NCBI GenBank assembly: GCA_900299245.1
Contig: OMJA01000236.1
Location: 1 to 35,503 of the forward strand
DNA length: 35,503 nt
Source: Nitrospiraceae bacterium
GTDB lineage: Bacteria > Nitrospirota > Nitrospiria > Nitrospirales > Nitrospiraceae
Direction: 5' to 3'
Shown: piece after piece, positions 1 to 35,503 of the stretch
Numbering within the stretch: the stretch's first letter is position 1
How the letters are laid out: every line of letters starts with the position of its first letter
Notes under the pieces: generated by a model
The model's input: the letters and a program-made list of their open reading frames with translations, nothing else
Told to the model about the DNA's origin: nothing
The model's database searches: none
Translations under genes and position numbers: made by a program

Positions 1-313
1 AAAGGCGCATTCCTTATACACAACCGCCGCTAGAGGCGTCAATGAAGCAGCCGCCTCCCCCCCGCGGATACGAAGCACGCCCATCACACAAACCCGCACT
101 GAATATGCGCCCACCCCGCACGAACACACGGAAGCGAGCGCATCGCAATCTTGGACTGGCATAATAAAAATACACCTAGGTAATTATAACTTTCGTCCGG
201 GCAGCGAAAAACTTATCGCGCGCCCGGCGTGGAGGTCGTTCCCAAACAGCGGGATTAACAAATCGGAGGGAGAATAACGGAACGGCCACGGCACCACCGG
301 CACCAAACGGATC
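1..313. other. Intergenic flank left of the integrated element
   Basis: I see no convincing gene here. The ORF track offers only a minus-strand ORF that runs across the att repeat and has no recognisable protein character. A GC-rich interrupted inverted repeat (CCGGGC at 197-202, GCCCGG at 222-227) could form a hairpin, but no T-run follows it on either strand, so I do not call a terminator. By inference this DNA lay directly beside the 3' end of the tRNA-Glu gene before the element inserted. Confidence 0.5.
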
Positions 314-359
314 GGTGGTGGTCCCAACGGGATTTGAACCCGTGTTTAAGCCTTGAGAG
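314..359. repeat. Left att repeat: displaced 3' part of tRNA-Glu
   Basis: These 46 bp are identical to 7118-7163, the 3' part of the complete tRNA-Glu(CTC) gene. On the minus strand they run from the first base of the anticodon loop through the T arm and acceptor 3' strand to CCA plus two bases. The 5' half of the tRNA is absent, so this copy cannot make a tRNA. This is the classic scar left when an element carrying a copy of the tRNA 3' end integrates and restores the gene at its other end. The repeat ends abruptly at 360 (T here, G at 7164). Confidence 0.92.
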
Positions 360-622
360 TGCGTAATATGCTGCTGAGAGGGTGTGACCGCAAAAGATCG
401 CGAGTGACTTGTCGAGGCTGCTGGGGCGGTGTTTTTGGCTCTTTTGATTCTGGCAACCTGACTGCATTTGATACTGATTCACACTGGCTTTAGGCACTAT
501 TTAGGCACCGATTTGGGGAGCGGCCAATGGGGGCATAGGGGGGGATCTAATAACTTGCTGTTAGATCGCCTCACGCGCAGTAAATACATCAAACAAAAAG
601 ACCGCCCTTTAGAGCATCCCTT
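360..622. other. Non-coding left end of the element
   Basis: No credible gene is seen between the left att repeat and the stop codon of the TPR gene. The stretch holds the 19-bp TTAGGCAC repeat (490-508) and a 7-bp inverted repeat, GATCTAA/TTAGATC (544-550 and 561-567), downstream of the TPR gene. The latter could fold at the end of the TPR mRNA but has no following T-run. The region probably serves as an attachment arm. Confidence 0.45.
490..508 (+). repeat. Arm-type direct repeat, left end of element
   Basis: TTAGGCACTATTTAGGCAC contains two copies of TTAGGCAC spaced 11 bp apart, about one helical turn. The same 19 bp occurs at 7074-7092 in the same orientation at the other end of the element. 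Paired short repeats near both ends are what integrase arm-type or excisionase binding sites look like. The assignment is inferred from position only. Confidence 0.6.
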
Positions 623-2419
623 TTATTCTCGTTCAAGCTCTAGCAAGTGCTCATGAAAGAACGCCTCCTCTTCTGGTTCCGACTTCAAATGGTCACGTAT
701 GACTTTTGCCGCTTCTTTCCTTTTGCCAATCTTCGCAAGGGCGTGGGAGAGTAAGCCAACTCGGAAGTGTAGTGGGGGGTTCAAACCATCAGACCCAAGG
801 TCCACCGACTTGCGATACTCTTCAATCGCCTTGTCCATTTGCCCCAGCTCATCTTCGAATGCATAACCGAGCCGCACGTGAGCCTGGGGATTCTTAGGAT
901 CAATTCTCACCGCTGCTTGGAATTCCCTCATGGCTCCAGGTACATCCTTCTCGGTTCGTACTAGTAATAGTTTGCCAAGCTCAATGCGACTATACGAATC
1001 TGTGGGGTCAAAGTGAATTGCAGCGCGATATTCAGCGATCGCCTCTTCCCCGACTCCAAGCTCTTGAGCCAAAGCCCTATGTGCAGCGGCATCGCTAGGA
1101 TCGAGCGCTATGGCGTTCCGAAGTTCTGTTAGCCCTTCCTCACGGTCTCGCTGTGCATCTGCCAGTATCCGCTGGTCCTCTTCTTCGTTAATTCCCCGGA
1201 CCAATTGCCTATGGCTATATGCAAATAATGATAACGCTTGCCCGAGTTCTCGATGGTACGTAGCATTGCGAGGGGCAAGCCGAACCGCCTTCCGAAACTC
1301 GTCAATGGCACGCTCACGCCAAGCACTCCACGTCTCCGACAATTCCTTTCGGCGGTCCTTCTGGATTTTGTCTAACTTCGCCGTCTCTTCGTGAGATAGA
1401 CGGCGCTGAAATCTCCGTTCTTCGAGCTCCCTTATGACTTCTTCCATTCTTTGGTCAGGATCAACCCGCAGCACCGCCATCATTTGCAGGGTACGACCAA
1501 GGCAGGCATGCGCCTCAGCAAAGTCAGGCGCCAGCTTTAGAGCGGTTTCATATTCCTGCTTGGCTCCCCACCAGTCTCCTGAAGACTGGAGCATCACGCC
1601 CAAATTTTTATGAGCGTGAGCCGAGAGCGGTTCCTTCTTAGCTATATCGCGGAATGTGGAGATAGCCTCCTCACGTTGCCCCTCTTCAAACTGCACGAAG
1701 CCCAGTAAGCCCTGAGCTTCGGTATTTTCAGGATCATAGGAAAGCGCCTGTTCAATAAGGCCACGTGCATACTTTCGGCTCTCCGGCGTCGAAGTTCCCA
1801 CTGTAACGGTAAAGCCCTTTGGACCGGCAAGCACAACTCGCGCTCGCGCAATCAGGCTTTCCACATCGGCTTGGGTCAATATCCTCTGGCGCTCCTTTGT
1901 AACCGTCTCTGCGACGGCCTTTGTCTTGGCCACAGCCAGCTCGTGAGTCTTGGCATCCACTTCTTTGCGTAACTTCAGGGCCTCAGTCTCAGCACGAAGC
2001 AGCTTGGCTCTAACATCTTCATTTTTTCTTAACGCCTCAATCTGACGGGCTACCACATCGGTATCGATCTTGACCTTTACATCTACGCGTATGACGGTGG
2101 TTTCCCCCTCCATCATCGTGCGACTGGCCTGTTCAATCACTTCCACGATTCCAGCGGTATAGGCTCGAATCTCGTCTTTGGCCAAATCGAGATTCTTCAC
2201 TTCCGTGATGCTCTCGATGTACACCCCTGCTTGTTCCAGGGCCAGACGTTTCGCATCGAGCAATGCCAAGCGTTTGGCATCGGTGCGAGTGTCGTTATCC
2301 CCCATCCGATATTCGCCGGTAGTGGTAATGGTTCGGACTTCAGCCAGGGCTGGCCGAGCCAACAAAAGAATACACCCCACTGTCAGCAAGATCCCCGCTT
2401 CAAGGAAGCCGCACTTCAT
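623..2419 (-). CDS. Secreted TPR protein with FlgT-like N-terminal domain (probable cargo)
   Basis: The chosen start (MKCGFLEAG) gives 598 aa with a clean signal peptide: a Lys, a hydrophobic stretch, then ARPALA before the mature EVRTITTTGE. Upstream in-frame Met codons would put a polar extension before the signal. Residues about 28-115 (repeated DAKRLAL, then QAGVYIESITEVKN) resemble the FlgT N-terminal/LPP20-like fold found in exported proteins. A charged coiled-coil follows to about 190, and from about 215 to the end there are many TPR-like helical repeats (for example SAHAHKNLGVMLQSSGDW). It is probably a periplasmic scaffold. It is the last gene of the leftward operon side, separated by about 250 bp from the replication genes, and has no evident role in replication, so I read it as cargo. 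Its function is unknown. Confidence 0.8.
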   Translation of the reverse strand: MKCGFLEAGILLTVGCILLLARPALAEVRTITTTGEYRMGDNDTRTDAKRLALLDAKRLALEQAGVYIESITEVKNLDLAKDEIRAYTAGIVEVIEQASRTMMEGETTVIRVDVKVKIDTDVVARQIEALRKNEDVRAKLLRAETEALKLRKEVDAKTHELAVAKTKAVAETVTKERQRILTQADVESLIARARVVLAGPKGFTVTVGTSTPESRKYARGLIEQALSYDPENTEAQGLLGFVQFEEGQREEAISTFRDIAKKEPLSAHAHKNLGVMLQSSGDWWGAKQEYETALKLAPDFAEAHACLGRTLQMMAVLRVDPDQRMEEVIRELEERRFQRRLSHEETAKLDKIQKDRRKELSETWSAWRERAIDEFRKAVRLAPRNATYHRELGQALSLFAYSHRQLVRGINEEEDQRILADAQRDREEGLTELRNAIALDPSDAAAHRALAQELGVGEEAIAEYRAAIHFDPTDSYSRIELGKLLLVRTEKDVPGAMREFQAAVRIDPKNPQAHVRLGYAFEDELGQMDKAIEEYRKSVDLGSDGLNPPLHFRVGLLSHALAKIGKRKEAAKVIRDHLKSEPEEEAFFHEHLLELERE

Positions 2420-2668
2420 CTTTGGAGAGGTCCGTAAAGGAATCATTTCAGCGGAGAAGGTATGCTGGTGGTCCCGCGCTGTCAAGATTGCGAGTGATGC
2501 ACAAAGGAGTCGCACGCTATCACGGAATGTCATTGCACTATCGAAGTGAATCGCACGCCTAAAGAAACCAGCGATTTTAGGATGACGACCGATTTCTTTC
2601 GATGGATACTAGCGATATGGCTTCGAATGGGGTCTTAGGCGCATACGGCTTTTGACAAAAAGGAGAGG

Positions 2669-3091
2669 CTATTGATTAGCGTTCAGCCACCGAAAGACCA
2701 AATGGGAATGCGCTGGCGGGTGACAGGTGCCACAAATCACCGCCCCATGTATGGACTCCCAGAATCGAACAGTCTGACAACACTGGCAAGCTTCTGGCCT
2801 GGACTGCTCCGCAAACGCCTGGCGGCTCCTGAGCAAGTGTCCACGTATCCACCGTATTCCATTCTCGTACTCTACACACAGCCAAAAGGCCGCGCCCGCT
2901 TTCATGAAATGAGTCACTCGGGCCGGACCTAGAATCTGACCTGTCACCGCTTCCCAATAGACTGGCCTGAGACCTGTAACACTCTCGACCTGTACAGAAG
3001 TACATTCTTTTGGCTTATCAGGGGACAGAGGCCCCTTTGGTTCTGTTTGCTGCCTTTGCTCGATCTTTTTAATACGGATCAGATAACTCAT
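2669..3091 (-). CDS. Small Cys-rich zinc-finger-like protein of the element
   Basis: The track ORF begins at 3283 inside the upstream gene. The Met at 3091 (MSYLIRIKKIEQ) lies after that gene's stop at 3153, has an AGGG-like ribosome site, and gives 140 aa. The C-terminal part has CQCC and, about 18 residues later, CGTCHPPAHSH, which would form a four-Cys zinc ribbon with nearby His. A basic N-terminus fits nucleic-acid binding. It follows the DUF3987-like gene by 61 bp on the same strand, so it is probably cotranscribed. I do not recognise a named family; a role in replication or gene control of the element is a guess from context. Confidence 0.6.
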   Translation of the reverse strand: MSYLIRIKKIEQRQQTEPKGPLSPDKPKECTSVQVESVTGLRPVYWEAVTGQILGPARVTHFMKAGAAFWLCVEYENGIRWIRGHLLRSRQAFAEQSRPEACQCCQTVRFWESIHGAVICGTCHPPAHSHLVFRWLNANQ

Positions 3092-3152
3092 TTGCCCTGT
3101 GCCCCTTGCGATATAAGCGAGAAAAGCGAAAGAAGCCACCTTCTTTATTCGC

Positions 3153-4532
3153 TTAATTCGCTTTCTTCGCTCCTGGCCTCCATACAGTGCAAGGCCTCCC
3201 GCCTGTTGAAGCTGACTCACAGTGTGCGAGTCCAGCCGAAGACAATACGGCTTTTGCTTGTTGAAGCCTTGACGAAGGTACATGTCTCTTGAACAGGGTA
3301 GAAATGTCGGAATCGGTTAGCTCCCCCTGTACGCGGAGAGCCCGAAGAATGGCGTCGGCCTCGGAATCACCGGTGCTGTCCCCAAAGATCATGCGCGTAG
3401 AAGCCTGGGCATATTCCCAGAGCGCCAAGGCCGCTTTGAGATGCACGAGGTCCATCTCACTCTTGCCATCGAGGACCGCATACAGCCCTGATAGTCGCAT
3501 CACGTGAGCCTCAGCTCTGCCCAACAAGGACCCGGCAAGTCCTGGCTGATCAGAGGACAGATCGTGATAGACCGCTTTCCATCCGTCGCGAAATAACTCC
3601 GTCATGCCTATGGAGCCGATGCTCCTGGCATGTTGGACTGCTTTGCCAGCCCTAGCGGAAAGCTCATTCATCTCGGATTCGGCCGGGGCAGAAGGGAATG
3701 GCAGCTCCTTAGAACGTTGAACGGCAAGCCAGACAAACCGATTCCCGAACCCATTGGAGGATTCTGTGCTGGTCAGATTCCGTAATAGCTCGTCTTTGGT
3801 TACATGCCCAACAACCCCTATATGCGGATCGGTTGCCCGAACCCGATTCGCCTTCGTCATCGGAGCCAACGTCAGCCCATCCCATGCATCCCGAAGGACA
3901 CCAGACAGAGAATTCCCCTCTCTCGCCATGACTCGGAGCACTGCCCCAAATTCGCTTTGCACGAGAAACAGGCGCTTGTCTTCTACCCCCAGATCAACGA
4001 CCCTCTTGGTGGTCCTCCCTTTGGACTTCCCTTCCTCTTTTACCGACTCATCCGGCGGCGGCGGATCTCTAACGGCAAACGCCAAACCTTCCCCACTGGA
4101 AAGCGTGCCCCTTAATTCGCCTCTTGTCCATGTCGGATCAGCCGCCTCCCATAACGTTTTCATGCGTTTATCTGCGGTTCCCTTGCGAGACTTGCTTGAT
4201 CGGCCAACGAGGACAGGCCAAAAGAGGAGGGGATGATAGGTGCCGTCGAGAATTAGGTGAGGACGGCGATTCAACAAAGTTCCCGCCTCAGCAAGGAACG
4301 ATGCCAGCAATGCTACAGGGTCGGCTTCCGTGTGTGGCTCGATCAAACGAACGACTTCACCGGCCAGCCCGTGCAGTGCAGCTTCGTCCAGTAGCGGCCA
4401 AGGCTGGGGGTTAGTCATCTCCTTCGCCACCTCAGTGTCTTGGCTTGGTAACAATGTCTCAACCCCTTGGAGGAATCGCTCCTGCACCTCCTGGAGCCGT
4501 TCGCTCTGTTGAAGAAATTCAGCCTCGCTCAT
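3153..4532 (-). CDS. DUF3987-like (YfjI-type) replication protein
   Basis: A 459-aa protein counted from MSEAEFLQQ. That start has GAGGGGG about 10 nt upstream and overlaps the previous gene by 14 bp; the track start 12 codons earlier lies deeper inside that gene. The sequence resembles DUF3987/YfjI proteins, which occur with primases in satellites and integrative elements. Visible marks are a loop like a degraded nucleotide-binding site (LVGRSSKSRKGTADKR, where GxxxxGK would be expected), a conserved block LVQSEFGAVLRVMAREGNSLSGVL, and a winged-helix-like C-terminus (GELTDSDISTLFKRH). It sits directly after a CHC2 zinc-finger gene, which supports a DNA replication role. The enzyme activity itself is not established for the family. 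Confidence 0.72.
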   Translation of the reverse strand: MSEAEFLQQSERLQEVQERFLQGVETLLPSQDTEVAKEMTNPQPWPLLDEAALHGLAGEVVRLIEPHTEADPVALLASFLAEAGTLLNRRPHLILDGTYHPLLFWPVLVGRSSKSRKGTADKRMKTLWEAADPTWTRGELRGTLSSGEGLAFAVRDPPPPDESVKEEGKSKGRTTKRVVDLGVEDKRLFLVQSEFGAVLRVMAREGNSLSGVLRDAWDGLTLAPMTKANRVRATDPHIGVVGHVTKDELLRNLTSTESSNGFGNRFVWLAVQRSKELPFPSAPAESEMNELSARAGKAVQHARSIGSIGMTELFRDGWKAVYHDLSSDQPGLAGSLLGRAEAHVMRLSGLYAVLDGKSEMDLVHLKAALALWEYAQASTRMIFGDSTGDSEADAILRALRVQGELTDSDISTLFKRHVPSSRLQQAKAVLSSAGLAHCESASTGGRPCTVWRPGAKKAN

Positions 4533-4980
4533 ATAACGCCCCCTCACTGTGGAGAACGGTGTAGGCACTAGCCAATCGGCTCAAAGCGCGATCGAGTACG
4601 TCATCCGACCAATGAGAGATGTCGATTGTAGAGGCTGCGCGAATTAACTGTTCCGCCTCACGTGCCACATCAATTCCGAGTCCGCGTTTTCGTTGTGCCT
4701 GTTCGCGAGCACGACGGTCAGCTTCACGCGCGCGAGACGCCTTCCGCCATGCTCTTGAGTCCTGTTCATTGCTATAGAAGAGGTCCCGAACCATCAGTCC
4801 GAGTGCTTCACAAATTGTGTTGAGCGAACAACCTGCAAAACAGTGAAGCAACACCCCTAGTTCGCCCTCACGGATTGATAACGACGGGGATCGGTCATCA
4901 TGAGCTGGACATTTCGCCTGCCATCCCCGTCCAGTCCGCTTCACCCCATCTAAGCGGGTGAGGAAATCCTCAATGGTCAT
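4519..4980 (-). CDS. CHC2 zinc-finger primase-like protein
   Basis: A 153-aa protein. Its N-terminal half matches a DnaG-type CHC2 zinc-binding domain: MTIEDFLTRLDGVK, then CPAHDDRSPSLSI and LHCFAGCSLNTI, giving the C-x2-H...C-x4-C ligand set. After about residue 70 comes a charged Arg/Glu-rich helix, then a helical tail. There is no TOPRIM or polymerase domain, so it cannot be a full primase alone; it probably recognises template DNA for another enzyme such as the neighbouring DUF3987-like protein. The start codon overlaps the stop of the excisionase-like gene (ATGA) and its 3' end overlaps the next gene by 14 bp, indicating one translationally coupled operon. Confidence 0.8.
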   Translation of the reverse strand: MTIEDFLTRLDGVKRTGRGWQAKCPAHDDRSPSLSIREGELGVLLHCFAGCSLNTICEALGLMVRDLFYSNEQDSRAWRKASRAREADRRAREQAQRKRGLGIDVAREAEQLIRAASTIDISHWSDDVLDRALSRLASAYTVLHSEGALYERG

Positions 4981-5180
4981 CGCTCACGTGCCTCAACTCT
5001 GTTGTTGGCCAGGAATCGTTCAAGGTCGGGTACCGCAAAGACAATCCGCCTTCCATTTCTGTAGAAGGGAATCCGCTTCTCCCTCGTCCAAGCTCTCAGC
5101 GTATGCGGAGAAACCCCAAGAATCGGGGCAGCCTCGACAAGGGACAATTTCACGCACTCGGGAGACGCATTTCTCAACAT
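4977..5180 (-). CDS. Excisionase-like MerR/HTH_17 DNA-binding protein
   Basis: A 67-aa protein with a single winged HTH: LVEAAPILGVSPHTLRAWTREKRIPFYRNGRRIVF, followed by DLERFLANN. This pattern is typical of HTH_17/excisionase-family proteins, which bind DNA at attachment arms or act as small regulators. An AGGAGAT sequence sits immediately before the ATG. It is the first gene of the leftward operon, and its stop overlaps the start of the CHC2 gene. In satellites such proteins often both direct excision and activate the replication operon; which applies here cannot be read from sequence. Confidence 0.8.
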   Translation of the reverse strand: MLRNASPECVKLSLVEAAPILGVSPHTLRAWTREKRIPFYRNGRRIVFAVPDLERFLANNRVEARER

Positions 5181-5248
5181 ATCTCCTGGCTCCTTTCAGT
5201 TGATAACGGTTGATTTCTTCGACTAGACGGGAATATATTGCAGCAATA

Positions 5249-5289
5249 GTACAAAGTCATCTATGTACAGTTTGTACGTAGTCTGTACA
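5249..5289. promoter_or_regulatory. GTAC-repeat operator cluster in the divergent promoter region
   Basis: Four GTAC cores lie at 5249, 5265, 5274 and 5285. Two of them belong to a perfect inverted repeat, TGTACAG (5264-5270) and CTGTACA (5283-5289), with a 12-nt spacer that itself contains TTTGTACGTA. The cluster lies between the divergent leftward operon (start 5180) and rightward operon (start 5303). It is a good candidate for the element's master repressor or activator site. The binding protein could be the CGNR-like protein or the HTH protein on either side; this is inference. Confidence 0.6.
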
Positions 5290-5302
5290 CGGGAAGAAAC
5301 GC

Positions 5303-5992
5303 ATGACTAGACGCGGCATTAGAAAGACTGGGAATTCCAGAAAAAAAATCCCTGAGGCTGTACGGGGCAAAGACGCTCAGTTTGGAGATTTGGAATGGCT
5401 TTGTGCAGTACTTAATCGAATATCCGACCCCAGCTTTTCCGGTCCACTGTCGGAACAATCAGACCCCACACACCCGCATCACGCTGAGTTCGTTACATCC
5501 GAGCGAGCTGCCTGGAGGCTCGCTATCGAAGTTCTTGAGCCCCTCGGATTGGTCCATCGCTATGCCGTGAAACGGCCTCAGAATTTTAATGCGGCCTACT
5601 CGGGAGTGAGCATGAGATTTGCGGCACTGTTGGGACAGTACGCAAACGGACGGCTAGTTGTTATCCAAGAAACCAAATATCCACAGAACGATATAGATAG
5701 CCCTGTCTGGCTTCGTGCCACCGTAGAACTCCCCCAAGCCTGGGGAGCTGACAACATGAAACAGTTTGTTGCCGTCTTGCTCTGGAAGAGAATCTTCCAG
5801 GAAGAAGGATACAAGAAGCTGCGCCGTTGCCTTCACTGCTCTCAATGGTTCCTCGATCATGGACGAAATCAGATCGCGAAGTTTTGCAAGAACCCTTCGT
5901 GCACGAACGTGTGGTGGAATCGCGGGAAAAGACGACAAGCAAAGCAGCGCCAGCAGGTATCTCAAAAGAAAGGGAAAGGAGAGCTGTCATGA
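5303..5992 (+). CDS. CGNR-like zinc-finger protein of the element
   Basis: A 229-aa protein. The C-terminal 60 residues (about 170-215) read RRCLHCSQWFLD, then RNQIAKFCKNPSCTNVWWN, then basic RGKRRQAKQRQQ. This C-x2-C ... C-x4-C pattern with an SRN-like turn and basic tail resembles the CGNR zinc finger of stress-type transcription regulators, though the CGNR tetrad itself reads CTNV. The N-terminal 165 residues are unrecognised and may sense something. The start follows GGGAAG directly after the GTAC operator cluster, and the stop overlaps the integrase start (ATGA), so it is cotranscribed with the integrase. A regulator of integration is plausible but unproven. Confidence 0.68.
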   Translation: MTRRGIRKTGNSRKKIPEAVRGKDAQFGDLEWLCAVLNRISDPSFSGPLSEQSDPTHPHHAEFVTSERAAWRLAIEVLEPLGLVHRYAVKRPQNFNAAYSGVSMRFAALLGQYANGRLVVIQETKYPQNDIDSPVWLRATVELPQAWGADNMKQFVAVLLWKRIFQEEGYKKLRRCLHCSQWFLDHGRNQIAKFCKNPSCTNVWWNRGKRRQAKQRQQVSQKKGKGELS

Positions 5993-7077
5993 CTCAAATC
6001 GAAAACCTCCCGAAGCCCCGACGCAAAGGAGGGAAACGTGACGGGCTGTTTCAACGCAACGGCTGGTGGTGGCTCGATTACTATGACGCTGAGGGAAAGC
6101 GGCATCGGCAGAAAGCCGCGCCGGACTATGAGACAGCCAAGAAACTGTATCGGGAGAAGATGACCGGTATTGCGAAGGGCGAATTTCTTGGCGTCAAAGA
6201 GGAAGGAATCAGCCTGAAGAGGTTTGTGGAGGAAAAGTACTGGCCGACGATCAAGGGCTCACTCAGCTATTTTGAGGAACGACGCTCTCGCTCCATCCTC
6301 GATCAACACATCCTCCCCCGTTTCGGAGACTTCAAGCTTGCCAAGGTTCGGACGGAAGATATTGACCGCTGGCAATCCGGACGGATGGAGAAAGCCAGCC
6401 CTGGCACAGTGCGAAAAGAGATAATGCGCCTCAAGCACCTACTGAACTGCGCCGTGAAGTGGCGGTACATCAAAGAATCACCTGCCAAGGGCCTGCAAAC
6501 CGTCAAAATGCCCCCAGGACGAGTCCGATACCTCACATCAGAGGAAAGAGCCACGTTGCTTGAGACTGCTCGCCCAGACCTTCGCCCTTATATCGACGTC
6601 GCCTTGCAAACTGGCGCACGGCGAGGGGAACTATGTGGCCTTCGCTGGAGTGATGTCGATATGCGAACCAGAACGGTGGCCTTCCCGAAAACCAAGAATG
6701 GGGAGCGGCGAAACGTCCCGATGACTGATACCCTGTACCAGCTCCTTCAAAGTCTCCCCCGCCCGTTGGACCCGAAGGCCCTCGTCCTGCCATCCCTGAG
6801 CGCCGATGCCGTGACGATAGGGTTTGGCCGGCTGGCAAAAGCCCTGAATCTCTCCAACCTCAAGTTTCACGATCTTCGGCATGACGTAGCCAGCACACTC
6901 ACAATGGCGGGAGTTCCTCAGCGAAGCGTGATGGAAATTTTAGGGCATAAAGACCCGCGCATGACGCTCAGATACCAACACCTCACGCCAGCCCACCTCC
7001 GTAATGCGATGACTGCCCTTGAGTCCAAGGAACATGAAGCTCCAGCCCAACCCCAGGCAGCGGGGCAGGCCGGTTAG
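5989..7077 (+). CDS. int: Tyrosine recombinase (phage-type integrase)
   Basis: The track ORF begins at 5827, but the ATG at 5989 has AGGAGA 8 nt upstream and a 4-bp ATGA overlap with the previous gene, giving 362 aa. An N-terminal AP2-like arm-binding region (NGWWWLDYYDAEGKRHRQ) is followed by a SAM-like core-binding domain (about 75-165) and the catalytic domain. The catalytic set is present: Arg in TGARRGELCGL, Lys in PKTKNGERR, His/Arg in HDLRHD, His in LGHKDP, and Tyr in LRYQHL. It would catalyse site-specific integration and excision at the tRNA-Glu att sites 41 bp downstream. Its stop codon lies inside the right-hand 19-bp arm repeat. Confidence 0.96.
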   Translation: MTQIENLPKPRRKGGKRDGLFQRNGWWWLDYYDAEGKRHRQKAAPDYETAKKLYREKMTGIAKGEFLGVKEEGISLKRFVEEKYWPTIKGSLSYFEERRSRSILDQHILPRFGDFKLAKVRTEDIDRWQSGRMEKASPGTVRKEIMRLKHLLNCAVKWRYIKESPAKGLQTVKMPPGRVRYLTSEERATLLETARPDLRPYIDVALQTGARRGELCGLRWSDVDMRTRTVAFPKTKNGERRNVPMTDTLYQLLQSLPRPLDPKALVLPSLSADAVTIGFGRLAKALNLSNLKFHDLRHDVASTLTMAGVPQRSVMEILGHKDPRMTLRYQHLTPAHLRNAMTALESKEHEAPAQPQAAGQAG

Positions 7078-7092
7078 GCACTATTTAGGCAC
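7074..7092 (+). repeat. Arm-type direct repeat, right end of element
   Basis: An exact second copy of TTAGGCACTATTTAGGCAC (first copy at 490-508), in the same orientation. It contains the integrase stop codon TAG and ends 25 bp before the right att repeat. It is a likely integrase arm-type or accessory binding site, inferred from symmetry of placement at both element ends. Confidence 0.6.
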
Positions 7093-7117
7093 TGGAGATT
7101 TTGAGAAGTGCGTAAAT

Positions 7118-7163
7118 GGTGGTGGTCCCAACGGGATTTGAACCCGTGTTTAAGCCTTGAGAG
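7118..7163. repeat. Right att repeat, part of the intact tRNA-Glu
   Basis: An exact 46-bp copy of 314-359. It covers tRNA-Glu from the anticodon loop to the CCA end plus two bases. Since the integrase lies on this side, the tRNA 3' half here was supplied by the element, which keeps the gene functional. The repeat border at the anticodon loop is a common crossover zone for tRNA-targeting recombinases. Confidence 0.92.
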
Positions 7164-7197
7164 GGCTCCGTCCTAGGCCAGGCTAGACGATGGGACC
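7120..7197 (-). tRNA. tRNA-Glu (anticodon CTC)
   Basis: Read on the minus strand it is 78 nt including encoded CCA. Acceptor GGTCCCA pairs with TGGGACC, followed by discriminator A. The D stem is GTCT/GGAC, the anticodon stem GAGCC/GGCTT with loop CTCTCAA (anticodon CTC, reading GAG), and the T arm ACGGG-TTCAAAT-CCCGT. All four stems form, so the gene should be functional. It is the integration target of the element to its left. Confidence 0.95.
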
Positions 7198-7283
7198 ATC
7201 CGGAACCTGTCGACCGCCACGCCCGCTCTCGATATCAACGAGAACGTGCGGAACCGCCGAATCGAGGGTGGAACGGTATCACA

Positions 7284-7526
7284 GTGACTTTCTGGTTTGC
7301 AAACATGTCCGGCTCTTTCCAGATCGCCGATCGCCCGGGAGGCGCCCATCCGGAGGGAACTCAGGCCGCATCGTTCAGTATCGACGGCAGACCCCACCCG
7401 CTCCGGATTCAACCGCTTCAGGCCATCGACGGTATTGACAGAGAAGGCGCCCAAAGCCTAGCCTCAGTCCTTCCTGAACCGGCATACGCGCCCCCGCTCG
7501 AGGACGTACCTGAACGAGGATCATAA
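7284..7526 (+). CDS. Small hypothetical protein
   Basis: An 80-aa ORF starting at GTG 7284; an ATG at 7305 (MSGSFQIADR) is an alternative start. I do not recognise it. The best support for a real gene is that its stop overlaps the next start (TAATG at 7524-7528), which implies translational coupling to the 178-aa gene. It has no signal peptide, membrane segment or obvious motif and is Pro/Gly-rich towards the C-terminus. Confidence 0.45.
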   Translation: MTFWFANMSGSFQIADRPGGAHPEGTQAASFSIDGRPHPLRIQPLQAIDGIDREGAQSLASVLPEPAYAPPLEDVPERGS

Positions 7527-8062
7527 TGTCAGAATCTCTTGTCCCACAGCGCACAATCGGCGCTTCCGCTTCCGATCCGGTCGACACGGAATCCTCAAAG
7601 CAAGGGCTCGAACTTCTCATCGGGTCCAATAAATTCCGCAACACCAACGGAGTGGTCCGGATCCAGGGGAAGGAACAGCTTTTCCTGGAATCGAAACCGC
7701 AGCAAGGCCTCCTCCTCGTTACACTCGACCTCTACAGTCACACCGGCGCGCACATCGGCCATCTTCGCCGCAATGTTCCGGCTCTGACCCCCGCCAATCA
7801 ATTCAGCATCGACGTCCACCGCGCCGACGACAGCATGCCCGGGGACCTTCCATGGGTACGAGTCACCGATCAATCCACCGGCCAGACAGTACTGGAAGCC
7901 TGTACCGTCGCGCACAAAAAGATCCAGGTGGTGTTGGGGAAATTCTATTCGCACAAGGGCATGCTCGTAGACATCACGCCTCACTACTGCCGCATCGGGT
8001 CCGGCATGACCCTCTTCGGTGACGTCAGCGAAAATAAGGGCGGGACCGTGGCGCTCGGCTGA
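7526..8062 (+). CDS. Conserved-looking hypothetical protein
   Basis: A 178-aa protein without signal peptide or membrane segments. The centre reads like a beta-rich domain (GVVRIQGKEQLFLESK, LLLVTLDLYSHTGAHIGHLRRN, VRVTDQSTGQTVLEA), and the C-terminus has YCRIGSGMTLFGDVSENKGG. It could be a small beta-sandwich protein. It is coupled to the upstream 80-aa ORF by a 1-nt overlap. I do not recognise a family and assign no function. Confidence 0.6.
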   Translation: MSESLVPQRTIGASASDPVDTESSKQGLELLIGSNKFRNTNGVVRIQGKEQLFLESKPQQGLLLVTLDLYSHTGAHIGHLRRNVPALTPANQFSIDVHRADDSMPGDLPWVRVTDQSTGQTVLEACTVAHKKIQVVLGKFYSHKGMLVDITPHYCRIGSGMTLFGDVSENKGGTVALG

Positions 8063-8203
8063 CACTGCTCTCAACTGAGGCACCGGTTGCACAACGGCGC
8101 TCGCTCCTCCTCATCGACTCGATCGACCTCCCACAGTCCGACCTCATCTCGACTCCTCCCCAATTTCCAAGAACTCTTTGAGAATCGCGCTCCCTCTCGT
8201 AGA

Positions 8204-8647
8204 ATGACGACCATGCCGGACATCCACACACCCAGCGTCCAAGCCTTTCTGGTATGCGATCAGGTGATCGAGGACAGCCAGACGAAGAAAAAAAGCCTCA
8301 TCGGCATTTTCACTCACTTACAGGCGATCGCCTTTCCGTTTCAGCATAACCAGATGGGACTCTATTTCTGCCTCACGGACGCGGAAGGCACCTATCACTT
8401 TGATATCGACCTCGCCTATATCAACACGGAACAACTGGTCTGCCGTGCCACCCTTCCCAATATCGTCATCGCCGACCGGTTGCAGATCTCCGACTTCGGC
8501 ATCAATATTCCCTCGCTCATCTTTCCCGCGCCAGGCCGTTACGAATTCCGACTGCGGATGGAGGGGCACCTCATCGCGCAAAAAGATTTCAACGTGATTC
8601 AAATGTCGACGCATCAGGCGTCGGGAACGACGGAACCTCTGCCCTGA
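8204..8647 (+). CDS. DUF6941-like protein
   Basis: The track ORF starts at 8087 with a low-complexity Ser/Thr/Arg leader that does not look like protein. The Met at 8204 (MTTMPDIHTP, with a second choice at 8213) gives about 147 aa. The start of the mature-looking domain, VQAFLVCDQVIEDSQTKKKSLIGIF, matches what I recall of the DUF6941 family, whose members often begin with a phrase like LCDAVIEDxxGKxSLIGIF. Alternating beta strands follow (YHFDIDLAYI, RYEFRLRMEG). The family is uncharacterised. No clear ribosome site is visible at either Met, so the start is uncertain. Confidence 0.65.
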   Translation: MTTMPDIHTPSVQAFLVCDQVIEDSQTKKKSLIGIFTHLQAIAFPFQHNQMGLYFCLTDAEGTYHFDIDLAYINTEQLVCRATLPNIVIADRLQISDFGINIPSLIFPAPGRYEFRLRMEGHLIAQKDFNVIQMSTHQASGTTEPLP

Positions 8648-8751
8648 TCGGCGCGCACTCCCCCCGTTTCTCGCCCGCACCGGACTGTGATACAACTACC
8701 CCGCGATCCGCAGTCTTATGCGCAACGGTGTGAAGAGCGAGCGACAAACCC

Positions 8752-10452
8752 ATGACTGACCCAGCCTCCACAGGACCCTCCGACTTCATTCGCGACATTG
8801 TGGCGGCGGATCGGGCCGCCGGGAAGCACGACGGCCGCATCGTCACCCGCTTCCCGCCGGAACCGAACGGCTATCTCCACATCGGGCATGCGAAATCCAT
8901 TTGCCTCAATTTCGGCCTTGCCAATGAAAATCCCGGCGGAGTCTGCCACCTGCGCTTCGACGATACGAACCCCACCACCGAAGATCCGGAATTCGTCGAG
9001 TCCATTCAGGACGATGTGCGCTGGCTGGGGTTCGACTGGCACGGCAAGATGTTCTACGCGTCGGACTATTTCGAACGCCTCTATGAATGCGCCGTCACGC
9101 TGATCAAGAAGGACAAAGCCTACGTCGACAGCCTGACGGCCGAGCAGATGCGCGACTATCGCGGAACCCTCACCGAGCCCGGCAGAAACAGCCCGTACCG
9201 GACCAGACCGGTCAATGAAAACCTGGATCTCTTCCGCCGGATGCGGGCGGGAGAATTCCCCGACGGATCCCATGTCCTGCGGGCGAAAATCGACATGGCA
9301 TCCCCGAACATCAACCTGCGGGACCCCGTGCTCTATCGCATCCGCCATGCCGCCCACTACCGGACCGGCACCACATGGTGCATCTATCCGGCCTACGACT
9401 ATGCACATCCGCTCTCCGACGCCATTGAAGGCATCACGCACTCTATCTGCACGCTGGAATTCGAGGATCACCGCCCGCTCTATGACTGGGTCGTCGCCGA
9501 ATCCGGAATGCCCCACCGGCCGCGACAGATTGAATTCGCCCGGCTGAATCTGACCTTCGCCGTCATGAGCAAACGCAAGCTGCTGGAACTCGTGACCAAG
9601 AAACTGGTGGCGGGCTGGGATGATCCCCGTATCCCGACGATCAAGGGCTTGCGACGGCGCGGCTATACGCCGGAAGCCATTCGCGCCTTCTGCGAACACA
9701 TCGGTGTGGCCAAGCGCGATGCGATCGTGGAAATGCAACTACTGGAATTCTTCATTCGCGAAGACCTGAACAAGCGGTCGCCGCGCGTGATGGCCGTGCT
9801 GAATCCGCTCAAAGTCGTCATCGAAAACTATCCCGAGGGGACGGTCGAGGACATGGAGGCCGTGAATAATCCGGAAGACCCGGCGGCGGGTTCCCGCCGC
9901 GTGCCCTTTTCGCGCGTGTTGTATATCGAGCAGGATGATTTCCGCGAAGATCCGCCCAAACAGTTCTTTCGTCTGGCTCCCGGTCGTGAAGTCAGGTTGC
10001 GCTACGCCTACATCGTGAAATGTACCGGCGTCGTCAAAGATCCGCAGACCGGCGCGATCACCGAGCTGCGCTGCACCTACGATCCGGATACCAAAAGCGG
10101 CTCGACCCAGGAGCAGCGCAAAGTGAAGGCGACGATCCACTGGGTCTCCGCGGCCCACGCGGTTCCGGCGGAAGTGCGCCTGTACAACCCGCTCCTCGTC
10201 ACCGATCCGGCCAAAATTCCATCGGACCAGGATTGGACACAGTCACTGAACCCGCAGTCGCTCGAGCGCCTCACCGGATGTCTGGTGGAGCCGAGCCTCA
10301 GACAGGCGCCGGCGGGAACACGCTATCAATTCGAACGCACCGGCTACTTTTGCGTCGATCCGGACAGCTCCTCCAGCAGCCTCGTGTTTAACCGGACCGT
10401 GTCTTTAAAAGACGCCTGGGCCAAGATCGAAAAGACGCAAAAGACCGTCTAA
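8752..10452 (+). CDS. glnS: Glutaminyl-tRNA synthetase
   Basis: A 566-aa class I synthetase that charges tRNA-Gln with glutamine in the cytoplasm. The HIGH signature is in [15 protein letters not shown] (about residue 45) and the KMSKS loop is [10 protein letters not shown] (about 272). [18 protein letters not shown] and [32 protein letters not shown] are characteristic of GlnRS rather than GluRS. The C-terminal beta-barrel anticodon-binding domains run from about 345 to 560. Length is normal for the family. Two tRNA-Gln genes lie about 14 kb away at 24149-24345. The start has only a weak GAGCGAG ribosome site. Confidence 0.97.
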
Positions 10453-10551
10453 TCTTTGAGCGCAGGATTTCCCCTGCGTTTATTGTCCCCTGTTTCCGCT
10501 CAGTTCGACTCATCTTTACATCTCACTGATCCCTGCTACGCTTGGAGGGTG

Positions 10552-11235
10552 TTGAATACCACCTCATACGACCTCGTGAGGCGCCTCACGATCCGGCCTC
10601 TGCTGCTGGCGCTGCTGCTGCTTGTGTCCTGCGGCGTCTGGCAGGCCGATGCAGCCGACGAGTTTGTGCCGGCCCAGGTCGCCCACTCGGCAACTGACGC
10701 GGTCAAACATACTATTACGGAACTGCTTCGAATACTGGACGATCCGGCGATGAAGCAGCCGGATCAATCCGACGCGCGACGGCAGGCCATCGAGCGCATC
10801 ATCATGCAACGCGTCTCCTACGAAGAAATGGCCAAACGATCCCTCGGCACTCCCTGGACGGAACTCTCCGAAACTGATCGCCGGGAGTTCGTCGAACTGT
10901 TCGTCCAACTGCTGCGGGATAATTTCGCCGGCCGGATCAGCGAACATTCCGCCGCAGCCGTGACCTATCTGGGCGAACAACAGGAAGCGCACTTCGCCGA
11001 AGTCAGAACACACCTCAAGAATCCGAAAGTCGATACCCGGGTGGATTTTCGCTTATTCCTTCATTCGGGGGAATGGCTGGTCTACGATGCAGTTGTGGAC
11101 GGGGCCAGTATCGTCAGCAATTATCGCGCGCAGTTCACAAGCATTATTCGCGACGTGTCCTACGTCGGACTCGTCAAGAAAATGAAACAGAACGCGGTCG
11201 CGGTCAAGCTCTTCGAACACCCCTCCGCCCGCTGA
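10552..11235 (+). CDS. MlaC-like periplasmic phospholipid-binding protein
   Basis: The track ORF from 10456 (TTG) adds a polar leader before the export signal. Candidate starts near a GGAGG at 10544-10548 are TTG 10552 (227 aa) and GTG 10549; spacing is short for both, so the start is unsure. A signal peptide with RR and LLLALLLLVSCGVWQADA follows; LVSC fits a lipobox, but an ADA signal peptidase I site is equally possible. The mature part matches the MlaC/Ttg2D family, with AIERIIMQRVSYEEMAKRSLG, then LSETDRREFVELFVQLLRDNFAGRI and WLVYDAVVDGASIVSNYRAQF. MlaC ferries phospholipids between the outer membrane and an inner-membrane MlaFEDB transporter. No other mla gene is nearby, so it is an orphan here. 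Confidence 0.85.
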   Translation: MNTTSYDLVRRLTIRPLLLALLLLVSCGVWQADAADEFVPAQVAHSATDAVKHTITELLRILDDPAMKQPDQSDARRQAIERIIMQRVSYEEMAKRSLGTPWTELSETDRREFVELFVQLLRDNFAGRISEHSAAAVTYLGEQQEAHFAEVRTHLKNPKVDTRVDFRLFLHSGEWLVYDAVVDGASIVSNYRAQFTSIIRDVSYVGLVKKMKQNAVAVKLFEHPSAR

Positions 11236-11255
11236 TCCACCAACGGGGGACCGTC

Positions 11256-11585
11256 ATGATCGAGTGCCGCGAGCATCGCCGCATACCTGTCGAGCTTCAA
11301 GTCTTCTTTTCCACAACCAATCAGACCGAGATCCGCGAAGGCACCATGTTCGACATCTCGGCCGGAGGTTGCGCCGTCACCAGCACGGCCCCGGTCGATC
11401 CCGGATCCGGAGTGCGGCTCCTCATCCGCGCCACCGATCTGGGCTCACCGATCACTGTCCACTCGGCCGCAGTCCGCTGGGCGAATCACGGCGAATTCGG
11501 CGTCGAGTTCTTGAATCTGTCCGATCTGGATCGCAGCCGCCTGCACCGTTTTCTGCACGTCGCACAGCCGCAGACCAACTCCTGA
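11256..11585 (+). CDS. PilZ domain protein (c-di-GMP receptor)
   Basis: A 109-aa protein from the ATG at 11256, preceded by GGGGGA; the track ORF starts earlier inside mlaC. It is essentially one PilZ domain. The two ligand motifs are present: the Arg motif in CREHRRIPVELQ and the D-x-S-x2-G motif in FDISAGGCAV, followed by VRWANHGEFGVEFLNLSD. The protein should bind cyclic di-GMP and signal through protein contact. It follows the mlaC-like gene by 20 bp on the same strand and may be cotranscribed. The target process cannot be told from the neighbourhood. Confidence 0.88.
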   Translation: MIECREHRRIPVELQVFFSTTNQTEIREGTMFDISAGGCAVTSTAPVDPGSGVRLLIRATDLGSPITVHSAAVRWANHGEFGVEFLNLSDLDRSRLHRFLHVAQPQTNS

Positions 11586-11640
11586 CATCGCCACCACCCC
11601 CTCTTGCCTGACCGGCCCGGAAGAGTGGTAGACTTCCGAC

Positions 11641-11850
11641 ATGAAGTGTCCGGTGTGCCGAACACCCACGGTGTGGGAACACAATCGCTGGCGCCCCTTC
11701 TGTTCGGAACGCTGTCAGCTCACAGACCTCGGCACCTGGGCAACGGGAGGCTATCGCATCCCCGGCACTCCGCTGACGGTCGATCCGGAGAAGCCGCTCG
11801 ATGAAGAGCCGGACGCCCCGCGAACCGGATCCATCACGCAAGACAGTTGA
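11641..11850 (+). CDS. yacG: YacG-like DNA gyrase inhibitor zinc protein
   Basis: A 69-aa protein. MKCPVCRTPTVW, then RPFCSERCQLTDLGTWATGGYRIPG, is the YacG signature: a C-x2-C and C-x3-C zinc finger followed by the DLG-W motif. In Escherichia coli YacG binds GyrB and inhibits gyrase. The acidic C-terminal tail (DEEPDAP) is typical. Length is normal for the family. A ribosome site is not obvious. Confidence 0.92.
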   Translation: MKCPVCRTPTVWEHNRWRPFCSERCQLTDLGTWATGGYRIPGTPLTVDPEKPLDEEPDAPRTGSITQDS

Positions 11851-12012
11851 CCGGCTGAGATACCCCCTGTGACTGTGGGAATCCCTCACCGGGGTATGCC
11901 CACCCTGCGTCATCACCCCGCCACGACCCGCAATTTCCCAGTTGGCATCCGGAAGTGATCTTGCTAAGTTCTTGGAACTCTTCGCGTACGTATTCAGACC
12001 AGGAGCATGCCC

Positions 12013-13056
12013 ATGCTACAGACCAAAAGCTATGCAGCCATGACCGCCAAAGCGACGTTGACGCCATTCTCGTTCGAACGGCGCGAGGTCGGCCCTCGCG
12101 ACATCCTGATTACCATCACCCATTGCGGCATCTGCCACTCCGACATCCATCAGGCCCGCGACGAATGGGGCGGTTCGATTTTCCCCATGGTCCCGGGTCA
12201 TGAAATCGTCGGAACCGTGACGCGGGTCGGAACAGAAGTGACAACATTCAAGACGGGCGACCGCGCGGGAGTGGGATGCTTTGTCGATTCCTGCCGGAGC
12301 TGCGCCTCCTGCCGGGAGGGGCTGGAACAATACTGTGAAAAGGGCATGCTGCTCACCTACAGCGGACGCGACAAGGACGGCCGGGTCACCCAGGGCGGCT
12401 ACTCCACCCAGATCGTCGTCGATGCACAGTACGCGCTCCGGATTCCCGCCGTGCTGTCGGCGGCCGGCGCCGCACCGCTTCTTTGTGCGGGCATAACGAC
12501 CTATTCTCCGCTGCGCCACTGGGGCGTGGGGAAGTATCACAAGCTTGCGGTCGTGGGCTTGGGCGGCTTGGGCCATATGGCGGTGAAGATCGCGCGGGCC
12601 TTCGGCACCGAAGTCACGGTTCTGAGCACTTCGGAGAGCAAGCGGGCGGATGCTCTGCGTCTAGGCGCTCATAAGTTCGTCGTGACTTCGCAGCCCATGG
12701 CCCTGGTCCGGCTGCAACGGCATTTCGACTTCATTCTCGACACGGTCTCCGCGCCGCATGATTACAACACGCTGGTCAACTTGCTGAAGACCGACGGCAC
12801 CCTGATTCTGGTCGGCGCCCCTGAGAAACCGACATTGCTGGAACCATTCCCGCTGATTCTCCATCGACGGCGCATTGCCGGCTCCGTCATCGGCGGGATC
12901 CGCGAGACCCAGGACATGCTCAACTTCTGTGCCGAACACAAGATCGAATCCGACATCGAGGTCATTCCGATTCAGCAGGTGAACGAGGCCTACGAGCGTG
13001 TGCTTAAGGGCGACGTGCGGTTTCGCTTCGTCATCGATCTGGCCTCCCTGCGATAA
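12013..13056 (+). CDS. Zinc-dependent NAD(P)-linked alcohol dehydrogenase (YahK/cinnamyl type)
   Basis: AGGAG at 12001-12005 is 7 nt before ATG 12013 and too close to ATG 12007, so I choose MLQTKSYAAM, 347 aa. It is a medium-chain dehydrogenase: catalytic zinc ligands in THCGICHSD and PMVPGHEIVGTV, structural zinc Cys set DSCRSCASCREGLEQYC, and nucleotide-binding VVGLGGLGHMAVK, which is typical of the NADP-preferring cinnamyl/YahK/AdhA group. It would interconvert aldehydes and alcohols in the cytoplasm. The substrate cannot be read from sequence. It stands alone between yacG and the convergent minus-strand operon. Confidence 0.94.
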   Translation: MLQTKSYAAMTAKATLTPFSFERREVGPRDILITITHCGICHSDIHQARDEWGGSIFPMVPGHEIVGTVTRVGTEVTTFKTGDRAGVGCFVDSCRSCASCREGLEQYCEKGMLLTYSGRDKDGRVTQGGYSTQIVVDAQYALRIPAVLSAAGAAPLLCAGITTYSPLRHWGVGKYHKLAVVGLGGLGHMAVKIARAFGTEVTVLSTSESKRADALRLGAHKFVVTSQPMALVRLQRHFDFILDTVSAPHDYNTLVNLLKTDGTLILVGAPEKPTLLEPFPLILHRRRIAGSVIGGIRETQDMLNFCAEHKIESDIEVIPIQQVNEAYERVLKGDVRFRFVIDLASLR

Positions 13057-13079
13057 GCGGGGGCCGGGCGTCTAGCCGA

Positions 13080-14078
13080 TCAGGCCAGGACTGTCACCGT
13101 GATCTCGTGCAAACCCGCGGCTCCGTCCGGAGCCGGCTCCTGTTCGATGGATGTCTGGAGCCGGCCGGTCCCATCCGTGGCACGGACGAGAAGAGTATAC
13201 CGGCCAGACTGACGAACCACCCATTCGTAGCGCCAGAATCGCCAGGCAGCCGGCGCGAGCGGAACGTCTAGAGCAGCCAGTTCCCACCGCTCCCCGCCGT
13301 CGGTGCTGATCTCGACCTGCTGGATGCCCCGGACCCCGGCAAAAGCAAAACCTTCAACTGTCTGTCGAAAGCCGGTGATCGTCGTGCCATGGTCCGGCAG
13401 ATCGATACGAGACATTGTCTTCACGATCGCTTCATCCGTCCAACCCTTCTGCGCATAGTAGCCCTTGTAATGCTCCGCCACGACGTCGATGGCCGACAGC
13501 CATTGCACACTCTTCATGCCGTAATGGCCCGGCACGATCAAGCGGGCAGGGAATCCGTGTCCCAGAGGAAGCGGTACTCCGTTCATCCTGTGTGCAATCA
13601 ACACATCGCCGGCCAGTGCGCGATCGAGACGGATCCCGTCCGAATACCCGTCCGCCGCGCGGAACACGACGTCATAGGCTGTGGCACTAACCCCGGCTTC
13701 CTCCAACAACGCACGGAGGGAGACCCCTTCCCACTCGGCTGTGCCGATGAATTCGCCAGCCACCGTGTTCCCGACGCATTCGAGCGTGACGATCTGCGAG
13801 ACTGTGGGTCTAGCCAGCAATTCGTCGTACGTCAGCGTCATGGGACGTTCGACGAGGCCATTGATCGCCAGAGACCACTCGTTGAGACGAATCGTCGGAG
13901 GACTGCGGTAGGAGGTGACATAAAACTCGTCGTTAGGCGTGATGGGCACTGTACGACTCGCATGAGTAGAGCGAAAGAAACGATCGAGAAGTCCCGAATG
14001 CGTCACGCCGGGCCAGGCTGTCGCAAATGCGAGCAGGCCTGTCATTTTGAGAAATATACGGCGAGTCAGAACGGTCAT
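13080..14078 (-). CDS. Tat-exported sulfite-oxidase-family molybdopterin oxidoreductase
   Basis: Starting at MTVLTRRIFLKMTG (2 bp after the previous stop) gives 332 aa. RRIFLKMTGLLAFATA is a twin-arginine signal. The Moco-binding domain has the family Cys ligand in VTLECVGNTVAGE, plus GTAEWEGVSLRALLEEAG and HGFPARLIVPGHYGMKSVQWL. A C-terminal Mo-co dimerisation-type beta domain (about 235-330) has GVRGIQQVEISTDGGERWELA. It is therefore a periplasmic oxidoreductase of the sulfite oxidase/SorA type rather than YedY-like, which usually lacks the dimer domain. No haem or cytochrome partner is adjacent. It is the last gene of the putative sigma54-controlled operon. Substrate unknown; sulfite is one option. 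Confidence 0.88.
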   Translation of the reverse strand: MTVLTRRIFLKMTGLLAFATAWPGVTHSGLLDRFFRSTHASRTVPITPNDEFYVTSYRSPPTIRLNEWSLAINGLVERPMTLTYDELLARPTVSQIVTLECVGNTVAGEFIGTAEWEGVSLRALLEEAGVSATAYDVVFRAADGYSDGIRLDRALAGDVLIAHRMNGVPLPLGHGFPARLIVPGHYGMKSVQWLSAIDVVAEHYKGYYAQKGWTDEAIVKTMSRIDLPDHGTTITGFRQTVEGFAFAGVRGIQQVEISTDGGERWELAALDVPLAPAAWRFWRYEWVVRQSGRYTLLVRATDGTGRLQTSIEQEPAPDGAAGLHEITVTVLA

Positions 14079-14080
14079 AG

Positions 14081-14740
14081 TCAAAAATGATAGGCGACGC
14101 CACCCATAAACCAATTCGTTCGCAGATCAGCGTTGAACTGGTTGTCAGAAAACTCCACGGTCGCGCGGGCATACGTATATTCGCCGAAGAGGGCGACATG
14201 TTCGGTCACAAAGAGCTTCATTCCGGCAAGCACACTGAAGACCGGATAAAACGCGGACTCGGCCTCCGGCGCCGTCCGCAACAACGAATGTCCCAAGCCA
14301 CCGCCGACCCCGACATAAGGCTGGAGAAATCCTCCCGGATAGCGGGCAATCACATGCCCCGTCATATGATTGACCGTCAATCCCACGCGCGGGGTCATCC
14401 CGCTCTGTTGGGTCGTACCCAGAATGGGTGCGCCGGCCGTAATGCCTTGACGCTCGACGTTGGCATCACTGTGGGGAAAATCGAACTCTACAGCGAGCCA
14501 GTTCCAGGCATCCGAGAAGATGTATCCGGCTTTGACCCCATACGCCCATTGTGTACGCAAGTTGAGATTATTTGAGGTCACGCCGGTGAAATTCCCAGTC
14601 CCGCGAATATTGGTGAGGTCTTGCGGGATTTGCTGCCCTCCCTGACCGGCCAGATACCACTCCGCCTGTACCGGATCGACGCCCCCCATCATCCCGAGCC
14701 TCAGGACCAACACTGCGACCAATACTAACCGGCGTCCCAT
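14081..14740 (-). CDS. Small outer-membrane beta-barrel protein
   Basis: A 219-aa protein with a signal peptide ending near PVQAEW and then alternating amphipathic strands: WAYGVKAGYIF, WLAVEFDF, GGFLQPYVGVGGGLGHS, VALFGEYTYARATVEF, and a C-terminal strand ending in Phe (FMGGVAYHF). Length and pattern fit an eight-stranded OmpA-like/OmpW-like porin-type barrel in the outer membrane. It lies 7 bp after the thioredoxin-like gene and 2 bp before the Moco oxidoreductase gene, so it belongs to the same operon. Its role could be envelope integrity or passage of a small substrate; sequence does not decide. Confidence 0.82.
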   Translation of the reverse strand: MGRRLVLVAVLVLRLGMMGGVDPVQAEWYLAGQGGQQIPQDLTNIRGTGNFTGVTSNNLNLRTQWAYGVKAGYIFSDAWNWLAVEFDFPHSDANVERQGITAGAPILGTTQQSGMTPRVGLTVNHMTGHVIARYPGGFLQPYVGVGGGLGHSLLRTAPEAESAFYPVFSVLAGMKLFVTEHVALFGEYTYARATVEFSDNQFNADLRTNWFMGGVAYHF

Positions 14741-14747
14741 ACGTCCC

Positions 14748-15266
14748 TCACGAAGGCTCAGCCAGCAACGATTGAATCATCTGTTCCGTCTCTCGATATC
14801 CGCCCTCGCCGATGCGCACATGGCAAATCACGCCGCGCTTGTCGATCAGATACATCGCCGGCCAATAGCGATTGCCATAGGCATTCCACGTTGAAAAGTC
14901 GTTGTCGATGGGCACGGCAAACCGAATATCGTGATCCTTGATATAGCGCCGCACCCTGTCGATTTCTCGCTCGTGCGAAAATTCCGGCGAATGAACTCCG
15001 ATGATGACGAAGCCCTGATCGGCGTACGTCTCATGCCATTGCTTCACATAGGGCTCGACGTTCCGACAGTTGTAACAGCCGAAGGTCCAGAACTCGACCA
15101 GCACGACGTTGCCCTTCAGATTCGCCAGCCGTAACGGCTCACTGTTCAGCCAGGTCGGACTGGTAATGTCCGGGGCCTTCATACCGACTCCCGCATTGGC
15201 ACCTGCCCACGTAAGGAGGAATCCCGCCAGCATCGCGCCGATTGCGGCCATCCATTGGGGTGTCAT
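14748..15266 (-). CDS. TlpA-like periplasmic thioredoxin-fold protein
   Basis: A 172-aa protein with an N-terminal signal or anchor (MAAIGAMLAGFLLTWAGANA). The thioredoxin fold follows: VVLVEFWTFGCYNCRNVEPYVKQW carries a C-x2-C redox centre (Cys-Tyr-Asn-Cys), then FVIIGVHSPEFSHE and the cis-Pro segment YGNRYWPAMYLIDKRG. This matches the TlpA/DipZ C-terminal-like group seen in the periplasm. It could reduce or oxidise disulfides in other products of the operon or deliver electrons. It starts 2 bp after the lipoprotein gene. The CYNC motif differs from the common CPxC, so the redox potential may be unusual. Confidence 0.88.
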   Translation of the reverse strand: MTPQWMAAIGAMLAGFLLTWAGANAGVGMKAPDITSPTWLNSEPLRLANLKGNVVLVEFWTFGCYNCRNVEPYVKQWHETYADQGFVIIGVHSPEFSHEREIDRVRRYIKDHDIRFAVPIDNDFSTWNAYGNRYWPAMYLIDKRGVICHVRIGEGGYRETEQMIQSLLAEPS

Positions 15267-15268
15267 CC

Positions 15269-16495
15269 TCAGCTTCCTTTCGAAATCGAAATGATCGGCG
15301 CCTTGGCGTTAGAGACGTCGGTCACGGTCATCTGAAACAGATTGGCCAGCACGGCGAAGGCTTCCTGATTCCAGCTTGGCACCATGCCGCCGCTGATCGG
15401 GAACCGGCTGATCGAATAGTGGGTGCCTTCGAAGGCGACCGAGAATTCCGCCTCGCGTGGCGCCACCGTCAATTCTTCGATCTCCAACACCTTGTCGGGA
15501 TTCATGGTCACCGGTCCGCTGCGCGGGTCCGGGTCGACGTGGAACCCGGGCTCTTCCGAGATCGCCCGGGCGACGAAGCCGATGATGGCGTTGAAACTGC
15601 GCAATTGAATCATGCCGCGCATCGGCCAGTCTCCGCCAGGGTGGCCGGGGCGAATGTCCACGAAAATCGAGTCCGATGGAAAACGCTGGATCTCTTCGTT
15701 CAAGCGCCGGCGCTCCTCATTAGTCAGCCGCCACGGCTCGTAGTTCGCGATCACCAGCCGTCCGAGGACTTTTCGCGTCAGCACCGGCGAGTCGGCGCCA
15801 GCGCTGGTGCTCCAACGATAGCCCTTATCGAGCGCGGCGACGACCTCGACCGGCGCAAGCGCCCGATCCAGCGCCACGGGAAACGGCTCCTCGTAGCTGA
15901 GCGGTTCGATGGAGAGGGCGCGCGCCTGCTGGAGCGAGGCCAAATGCAGAAGCCGCCGCCTGAAGCCGATGAATTCCTCTTTGCGACCCGGCGCGTTGAA
16001 CAGCACCGTTCGGTCATGCTCGCCCTGTTCCAGCACCATGCCGCGAGCCATGAGGCGCAAAATCATGTTGATATCGAAACCCTGACGGGCCAGGAAGTCG
16101 AAGTGCGATTCTTCGAGGGAGCGCAGGATGCGTTTGGTAAATTCCTCGCCGGCGATCGGCACGATGGTGACGGTCGGACTCTCCGCGACACTCGTGCCGT
16201 ACTCAAGCGTGAGCGGCCGGTCGGCGGAATCCGCCACCGGGCCGATCCCGCCCCGGATGCCGGCATTCGTCCGGAAATCGAACGTCGCGGCCACGCTCGA
16301 GACTGCCGTGAAGTGTACCGGACGGTGATGCCGCGCTCGGGCGATGTTCAGCAGCAGCAATTCCGCTTCCACCTGACTCACGGTTCGATCGTACTCCAGC
16401 ACCGCCCGATGCAAGGCGATGGGCGAGAGACAACCGGTCAGGCCGGTAAGGAGCAGGGTGAGTGCGAGGATGGCTGATACACGCAGGATGTTCAC
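15269..16495 (-). CDS. Lipoprotein of unknown function
   Basis: A 408-aa protein starting MNILRVSAILALTLLLTGLTGCLSP; LTGC is a clear lipobox, so it should be lipid-anchored in the envelope. The mature part is mixed alpha/beta (EAELLLLNIARARHHRPVHFTAVSSV near the N-terminus, ISRFPISGGMVPSWNQEAFAVLANLFQMTV near the C-terminus). I do not recognise a family. It lies between the anti-sigma factor gene (57 bp upstream) and the thioredoxin-like gene (2 bp downstream), which places it in the putative stress operon. A structural or sensing role in the envelope is inference. Confidence 0.75.
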   Translation of the reverse strand: MNILRVSAILALTLLLTGLTGCLSPIALHRAVLEYDRTVSQVEAELLLLNIARARHHRPVHFTAVSSVAATFDFRTNAGIRGGIGPVADSADRPLTLEYGTSVAESPTVTIVPIAGEEFTKRILRSLEESHFDFLARQGFDINMILRLMARGMVLEQGEHDRTVLFNAPGRKEEFIGFRRRLLHLASLQQARALSIEPLSYEEPFPVALDRALAPVEVVAALDKGYRWSTSAGADSPVLTRKVLGRLVIANYEPWRLTNEERRRLNEEIQRFPSDSIFVDIRPGHPGGDWPMRGMIQLRSFNAIIGFVARAISEEPGFHVDPDPRSGPVTMNPDKVLEIEELTVAPREAEFSVAFEGTHYSISRFPISGGMVPSWNQEAFAVLANLFQMTVTDVSNAKAPIISISKGS

Positions 16496-16552
16496 GTTCT
16501 ACATGTCTCCACTTCAATCATGGTTTTCCGACAACGCGGACGGCTGGCACAC

Positions 16553-16834
16553 TCACATCTTCGTTGGTGGCGGAGTCCGATTGGCGGAGAAGGCTTGCCG
16601 AAGACGGTCCCGCAGAGTCGGCTCGACGGCAGGTCCCGGCAGCCGCCCGAGCAGATCACGAACCGCCGCAATCTGCGACACATACGCCTCACAGCCCGCG
16701 CAGGCCGCAAGATGGAGCGCCATGCGAACCTGTGTCGCGTCGTCCGCATGCGCATCAAGATAGGCCGAGGCCCATTCGGCCACCTCGCGGCAGGTGATGT
16801 CCGGGACTGACGGTTGGGCTGGATTCAATGCCAT
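16553..16834 (-). CDS. Zinc-finger anti-sigma factor (zf-HC2 type)
   Basis: A 93-aa protein. ITCREVAEWASAYLDAHADD followed by MALHLAACAGCEAYVSQ is the ZAS/zf-HC2 pattern H-x3-C-x2-C. No transmembrane helix is present, so it is a soluble cytoplasmic anti-sigma factor, as in redox-responsive ZAS proteins where oxidation of the Cys pair releases zinc and the sigma factor. It lies 52 bp downstream of the ECF sigma gene on the same strand, which makes that sigma factor its natural partner. Upstream GGAGGCCCCCC in minus orientation gives a ribosome site. Confidence 0.9.
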   Translation of the reverse strand: MALNPAQPSVPDITCREVAEWASAYLDAHADDATQVRMALHLAACAGCEAYVSQIAAVRDLLGRLPGPAVEPTLRDRLRQAFSANRTPPPTKM

Positions 16835-16886
16835 GGGGGGCCTCCGGTAATGTCGCTACCTCTGAGTCTCCCCACTTCTGAAATCC

Positions 16887-17612
16887 TTACACCGTGAGGG
16901 CCGCGCCCTCCAGATAGATCTCTACTGCCCGACGCACACGTTCCCGCGCACGATGTAACCGCACATACAGATTTGTTTCCGTGATCTGGAGCAGTTCGCA
17001 AGCCTCTTTCGCTTCGATACCTTCGATATCGCGGAGGATCAACACCTCTTTCAACGTCGGAGGCAACGAGTCGATCGCCTGTTGCATCGCCGCGACTGCC
17101 TGTCGTGACGCCAGCAGCTTCTCCGGTGTCTGCTCATCCCAGGGCTGCGGGGGGAAGGCCCAATGACCAGCCCATTCGCCGTTCTGGTGAAAGCGCGACG
17201 GATCGACCGCCTCGTCATGGTCATCATCGTGTGACTCAAAGTCGGAAAAGGTCGCATGGCGCTTCTCCCGCACGCCCCGGTCCTTGGCTTTATGAATCAG
17301 AATCCCGCAAATCCAGGTTCGTAGCGACGAGCGGCCTTCGAAGCGCGGCAGTCCCTGGATGACGGCCATCCAGGTGTCCTGCACCACTTCTTCCGCCGCC
17401 TCGCGGTCCGCCACGTGGCCCAGCGCCATGCGAATCAGCGCGCCGTGGTGTTTATTGACCAATTCATCGAACGCGCCCTCGTCGCCCTTGCGCAGCCGGA
17501 CGATCAGCGAACGTTCCTCCTGCGAGAGCGAGGGACCGGTAAAACCACCCGGCAAGGCTGCGGCGGACAGGATCGGCCCCGGTGATTCATGAGTGGCGAT
17601 AGCTGAATTCAT
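16887..17612 (-). CDS. ECF RNA polymerase sigma factor
   Basis: The track ORF begins at 17939 in an overlapping frame; the true start is ATG 17612 (MNSAIATHESPG), with GGAGG 6 nt upstream and a 4-bp ATGA overlap with the STAS gene, giving 241 aa. Sigma2 is clear (LRKGDEGAFDELVNKHHGALIRMAL, then EEVVQDTWMAVIQGLPRFEGRSSLRTWICGIL). An acidic/His-rich linker (DDDHDEAVD) follows, then sigma4 (LPPTLKEVLILRDIEGIEAKEACELLQITETNLYVRLHRARERVR). It would direct RNA polymerase to its own regulon under control of the zf-HC2 anti-sigma factor encoded next. The linker is longer than usual for ECF factors. Confidence 0.93.
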   Translation of the reverse strand: MNSAIATHESPGPILSAAALPGGFTGPSLSQEERSLIVRLRKGDEGAFDELVNKHHGALIRMALGHVADREAAEEVVQDTWMAVIQGLPRFEGRSSLRTWICGILIHKAKDRGVREKRHATFSDFESHDDDHDEAVDPSRFHQNGEWAGHWAFPPQPWDEQTPEKLLASRQAVAAMQQAIDSLPPTLKEVLILRDIEGIEAKEACELLQITETNLYVRLHRARERVRRAVEIYLEGAALTV

Positions 17613-17878
17613 GACTGACCTCCAATCTGCAGCAGCTCCGCCACAAAACCGGGAGCGCTGATGAGCGTGACTTGTGCGTGCGGGAAGTGCTTCACCACCT
17701 CCACTCCCCGTTGATCGATAAAATCCACCTGCGAACAATCCAGATAGACGTGCTTCTTCTGTCGAAGGAAGGAACGGCACTCGCCGTCGAGCAGCGCCGC
17801 CCATTGTTCCGTGATCTTTCCTTCCAGCTTGAGCAGCACGTCGGTGCCGCTTTCTTGAATGGTGGTGATCTTCAACAT
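17609..17878 (-). CDS. STAS domain protein lacking the usual phospho-serine
   Basis: The start chosen is MLKITTIQESG (89 aa) after AAAGGAGA; the track start lies 14 codons upstream, inside the predicted sigma54 promoter leader. It is a single STAS fold (VLLKLEGKITEQWAALLDGECRSFL, then KKHVYLDCSQVDFIDQRGVEVV). In SpoIIAA-type anti-anti-sigma factors the corresponding loop is DSSG with a phosphorylated Ser; here it reads DQRG, so classic switching by phosphorylation is unlikely. It is the first gene of the operon and is translationally coupled to the ECF sigma gene. It may bind a small ligand or the anti-sigma factor; that is inference. Confidence 0.85.
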   Translation of the reverse strand: MLKITTIQESGTDVLLKLEGKITEQWAALLDGECRSFLRQKKHVYLDCSQVDFIDQRGVEVVKHFPHAQVTLISAPGFVAELLQIGGQS

Positions 17879-17923
17879 CGCCGTGCGGTCTCCTTTGCTG
17901 TCGTCCACTGGGCAGACCATTCA

Positions 17924-17938
17924 GCAACGGCAGTGCCA
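17924..17938 (-). promoter_or_regulatory. Sigma54 (-24/-12) promoter of the STAS-ECF operon
   Basis: On the minus strand this reads TGGCAC-TGCCG-TTGC, a full match to the RpoN consensus TGGCAC-N5-TTGC, with GG and GC exactly 10 bp apart. The predicted start of transcription is about 17913, some 35 nt before the STAS start codon and leaving room for the AAAGGAGA ribosome site. A sigma54 activator gene ends 176 bp upstream on the same strand, and an inverted repeat suitable for activator binding lies between them. Confidence 0.82.
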
Positions 17939-18037
17939 CCGCGCATGGCGATGTCGAGTGATGCGCTAAGTACTTGAGGCGACAAGAGGAATGCGGGATG
18001 TGACGGGCGAAACCGGCAGGTGATCAGACCGACACGA

Positions 18038-18074
18038 TTCCCAACATATTGGGACCGTCACGATATGTTGGGAA
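18038..18074. promoter_or_regulatory. Perfect 12-bp inverted repeat, putative activator (UAS) site
   Basis: TTCCCAACATAT (18038-18049) and ATATGTTGGGAA (18063-18074) are exact reverse complements with a 13-nt spacer. The left arm also forms TCCCAA-CATA-TTGGGA, and another TTGGGA occurs at 18081-18086, so several half-sites share one spacing family. The centre is about 143 bp upstream of the predicted sigma54 transcription start, the normal distance for enhancer-binding proteins. It also lies 40 bp after the stop of the activator gene, but lacks a T-run, so a terminator role is less likely. Confidence 0.68.
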
Positions 18075-18113
18075 ATGTTCTTGGGATTACCCGAACAGAC
18101 AGGAGAGAGAGAA

Positions 18114-20447
18114 TTACGACTTCATTTGACGCTCGATCCCGAGCTTTTTCATCCGCGCTTCGAGTGTCGTGGGTTTCAGGCCGAGGATGGCGGCGGCTCC
18201 TTTGGGGCCGCTCACGCGCCAGTTGGTCTGTTCGAGCACGTCGAGAATATGTTGCCGTTCGACCTCGTCAAGCGTGAGCGGCTTTCCCTGGCTGGCTTTG
18301 GCAGCTGAAGGAGACAGCCAGTCGATCGGTTCCAGCTCGGGCCCTTCGCTCAAAATCACCGCCCGTTCGATCACATGTTCCAGCTCACGGATGTTGCCCC
18401 GCCATGGATACCGCTGCAGCGCCGTCATCATCCGCTCGGGAATCTTTGTGATCTTCTTGCCGAAGCTCGCGGCGAACTTTCTGACGAAATACTGGACCAG
18501 CAGCGGAAGATCGCCCTCGCGCTCACGCAACGGCGGCACATGGATCGGGAAGACGTTGAGCCGGTAATAGAGATCGGGCCGGTACTGGCCGGATTTCGAC
18601 AGCGACTCGAGATCGCGATTGGTCGCTGCGATCACCCGCACATTCACTTTGAAGGTCTGTGTCCCGCCGACCCGTTCGAACTCGCCTTCCTGCAGGACAC
18701 GCAGCAGCTTTGATTGCAGATTGAGCGGCAACTCGCCGATCTCGTCGAGAAAGATCGTGCCCTTGTCGGCAACTTCGAAACGGCCCATTTTTCGGGTGAG
18801 CGCACCGGTGAAGGCGCCTTTCTCGTGGCCGAAGAATTCGCTCTCGATCAGGCCGGCTGGAATTGCGGCGCAGTTCACCTTCACAATCGGCTTGCTCTTG
18901 CGGGGGCTCAAGTTGTGAATCGCGCGGGCAATCAGTTCCTTGCCCGTGCCGGTTTCACCGGTAATGAGAACCGTCGAATCGGTCGGCGCCACCCGCTCCA
19001 CATTTTTCAAGACCTTCTTCAGCGTGGTGGAAGAGCCGATCAACTCCTCGAAGTTGTGGCTGCCCTTGATTTCCTCCTGCAGATAGACGGCCTGGGCTTC
19101 GAGCCGCGCCTTCTCCTGTTCCATCAACACCTGCTCGGTGATGTCGACGAACATCGTGCGGGTGTAGGTGCCGCTTGGATCGGGGCGCGACCACCAGCGG
19201 ATCCAGAGCGGCTTCCCGTTGTCCTTGCGCCGCAGTTCGAGGATCACGCCGCTCGTATCGACGCCCTTACCGATCGAGTCGAACGCTTCCTTCAGCCGCC
19301 GCTGGGCGTCGGGCGTGTCGGGGATGAACGACTTCCCGTACGTGCCGTCTACTTCCTCCGCCGTGATACCGAGCGTCCTCAACGCCGTTTTGTTGGCGCG
19401 GATGAATCTGGAGTCCAGCCCCTCGTTCACATGCGCGATCGGGGCTTCGTCGAACAGATCGTGCAGACGGGCTTCGTCGTCCTTCAGCTGCCGTTCCATC
19501 TGGACCCGTTCGAGTTCCGCTCCGGCCCGCGCCCCGAACACTTTGAACACGGAAAGATCGAGCTGGGCCAGCTCCATGCGCTTCGTATCCATCACTGCGA
19601 GATGTCCCAGGATCTGCCCGCTCGCGCTCGTCACCGGAATCGCCAGATAGCTTTCGACGTGAATCTCCTCCAGTTCTTTCCGGTGGAGCGGGAACCGGTC
19701 GGCCACCTTTTCCGCGCAGTGATATAGCTCGCCCGCCAGAACGAGCTCGCACGGGGTATGGGCGATGGCATATTCGAAATTCGGTTCGAAGCGTTCTCCG
19801 GACCAGAAGGCGAGCGTCCGTACTTTGGAGCGGTCAGCGCAGAATTCGGACACGAAGGCATAGCGGACGTCGAGCACCTTGGCCAGTTGCTGGACCAGTG
19901 CCGGAAAGAACTGTTCGCCGACCTTTGCCTCAACACCTTCGACAATCTGGCGGAGCGCCGCGCTCGTTTTGGCCAGAGCCTCGCTTCGTTCCGCCACCTG
20001 CCGTTCCAGCGAAGCCTGCGAATCTCTCAGCCGCTGTTCGGCCTGTTTGAGCTCCGTCACATCGCGAGATACGGCGAGCAACCGGTCCGGCTTGCCGTGT
20101 TGATCGAGTATGGGACTGACGGAGACATCCCACCATTTCGGGGTCTTCGTCTGTGTCGTCGCGAAGAAGCCGGTGAAGTGGCCGACCCGACCCTGGCGCG
20201 CCACCTCGACGGCGGCCTGAGCATTGGTCTTGTCGGCACCAGCCCAGAAGTCTACCCAGGGTGAGCCGACGAGCGGGGCGAAGTCGCAGATCTCCAAGGG
20301 CGTCATGCCGTGGGCGTTCATCGAGAGGAGGCGGCCGTCGAGGTCGAGGAGTTTGATACAGTCGCGGCTGCTGGCAATGAGCCGTGCCGCGAACTCTTCG
20401 CTGCGTCGCAGCGCTTCTTCAAGATCGGGAGATGACATCGCGCTCAT
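18114..20447 (-). CDS. Sigma54-dependent activator with PAS-GAF-PAS sensor
   Basis: A 777-aa protein from [13 protein letters not shown] (a second Met is at 20438; track start 20513 adds an unlikely leader). Order: PAS (about 10-140), short coiled coil, GAF (about 180-320), PAS with ITEQ end (about 345-445), AAA+ (about 460-700), Fis-type HTH at the C-terminus ([29 protein letters not shown]). Walker A is GETGTGKE (about 500), the sigma54-contact loop is [15 protein letters not shown] (about 545), Walker B is [12 protein letters not shown], and the arginine-finger region follows. It opens RpoN promoter complexes by ATP hydrolysis. It has no receiver domain, so input comes from ligand binding to PAS/GAF. 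It is similar in layout to FhlA/NorR-like activators. Its likely target is the adjacent sigma54 promoter at 17924-17938. Confidence 0.93.
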
Positions 20448-20620
20448 CCAGTGAGAGGCGCCAGAGGCTGGAAAACCGGGGAGAAGTCTAGCACCGGAGG
20501 GAAAGAGCCGCAACTATAGGGATAATGCGGCAAAGTCTCCGCATCATTGTGATGAGGATTTCGCTGATAGAGTCCGCGCACCGTTGACTCTTCCCCATTG
20601 ACGCCGTAGCGTAGAGCCCC

Positions 20621-20830
20621 ATGAAGACATTTGGAGTGGCTCTCCTCGCGGCAATCCTCGGTTATATCGTCGGGCTGTTCGGGACGATGGCCTCGATTGA
20701 ACTCTTCTCCTCCAATCAGCACGACAAATCTCTTGAAGCCGCGATGACCGGCGCGTTTGCCGGTGGGCCATTGATCGCGGTGATTTCCGTGATCGGGATC
20801 CTCGCCCTCAGGCGAAAACGGAGTTCGTGA
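20621..20830 (+). CDS. Small two-helix membrane protein
   Basis: A 69-aa protein with two predicted transmembrane segments (VALLAAILGYIVGLFGTMASI and AGGPLIAVISVIGILAL) and a basic end (RRKRSS), suggesting both helices in the inner membrane with the C-terminus inside. It is divergent from the sigma54 activator gene. A possible TTGACT lies 38 bp upstream, but I see no good -10. I do not recognise the family and give no function. Confidence 0.6.
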   Translation: MKTFGVALLAAILGYIVGLFGTMASIELFSSNQHDKSLEAAMTGAFAGGPLIAVISVIGILALRRKRSS

Positions 20831-20950
20831 TCGGCGCTCGTTCGTCCCTTAGTCCGCACCAAGCTCTTCTCACTTGTAAGATCTCAGGCCCTCCTCCGAC
20901 TCCTGTGCAGAGAGTGGAATGATCCACCTCACCACTTCAGGAGGGGAGTC

Positions 20951-22000
20951 ATGAAGAAGCAGATGAGACAATTGACGACGTTCGGGTTGATGGCGGCCGT
21001 GGGCTTGGCGGCTCTGTCCGTAGGCTGTGTGTCCGCCAACGCGGAGAGCATGGGCATGAAGAAAGGCCATCGGCTTTTGCTGAAGAGCGCGGTCGAGAAT
21101 GCGGACTACACGGAAGTGACGCTGCCGATTTTCGAGGGACGGCGGAGCGGCGAGACGGTCTGGTTTGTGGTGACTGAGTCATCGGACAAGGCCGACGCCG
21201 TTGCACGCGGGGTGCACTACAGCCCGAAGATGGCGAACGGGAAGGGCACGCTCGCCGTGCAATCGGTGGGGATGGTGAACGGGAAGGTGCAGTTCCTCGG
21301 CAGTGTGGACTTCTCGCCTGAGCGTATCGTGGTGCCGAGCGAGACCGGGTTCCCTCCGAAAGAAGCGAAGCCCGGCGCCATCGGTGAGGCGCTCTACACA
21401 CCCTTGATCCAACTGCCCAACGGGATCGTGTTGAATGCGCCGCAGATCAAGAACAACAGCGGCACGCACGATCGTCTTATCCGCATCGATCTGGAGAAGC
21501 GCACGGCCACCTTCAAAATGACGGACGGATTCTTCGAAGGCCGACGCGTGCATTACACCTCGTTTAACGCGTCCGATCCGGCGATCGCGGCTCTGGAAGC
21601 GGCGAACTATACGCCGAACCTGAAAGCGTTGCCCAACAAGGGTTCGAACGGCCCCGGTTCCGGCTTGACCGGCCTGGCTCCGGTCGTGAACGGGCCGACG
21701 GGCAAGATGAATCCATATCGACAGGGCCTTGCGTCAGCCCTCATGGGTGAAGGCGACCCGCTGAACATCGTGCAGGAGATTCCGTTCGGCGCCCGCGCCC
21801 TGGCCTATAGCCCGATGTGGGATGTCCATGCCACGGTCTGGGCTCAGGTGCCGATGCCGGCCTCCAGTTCCGTTCAACTGACGGACTTCAATGAGGTTGA
21901 GAAGAAGGCCTTCGCCGGCCAGATCTCCGGTCCGGACGGCAAGCCCTGGGGCCCGATCGGCGTGGTCGTGAACTGCCCGATCATCAGCCTCGAAGAATAG
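20951..22000 (+). CDS. Exported protein of unknown function
   Basis: A 349-aa protein with very strong ribosome site AGGAGGGGAGTC before ATG. The signal peptide (FGLMAAVGLAALSVGC, then SANAES) is most likely cut after ANA; SVGC is a poor lipobox. The mature part begins with a beta-rich block (HRLLLKSAVENADYTEVTLPIFEGRR, ETVWFVVTESSDKADAVARGVHYSP), followed by a segment with KMTDGFFEGRRVHYTSFNASDP and a C-terminal block ending VVVNCPIISLEE. The layout suggests a periplasmic beta protein of the DUF7482-like kind, but that recollection is weak. It is a single gene with a hairpin following it. Confidence 0.75.
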   Translation: MKKQMRQLTTFGLMAAVGLAALSVGCVSANAESMGMKKGHRLLLKSAVENADYTEVTLPIFEGRRSGETVWFVVTESSDKADAVARGVHYSPKMANGKGTLAVQSVGMVNGKVQFLGSVDFSPERIVVPSETGFPPKEAKPGAIGEALYTPLIQLPNGIVLNAPQIKNNSGTHDRLIRIDLEKRTATFKMTDGFFEGRRVHYTSFNASDPAIAALEAANYTPNLKALPNKGSNGPGSGLTGLAPVVNGPTGKMNPYRQGLASALMGEGDPLNIVQEIPFGARALAYSPMWDVHATVWAQVPMPASSSVQLTDFNEVEKKAFAGQISGPDGKPWGPIGVVVNCPIISLEE

Positions 22001-22021
22001 TCCGGTCGTTTCTTCCTTTTC

Positions 22022-22047
22022 GGGGTACGGCTTCAGAGCCGTACCCC
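22022..22047 (+). terminator. Perfect 11-bp hairpin after the exported-protein gene
   Basis: GGGGTACGGCT and AGCCGTACCCC pair perfectly around a TCAG loop, 22 bp after the stop codon. The stability and place fit transcription termination, but no T-run follows on either strand, so it may instead protect the mRNA 3' end or act with Rho. Confidence 0.5.
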
Positions 22048-22220
22048 ACATACCTTCGGCTACGCCAATCTCAGACGTTCTCCTGCTCAATACGTGTTGG
22101 CCCGATTCATCTACAGCCCTCACTTATCCACCCATCTCCCTTCTGCGTCCTTTTCCGGAATGCTCCGTCTCTAGGGATAGGCGGGTGAATTCTCTCCCGC
22201 CGCTTACCCAGGAGGTTCCC

Positions 22221-22667
22221 ATGAGACCGCATCTTTCTCTCGATGTTCGTCAGGTTCCGGCATCGGTCGAATTCTACCGGAAGGTGTTCGGCGTGGCGCC
22301 GCAGAAACAAACGGACGACTATGCGAAATTCGACCTGACCGCCCCGGCGCTGAATCTGTCGCTGGTCTCGTCCACCGGCAGAATCAGTTCGGTCGACCAT
22401 CTCGGGATTGAAGTGGATTCGCTCGAAGACATCGCACAGTGGAAATCGCGGCTGCAAACCGCCGGTGTGCTTGAGCGGGTCGAAGACAACACCGCCTGCT
22501 GCTTCGCCAGACAGGACAAACTCTGGTTCACGGATCCCGACGGGAATGCCTGGGAAGTCTTTCTCGTGCATGAGCAACTGGCCGTCGACGGGCCGCTCAG
22601 CCGGACAGGCTGCTGCGTCCCCGCCCATCCCGGCGCCACCCGGGCGGCAACTTGCGCGGCATCCTGA
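22221..22667 (+). CDS. ArsI/CadI-family metal-resistance dioxygenase
   Basis: A 148-aa vicinal-oxygen-chelate protein from ATG 22221 with AGGAGG upstream (the track start lies before the ribosome site). It has MRPHLSLDVRQVPASVEFYRKVFGV, VDHLGIEVDS and TDPDGNAWEVFLVH, placing likely Fe(II) ligands at His4, His60 and Glu112. A vicinal Cys pair in TACCFARQDKLWF (93-94) matches the arsenite-binding pair of ArsI C-As lyase; a second CC is at 131-132. ArsI cleaves methyl or aryl groups from trivalent organoarsenicals. CadI relatives are cadmium-induced, so the metal is not certain. The next gene is a SigZ-like sigma factor, a pairing that suggests metal-responsive control. Confidence 0.85.
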   Translation: MRPHLSLDVRQVPASVEFYRKVFGVAPQKQTDDYAKFDLTAPALNLSLVSSTGRISSVDHLGIEVDSLEDIAQWKSRLQTAGVLERVEDNTACCFARQDKLWFTDPDGNAWEVFLVHEQLAVDGPLSRTGCCVPAHPGATRAATCAAS

Positions 22668-22707
22668 TGCGCGGTACCGTAGAAAGGCGTCGGTCGGAGG
22701 CGTGATC

Positions 22708-23337
22708 ATGACACCGGATAGGCACGACATCTGGATGGAGGTGCGCGGGCGACTGCGCGCCTTCATCGCCAAGCGAATCGCAGACGATGCGGCGGTTGAC
22801 GACCTGCTCCAGGAGGTCTTCCTGAAGATCCATGACAAGATCGATCAGGTGCAGGATCCCCGCCGCCTGGTTTCCTGGATCTTCACCGTCACACGCCACA
22901 CGATTATCGATTATTACCGGACGTCCCACCGCCATCGTGAACTCCCGGCCGGACTGGCGCCGGACGTGGAAACTCTGATGACGGCGGGAGGGCCGAAGGA
23001 CGAACCGGATGAGCCTCGCCTACAGCTCGCCGGCTGCCTCCGCCCGATGGTGGATCAACTGGCGCCGGAATACCGGGACGCCCTGAAGCTTGTCGAACTC
23101 GACGGGTTGACCCAACAAGCCGCCGCGGCAAAGCTGGGGCTGTCCCTTTCCGGCATGAAATCCCGCGTCCAAAGGGGCCGTCGACAGTTGAAGGCTCTGC
23201 TGCACGGTTGCTGTCTCATTCAACTCGATGCGCGGCACGGAGTTGCCGACGTCACCCTCCGAAATCCTATGGCCGCCCCCTGCGCCCCGCCGGCTCCGAC
23301 GATGCCCGAGCGGCGAGCGGCACGGAAACCGATTTGA
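22708..23337 (+). CDS. sigZ: SigZ-like ECF sigma factor
   Basis: A 209-aa protein from ATG 22708 with GGAGG 8 nt upstream; the track ORF start at 22408 lies inside the ArsI gene. Sigma2 (VDDLLQEVFLKIHDKIDQVQDPRRLVSWIFTVTRHTIIDYYR) and sigma4 (LAPEYRDALKLVELDGLTQQAAAAKLGLSLSGMKSRVQRGRRQLKALL) are clear. After sigma4 comes GCCLIQLDARHGVADV, the Cys-containing tail typical of SigZ. That tail could bind metal or metalloid and control activity, removing the need for an anti-sigma factor; none is encoded beside it. It starts 41 bp after the ArsI/CadI-like gene. Confidence 0.88.
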   Translation: MTPDRHDIWMEVRGRLRAFIAKRIADDAAVDDLLQEVFLKIHDKIDQVQDPRRLVSWIFTVTRHTIIDYYRTSHRHRELPAGLAPDVETLMTAGGPKDEPDEPRLQLAGCLRPMVDQLAPEYRDALKLVELDGLTQQAAAAKLGLSLSGMKSRVQRGRRQLKALLHGCCLIQLDARHGVADVTLRNPMAAPCAPPAPTMPERRAARKPI

Positions 23338-23410
23338 GGCCCATTGCGCCGGACAGGCCGGGCTTGATAAAGATGAGCCTTACACTTCACTACCGGAGCA
23401 TGTGACGACC

Positions 23411-24073
23411 ATGTCATTCCGATTTTCCCTCCGCCACAATCGCCGTTATCTGACTTATGCGCTGATGAGCCTGTTGCTGATGAGCCTGCTGCCTGCGTCC
23501 TTGCATGCCGCGCGCGGCGCGAACAGCGGGAAGATGGAAGTGCTGCCGTCCCAGAAAGCGGCGCCGGCCGCCGTGTTTCTGGAGGCGCAGGGCTCCGAGG
23601 CGGACTTGCGCCGGCAGCTGCGCCTCAAGACCGGGGTCGTGGAACTGGGTGCCGAGCTTCCGCAAACCCGTTTTTCCGTGGCGCCGGTCGGGACGTTTGG
23701 CTTCGCCCCTCAGCAAGGGCTCGGGCTGGCCCTGGTCTCACAGAGTCCGGACATGCTGTTGGAACGGGCCGCGCCGGCCTCCAACGCCTATGAAATCCAT
23801 AAACTGGCGGATGGCAGCGCGCTGGTCGTAGGCTTTGTGAGCGCGGATCTGAAGCCGCAGCTGACGCCGCAGCTGCGCCCCAAGAATATCCGGCTGTCGC
23901 TCTATTCCAATCAAACCGACAAGGCTTCGCACATTGTCGGCGTTCCCCTCAGCAAACTGGCCGTCGATCAGATGCCGCATCGCCTCGACCCTAAAAATCC
24001 GAACAGCCCGGTCGTATTGGAAATGGATTTGCAAAGCAGCAGCAACCGGCAATCGCCCCACGGGGCACAATAG
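23411..24073 (+). CDS. Exported protein of unknown function
   Basis: A 220-aa protein from MSFRFSLRHNRRYLTYALM; the track start upstream lies in sigZ. The signal peptide is MSLLLMSLLPASLHAARG, cut after LHA. The mature protein is mixed, with repeated PQLTPQLRPKNIRLSLYSNQ near the C-terminus and no Cys after the signal. I do not recognise the family. It follows sigZ by 73 bp on the same strand and could be under the same control, but a ribosome site is weak and the link is only positional. Confidence 0.65.
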   Translation: MSFRFSLRHNRRYLTYALMSLLLMSLLPASLHAARGANSGKMEVLPSQKAAPAAVFLEAQGSEADLRRQLRLKTGVVELGAELPQTRFSVAPVGTFGFAPQQGLGLALVSQSPDMLLERAAPASNAYEIHKLADGSALVVGFVSADLKPQLTPQLRPKNIRLSLYSNQTDKASHIVGVPLSKLAVDQMPHRLDPKNPNSPVVLEMDLQSSSNRQSPHGAQ

Positions 24074-24148
24074 TCCACCGAACGTCCCGCCGAACTCCTC
24101 AGCAGTCGATCGACCGGACCATTCCTAATGGGGTCGAGAGATAGAAAA

Positions 24149-24222
24149 TGGCTGGGGGACTAGGAATCGAACCTAGGTAGCCGGCTCCAAAGGCCGGCGT
24201 CCTACCGCTAGACGATCCCCCA
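24149..24222 (-). tRNA. tRNA-Gln (anticodon TTG)
   Basis: A 74-nt minus-strand cloverleaf with encoded CCA. Acceptor TGGGGGA pairs with TCCCCCA, discriminator G. The anticodon stem CCGGC/GCCGG encloses CTTTGGA, anticodon TTG, reading CAA. T arm CCTAG-GTTCGATT-CCTAG region is complete. It shares acceptor, D and T arms with the neighbouring tRNA-Gln(CTG), so the two are a duplication. Confidence 0.95.
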
Positions 24223-24271
24223 GCGCGGTACAAATGCGAATGGTAGATCTGAAAGACGGGAGAGAGATTTT

Positions 24272-24345
24272 TGGCTGGGGGACTAGGAATCGAACCTAGG
24301 TAGTCAGATCCAGAGACTGACGTCCTACCGCTAGACGATCCCCCA
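24272..24345 (-). tRNA. tRNA-Gln (anticodon CTG)
   Basis: A 74-nt minus-strand cloverleaf with encoded CCA, 49 bp upstream of tRNA-Gln(TTG). The loop CTCTGGA gives anticodon CTG, reading CAG. The anticodon stem has a T-T mismatch at the base pair next to the loop (TCAGT/TCTGA); the other four pairs form. The remaining arms are identical to the TTG tRNA. Probably transcribed first of the pair. Confidence 0.93.
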
Positions 24346-24358
24346 ACCGACGCACACA

Positions 24359-24385
24359 GTAATATACGGATCGTGATTTCGTCAA
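24359..24385 (-). promoter_or_regulatory. Possible promoter for the tRNA-Gln pair
   Basis: On the minus strand TTGACG (24385-24380) is followed after 15 bp by TATTAC (24364-24359) within an AT-rich TATATTAC. Transcription would start just ahead of tRNA-Gln(CTG). The spacer is shorter than the usual 17 bp, so confidence is moderate. Confidence 0.4.
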
Positions 24386-24419
24386 GATCGATGCGGATTT
24401 ATTGGCAGAATTCGGTCGA

Positions 24420-25832
24420 TTACGCCGACGCCCGCTCAAGCCCCCGCCTGAGGCGGAGCAGCGTCCGGTCGCGCCCCAGGACCTCCATGACCTCAAACAG
24501 CCCAGGACTGGCGGTCCTGCCGGTGAGGGCGACACGCACCGGCTGGGCGATCTGGCCCATCTTGATGCCTTCTTCTTCCACAAATTTCTTGAACGACTCT
24601 TCCCAGACCTGCTTCGAAAACGAGGGCAACGCCTCGAACCGCGCGAGCAACTTGCCCAACACCGGCGCAACGGCCGGCGTGAGAAATTTCTTGGCGGCTT
24701 CCTCTTCGAGGAGGACGGAGTCGCCGAAGTAGGGCCGCACCCAGTCCACCATCTCGACCAGGGTCTTCGCCCGTTCCTTCACCAGGACGACCAGCTGCGC
24801 CAGCCATTCGGGTGACACCGCGTTGACCTGGTCCTTGAGACCGGCCTGCACCAACAGCGGAATCAGGGCCTGCGCCACCCGGTCCGGCGGAGTCGTCTTG
24901 ATATATTCGGCGTTGATCCAGAGCAGCTTCTCGGGGTTGAACACGGCCGGGGAGGACTGGACGTTCTTCCAGGAAAACTTTTCGATGAGTTCCTGCCTGG
25001 TGAACAACTCCTGATCCCCGTGGGACCAGCCGAGCCGCACCAGATAATTCACCATCGCCTCGGACAGGTAGCCCATATCCTTGTAGGCCATGATCGAGGT
25101 TGCGCCGTGCCGTTTCGACAGCCGGGACTTGTCCGACCCCAGAATCATCGGCAGGTGGCCGAATTGCGGGACCGGAAACCCCAACGCCTGAAAGATCGGG
25201 ATTTGACGCGGCGTATTCGTCAGATGATCATCCCCGCGGATGACGTGGGTGATGTGCATCAGCGCATCGTCGACCACGACTGAGAAATTGTAGGTCGGAT
25301 AGCCGTTTGAGCGGAGAATGATCAGATCGTCCGCCGCACTGTTGTCGAACGTAATCTTCCCTTTAATCAAATCATCGACCACGATCAGGCCTTCCTGTGG
25401 CGCTTTGAATCGCAACGCCGCGTCACCGGGCGGATTCGTGATCCCGAGAGTCCGGCAACGTCCATCGTATCGGGGCGACAGGCCTTTCGCCTCCGCCTCT
25501 TTACGCCGCGCTTCAAGCTCCTCGGCTTTGCAGACACACCAGTAGGCCTTGCCTTGTTCCAACAGCTGCATGGCGTGGCTGCGATACAGCTCCATGCGCT
25601 CGGTTTGACGAAACGGTCCTTCATCCCAATCGAGTCCCACCCATTTCATGCCCTCGATGATGGCCTGAATGGACTCGTCGGTCGACCGGTCCTGGTCCGT
25701 GTCTTCGATACGGAGCACAAACACCCCCTGCTGCTGCCGTGCATAGAGCCAATTGAACAGGGCGGTCCGGACTCCTCCGATGTGAAGAAACCCGGTCGGA
25801 CTGGGCGCGAAACGGACACGGACTTGAGTCAT
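24420..25832 (-). CDS. gltX: Glutamyl-tRNA synthetase
   Basis: A 470-aa class I synthetase. HIGH-type motif in RFAPSPTGFLHIGGVRTALFNW, followed by LRIEDTDQDRSTDESIQAI; the KMSKS-type loop is DKSRLSKRHGATS. A zinc-type Cys set is seen in YWCVCKAEELEARR and YDGRCR. The C-terminal helical anticodon-binding domain runs from about 320 to the end. It charges tRNA-Glu. Because glnS is also present in the window, this enzyme need not mischarge tRNA-Gln, though specificity cannot be fixed by eye. It is transcribed towards the tRNA-Gln genes and diverges from the flavoprotein gene. Confidence 0.97.
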   Translation of the reverse strand: MTQVRVRFAPSPTGFLHIGGVRTALFNWLYARQQQGVFVLRIEDTDQDRSTDESIQAIIEGMKWVGLDWDEGPFRQTERMELYRSHAMQLLEQGKAYWCVCKAEELEARRKEAEAKGLSPRYDGRCRTLGITNPPGDAALRFKAPQEGLIVVDDLIKGKITFDNSAADDLIILRSNGYPTYNFSVVVDDALMHITHVIRGDDHLTNTPRQIPIFQALGFPVPQFGHLPMILGSDKSRLSKRHGATSIMAYKDMGYLSEAMVNYLVRLGWSHGDQELFTRQELIEKFSWKNVQSSPAVFNPEKLLWINAEYIKTTPPDRVAQALIPLLVQAGLKDQVNAVSPEWLAQLVVLVKERAKTLVEMVDWVRPYFGDSVLLEEEAAKKFLTPAVAPVLGKLLARFEALPSFSKQVWEESFKKFVEEEGIKMGQIAQPVRVALTGRTASPGLFEVMEVLGRDRTLLRLRRGLERASA

Positions 25833-25937
25833 GCGTTCATCTCATTGTGGGGGTGAAACGGCCGGTATCTATAGCATGCAGGGAAAAGTGTTGTACAGAA
25901 TCAGACCGGTTCTGCTATGAGGTTAGACACCGGTCCT

Positions 25938-26642
25938 ATGGCTGAACTTACCCAACCAGCAGTCGTACTTTCCACCCTCGACCTGACGCCTCATGTGCGG
26001 CAACTGGTCCTTCGCCCTCTGCAGCAAAAGATTGTGTTTCAACCGGGACAGTGGGTCTCGCTGAAACTGCCGGTGGGAAGCAAGCCCCCGCTCAATCGGG
26101 CCTACTCAATGGCCGATCCGTCTTCTCCCTACGGCGAATTGACGCTGGTCTTTGACCGGGTGCCTGGAGGGCTAGGCTCGAACTACCTGTATCAACTGAA
26201 ATCCGGAGACGAGGTTCCGCTCTCCGGCCCCTATGGGAACTTCGTCTTACCGATACCTCTGGATCGTGAACTGCTCTTCATCGCCCGCTATACCGGCCTG
26301 GTCCCGGTTCGTTGCCTGTTGAAGCAACTGGTCGCAGCCCACGCGATCACCTCCGTGCTCCTCATCGCGGTGGCTCCGTCGGAAGACGAGCTGTTATTTC
26401 ATCAGGAATTGCTCACTATGGCCGTTCAATCCCCTTCGTTCCGCTACCTGCCCCTGGTCTCACCGGGCGGAGAAGCAGAAGCGGTGGAGCACACGGTGGC
26501 GATGTTGCGCCCCCTTGTGGAAGTACAACCGAAAGTCATCCCGATGATCAGCGGTACCAAGGAGTTTGTCCGGCCGCTACGTGCGGCATTGATGGGATAC
26601 GGCTACGACCGGAAAGACGTGAAGACGGAAACCTTCGATTAG
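25938..26642 (+). CDS. Ferredoxin-reductase-like FAD/NAD(P) oxidoreductase
   Basis: From MAELTQPAVV the protein has 234 aa (an ATG at 25917 is an alternative). The FAD domain has PGQWVSLKLP and the flavin-binding motif LNRAYSMADPS, plus GLGSNYLYQLKSGDEVPLSGPYGNFVLP. The NAD(P) domain is recognisable (LLFIARYTGLVPVRCLLKQL), but the usual GGTGIAP loop reads ARYTGLVPV, so nucleotide affinity may be altered. It ends VKTETFD, typical of FNR-family C-termini. It converges with the 2Fe-2S ferredoxin gene with overlapping stop codons, so it may reduce that ferredoxin for the Isc system. That pairing is inference from position. Confidence 0.8.
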   Translation: MAELTQPAVVLSTLDLTPHVRQLVLRPLQQKIVFQPGQWVSLKLPVGSKPPLNRAYSMADPSSPYGELTLVFDRVPGGLGSNYLYQLKSGDEVPLSGPYGNFVLPIPLDRELLFIARYTGLVPVRCLLKQLVAAHAITSVLLIAVAPSEDELLFHQELLTMAVQSPSFRYLPLVSPGGEAEAVEHTVAMLRPLVEVQPKVIPMISGTKEFVRPLRAALMGYGYDRKDVKTETFD

Positions 26643-27055
26643 TGCCCTTCCTTGACGAGATTTTTGTTTACCGCTGGAATTTCCACTACGATGTCTTTCG
26701 TCCCGTTCGGCACACACTGGCAGCCGAGGCGGGACTGCAACGTCGTCATCGGCGCTTCATCCAGCTGATCGTATTCGTCGTCGGTTCCTTCACTACAGCT
26801 CTCCAACCCTTGCTTTACAATCACATGGCAGGTCGAACAGGCACAGACGCCGCCGCACACATGCTCCAGATCCACTCCGTTCGCCATCGCCACGTCCAGA
26901 ATGCTCCCCGGCAGTCCGGTCGGACCATAGGGAATCTTTGCCGGATCAACGGCAACTTTGGTGACCGTGCCGTCCGGCTCCATATACGTGATCGTATAGG
27001 GAGCCCTCGGAAGCTCGTATTCCGTCTTTTCAATATAAGGGTTGGTGCCTCCCAT
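26639..27055 (-). CDS. fdx: 2Fe-2S ferredoxin of the Isc locus
   Basis: A 138-aa adrenodoxin-type ferredoxin. Cluster ligands are in DLEHVCGGVCACSTCHVIV (three Cys in the C-x5-C-x2-C style) with the fourth Cys in SRLGCQCVPNG, and the motif EGTDDEYDQLDEAP precedes it. Compared with Fdx of about 110 aa it has an N-terminal extension (MGGTNPYIEKTEYELPRAP). It would supply electrons for cluster assembly on IscU. It is transcribed away from iscR, and its stop overlaps that of the convergent flavoprotein gene by four bases. The start region lies 130 bp from iscR, so it may share the IscR operator. Confidence 0.93.
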   Translation of the reverse strand: MGGTNPYIEKTEYELPRAPYTITYMEPDGTVTKVAVDPAKIPYGPTGLPGSILDVAMANGVDLEHVCGGVCACSTCHVIVKQGLESCSEGTDDEYDQLDEAPMTTLQSRLGCQCVPNGTKDIVVEIPAVNKNLVKEGH

Positions 27056-27094
27056 GTGCTCGATCCTTTCTCCAGAAAATCTTAGATTCCGCTG

Positions 27095-27124
27095 TTGACA
27101 GCCTTAAAAGTTGCGTGGTATCTT
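27095..27124 (+). promoter_or_regulatory. Promoter upstream of iscR
   Basis: TTGACA (27095-27100), an 18-bp spacer, then TATCTT (27119-27124). The -35 is a full consensus match. Transcription would begin near 27131, about 55 nt before iscR and just ahead of the palindrome at 27140-27166, so a bound regulator would sit on the initially transcribed region. Confidence 0.65.
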
Positions 27125-27139
27125 TAGTCCGACCTTATT

Positions 27140-27166
27140 GATCGGAGATCATTATAGTCTCCGATC
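27140..27166. promoter_or_regulatory. Palindromic operator in front of iscR
   Basis: GATCGGAGA (27140-27148) and TCTCCGATC (27158-27166) are perfect inverted repeats with a 9-nt AT-rich spacer. TTGATCGG is additionally repeated directly at 27138 and 27170. The site lies between the predicted transcription start and the iscR start codon, as expected for autorepression by an Rrf2-family regulator. It differs from the known E. coli IscR type 1 box. As RNA it could also fold as a leader hairpin. Confidence 0.6.
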
Positions 27167-27185
27167 TCATTGATCGGCAATAGCC

Positions 27186-27659
27186 ATGTTGAAGATTTCC
27201 AAAAAAGCCGACTACGCCCTCATGGCACTGCAGCACATTGCCTCGGTGCAATTCGGCGATCTCACGCCCGGTCGCGTGGTCAACACCAAAGAAATCGCGG
27301 AAGAATATAACATCCCTCTCGAACTCCTGGCGAAAGTTCTTCAGACGCTGGCCAAGAACGGCTTGATCGAAAGCCACAACGGACCCAAAGGCGGGTACCT
27401 CCTGGCCCGCAGCACGAGACAGATTACGATCGCACAGATTCTGGAAGGCATCGAAGGCCCCCTTGGCATCACGGATTGCTCCCATGAAAAAGAAGGCGAG
27501 CCCTGCCTCCAGCGGCAACACTGTAACATCCGAACCCCGCTGCTCAAGGTTCAAGACAGCATTTATCAGCTTCTCAGCAACATGACGCTGCAAGACATGA
27601 TGGGTGGAACGCCCCTCATCACGATTCAGTCTCCCACGGCACAAGGAGTCGTACAATGA
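27186..27659 (+). CDS. iscR: Rrf2-family Fe-S regulator IscR
   Basis: A 157-aa winged-helix protein. [19 protein letters not shown], with [27 protein letters not shown] and [10 protein letters not shown], is the Rrf2 DNA-binding domain. Cluster ligands are Cys98, Cys107 and Cys113 ([16 protein letters not shown]); the first gap is 8 residues rather than the 5 of E. coli IscR. It would sense Fe-S supply and control the isc operon from the palindrome upstream. Its stop overlaps the iscS start (ATGA). Confidence 0.93.
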
Positions 27660-28873
27660 AGCTCCCCATTTTCCTGGATAATCATTCAACCTCTCCGATG
27701 GATCCCCGGGTGCTGGACGCTATGCTGCCCTACTTCATCGAGAAGTTCGGCAACGCCGCCAGCCGCAATCATGCCTTCGGCTGGGCCGCCGAAGAAGCGG
27801 TCGAAAACGCCAGGAAACAGATCGCCAAGCTGATCAAGGCCGATCCCAAAGAAATCGTCTTCACCAGCGGCGCCACCGAGTCAGACAATCTGGCCATCAA
27901 GGGTGTGCTGGAGATGTACAAGGAGAAAGGCGATCACATCATCACCTCCTCCACCGAGCACCGCGCCGTCATCGACACCGCCAAGGCCCTCGAAGCAAAG
28001 GGCAAGGCGACGGTGACCTATCTCCCGGTGGATAAATTCGGGATGGTGAATCCGGAAGATGTGCGGAAGGCGATTACGGACAAGACCGTCCTGATTTCCG
28101 TGATGCTGGCCAACAATGAAATCGGCACGATCAATCCGGTGAAGGACATCGGCAAGATCGCCAAGGAAAAGGGCGTTCTCTTCCATTGCGATGCGACGCA
28201 AGGGGTCGGCAAGATCCCCGTCGACGTGCAGGAGATGGGCATCGACCTGATGTCCTTCTCGGCCCATAAGATCTACGGCCCGAAAGGTGTCGGCGCCCTC
28301 TATGTCCGGAAGAAAAACCCCCGCGTGCGGATCGCGGCCCAAATGGACGGCGGCGGACACGAACGCGGCATGCGGTCCGGCACTCTGCCGGTGCCGCTGA
28401 TCGTCGGATTCGGCAAGGCCTGTGAGCTGTGCGACCAGGAAATGGCCGCGGAATCCGTCCGCCTCGCGGCGATGCGCGACCGTCTGCAGGCCGGCATCAT
28501 GAAAGAGATCGACGAGGCCTATCTCAACGGCCATCCGACCCAACGGTTGCCGCACAATCTGAATATCTCCTTCGCCTATGTCGAAGGCGAATCGCTCTTG
28601 ATGGGCATGAAAGACATCGCACTGTCGTCCGGCTCCGCCTGTACCTCAGCAACGCTGGAACCGTCTTACGTCCTGCGGGCGCTGGGCGTCGGCGTGGAAC
28701 TCGCCCACTCGTCCATCCGCTTCGGCCTGGGCCGTTTCAATACGGACGAAGAGATTGACTACACGATCAAGAAGGTTATTGAGATCGTGACAAAGTTGCG
28801 GGAGATGTCGCCGTTGTACGAAATGGCGAAAGAAGGGGTCGATTTGAAATCCGTTCAGTGGGCGGCCCACTGA
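27656..28873 (+). CDS. iscS: Cysteine desulfurase IscS
   Basis: A 405-aa PLP enzyme that takes sulfur from cysteine and passes it to IscU. PLP-binding Lys205 is in [16 protein letters not shown]. The mobile catalytic loop carries Cys329 in [21 protein letters not shown]. Early motifs [17 protein letters not shown] and [14 protein letters not shown] are standard. Length matches IscS (about 404) rather than SufS. Coupled to iscR by a 4-bp overlap and followed by iscU after 40 bp. Confidence 0.97.
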
Positions 28874-28913
28874 TCCAGCCCACTGACTCAGATAGTCACG
28901 AGGAGGACGCACC

Positions 28914-29297
28914 ATGGCATACAGTGACAAAGTCGTTGATCACTTCAATAATCCCCGGAACATGGGGAGCTTCAAGAAAGACGAAGAAGGCGTGGGGACC
29001 GGAATGGTCGGCGCGCCCGAGTGCGGCGACGTCATGAAGCTGCAGATCAAGGTTCAGAACGATACGATCGTCGATGCCAAGTTCAAGACGTTCGGCTGCG
29101 GCTCCGCCATCGCCAGCTCCAGCCTGGCCACCGAATGGCTGAAGGGAAAAACCATCGAAGAGGCCCAGAAGATCAAGAACACCGACATCGTCCAGGAACT
29201 GAACCTGCCCCCGGTCAAGATTCACTGCTCGGTCCTGGCTGAGGATGCGATCAAAGCGGCGCTGGCCGACTATCAGAAGAAAGCCGACTCGAAGTAA
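28914..29297 (+). CDS. iscU: Fe-S cluster scaffold IscU
   Basis: A 127-aa scaffold on which 2Fe-2S clusters are built. The three conserved Cys are present: Cys37 in GAPECGDVMKLQI, one in FKTFGCGSAIASSS, and one in IHCSVLAEDAIKAAL. The LPPVK motif (NLPPVKIHC) recognised by HscA is intact. GAGGAGG ahead of the ATG is a strong ribosome site. Length is normal. Confidence 0.98.
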   Translation: MAYSDKVVDHFNNPRNMGSFKKDEEGVGTGMVGAPECGDVMKLQIKVQNDTIVDAKFKTFGCGSAIASSSLATEWLKGKTIEEAQKIKNTDIVQELNLPPVKIHCSVLAEDAIKAALADYQKKADSK

Positions 29298-29316
29298 CGG
29301 CAGAAGGGAGCGCACT

Positions 29317-29673
29317 ATGGACGCCACGAATACGGAAACCCAGACCCCGGTCATCACGCTCACGGACGCGGCTCTGAAGGAAATCAAGCGCCTGATCAAT
29401 GTTCAAGGCATCGAAGAAGGCGGCCTCCGCCTCGGCGTCAAAGGCGGCGGATGCTCCGGTCTGAGCTACACCATCAACTTCGACGAGAAGATCGGCCAGT
29501 ACGACCAGGTCTACGACTTCGACGGCGTGAAGATCATCGTGGATGCCAAGAGCGCGATCTACCTGCAGGGGACTCAACTCGATTACCACAAGGATCTGAT
29601 GGGCGGAAATTTCAAGTTCGTGAACCCGAACGCCAATAAGACCTGCGGCTGCGGCGAATCGTTCTCGGCCTAA
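29317..29673 (+). CDS. iscA: A-type Fe-S carrier IscA
   Basis: A 118-aa protein from ATG 29317 with AGAAGGGAG upstream; the track ORF starts inside iscU. The A-type Cys set is LGVKGGGCSGLSY and NKTCGCGESFSA. It carries clusters or iron from IscU to target proteins. It sits 19 bp after iscU and directly before hscB. Confidence 0.96.
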   Translation: MDATNTETQTPVITLTDAALKEIKRLINVQGIEEGGLRLGVKGGGCSGLSYTINFDEKIGQYDQVYDFDGVKIIVDAKSAIYLQGTQLDYHKDLMGGNFKFVNPNANKTCGCGESFSA

Positions 29674-29685
29674 GTGAGCGCGAGC

Positions 29686-30405
29686 ATGGATGGACACACG
29701 CATCAGCACGCCAGCGACCGGCGCGAGCTGCAAATGGCCCGCAGCATGTGCTGGCACTGCCAATCCGAAGTCTCGGGTGAATACTTCTGCGACCGCTGCG
29801 TGAAAGTGCAGCCGGTGTCGAAAGAACTGGATTACTTCACCTGCTTCGGCTTTCCCCGCCGCTTGTCCATCGACCAACAGCAGCTCGAATCCAAATTCTA
29901 CGAATTAAGCCGCGCGTTTCACCCGGACTTTTATCAGAACAAAAGCGGGGAAGAGCAAACCATCAGCCTCGGCAACTCCGCCATGCTGAACACCGCCTAT
30001 CGCACGTTGCGGGATCCGATTCAACGGGCCGAATATCTGCTCGACCTGGAAGCCGGCGCCGTGAAAGACATCCGGACGACGCCGCCCGCCGATTTGTTCG
30101 AAGAGATCCTGGAACTGCAGGACACGCTCGATGAGTTTCGCGCCAGCGACCGGACATCGGACGCCGCCGGCGCGCTTCGCACCCGGCTGCAATCCGAACG
30201 CGCCACGCTGGAGCAGCGGCAGCGGGACATGGAAACGCAGATACAGCGTCTCTTCGGCCGGTGGGACGCGCTGCAAGACCGCGGCGAAGCCACGGAACAG
30301 GCGCGCGCCGAACGCGACCGTATTCTGAAAGAGATGCGGGACATCCTATCCAACCGCACCTACGTCAAAAACATCGTCAACGACCTCATCGCGACTATCG
30401 CCTGA
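29686..30405 (+). CDS. hscB: Co-chaperone HscB with N-terminal zinc ribbon
   Basis: A 239-aa J-domain co-chaperone (GTG at 29674 is an alternative start). CWHCQSEVSGEYFCDRC (about residues 22-38) is a four-Cys zinc-ribbon-like domain like that of human HSC20, absent from E. coli HscB. The J domain follows (DYFTCFGFPRRLSIDQQQLESKFYELSRAFHPDFY, HPD at 79-81), then the C-terminal three-helix IscU-binding domain. It delivers IscU to HscA. It is packed between iscA and hscA. Confidence 0.93.
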   Translation: MDGHTHQHASDRRELQMARSMCWHCQSEVSGEYFCDRCVKVQPVSKELDYFTCFGFPRRLSIDQQQLESKFYELSRAFHPDFYQNKSGEEQTISLGNSAMLNTAYRTLRDPIQRAEYLLDLEAGAVKDIRTTPPADLFEEILELQDTLDEFRASDRTSDAAGALRTRLQSERATLEQRQRDMETQIQRLFGRWDALQDRGEATEQARAERDRILKEMRDILSNRTYVKNIVNDLIATIA

Positions 30406-30413
30406 TCACCACT

Positions 30414-32234
30414 ATGGCACGCATCGTCGGCATCGATCTCGGCACCACGAATTCTCTTGTCGCCTACATGGACAAGGGCACCCCCCGTGTCATCGCAGGA
30501 CGCCACGAACGGGCCATGGTCCCCTCCGTCGTCGCGCTGACCGACAACGGGCTGATCGTCGGCGATCCGGCCAAAGAGCACCTGACCAGAAATCCGGAAC
30601 GCACGGTCTATTCGGTCAAACGCTTCATGGGCAAAAGTCTGGCCGACGTCCAGGACGAACTGGCCTACTTCCCCTACACGCTGACTGAAAAAGGCGGGGT
30701 CATCCGGATCAAGCTCGGCGAGAAGACCTATTCGCCGCCGCAAATCTCCGCCATGATCCTGAAAGAGCTGAAGCTACGGGCGGAAGCCTTTCTCGGGGAA
30801 AGCATCACCAAAGCCGTCATTACCGTCCCCGCCTATTTCAACGACAGTCAGCGGCAGGCGACCAAAGACGCCGGCATGATCGCCGGGCTCGAAGTCCTGC
30901 GCATCATCAACGAACCGACCGCCGCCTCGCTGGCCTACGGGCTGCAGGAAAAAACCCAGGGCACGATCGCGGTCTACGACCTGGGCGGGGGCACATTCGA
31001 CATCTCGATTCTCAAGCTCAAGAACGGCATCTTCGAAGTCCTTGCCACCAACGGCGACACCCATTTGGGCGGCGACGACTTCGACCATGTCATTGCCGAC
31101 CTGTTGCTCGGCGATATCCACGCGCAGTACGGCCTTGATCTCAGCGCTTATCCCGACCACATGCAAGGGCTCCGGCTCGAAGCCGAGCGGGCGAAGATAC
31201 GCCTGTCCGAAGCACTCACGACCACAGCCACGCTCGAACTGCCGGACGGTAAGGGCCGGTTCACGCGCGAATTGACCCGCGAGCATCTGGAGTCACTCTG
31301 CAATCCCCTGGTCGAACGCACGCTCGGACCCTGCCGGCTCGCGCTCAAGGACGCGGGGCTGACACCAAACGACATTGATGAAGTTGTGCTCGTCGGCGGC
31401 TCGACCCGCATGCCGCTGGTCCGCCAGCGAGTCCACGCCCTGTTCGGCAAGCAACCCCATTGCGAACTCAACCCGGACGAAGTCGTGGCGCTCGGCGCCG
31501 CGGTGCAGGCCGACATCCTGAGTGGCGGCACGACCGACATGCTGCTTCTCGACGTCACGCCCCTCTCGCTGGGCATCGAAACGATGGGCGGGGTCATGAG
31601 CAGCCTGATCCGCCGCAACACCACGATTCCCGCCAGCGCCAAGGAGATGTTCACCACCTATGTGGACGGTCAAACCGGCGTGGATATCCATATTCTTCAG
31701 GGCGAACGGGAACTGGCGAAAGACAATCGCAGCCTGGCCCGTTTCCGGCTGAAAGTCCCGCCGCTTCCGGCCGGAGTGCCGCGCATTGAAGTGACTTTCC
31801 TGATCGATGCCAACGGCATTCTGAATGTGATGGCTAAAGACATGCGGACCGGCGACACCCAGTCGATCGAGGTCAAACCCTCTTACGGGTTGTCGGATCA
31901 AGAAGTGGAGCGGATGATCGAGGATTCGTTCAAATTCGCGGCGGACGATGTCAGCACGCGGAAGTTGATCGAAGCCCGGCTCGACGCCGGAGCGCTGATC
32001 ACCACAACGGAAAAATCGGTGGCCGACGGCGGGCATCTGGTCTCGCCGGAAGACGTCGCCGCCATCCGTAGCGCCCTCTCGGCACTGACCACAGCCAAAG
32101 ACGGCAACGATCCCCGCGCAATCCGTGCCCGGATGGCCGATCTCGAACAGGCCGCAAAAAGCCTGACCGTGGCCATGCTGGACGACTCCCTCAAGCGAGG
32201 GCTGCAGGGGAAAAAGGTCTCCGAGGTGACGTAA
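30414..32234 (+). CDS. hscA: Hsp70-type chaperone HscA
   Basis: A 606-aa Hsp70 from [19 protein letters not shown] (track ORF starts earlier in hscB). ATPase signatures are present: [37 protein letters not shown] and [14 protein letters not shown]. The substrate domain has [23 protein letters not shown]. It uses ATP to drive cluster release from IscU, together with HscB. It lies 8 bp after hscB. Length and operon place support HscA over DnaK. Confidence 0.95.
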
Positions 32235-32255
32235 CTTCTGAAACGAGGACGAGCT

Positions 32256-32468
32256 ATGGATTTAAAGTGGCAGAACACAGAAGACATTGCGATTCGTCTG
32301 GTCGAGGAACACCCCGAAACGGATCCGCTGACTATCCGCTTCACCGATATGCACACCTGGATCGTTGCCCTGCCGGATTTTAAGGATGATCCCAAGAAGT
32401 CGAACGAGAAAATCCTCGAAGCGATTCAGATGGCCTGGCACGAGGAATACCAGGACTCGAAGGCCTAG
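32256..32468 (+). CDS. iscX: IscX (YfhJ) regulator of cysteine desulfurase
   Basis: A 70-aa acidic protein, MDLKWQNTEDIAIRLVEEHPETDPLTIRFTDMHTWIVALPDF, the complete IscX signature, ending MAWHEEYQD. IscX binds IscS and iron and tunes assembly. It is the last gene of the isc operon, 21 bp after hscA, and runs convergently towards the PBP gene with only 5 bp between stops. Confidence 0.96.
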   Translation: MDLKWQNTEDIAIRLVEEHPETDPLTIRFTDMHTWIVALPDFKDDPKKSNEKILEAIQMAWHEEYQDSKA

Positions 32469-32473
32469 TACCT

Positions 32474-34882
32474 TTACGGCGATGTGACGCCCTCCCCGAC
32501 AGGCCCTCCCTCGGGAATCTGATCCAACTTATAGAAATCAGTCGGACCGAGACGGCGCGCAGCCGGTTGCGTCGGTTCGCTTCCTTTGGCGAACAGCTCG
32601 ACCGCGCCTTTCTCCGCATCCCCTTCCTGCTCCGACTCCAGCAGCCCGGTCGCGGGATCAACCTTCACATAGGTGATGCCTTCCGGAATTTCGAATGGAA
32701 CGACCGGCAGCTGCAACAACGCGTCCTTCATGAACTGAATCCAGATCGGCAGGGCCGAACGGGCGCCGGTCTCGCTCTCGCCCAACGGACGGCGATCGTC
32801 AAATCCGACATACACACCCGTCACCAGGTTCGGCGTCCCGCCGATAAACCAGGCATTGATATACTCGTTCGTCGTGCCGGTCTTTCCGGCGATCGGCCGG
32901 TCGATCACTTTCGCGGCCTGCCCCGTCCCTTTCTGAATCACATCTTCCATCATGTTGGTGATCAGATAGGCTGTCTCCTTCGAGATGATCTCGTGCGGCT
33001 GATCCTCCATGACTTCAAGCGTCTTACCGGAACTATCCTTGGCCACCTTGATCGCAAACGGCTCGGCTCTCGTTCCCTTGTTGAGAAAGACCCCGTACAC
33101 CGAGGTTAACTCCAGCAGGCCGATTGAGGACGATCCCAGTCCCAGCGACAAATCCGCCGGAAGCGGACTCGTGACCCCCACGGTGCGCGCGAATTCGATG
33201 ACATTCTTAATCCCCACCTTGTCCAGCAATCGCACCGTCGCGAGGTTGTGGGAATGGGCCAAGGCCTCCCGCAGCGTCACCATGCCGTGAAATTTTCTTC
33301 CGTAGTTTTCGGGCTTCCAGATCTTGTCGTCGGCTTCCTGCTCATACACCACCGGCGCATCGAGGATTTGCGTCGAAGGGCTCATCCCCTGCGCCATCGC
33401 CGTCGCGTAGATGACGGGCTTGAACGCCGATCCCGGCTGGCGATGGGCCTGCACCGCCCGGTTATACTCGCTGCGGGCGAAATCATACCCCCCGACCATC
33501 GCTCGAATCGCACCGGTCCGCGGATCGACCGCCACCAAGCCGCCTTCGACGATCGGGGTCTGCTCCAGCGCCAGTTGTATGCCGTCCTTCGCGAGCTTCT
33601 TGATGCTGACTTCGATCACATCGCCCGGTTTCAGCGTTTTCTTGACGTCGGGCGTCACCACCGCATCCTGCGTCGGATCCGTCCCCTTGAGAACGCGTTT
33701 GGCCCAGGCCATGTCATCAAACATGAGCTTCGCCGTCTGATCCCCAAGCTGGACCACATAGTGATCTTTCGCCGGCTTCAGCACGATGCCGTCGAAAAAA
33801 TCTCCCGCCTTGAGGGGCTGATCGGACAACGGCACCCCGGGGATCTGCACCGTGGCCAGATCGACGGTCTTCTTCGGCCCGCGCCACCCCTGCCGCTTAT
33901 CGAGTTCGCGCACGCCGGCCAGAAAGGCGCCCTCGGCCGCTTTCTGCATTTCCAGATTCAGCGTGGTGTAGATCTGCAGCCCGCCCTTGTACACCATCGT
34001 TTCGCCGTACTTCGCCACCAGCTGCTGGCGCACATGCTCCACGAAATAGGGCGCCACATGCTCACTGCCGGGCCGGCGGAACTTCAATTCTTCGGCGATC
34101 GCGGCATCGCGCTCGGCGGCAGAAATGAATCCGGCCTCCTCCATGCGCGACAACACATGTTCCTGGCGCTTCTTCGCACGCTCATAGTTCGTAAACGGGG
34201 AAAACCGGCTCGGGGATTTCGGCAATCCGCCGAGAAACGCGGATTCGGCCAGGGTGAGTTTCCCGATCTCTTTGCCGAAATAGGACTGCGCCGCCGACGC
34301 CACCCCATAGGAGCCCTGCCCGAAGTAGATCTGATTCAAATACGTCTCGAGAATCTGCTCCTTCGTCGACACCGCTTCCATCTTGTAGGCCAGAATCAAC
34401 TCGCGGAGCTTCCGGTCATAGGAGCGCTCGGCGGACAAAAAGAGCGACCGCGCCAGTTGCTGCGTGATCGTGCTGGCCCCTTCCACCTTCTTCCCGCCGT
34501 GGCGAATGTTGGTCCAGGCCGCGCGCAGAATCCCGATATAGTCCAGACCCGGATGCTCGAAGAACCGGACGTCCTCCGTCGCAATCACGGCCTGTGTCAA
34601 CGTCTTGGGAATGTTCTCCAGAGGAGTCAGCGTCCGCCGCTCGATAAAGAACTGGCCGATCGGCTGCCGGTCGTCCGCATAGACGGTCGTGACCAAACTC
34701 GGTTGATAGCCCTGCAGCAGATCCAACGGCGGAAGATCCTGGGCCAGATGCCAGATGACGCCGGCAACCGCGGTCACGCCCACGATCCCGAGCGCACCCA
34801 GCGTCAGCAGCGTGATCTGCCACCAGCGCCACCGCCGGCGCGGCTGTTCCTGAATCTCTACAAAGCGATCATCGCCGGGCAT
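32474..34882 (-). CDS. mrcA: Class A penicillin-binding protein 1A
   Basis: Starting at MPGDDRFVEIQEQ (AGGAG about 10 nt upstream) gives 802 aa; the track start 50 codons earlier has no membrane character. A short cytoplasmic tail (PRRRWRWW) precedes one transmembrane helix (ITLLTLGALGIVGVTAVAGVIW). Glycosyltransferase 51: EDVRFFEHPG, GASTITQQLARSLFL and ILETYLNQIYFGQGSYGVASAA. An OB-like insert (about 320-430) follows, then the transpeptidase with SxxK in PGSAFKPVIYA, SxN in AHSHNLATVR and KTGTT. It polymerises and cross-links peptidoglycan. The C-terminus has a Gln/Pro/Glu-rich tail. Confidence 0.96.
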   Translation of the reverse strand: MPGDDRFVEIQEQPRRRWRWWQITLLTLGALGIVGVTAVAGVIWHLAQDLPPLDLLQGYQPSLVTTVYADDRQPIGQFFIERRTLTPLENIPKTLTQAVIATEDVRFFEHPGLDYIGILRAAWTNIRHGGKKVEGASTITQQLARSLFLSAERSYDRKLRELILAYKMEAVSTKEQILETYLNQIYFGQGSYGVASAAQSYFGKEIGKLTLAESAFLGGLPKSPSRFSPFTNYERAKKRQEHVLSRMEEAGFISAAERDAAIAEELKFRRPGSEHVAPYFVEHVRQQLVAKYGETMVYKGGLQIYTTLNLEMQKAAEGAFLAGVRELDKRQGWRGPKKTVDLATVQIPGVPLSDQPLKAGDFFDGIVLKPAKDHYVVQLGDQTAKLMFDDMAWAKRVLKGTDPTQDAVVTPDVKKTLKPGDVIEVSIKKLAKDGIQLALEQTPIVEGGLVAVDPRTGAIRAMVGGYDFARSEYNRAVQAHRQPGSAFKPVIYATAMAQGMSPSTQILDAPVVYEQEADDKIWKPENYGRKFHGMVTLREALAHSHNLATVRLLDKVGIKNVIEFARTVGVTSPLPADLSLGLGSSSIGLLELTSVYGVFLNKGTRAEPFAIKVAKDSSGKTLEVMEDQPHEIISKETAYLITNMMEDVIQKGTGQAAKVIDRPIAGKTGTTNEYINAWFIGGTPNLVTGVYVGFDDRRPLGESETGARSALPIWIQFMKDALLQLPVVPFEIPEGITYVKVDPATGLLESEQEGDAEKGAVELFAKGSEPTQPAARRLGPTDFYKLDQIPEGGPVGEGVTSP

Positions 34883-35330
34883 CCGAATACGACTCCTGAT
34901 GTGGATGAGGGTCTGCGAGGATGGTGAAATTACCTTACAATGCGTCCCCCGAAAACTCAAGCAGACCGGCCAATCGTGCGCTGTCTTCGCCGGTACGCGC
35001 AGGTTACGGCGGAGAGAAATTTCCTTCTGCAACGCGGGTTATCGCAATGCACCCATCCTGACCAGACGCTCCGGGATGATGACGCAGGCCGCCCCCGCCT
35101 GACCGGTGCGGCTCGAACCTCTCCAGGACAGAGACACGAAACTGCCGCGCTCCAGATCATGCCTCATCGCTCGGTCGTCACTCCCGGTCAACAGGATTCG
35201 ACAGCCAGACCCCTGCGGGCACCCACCTCTCCGCTCCTTGAGAAATCCGGTGAAGATGCTCGGCGCCTGCCGCCTTCGTCCCGGGATAGCCCCACCTCTG
35301 TGAGGAGTTCGAGTGCGCCCGCTTTCGGAC
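34883..35330. other. Intergenic region between PBP1A and typA
   Basis: No credible gene is visible. The track offers short ORFs in several frames without ribosome sites or protein character. It must hold the minus-strand PBP1A promoter, but I cannot point to convincing -35/-10 boxes. Confidence 0.45.
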
Positions 35331-35360
35331 TTGTGTACGACGAATAACTTCGGCTATACT
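35331..35360 (+). promoter_or_regulatory. Promoter-like site ahead of typA
   Basis: TTGTGT (35331-35336), 18-bp spacer, TATACT (35355-35360). Transcription would begin near 35367, at the very foot of the intrinsic-terminator hairpin that precedes typA. Confidence 0.5.
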
Positions 35361-35368
35361 GCGCGATT

Positions 35369-35397
35369 GCGCCTCATTGTCGAGGCGTCTTTTTTTT
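35369..35397 (+). terminator. Intrinsic terminator 20 bp before typA
   Basis: CGCCTC (35370-35375) and GAGGCG (35382-35387) pair perfectly around ATTGTC, extended by a G-T pair, and are followed by eight T residues (35390-35397). This is a standard Rho-independent terminator on the plus strand. No plus-strand gene ends nearby, so it may act as an attenuator on typA transcription starting at the promoter just upstream. Confidence 0.75.
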
Positions 35398-35417
35398 GAC
35401 CGCGAGAGCAAACTACC

Positions 35418-35503
35418 ATGACACAGTCACGCGCCCCCCACGACCGCCGGAACGATATCCGGAACATCGCCATCATCGCCCACGTCGACCACGGCAAAAC
35501 TAC
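35418..35503 (+). CDS. typA: GTP-binding protein TypA/BipA (5' end only)
   Basis: The window ends after 28 codons. MTQSRAPHDRRNDIRNIAIIAHVDHGKTT contains the P-loop of translational GTPases, AHVDHGKT, in the context RNIAIIAHVDHGKTT typical of TypA/BipA, a ribosome-associated GTPase involved in stress and cold adaptation. LepA is the main alternative but usually reads RNFSIIAHIDHGKST. The rest of the gene lies outside. Confidence 0.85.
   Translation, partial: MTQSRAPHDRRNDIRNIAIIAHVDHGKT

Follow-up and report, generated by a model that had tools for sequence, protein, structure and literature searches.

Most knowledge of phage satellites comes from a small number of cultured groups, namely staphylococci, enterics, vibrios and marine cyanobacteria. 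In the PICI layout, the integrase and regulator genes lie on one strand and xis, pri and rep run divergently (PMC6092414). PICIs are also marked by induction that depends on a phage and by packaging in phage particles. The PICMI model comprises an integrase, an AlpA protein (PF12728) and a DUF3987 (PF13148)/DUF5906 primase, with an ATGA overlap at the integrase gene, and packaging is proposed to proceed via a cos/pac-like sequence (PMC10803314).

The element described here, 6.8 kb long, has integrated into the genome of a Nitrospira bacterium at a tRNA gene. The window analysed (35,503 nucleotides) is an entire MAG contig, whose end lies 313 bp to the left of attL. The element is bordered by an exact repeat, which extends to 49 bp at 98%:

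314 to 359, no strand: attL, a 46-bp copy of the 3' half of tRNA-Glu (repeat search)
7118 to 7163, no strand: attR, the second 46-bp copy of the repeat (repeat search)
7120 to 7197, minus strand: target tRNA-Glu(CTC), intact (ARAGORN)

The intact tRNA-Glu(CTC) identifies the repeat as the 3' half of the tRNA gene. The 46-bp att duplication in tRNA-Glu claimed in a preliminary description of this DNA holds. The empty-site search proposed there finds the tRNA-Glu site vacant in three congeners (G051, G002 and G039), which indicates that the site was not ancestrally occupied. In these genomes about 215-230 bp separate the left anchor (window positions 1 to 52) from the intact tRNA-Glu, against 262 bp in the window after subtraction of the element. 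The element's integrase and ORF229 are absent from all 78 other congeners at the thresholds used; one congener, G030, has a 3' integrase relic, 90% identical, at the same tRNA and retains nothing else. The att repeats and empty sites confirm a mobile integrative element in tRNA-Glu.

The element encodes a tyrosine integrase, an AlpA/HTH_17 excisionase, a CHC2 zinc-ribbon protein, a DUF3987 helicase, a zinc-finger ORF and a TPR cargo protein. The integrase gene and ORF229 occupy one strand; xis, CHC2, helicase and origin are divergent, and the cargo comes after them. The integration and regulation side is made up of:

489 to 508, plus strand: left integrase arm-type tandem site, TTTAGGCAC-TA-TTTAGGCAC (motif matches in the window)
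4977 to 5180, minus strand: AlpA/Xis-type HTH_17 excisionase, 67 aa (PF12728, 1.6e-12; TIGR01764 above cut-off)
5181 to 5302, no strand: operator-like divergent promoter region, four GTAC palindromes in about 45 bp (read by eye)
5303 to 5992, plus strand: ORF229, CxxC zinc-finger protein, 229 aa (weak zf-CGNR match)
5989 to 7077, plus strand: tyrosine integrase, 362 aa (PF00589, 1.5e-28)
7073 to 7092, plus strand: right integrase arm-type site with one mismatch (motif matches in the window)

On inspection of its sequence the integrase is intact, with the catalytic R, HxxR, H and Y all there, and the arm-type site has two matches across the window against 0.01 expected. The stop codon of ORF229 overlaps the integrase start as ATGA, and homologues or look-alikes of ORF229 stand between int and xis in four relatives (L101, L142, L138 and L174). 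ORF229 occupies the place of the PICI repressor and of the PICMI iolg gene; it is probably a regulator or an excision cofactor, the regulator role being suggested by this position alone. Its predicted structure (pLDDT 48) is too poor for use. The excisionase also weakly matches one terminase-small-subunit PHROG, which the HTH common to both explains.

The replication side, read towards attL, consists of two proteins and a pair of repeat arms:

4519 to 4980, minus strand: CHC2 zinc-ribbon (DnaG-type) protein, 153 aa (PF01807, 1.8e-5; phrog_6088, 1.1e-14, residues 1-77)
3153 to 4568, minus strand: DUF3987-type MCM-like AAA+ helicase, 471 aa, with a C-terminal winged helix
3148 to 3170, minus strand: iteron arm 1, GCGAAGAAAGCGAATTAAGCGAA, overlapping the helicase stop codon
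3108 to 3130, plus strand: iteron arm 2, GCGATATAAGCGAGAAAAGCGAA, inverted relative to arm 1, 9-bp period

The PF01807 match falls exactly at the Pfam cut-off, and no TOPRIM domain is matched in the CHC2 protein. The helicase itself has no DUF3987 match in Pfam; a 45%-identical protein from the G052 element passes PF13148 (DUF3987), and the predicted fold resembles DUF3987 phage proteins and MCM helicases. A PDB sequence search with the helicase profile was uninformative; the fold search led to MCM.

Past the iterons lie two further genes:

2669 to 3091, minus strand: small ORF starting MSYL, family 'YLD', with a zinc-ribbon-like C-terminus
623 to 2533, minus strand: secreted-type TPR cargo protein, 636 aa (Pfam TPR)

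The 'YLD' ORF shares 36% identity with one from the G052 element, and ten ORFs among the profiled loci were counted in this family. The N-terminal domain of the cargo protein is a paralogue of a genus-wide host gene, with homologues in 74/79 congeners at about 38-48% identity.

Most of this gene content had been anticipated. The integrase, excisionase and CHC2 assignments are supported by profile matches (PF00589, HTH_17/TIGR01764 and PF01807), the DUF3987-like label by the G052 homologue and the fold. The reported lack of structural, terminase and conjugation genes also stands: models for capsid, terminase, portal and relaxase have no match in the seven main ORFs, and neither Pfam nor NCBIfam detects relaxase or conjugation genes. 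A replication module is indeed there, but the term 'minimal replicon' understates an element that also carries TPR cargo and a protein that probably acts as regulator or as excision cofactor. The cargo gene, the zinc-finger ORF, the integrase arm sites and the origin are additions to that description.

The two arms at the end of the helicase gene, a 3+3 array of inverted iterons with a 9-bp period, are a candidate replication origin. The inverted 3+3 array is found in 37 of 98 relatives against 0/4,900 shuffles, and the same pattern occurs in 8 of 10,589 other windows. Repeated codons at the end of the helicase gene were considered as a source of the 9-bp period and rejected, since the inverted arm is situated past the stop codon and period 9 alone stands out among the periods. 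Between the arms (3131-3147) lie 17 bp with 7/17 G/C; in PICIs an AT-rich region is expected between the iteron sets.

Helicase residue 429 predicts the base with which the iteron begins: arrays read GCG where the residue is His and ACG where it is Asn. In the element's own helicase, His429 and Ser423 covary with iteron bases. The rule at 429 holds for 37/37 strict arrays and for 42 of the 44 remaining loci (p=7e-10), the latter scored on A versus G only since TCG is the other strand of CGA (a tie on T), and it recurs in an independent set of new loci (p=0.0016). Residue 429 has switched at least 15-20 times on the tree, and the independent supported switches agree in 6/6 cases. The helicase appears, from this covariation, to recognise its origin by a simple two-letter code common to relatives in many phyla. 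If so small a winged-helix code sets the iteron sequence, origin specificity and incompatibility could be predicted from sequence.

The search for homologous modules suggested in the preliminary description yields 13 other att-bounded tRNA elements of 6.1-11.0 kb with the same layout, at different tRNAs and in several phyla (other Nitrospirota, Bacillota, Chloroflexota, Omnitrophota and Acidobacteriota). Capsid, portal and TerL are absent among the PHROG families listed for 77 of their ORFs, and some of the elements have TerS matches. Quite likely, the element is one of a class of minimal hitchers that target tRNAs and span phyla, with a DUF3987 MCM-like initiator, 3+3 inverted 9-bp iterons and a winged-helix code (429 His/Asn for G/A at base 1; 423 Ser/Arg for A/C at base 5).

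In viral contigs, the closest relatives of the replication module have genes for capsid, TerS and TerL as neighbours. In L164, whose helicase is 69% identical to the element's, a major head protein gene lies beside the module; TerL does so in L165, L169 and L174, and TerS in L171. The order in L174 is int-ZnF/xis-DUF3987, then protease, a TerS-like ORF and TerL, and a sister element in G059 holds a homologue (36%) of the L174 ORF adjoining TerL. One relative, L166, is a circular molecule, complete at 9.0 kb, that carries int and has part of a tRNA as its attP. Members of the helicase family are present in larger phage-like contigs too, so that the family is not satellite-specific. Scans of viral contigs with the integrase, a single helicase sequence, the arm site and the attL junction returned no copy of the element, the matches coming from helicase alignments only. 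PF05065 and PF04860 have no match in the MAG (87.6% complete), and for the element no helper phage was identified, nor a TerS, cos or pac site.

The element is best explained as a minimal PICI-like satellite ('hitcher') with its own replicon that would depend on a helper phage, a reading to which we give a probability of roughly two in three. The integrase recombined the element into the 3' half of tRNA-Glu and kept the tRNA intact, as the att repeats and empty sites show. The HTH_17 protein, perhaps together with the ATGA-overlapping zinc-finger protein, may switch the system to excision and release a 6,804-bp circle. The helicase winged helix is predicted to bind the inverted iterons at the end of its own gene, a pairing backed by the residue-base code, and would then start replication of the circle. 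Priming would probably fall to a host or helper primase, since the CHC2 protein is without a TOPRIM domain. The element has no packaging gene of its own, so exit in helper-phage particles is most likely, via a cos/pac-like sequence of the kind proposed for PICMI.

The same replication module, iteron origin and absence of packaging genes would suit an integrative plasmid-like replicon that needs no phage helper and spreads through natural transformation, or through an oriT that a conjugative helper recognises; in the circular relative L166 no capsid gene was identified. Such a replicon is unlikely here, given the lack of a relaxase match, the capsid and terminase genes beside the nearest module relatives in viral contigs, and the TerS-like genes of several sister elements. 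The earlier alternative of 'satellite or plasmid-like' was a false choice, as the element has a plasmid-style iteron origin and PICI satellites have one too; its satellite-like half remains the likeliest reading. Doubtful to a greater degree is a decayed, now immobile cfPICI or prophage remnant that has lost its packaging module. L174 and L164 carry the same module plus packaging genes, and G030 has its integrase relic at the same tRNA, but nothing in the core is damaged (genes, att repeats, the two arm sites and the iterons are intact), congeners have empty sites, and the packaging-less layout recurs in the 13 att-bounded elements. An island capable of integration and excision only, its helicase serving another role such as defence, is very improbable. 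The cargo gene would fit, and satellites commonly hold defence genes (PMC10803314), but PADLOC gives no defence system in the element, with weak domain-level matches to the CHC2 and HTH proteins only (and a generic TPR match only for ten cargo proteins of relatives), and a link between helicase and origin is provided by the inverted iterons and the residue-base code.

A packaging-less PICI-like layout is now found in Nitrospira, a key nitrifier, and in att-bounded elements of other Nitrospirota and several further phyla. The claim that such elements are little described in Nitrospirota agrees with a literature search that gave no Nitrospira satellite paper, but the type is not confined to that phylum. 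The origin and residue-base code offer a search handle for elements that have no packaging-gene marker, and the code opens a direct, cheap test of how initiator helicases choose origins.

Compared with PICI/SaPI (PMC6092414, PMC7581432), the element has the same order of int-regulator divergent from xis-pri-rep and two iteron sets directly 3' of the rep gene; the reading of iterons by the Rep C-terminal domain is counted as shared, for the element through residue-base covariation. It differs in having no TerS, interference or capsid-size genes, in its putative DUF3987-family MCM-like initiator and in its 9-bp 3+3 inverted iterons, which at the end of the helicase gene are new here. No TerS, capsid or interference genes, optional in PICIs, were found in it, nor were the capsid, portal and TerL genes that cfPICIs own. 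Like PICMI (PMC10803314), it combines about 6 kb of DNA, a PF00589 integrase, an ATGA-overlapping gene, AlpA (PF12728), a putative DUF3987-type primase and cargo, and genes for capsid remodelling or packaging are lacking. Its integration at tRNA-Glu rather than fis sets it apart from the PICMIs proper, so it is not one of them; its host is a Nitrospirota bacterium with no helper known, and its helicase has no fused primase and lies below Pfam detection. The PICI-like contigs L164, L171 and L174 share the xis/DUF3987 module (int also in L171 and L174, the iteron array also in L164 and L171) and carry genes for major head protein, TerS, TerL or protease in the place of the element's TPR cargo. 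As far as the outline in PMC10872708 goes, tycheposons are likewise tRNA-bounded, with a tyrosine recombinase and cargo, but are 4-200 kb cargo elements, first from Prochlorococcus. The SCCmec Cch2 module has a D5-type helicase and another recombinase, host and cargo, yet there too the C-terminal domain of an initiator helicase binds iterons just 3' of its own gene (PMC7581432), the arrangement to which the element is likened.

The element is real and is inserted at a tRNA-Glu site. The metagenome-assembled genome holding it is 3.0 Mb in size and 87.6% complete, and the window is the whole of its contig C236. The exact 46-bp att duplication in tRNA-Glu claimed in the preliminary description is confirmed by the repeat and tRNA calls, and the empty site that it proposed to look for in relatives exists: in three congeners the anchor (window 1-52) lies ∼215-230 bp from an intact tRNA with nothing inserted, and the corresponding distance in the window, after subtracting the element, is 262 bp. 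The G+C content is mostly 50-57% within the element versus ∼60% outside. The features of the ends and of the candidate replication origin are:

314-359 and 7118-7163, att repeat, 46 bp, exact (repeat search)
489-508 and 7073-7092, tandem site TTTAGGCAC-TA-TTTAGGCAC, 20 bp, near both ends only (0.01 expected)
3148-3170, iteron array at the helicase gene end, and 3108-3130, inverted iteron array (sequence)
7120-7197, intact tRNA-Glu(CTC), the 3′ half of which is the 46-bp repeat (tRNA prediction)

The 20-bp tandem sites are placed as integrase arm sites would be. The same tRNA-Glu in a related genome (G030) is adjoined by a relic of the 3′ end of the window integrase (90% nucleotide identity) with an arm site (L020:160-400, G030:C3), which shows that a close relative once visited this site. 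The tRNA-Glu(CTC) gene is a hotspot, with other kinds of tyrosine integrase nearby in several congeners (L002, L003, L014-L016, L023, L024, L028, L030 and L061). An identical 47-bp tRNA-Glu 3′ half is present in genome G065 on a second contig of 273 kb (L044:9643-9689, G065:C2:24643-24689), where it immediately follows a truncated transposase ORF; it may be an attP-like site, or an att site left behind, on a plasmid.

Reading from the tRNA, the element encodes an integrase and a zinc-finger ORF and, on the opposite strand, an HTH_17 excisionase, a CHC2 protein, a helicase, a small ORF and a TPR protein. The gene set first proposed (integrase, excisionase-like, CHC2 and DUF3987-like) thus holds, by PF00589, HTH_17, phrog_6088 and, through a homologue in genome G052, PF13148. 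The integrase retains R, HxxR, H and Y, and its start is overlapped by the zinc-finger ORF stop (ATGA). The CHC2 protein lacks a TOPRIM domain, because its match to primases covers the zinc-ribbon part only (phrog_6088, positions 2-80 of 772). The helicase itself matches no Pfam model; it aligns over 411 residues, at 45% identity, with part of the 731-aa G052 protein, which passes PF13148 (DUF3987). Its predicted structure (pLDDT 85, pTM 0.80) is similar to PDB structures of MCM helicases (E ∼3e-6, TM 0.36-0.43) and, among viral proteins, to DUF3987 phage proteins (best viral match E 1e-24). The N-terminal domain of the TPR protein is paralogous to a core gene present in 74 of 79 congeners, so this cargo is likely of host origin. 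The divergent promoter region (5181-5302) contains four GTAC palindromes within ∼45 bp, a likely operator at which the HTH_17 or the zinc-finger protein would act.

The coding strand at the end of the helicase gene reads GCGAAGAAAGCGAATTAAGCGAA, with an inverted array 17 bp beyond. This plan of three iterons at 9-bp spacing followed by three inverted ones, at the helicase stop codon, is found in 37 of 98 relatives when at least four of the six iterons must be exact. Dinucleotide shuffling never reproduced the array (0 of 4,900), and elsewhere in these loci 8 of 10,589 windows had it; among those windows, scores of at least 5 come solely from a second real array in L166, a circular relative. 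By a strict test, 27 loci have period 9, against none or one for periods 6-8 and 10-13. PICIs have two iteron sets directly 3′ of the rep gene (PMC6092414), and the C-terminal domain of SaPI Rep reads iterons (PMC7581432).

The iterons, of the form [G/A]CGNN, vary between elements, and their first base follows residue 429, directly before the last helix of the helicase C-terminal winged helix: His in 22 of 22 GCG elements, Asn in 15 of 15 ACG elements (z = 36; next column 6). When loci lacking a strict array are scored by tandem pairs, 26 + 16 agree with two exceptions (p = 7e-10), one of which, L134, has ACGCG iterons compatible with both readings. A further locus set gives 10/2 versus 3/13 (p = 0.0016), with agreement in 18 of 19 calls from at least two pairs (counted from the table). 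On a helicase-core tree built without the C-terminal domain, a quick tree of modest support, residue 429 switches at least 20 times and the iteron base at least 15 times, and both change jointly in 6 of 6 independent supported pairs. Residue 423 covaries with base 5: Ser accompanies A in 35/41 cases and Arg accompanies C in 7/8. In the distant Nitrospirota loci L198, L199 and L200, Lys or Arg at 429 accompanies ACG iterons, which may represent a third state of the code. These sequence correlations argue strongly, if indirectly, that the iterons are read by the helicase itself.

The helicase family is present in 7 of 79 genomes of the genus and 15 of 396 of the phylum. Sister elements occupy tRNA-Lys (G070, 6.1 kb), tRNA-Thr (G057, 7.3 kb) and tRNA-Gly (G059, 48-bp att, ∼13.7 kb), and one in G052 (L041:4404-16500; 18-bp att-like repeat, 94%) apparently splits an ABC (type I secretion) transporter gene. 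Their integrases are only ∼26-32% identical to that of the window; integration and replication modules are therefore swapped freely. A species-genome scan detected 236 relatives, 80 of which were retained. Among the 103 loci profiled, tRNA att repeats enclose 13 elements in addition to that of the window, at lengths of 6.1-11.0 kb, the ∼8 kb profiled per side being too short for larger att-bounded elements. Among the 25 of 57 PHROG families listed for the 77 ORFs of att-bounded elements there is no capsid, portal or TerL, and TerS families are present; the full Pfam listing for these ORFs contains no relaxase or capsid. The suggested search for homologous modules succeeded: the int-zinc-finger pair divergent from xis-(CHC2)-DUF3987 recurs in L101 (Nitrospirales), L138 and L142, the last without a scored xis. 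Between the att repeats of the G059 element (L039:8290-16501), a trypsin-like protease ORF adjoins that of a TPR-CHAT-like protein of 1197 aa; the two may form a defence or cell-death pair. Two DUF3987-type helicases, both Asn429 with ACG iterons, occur in a single genome of the family (L196 and L202, G301:C1).

In viral contigs the replication module adjoins packaging genes. L164 has a helicase 69% identical to that of the window alongside a major head protein (1.8e-57); L165 and L169 combine the module with TerL, and L171 with int, xis, TerS and TerL. In L174, int-zinc-finger/xis-DUF3987 is followed by a protease, a TerS-like ORF, named by position and without a PHROG match, and TerL; the TerS-like ORF has a homologue in the G059 element (36%). 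L166 (IMGVR_UViG_3300044960_000896) has 127-bp terminal repeats, giving a circle of ∼9.0 kb with an integrase, a partial tRNA directly after int, and a fused primase-helicase gene flanked by two full iteron arrays. An excised relative would be expected to have this form.

Evidence is direct or strong that integration was site-specific, that congeners have empty sites, that the core genes are intact, and that an origin and its reader are present. Excision would be driven by the HTH_17 protein, with the zinc-finger protein (ORF229) perhaps acting as repressor or excision cofactor; priming would be borrowed, and packaging would be left to a helper phage. The working model is PICMI115, in which excision requires int, the ATGA-overlapping gene and AlpA, and replication requires the primase (PMC10803314). 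Packaging of PICMIs is thought to hang on a DNA motif alone (PMC11389934).

Openly available papers yielded no description of this Nitrospira element, of a DUF3987 protein combined with the 3+3 iteron plan, or of the His/Asn code, which is not proof of absence. We call the element PICI-like, a new variant with putative helper dependence. PICMIs are defined by a fis site, which the element lacks, so it is not a PICMI by that definition, and it is not a cfPICI, as these have their own capsid and it has none. With PICIs it shares both the gene order and the plan of the origin.

Follow-up and report, generated by a model that had tools for sequence, protein, structure and literature searches.

A trimmed operon of Nitrospira-type bacteria with a probable role in oxidant sensing and in the repair of oxidised envelope proteins

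We report that seven adjacent genes of a Nitrospiraceae bacterium, situated in the 35,503-nucleotide stretch of DNA that was analysed (the window), are, to judge from gene content and order, a reduced form of a gene set that is conserved among Nitrospira-type bacteria and most likely serves to sense oxidants and to restore oxidised proteins of the envelope. Nitrospira are the main nitrite oxidisers. We consider it probable that the seven genes represent a trimmed oxidant-response operon of this family, in which a circuit of an ECF sigma factor and a zinc anti-sigma factor (ZAS) drives repair in the envelope, mainly of methionine oxidation.

All seven open reading frames lie on the minus strand, and their coordinates bear out exactly the composition and gaps given in a preliminary description of this DNA, as do their Pfam domains. 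An anti-sigma-antagonist-like STAS protein of 89 residues (17609..17878; Pfam STAS, 5.2e-7) is encoded in ATGA overlap with an ECF sigma factor of 241 residues (16887..17612; Sigma70_r2, 7e-14; r4_2, 5e-13), whose orthologs, at 74-81%, are present in 15 other genomes of the genus. After 52 bp comes the 93-residue ZAS with its CHCC residues (16553..16834; zf-HC2, 8.7e-6) and, 57 bp further on, a lipoprotein of the outer or inner membrane (15269..16495; GTG start, lipobox LTGC22). It is followed at gaps of 2, 7 and 2 bp by an exported DipZ-type thioredoxin with a CYNC motif (14748..15266; AhpC-TSA; DipZ C-terminal domain 2hyx, E=4e-38), an outer-membrane beta-barrel (14081..14740; OMP_b-brl PF13505, 1e-9) and a Tat-exported SUOX-fold Moco oxidoreductase (13080..14078; Oxidored_molyb PF00174, 2e-47; Mo-co_dimer PF03404, 1e-7), with the twin-arginine motif TRRIFLK seen in its sequence and Cys101 as Mo ligand. 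The barrel is a lineage-specific insert, found at the equivalent position only in locus L244 among the operon loci compared. Upstream, on the same strand, lies a gene for an NtrC-class PAS-GAF-AAA+-Fis sigma-54 activator (18114..20513; Sigma54_activat, 2.5e-73; PAS, GAF, HTH_8); such a gene adjoins the STAS-sigma pair in the relatives read, and its product is likely to be the activator of the operon.

Comparison of gene neighborhoods revealed the conserved order anticipated in the preliminary description. The fuller operons of relatives, present on single contigs in, for example, L223 (genome G105) and L217 (genome G146, which shares its ADH flank with the window), have the arrangement NtrC-STAS-sigma-ZAS-dehydrogenase-[YHS]-[Met-rich peptide]-cytochrome b561-MsrP-like-lipoprotein-thioredoxin-Moco, the Met-rich peptide containing 20% Met. 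Further genes in relatives code for a bd oxidase, an alternative oxidase and an RclC-family DUF417 protein. The contiguous lipoprotein-thioredoxin-Moco block is found again in six further genomes, which belong to four genera of the family, and in 13 other loci the Moco gene stands directly 3' of the thioredoxin (TlpA) gene at a distance of no more than 64 bp. An MsrP-like gene is present in 12 of the 16 congeners with the sigma ortholog, as against 2 of the 19 that lack it (Fisher p=1.4e-4). Judged by these neighborhoods, the window is a reduced form of the operon from which the cytochrome b561/MsrP core has been lost; the earlier remark that there is no cytochrome partner thus holds for this genome but not for its relatives. 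The nearest relative by sigma and ZAS (G026) has also lost the block and retains, as a scar, 10 residues from the C-terminal end of the Moco gene; in view of this scar and of the full operons in the family, insertion of the block beside the sigma genes was discarded as an explanation. A plasmid search yielded weak pieces only, mostly over the thioredoxin, and among the open reading frames listed around distant Moco relatives from Actinobacteria, Chloroflexi and archaea no thioredoxin or cytochrome b561 neighbour was seen.

Footprinting points to two layers of control, namely a sigma-54 promoter with NtrC-type palindromes and an ECF-type promoter between sigma and anti-sigma. The first comprises a predicted -24/-12 promoter, TGGCACTGCCGTTGCT (17923..17938, minus strand), which is the only match in the window where 0.10 are expected, and a 15-bp palindrome, CCCAATATGTTGGGA (18039..18053), which adjoins a degenerate second copy of itself and is the probable activator site. 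The pattern GGCAY-N5-TTGCT lies 5' of STAS in all 21 of 21 loci, and related CCCAAY..TTGGGA elements occupy the equivalent place in 14 loci and occur in 7 further ones; as is typical of a sigma-54 operon, a -24/-12 promoter and an enhancer-binding activator gene are both present. The second layer is a predicted promoter of the form TGTAAG-N17-GAC before the ZAS gene and the block (16866..16891, minus strand), found at the same position in most operon loci. Between 16495 and 16553, where sigma and redox genes might have been separated, there is neither a consensus terminator nor a sigma-70 promoter, but an internal promoter is likely one gene earlier, at 16891-16866, between sigma and ZAS.

This motif, often followed by GAA or CAG, is similar but not identical to the ECF16 promoter (T/C)GTAAC-N17-CGAA, and has 85 sites in the locus set against 6-14 in shuffles. 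With R allowed after TGTAAG, the 3 Mb genome holds only 8 sites as opposed to 16 for the reversed control, so that the motif is not enriched genome-wide and only the positions of its sites are telling. Two of the eight lie 25 and 42 nt before the genes for exported MsrA and MsrB; no further PF01625 or PF01641 gene was found in this genome. Another predicted site (20875..20900, plus strand; motif scan), 51 bp before a DUF7482 reading frame (20951-22000), makes that gene a possible member of the regulon. The motif precedes msrB in 17 of the 19 genomes with this sigma factor and also in 5-6 of 7 family members without its ortholog; accordingly, a paralogous ECF sigma factor, such as that encoded on contig C65 of this genome, may read or share it.

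In the ZAS, the ligands C15, H41, C45 and C48 show the C-x25-H-x3-C-x2-C spacing identical to that of C11-H37-C41-C44 in RsrA (PMC4960319). Nearly all orthologs have the CHCC residues; one locus has a frameshift in the alignment. We propose that the sigma-54 promoter, under the neighbouring NtrC-type activator with its PAS and GAF domains, would supply STAS, the ECF sigma factor and the soluble CHCC ZAS, and that oxidation of the ZAS cysteines would release zinc and the sigma factor. The freed sigma factor would then transcribe, from TGTAAG-N17-GAC, the ZAS gene together with the lipoprotein-thioredoxin-barrel-Moco block, as well as the DUF7482 gene and, at a distance, msrA and msrB, and the envelope proteins would restore proteins damaged by oxidation, chiefly at methionine. 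The DipZ-type thioredoxin, which CcdA would probably re-reduce, would serve as electron donor for the exported MsrA and perhaps also for the Moco enzyme. Relatives would in addition deploy a sacrificial Met-rich peptide and the MsrP-like/cytochrome b561 pair, whereas this genome, having lost these, would rely on the thiol arm. The Met-rich peptide gene, together with those for the MsrP-like protein and cytochrome b561, matches regulons with a proven response to hypochlorite, as in Brucella BcrXQP (PMC8315932). The suggestion in the preliminary description of envelope oxidative repair reporting to a redox-sensitive ZAS is well supported by the RsrA spacing, by these genes of the relatives and by the motif before msrA and msrB.

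The same regulon and wiring could instead answer to metals or reactive nitrogen, the envelope proteins chiefly handling thiol damage. Relatives carry an alternative oxidase and a bd oxidase, both of which withstand NO. In Caulobacter, SigF of the analogous group responds to chromate and cadmium, and its targets include a YedY gene and a DoxX gene (PMC3511200). However, methionine oxidation is indicated by what the inferred regulon contains (Met-rich peptide, MsrP-like protein, MsrA and MsrB), and we regard a metal or nitrogen trigger as unlikely, if the most credible of the alternatives.

It is still less probable that the Moco protein is a sulfite dehydrogenase, with thioredoxin and barrel supporting the oxidation of sulfite or sulfur oxyanions. 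The protein has the SUOX fold with a dimerisation domain and its best solved relative is SorA (2blf, E=8e-31), but its scores fall below all the pertinent NCBIfam cut-offs (164 of 600 bits for SorA, 140 of 420 for SoxC, 97 of 570 for SorT), and no cytochrome c partner is encoded in any operon seen. Moreover, SorA residues R55, H57 and R109 correspond to T, Y and a deletion, and Y236 to an invariant W; the absence of these active-site residues makes sulfite oxidation unlikely and speaks against the sulfur-oxyanion system envisaged earlier. The protein also scores below the MsrP model NF003767 (56 bits, cut-off 207), as does the short Moco protein of the relatives (92 bits), which we therefore call only MsrP-like; its best solved relative is YedY (1xdq).

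The thioredoxin, of 172 residues, consists of a signal sequence and a thioredoxin domain, without a fused CcdA-like membrane domain. Its weak matches to the NCBIfam ResA and DsbE models might suggest a CcmG/ResA analogue keeping thiols and disulfides in order for cytochrome c maturation, with the other proteins as passengers. We give this marginally less credence still: its best relative is DipZ rather than CcmG, the genome has a separate CcdA gene beside two further TlpA-like genes, and the stable neighbours of the thioredoxin are Moco enzymes. We tentatively raise, as a long shot, that SUOX-fold protein and DipZ-type thioredoxin might form a two-component envelope reductase, the Mo enzyme being fed by a thiol-disulfide protein and not by haem; this would account for the lasting adjacency of the two genes and for their survival where cytochrome b561 and MsrP have been lost. 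As a separate observation, matches to the chlorite dismutase family are present, by which Cld and HemQ are not told apart and which were set aside for that reason.

The lipoprotein, alone or as a 26-sequence profile, has no match in Pfam, NCBIfam or PDB, and an AlphaFold model from a two-sequence alignment reached a pLDDT of only 34. We rejected it as the anchor of the system: paralogs at 40-55% sit at unrelated loci, and consequently only the operon orthologs (61-72%) are informative. That the block merely adjoins the sigma operon and escapes its regulation is the least probable reading, for while these paralogs and the TlpA-Moco pairs without sigma genes in L091 and L246 favor it, the block is collinear with sigma-ZAS not only in the window but also in L217, L223 and, up to a contig edge, in L227, behind an ECF-type promoter and with no consensus terminator upstream.

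The literature search, with most subscription journals outside its scope, retrieved no paper naming this operon. The closest systems are the SigF/NrsF-type (ECF16) regulons (Azospira SigF-MrpX-YedYZ, Brucella BcrS/AbcS-BcrXQP, Caulobacter SigF), which share an ECF sigma factor with a cysteine-based anti-sigma, a similar though not identical promoter, Msr genes as targets (here from the motif before msrA/msrB and the MsrP-like gene of relatives' operons) and, in the relatives of the window, the Met-rich peptide, MsrP-like protein and cytochrome b partner. They differ in that the window has a soluble zf-HC2 CHCC ZAS in place of the 6-TM DUF1109 protein (NrsF), STAS and sigma-54/NtrC input, and an added lipoprotein, DipZ-type thioredoxin and SUOX-like enzyme, while its MrpX-MsrP core is gone. 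The best reading is an oxidant-triggered envelope methionine-sulfoxide-repair regulon that appears to be an analogue of SigF/NrsF-MsrP-MrpX systems with different wiring; the earlier statement that no described system has exactly this composition is literally correct, but the genes belong to a family-wide operon with this resemblance, and the preliminary interpretation as a whole is partly supported.

The SigR-RsrA disulfide-stress switch of Streptomyces shares the exact CHCC spacing and thioredoxin-type targets, but has a different sigma factor and a cytoplasmic thiol regulon instead of envelope targets, Msr genes and a Moco protein. As in CcdA-Etrx-MsrAB2 of S. pneumoniae (PMC3914529), an exported thioredoxin-fold protein is proposed to feed an exported MsrA and CcdA is present; here, however, thioredoxin and MsrA loci are separate, joined only by the promoter motif, and a Moco enzyme is present. 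The pairing in relatives of an MsrP-like Tat protein with a membrane cytochrome b recalls MsrPQ, but the cytochrome is of the b561 family instead of MsrQ, the protein falls below the MsrP cut-off and the pair is absent from the window. SorA/SorT sulfite dehydrogenases share the SUOX fold and Cys Mo ligand, but not the lack of sulfite-pocket residues and of a cytochrome c partner.

Nitrospira thereby gains a testable oxidant-response circuit, with its sensor predicted, two tiers of promoters and a regulon of few members (the block, the DUF7482 gene, msrA and msrB), and an ECF sigma-Msr regulon appears to have evolved with another type of anti-sigma factor. As Nitrospira meets chlorination in water works, its response to chlorine species may be of practical relevance. 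The comparison also singles out the conserved pairing of a thioredoxin with a molybdoenzyme, and a family of lipoproteins to which none of the libraries has a match.

Based on the Met-rich peptide, MsrP-like/cytochrome b561, oxidase and RclC-family genes of its relatives, together with the msrA and msrB promoters and a redox-type soluble zinc anti-sigma factor (ZAS), we propose that the operon is best read as an oxidant-response, methionine-sulfoxide-repair regulon. The pairing of a Met-rich peptide with MsrP-like/cytochrome b561 genes in the operons of the window's relatives is that seen in hypochlorite-response regulons, and related operons additionally bring a bd oxidase, an alternative oxidase and an RclC-family gene; in E. 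coli, resistance to HOCl requires RclC (PMC7527725). Under this interpretation the window genome would have dropped the haem-fed reductase and retained the thiol-fed arm, a route of electrons that we infer along with the oxidant trigger and the reaction of the Moco protein; gene content, gene order, the losses and the motifs are seen in the sequences themselves.

The seven-ORF set lies on the minus strand with gaps of 57, 2, 7 and 2 bp, exactly as given in the preliminary description, whose domain assignments were likewise confirmed. The window itself is the entire contig C236 of a 3.0 Mb genome (351 contigs, 87.6% complete) that has Nitrospira as close relatives. Orthologs of the thioredoxin-fold protein P0003 were recovered in 67 of the 236 genomes of the order (E<=1e-40), and gene neighborhoods were inspected at about 50 of these loci. 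The fullest single-contig order in the family, that of locus L223, reads NtrC-STAS-sigma-ZAS-dehydrogenase-YHS-cytochrome b561-MsrP-like-lipoprotein-thioredoxin-Moco, and the same full arrangement recurs in Nitrospira sp. UBA5699 (L151), with the Met-rich peptide gene being an extra member of the operon at other family loci. A locus from the window's own genus, L217, follows this order with no YHS gene detected and shares the ADH right flank with the window. The lipoprotein, thioredoxin and Moco genes are contiguous in six genomes from four genera (L217, L220, L223, L224, L227 and L245), and the thioredoxin-to-Moco spacing is at most 64 bp in 13 loci. Among the loci inspected, an outer-membrane barrel occupies the operon position only in the window and L244. 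The window, L091, L226, L235, L245 and L246 have the Moco-thioredoxin pair with no cytochrome b561/MsrP beside it, so the pair is not dependent on those genes.

In the sigma operon of most congeners the next genes code for the YHS protein, the Met-rich peptide, cytochrome b561 and the MsrP-like protein, the last being present in 12 of 16 congeners with an ortholog of the sigma factor versus 2 of 19 without it (p=1.4e-4). No MsrP-like gene was found in the window genome. The nearest relative by both sigma and ZAS, G026 (locus L131), has a distance of only 73 bp between ADH and ZAS, and a reading frame there, AGLHEITVTVEP-stop, matches the window's AGLHEITVTVLA-stop as a remnant of the Moco C-terminus. 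This remnant shows that the block is older than the split between the window and G026 lineages and was deleted in the latter. At another congener's locus, L102 (G034:C99), the MsrP-like and thioredoxin genes are broken and the repair arm seems to be decaying.

Turning to regulation, the motif TGTAAG-N17-GAC occurs between the sigma and ZAS genes, and in relatives also before GDH/YHS and before cytochrome b561, with 85 sites in the set of loci versus 6-14 in shuffled sequences. It is similar to (T/C)GTAAC-N17-CGAA, the proven promoter of ECF16 systems (PMC8315932; PMC3511200), and we infer that it is read by the sigma factor of the operon. The window holds two sites against 0.07 expected: one before ZAS and the other, in the region 20875-22000, 51 bp before the ATG of a DUF7482 ORF (20951-22000), which is a possible further member of the regulon. 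Across the entire window genome there are eight sites, when the pattern is taken with R after TGTAAG; these include sites 25 and 42 nt before the genes for exported MsrA and MsrB, respectively, which are the sole PF01625 and PF01641 genes found in this genome. Of 19 genomes that carry the sigma factor, 17 have the motif in front of msrB, as do five or six of the seven family members that lack this sigma factor; the four loci from two genomes of another family are all without the motif. This distribution marks the motif as a trait of the family, and its recognition may be shared by two or more ECF sigma factors. Elsewhere in the window genome, at L257 (G000:C65:142), it lies 19 nt before a VTT-domain-like ORF, on a contig that also carries a paralogous ECF sigma factor, which could be another protein that reads the motif.

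A sigma-54 layer lies above this, with the -24/-12 motif GGCAY-N5-TTGCT upstream of STAS in all 21 of 21 loci; its strict form has a single match in the window, before STAS. Approximately 115 bp further upstream are CCCAA..TTGGGA palindromes, and an NtrC-class gene adjoins this region. The ZAS in turn has the cysteine/histidine set C15-H41-C45-C48, identical in spacing to C11-H37-C41-C44 of RsrA, in which Cys11 is needed for redox release (PMC4960319). This CHCC motif is kept in the orthologs inspected even at 27-37% identity, the exception being L095, a locus where the aligned ZAS frame is broken.

Among the remaining products, the thioredoxin is closest to the C-terminal domain of DipZ, and the window genome has one CcdA. 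The Moco protein displays the SUOX fold; compared with the sulfite dehydrogenase SorA it is without the sulfite-pocket Arg and His and likewise without the Tyr and the loop of the second Arg, and it falls below the cut-offs of all named families compared. The lipoprotein belongs to a Nitrospira family for which no recognised relative was found. Paralogs of it in L104 and L105 are situated, by sequence reading, between cytochrome P460-like, cytochrome c peroxidase-like and Pqi-type genes.

Two further features of the window were noted. A near-identical 49 bp direct repeat at 314-362 and 7118-7166 corresponds to the end of a tRNA-Glu gene (7120-7197), and the intervening ~6.8 kb, which holds a tyrosine recombinase gene (5827-7077) along with primase-like ORFs, is by all appearances an element integrated in tRNA-Glu. 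Both the window (22185-23337) and the distant G045 locus L091 (6643-7755) carry, at a distance of a few kb from the thioredoxin and Moco genes, a gene pair coding for a VOC/glyoxalase-like protein and an ECF sigma factor.
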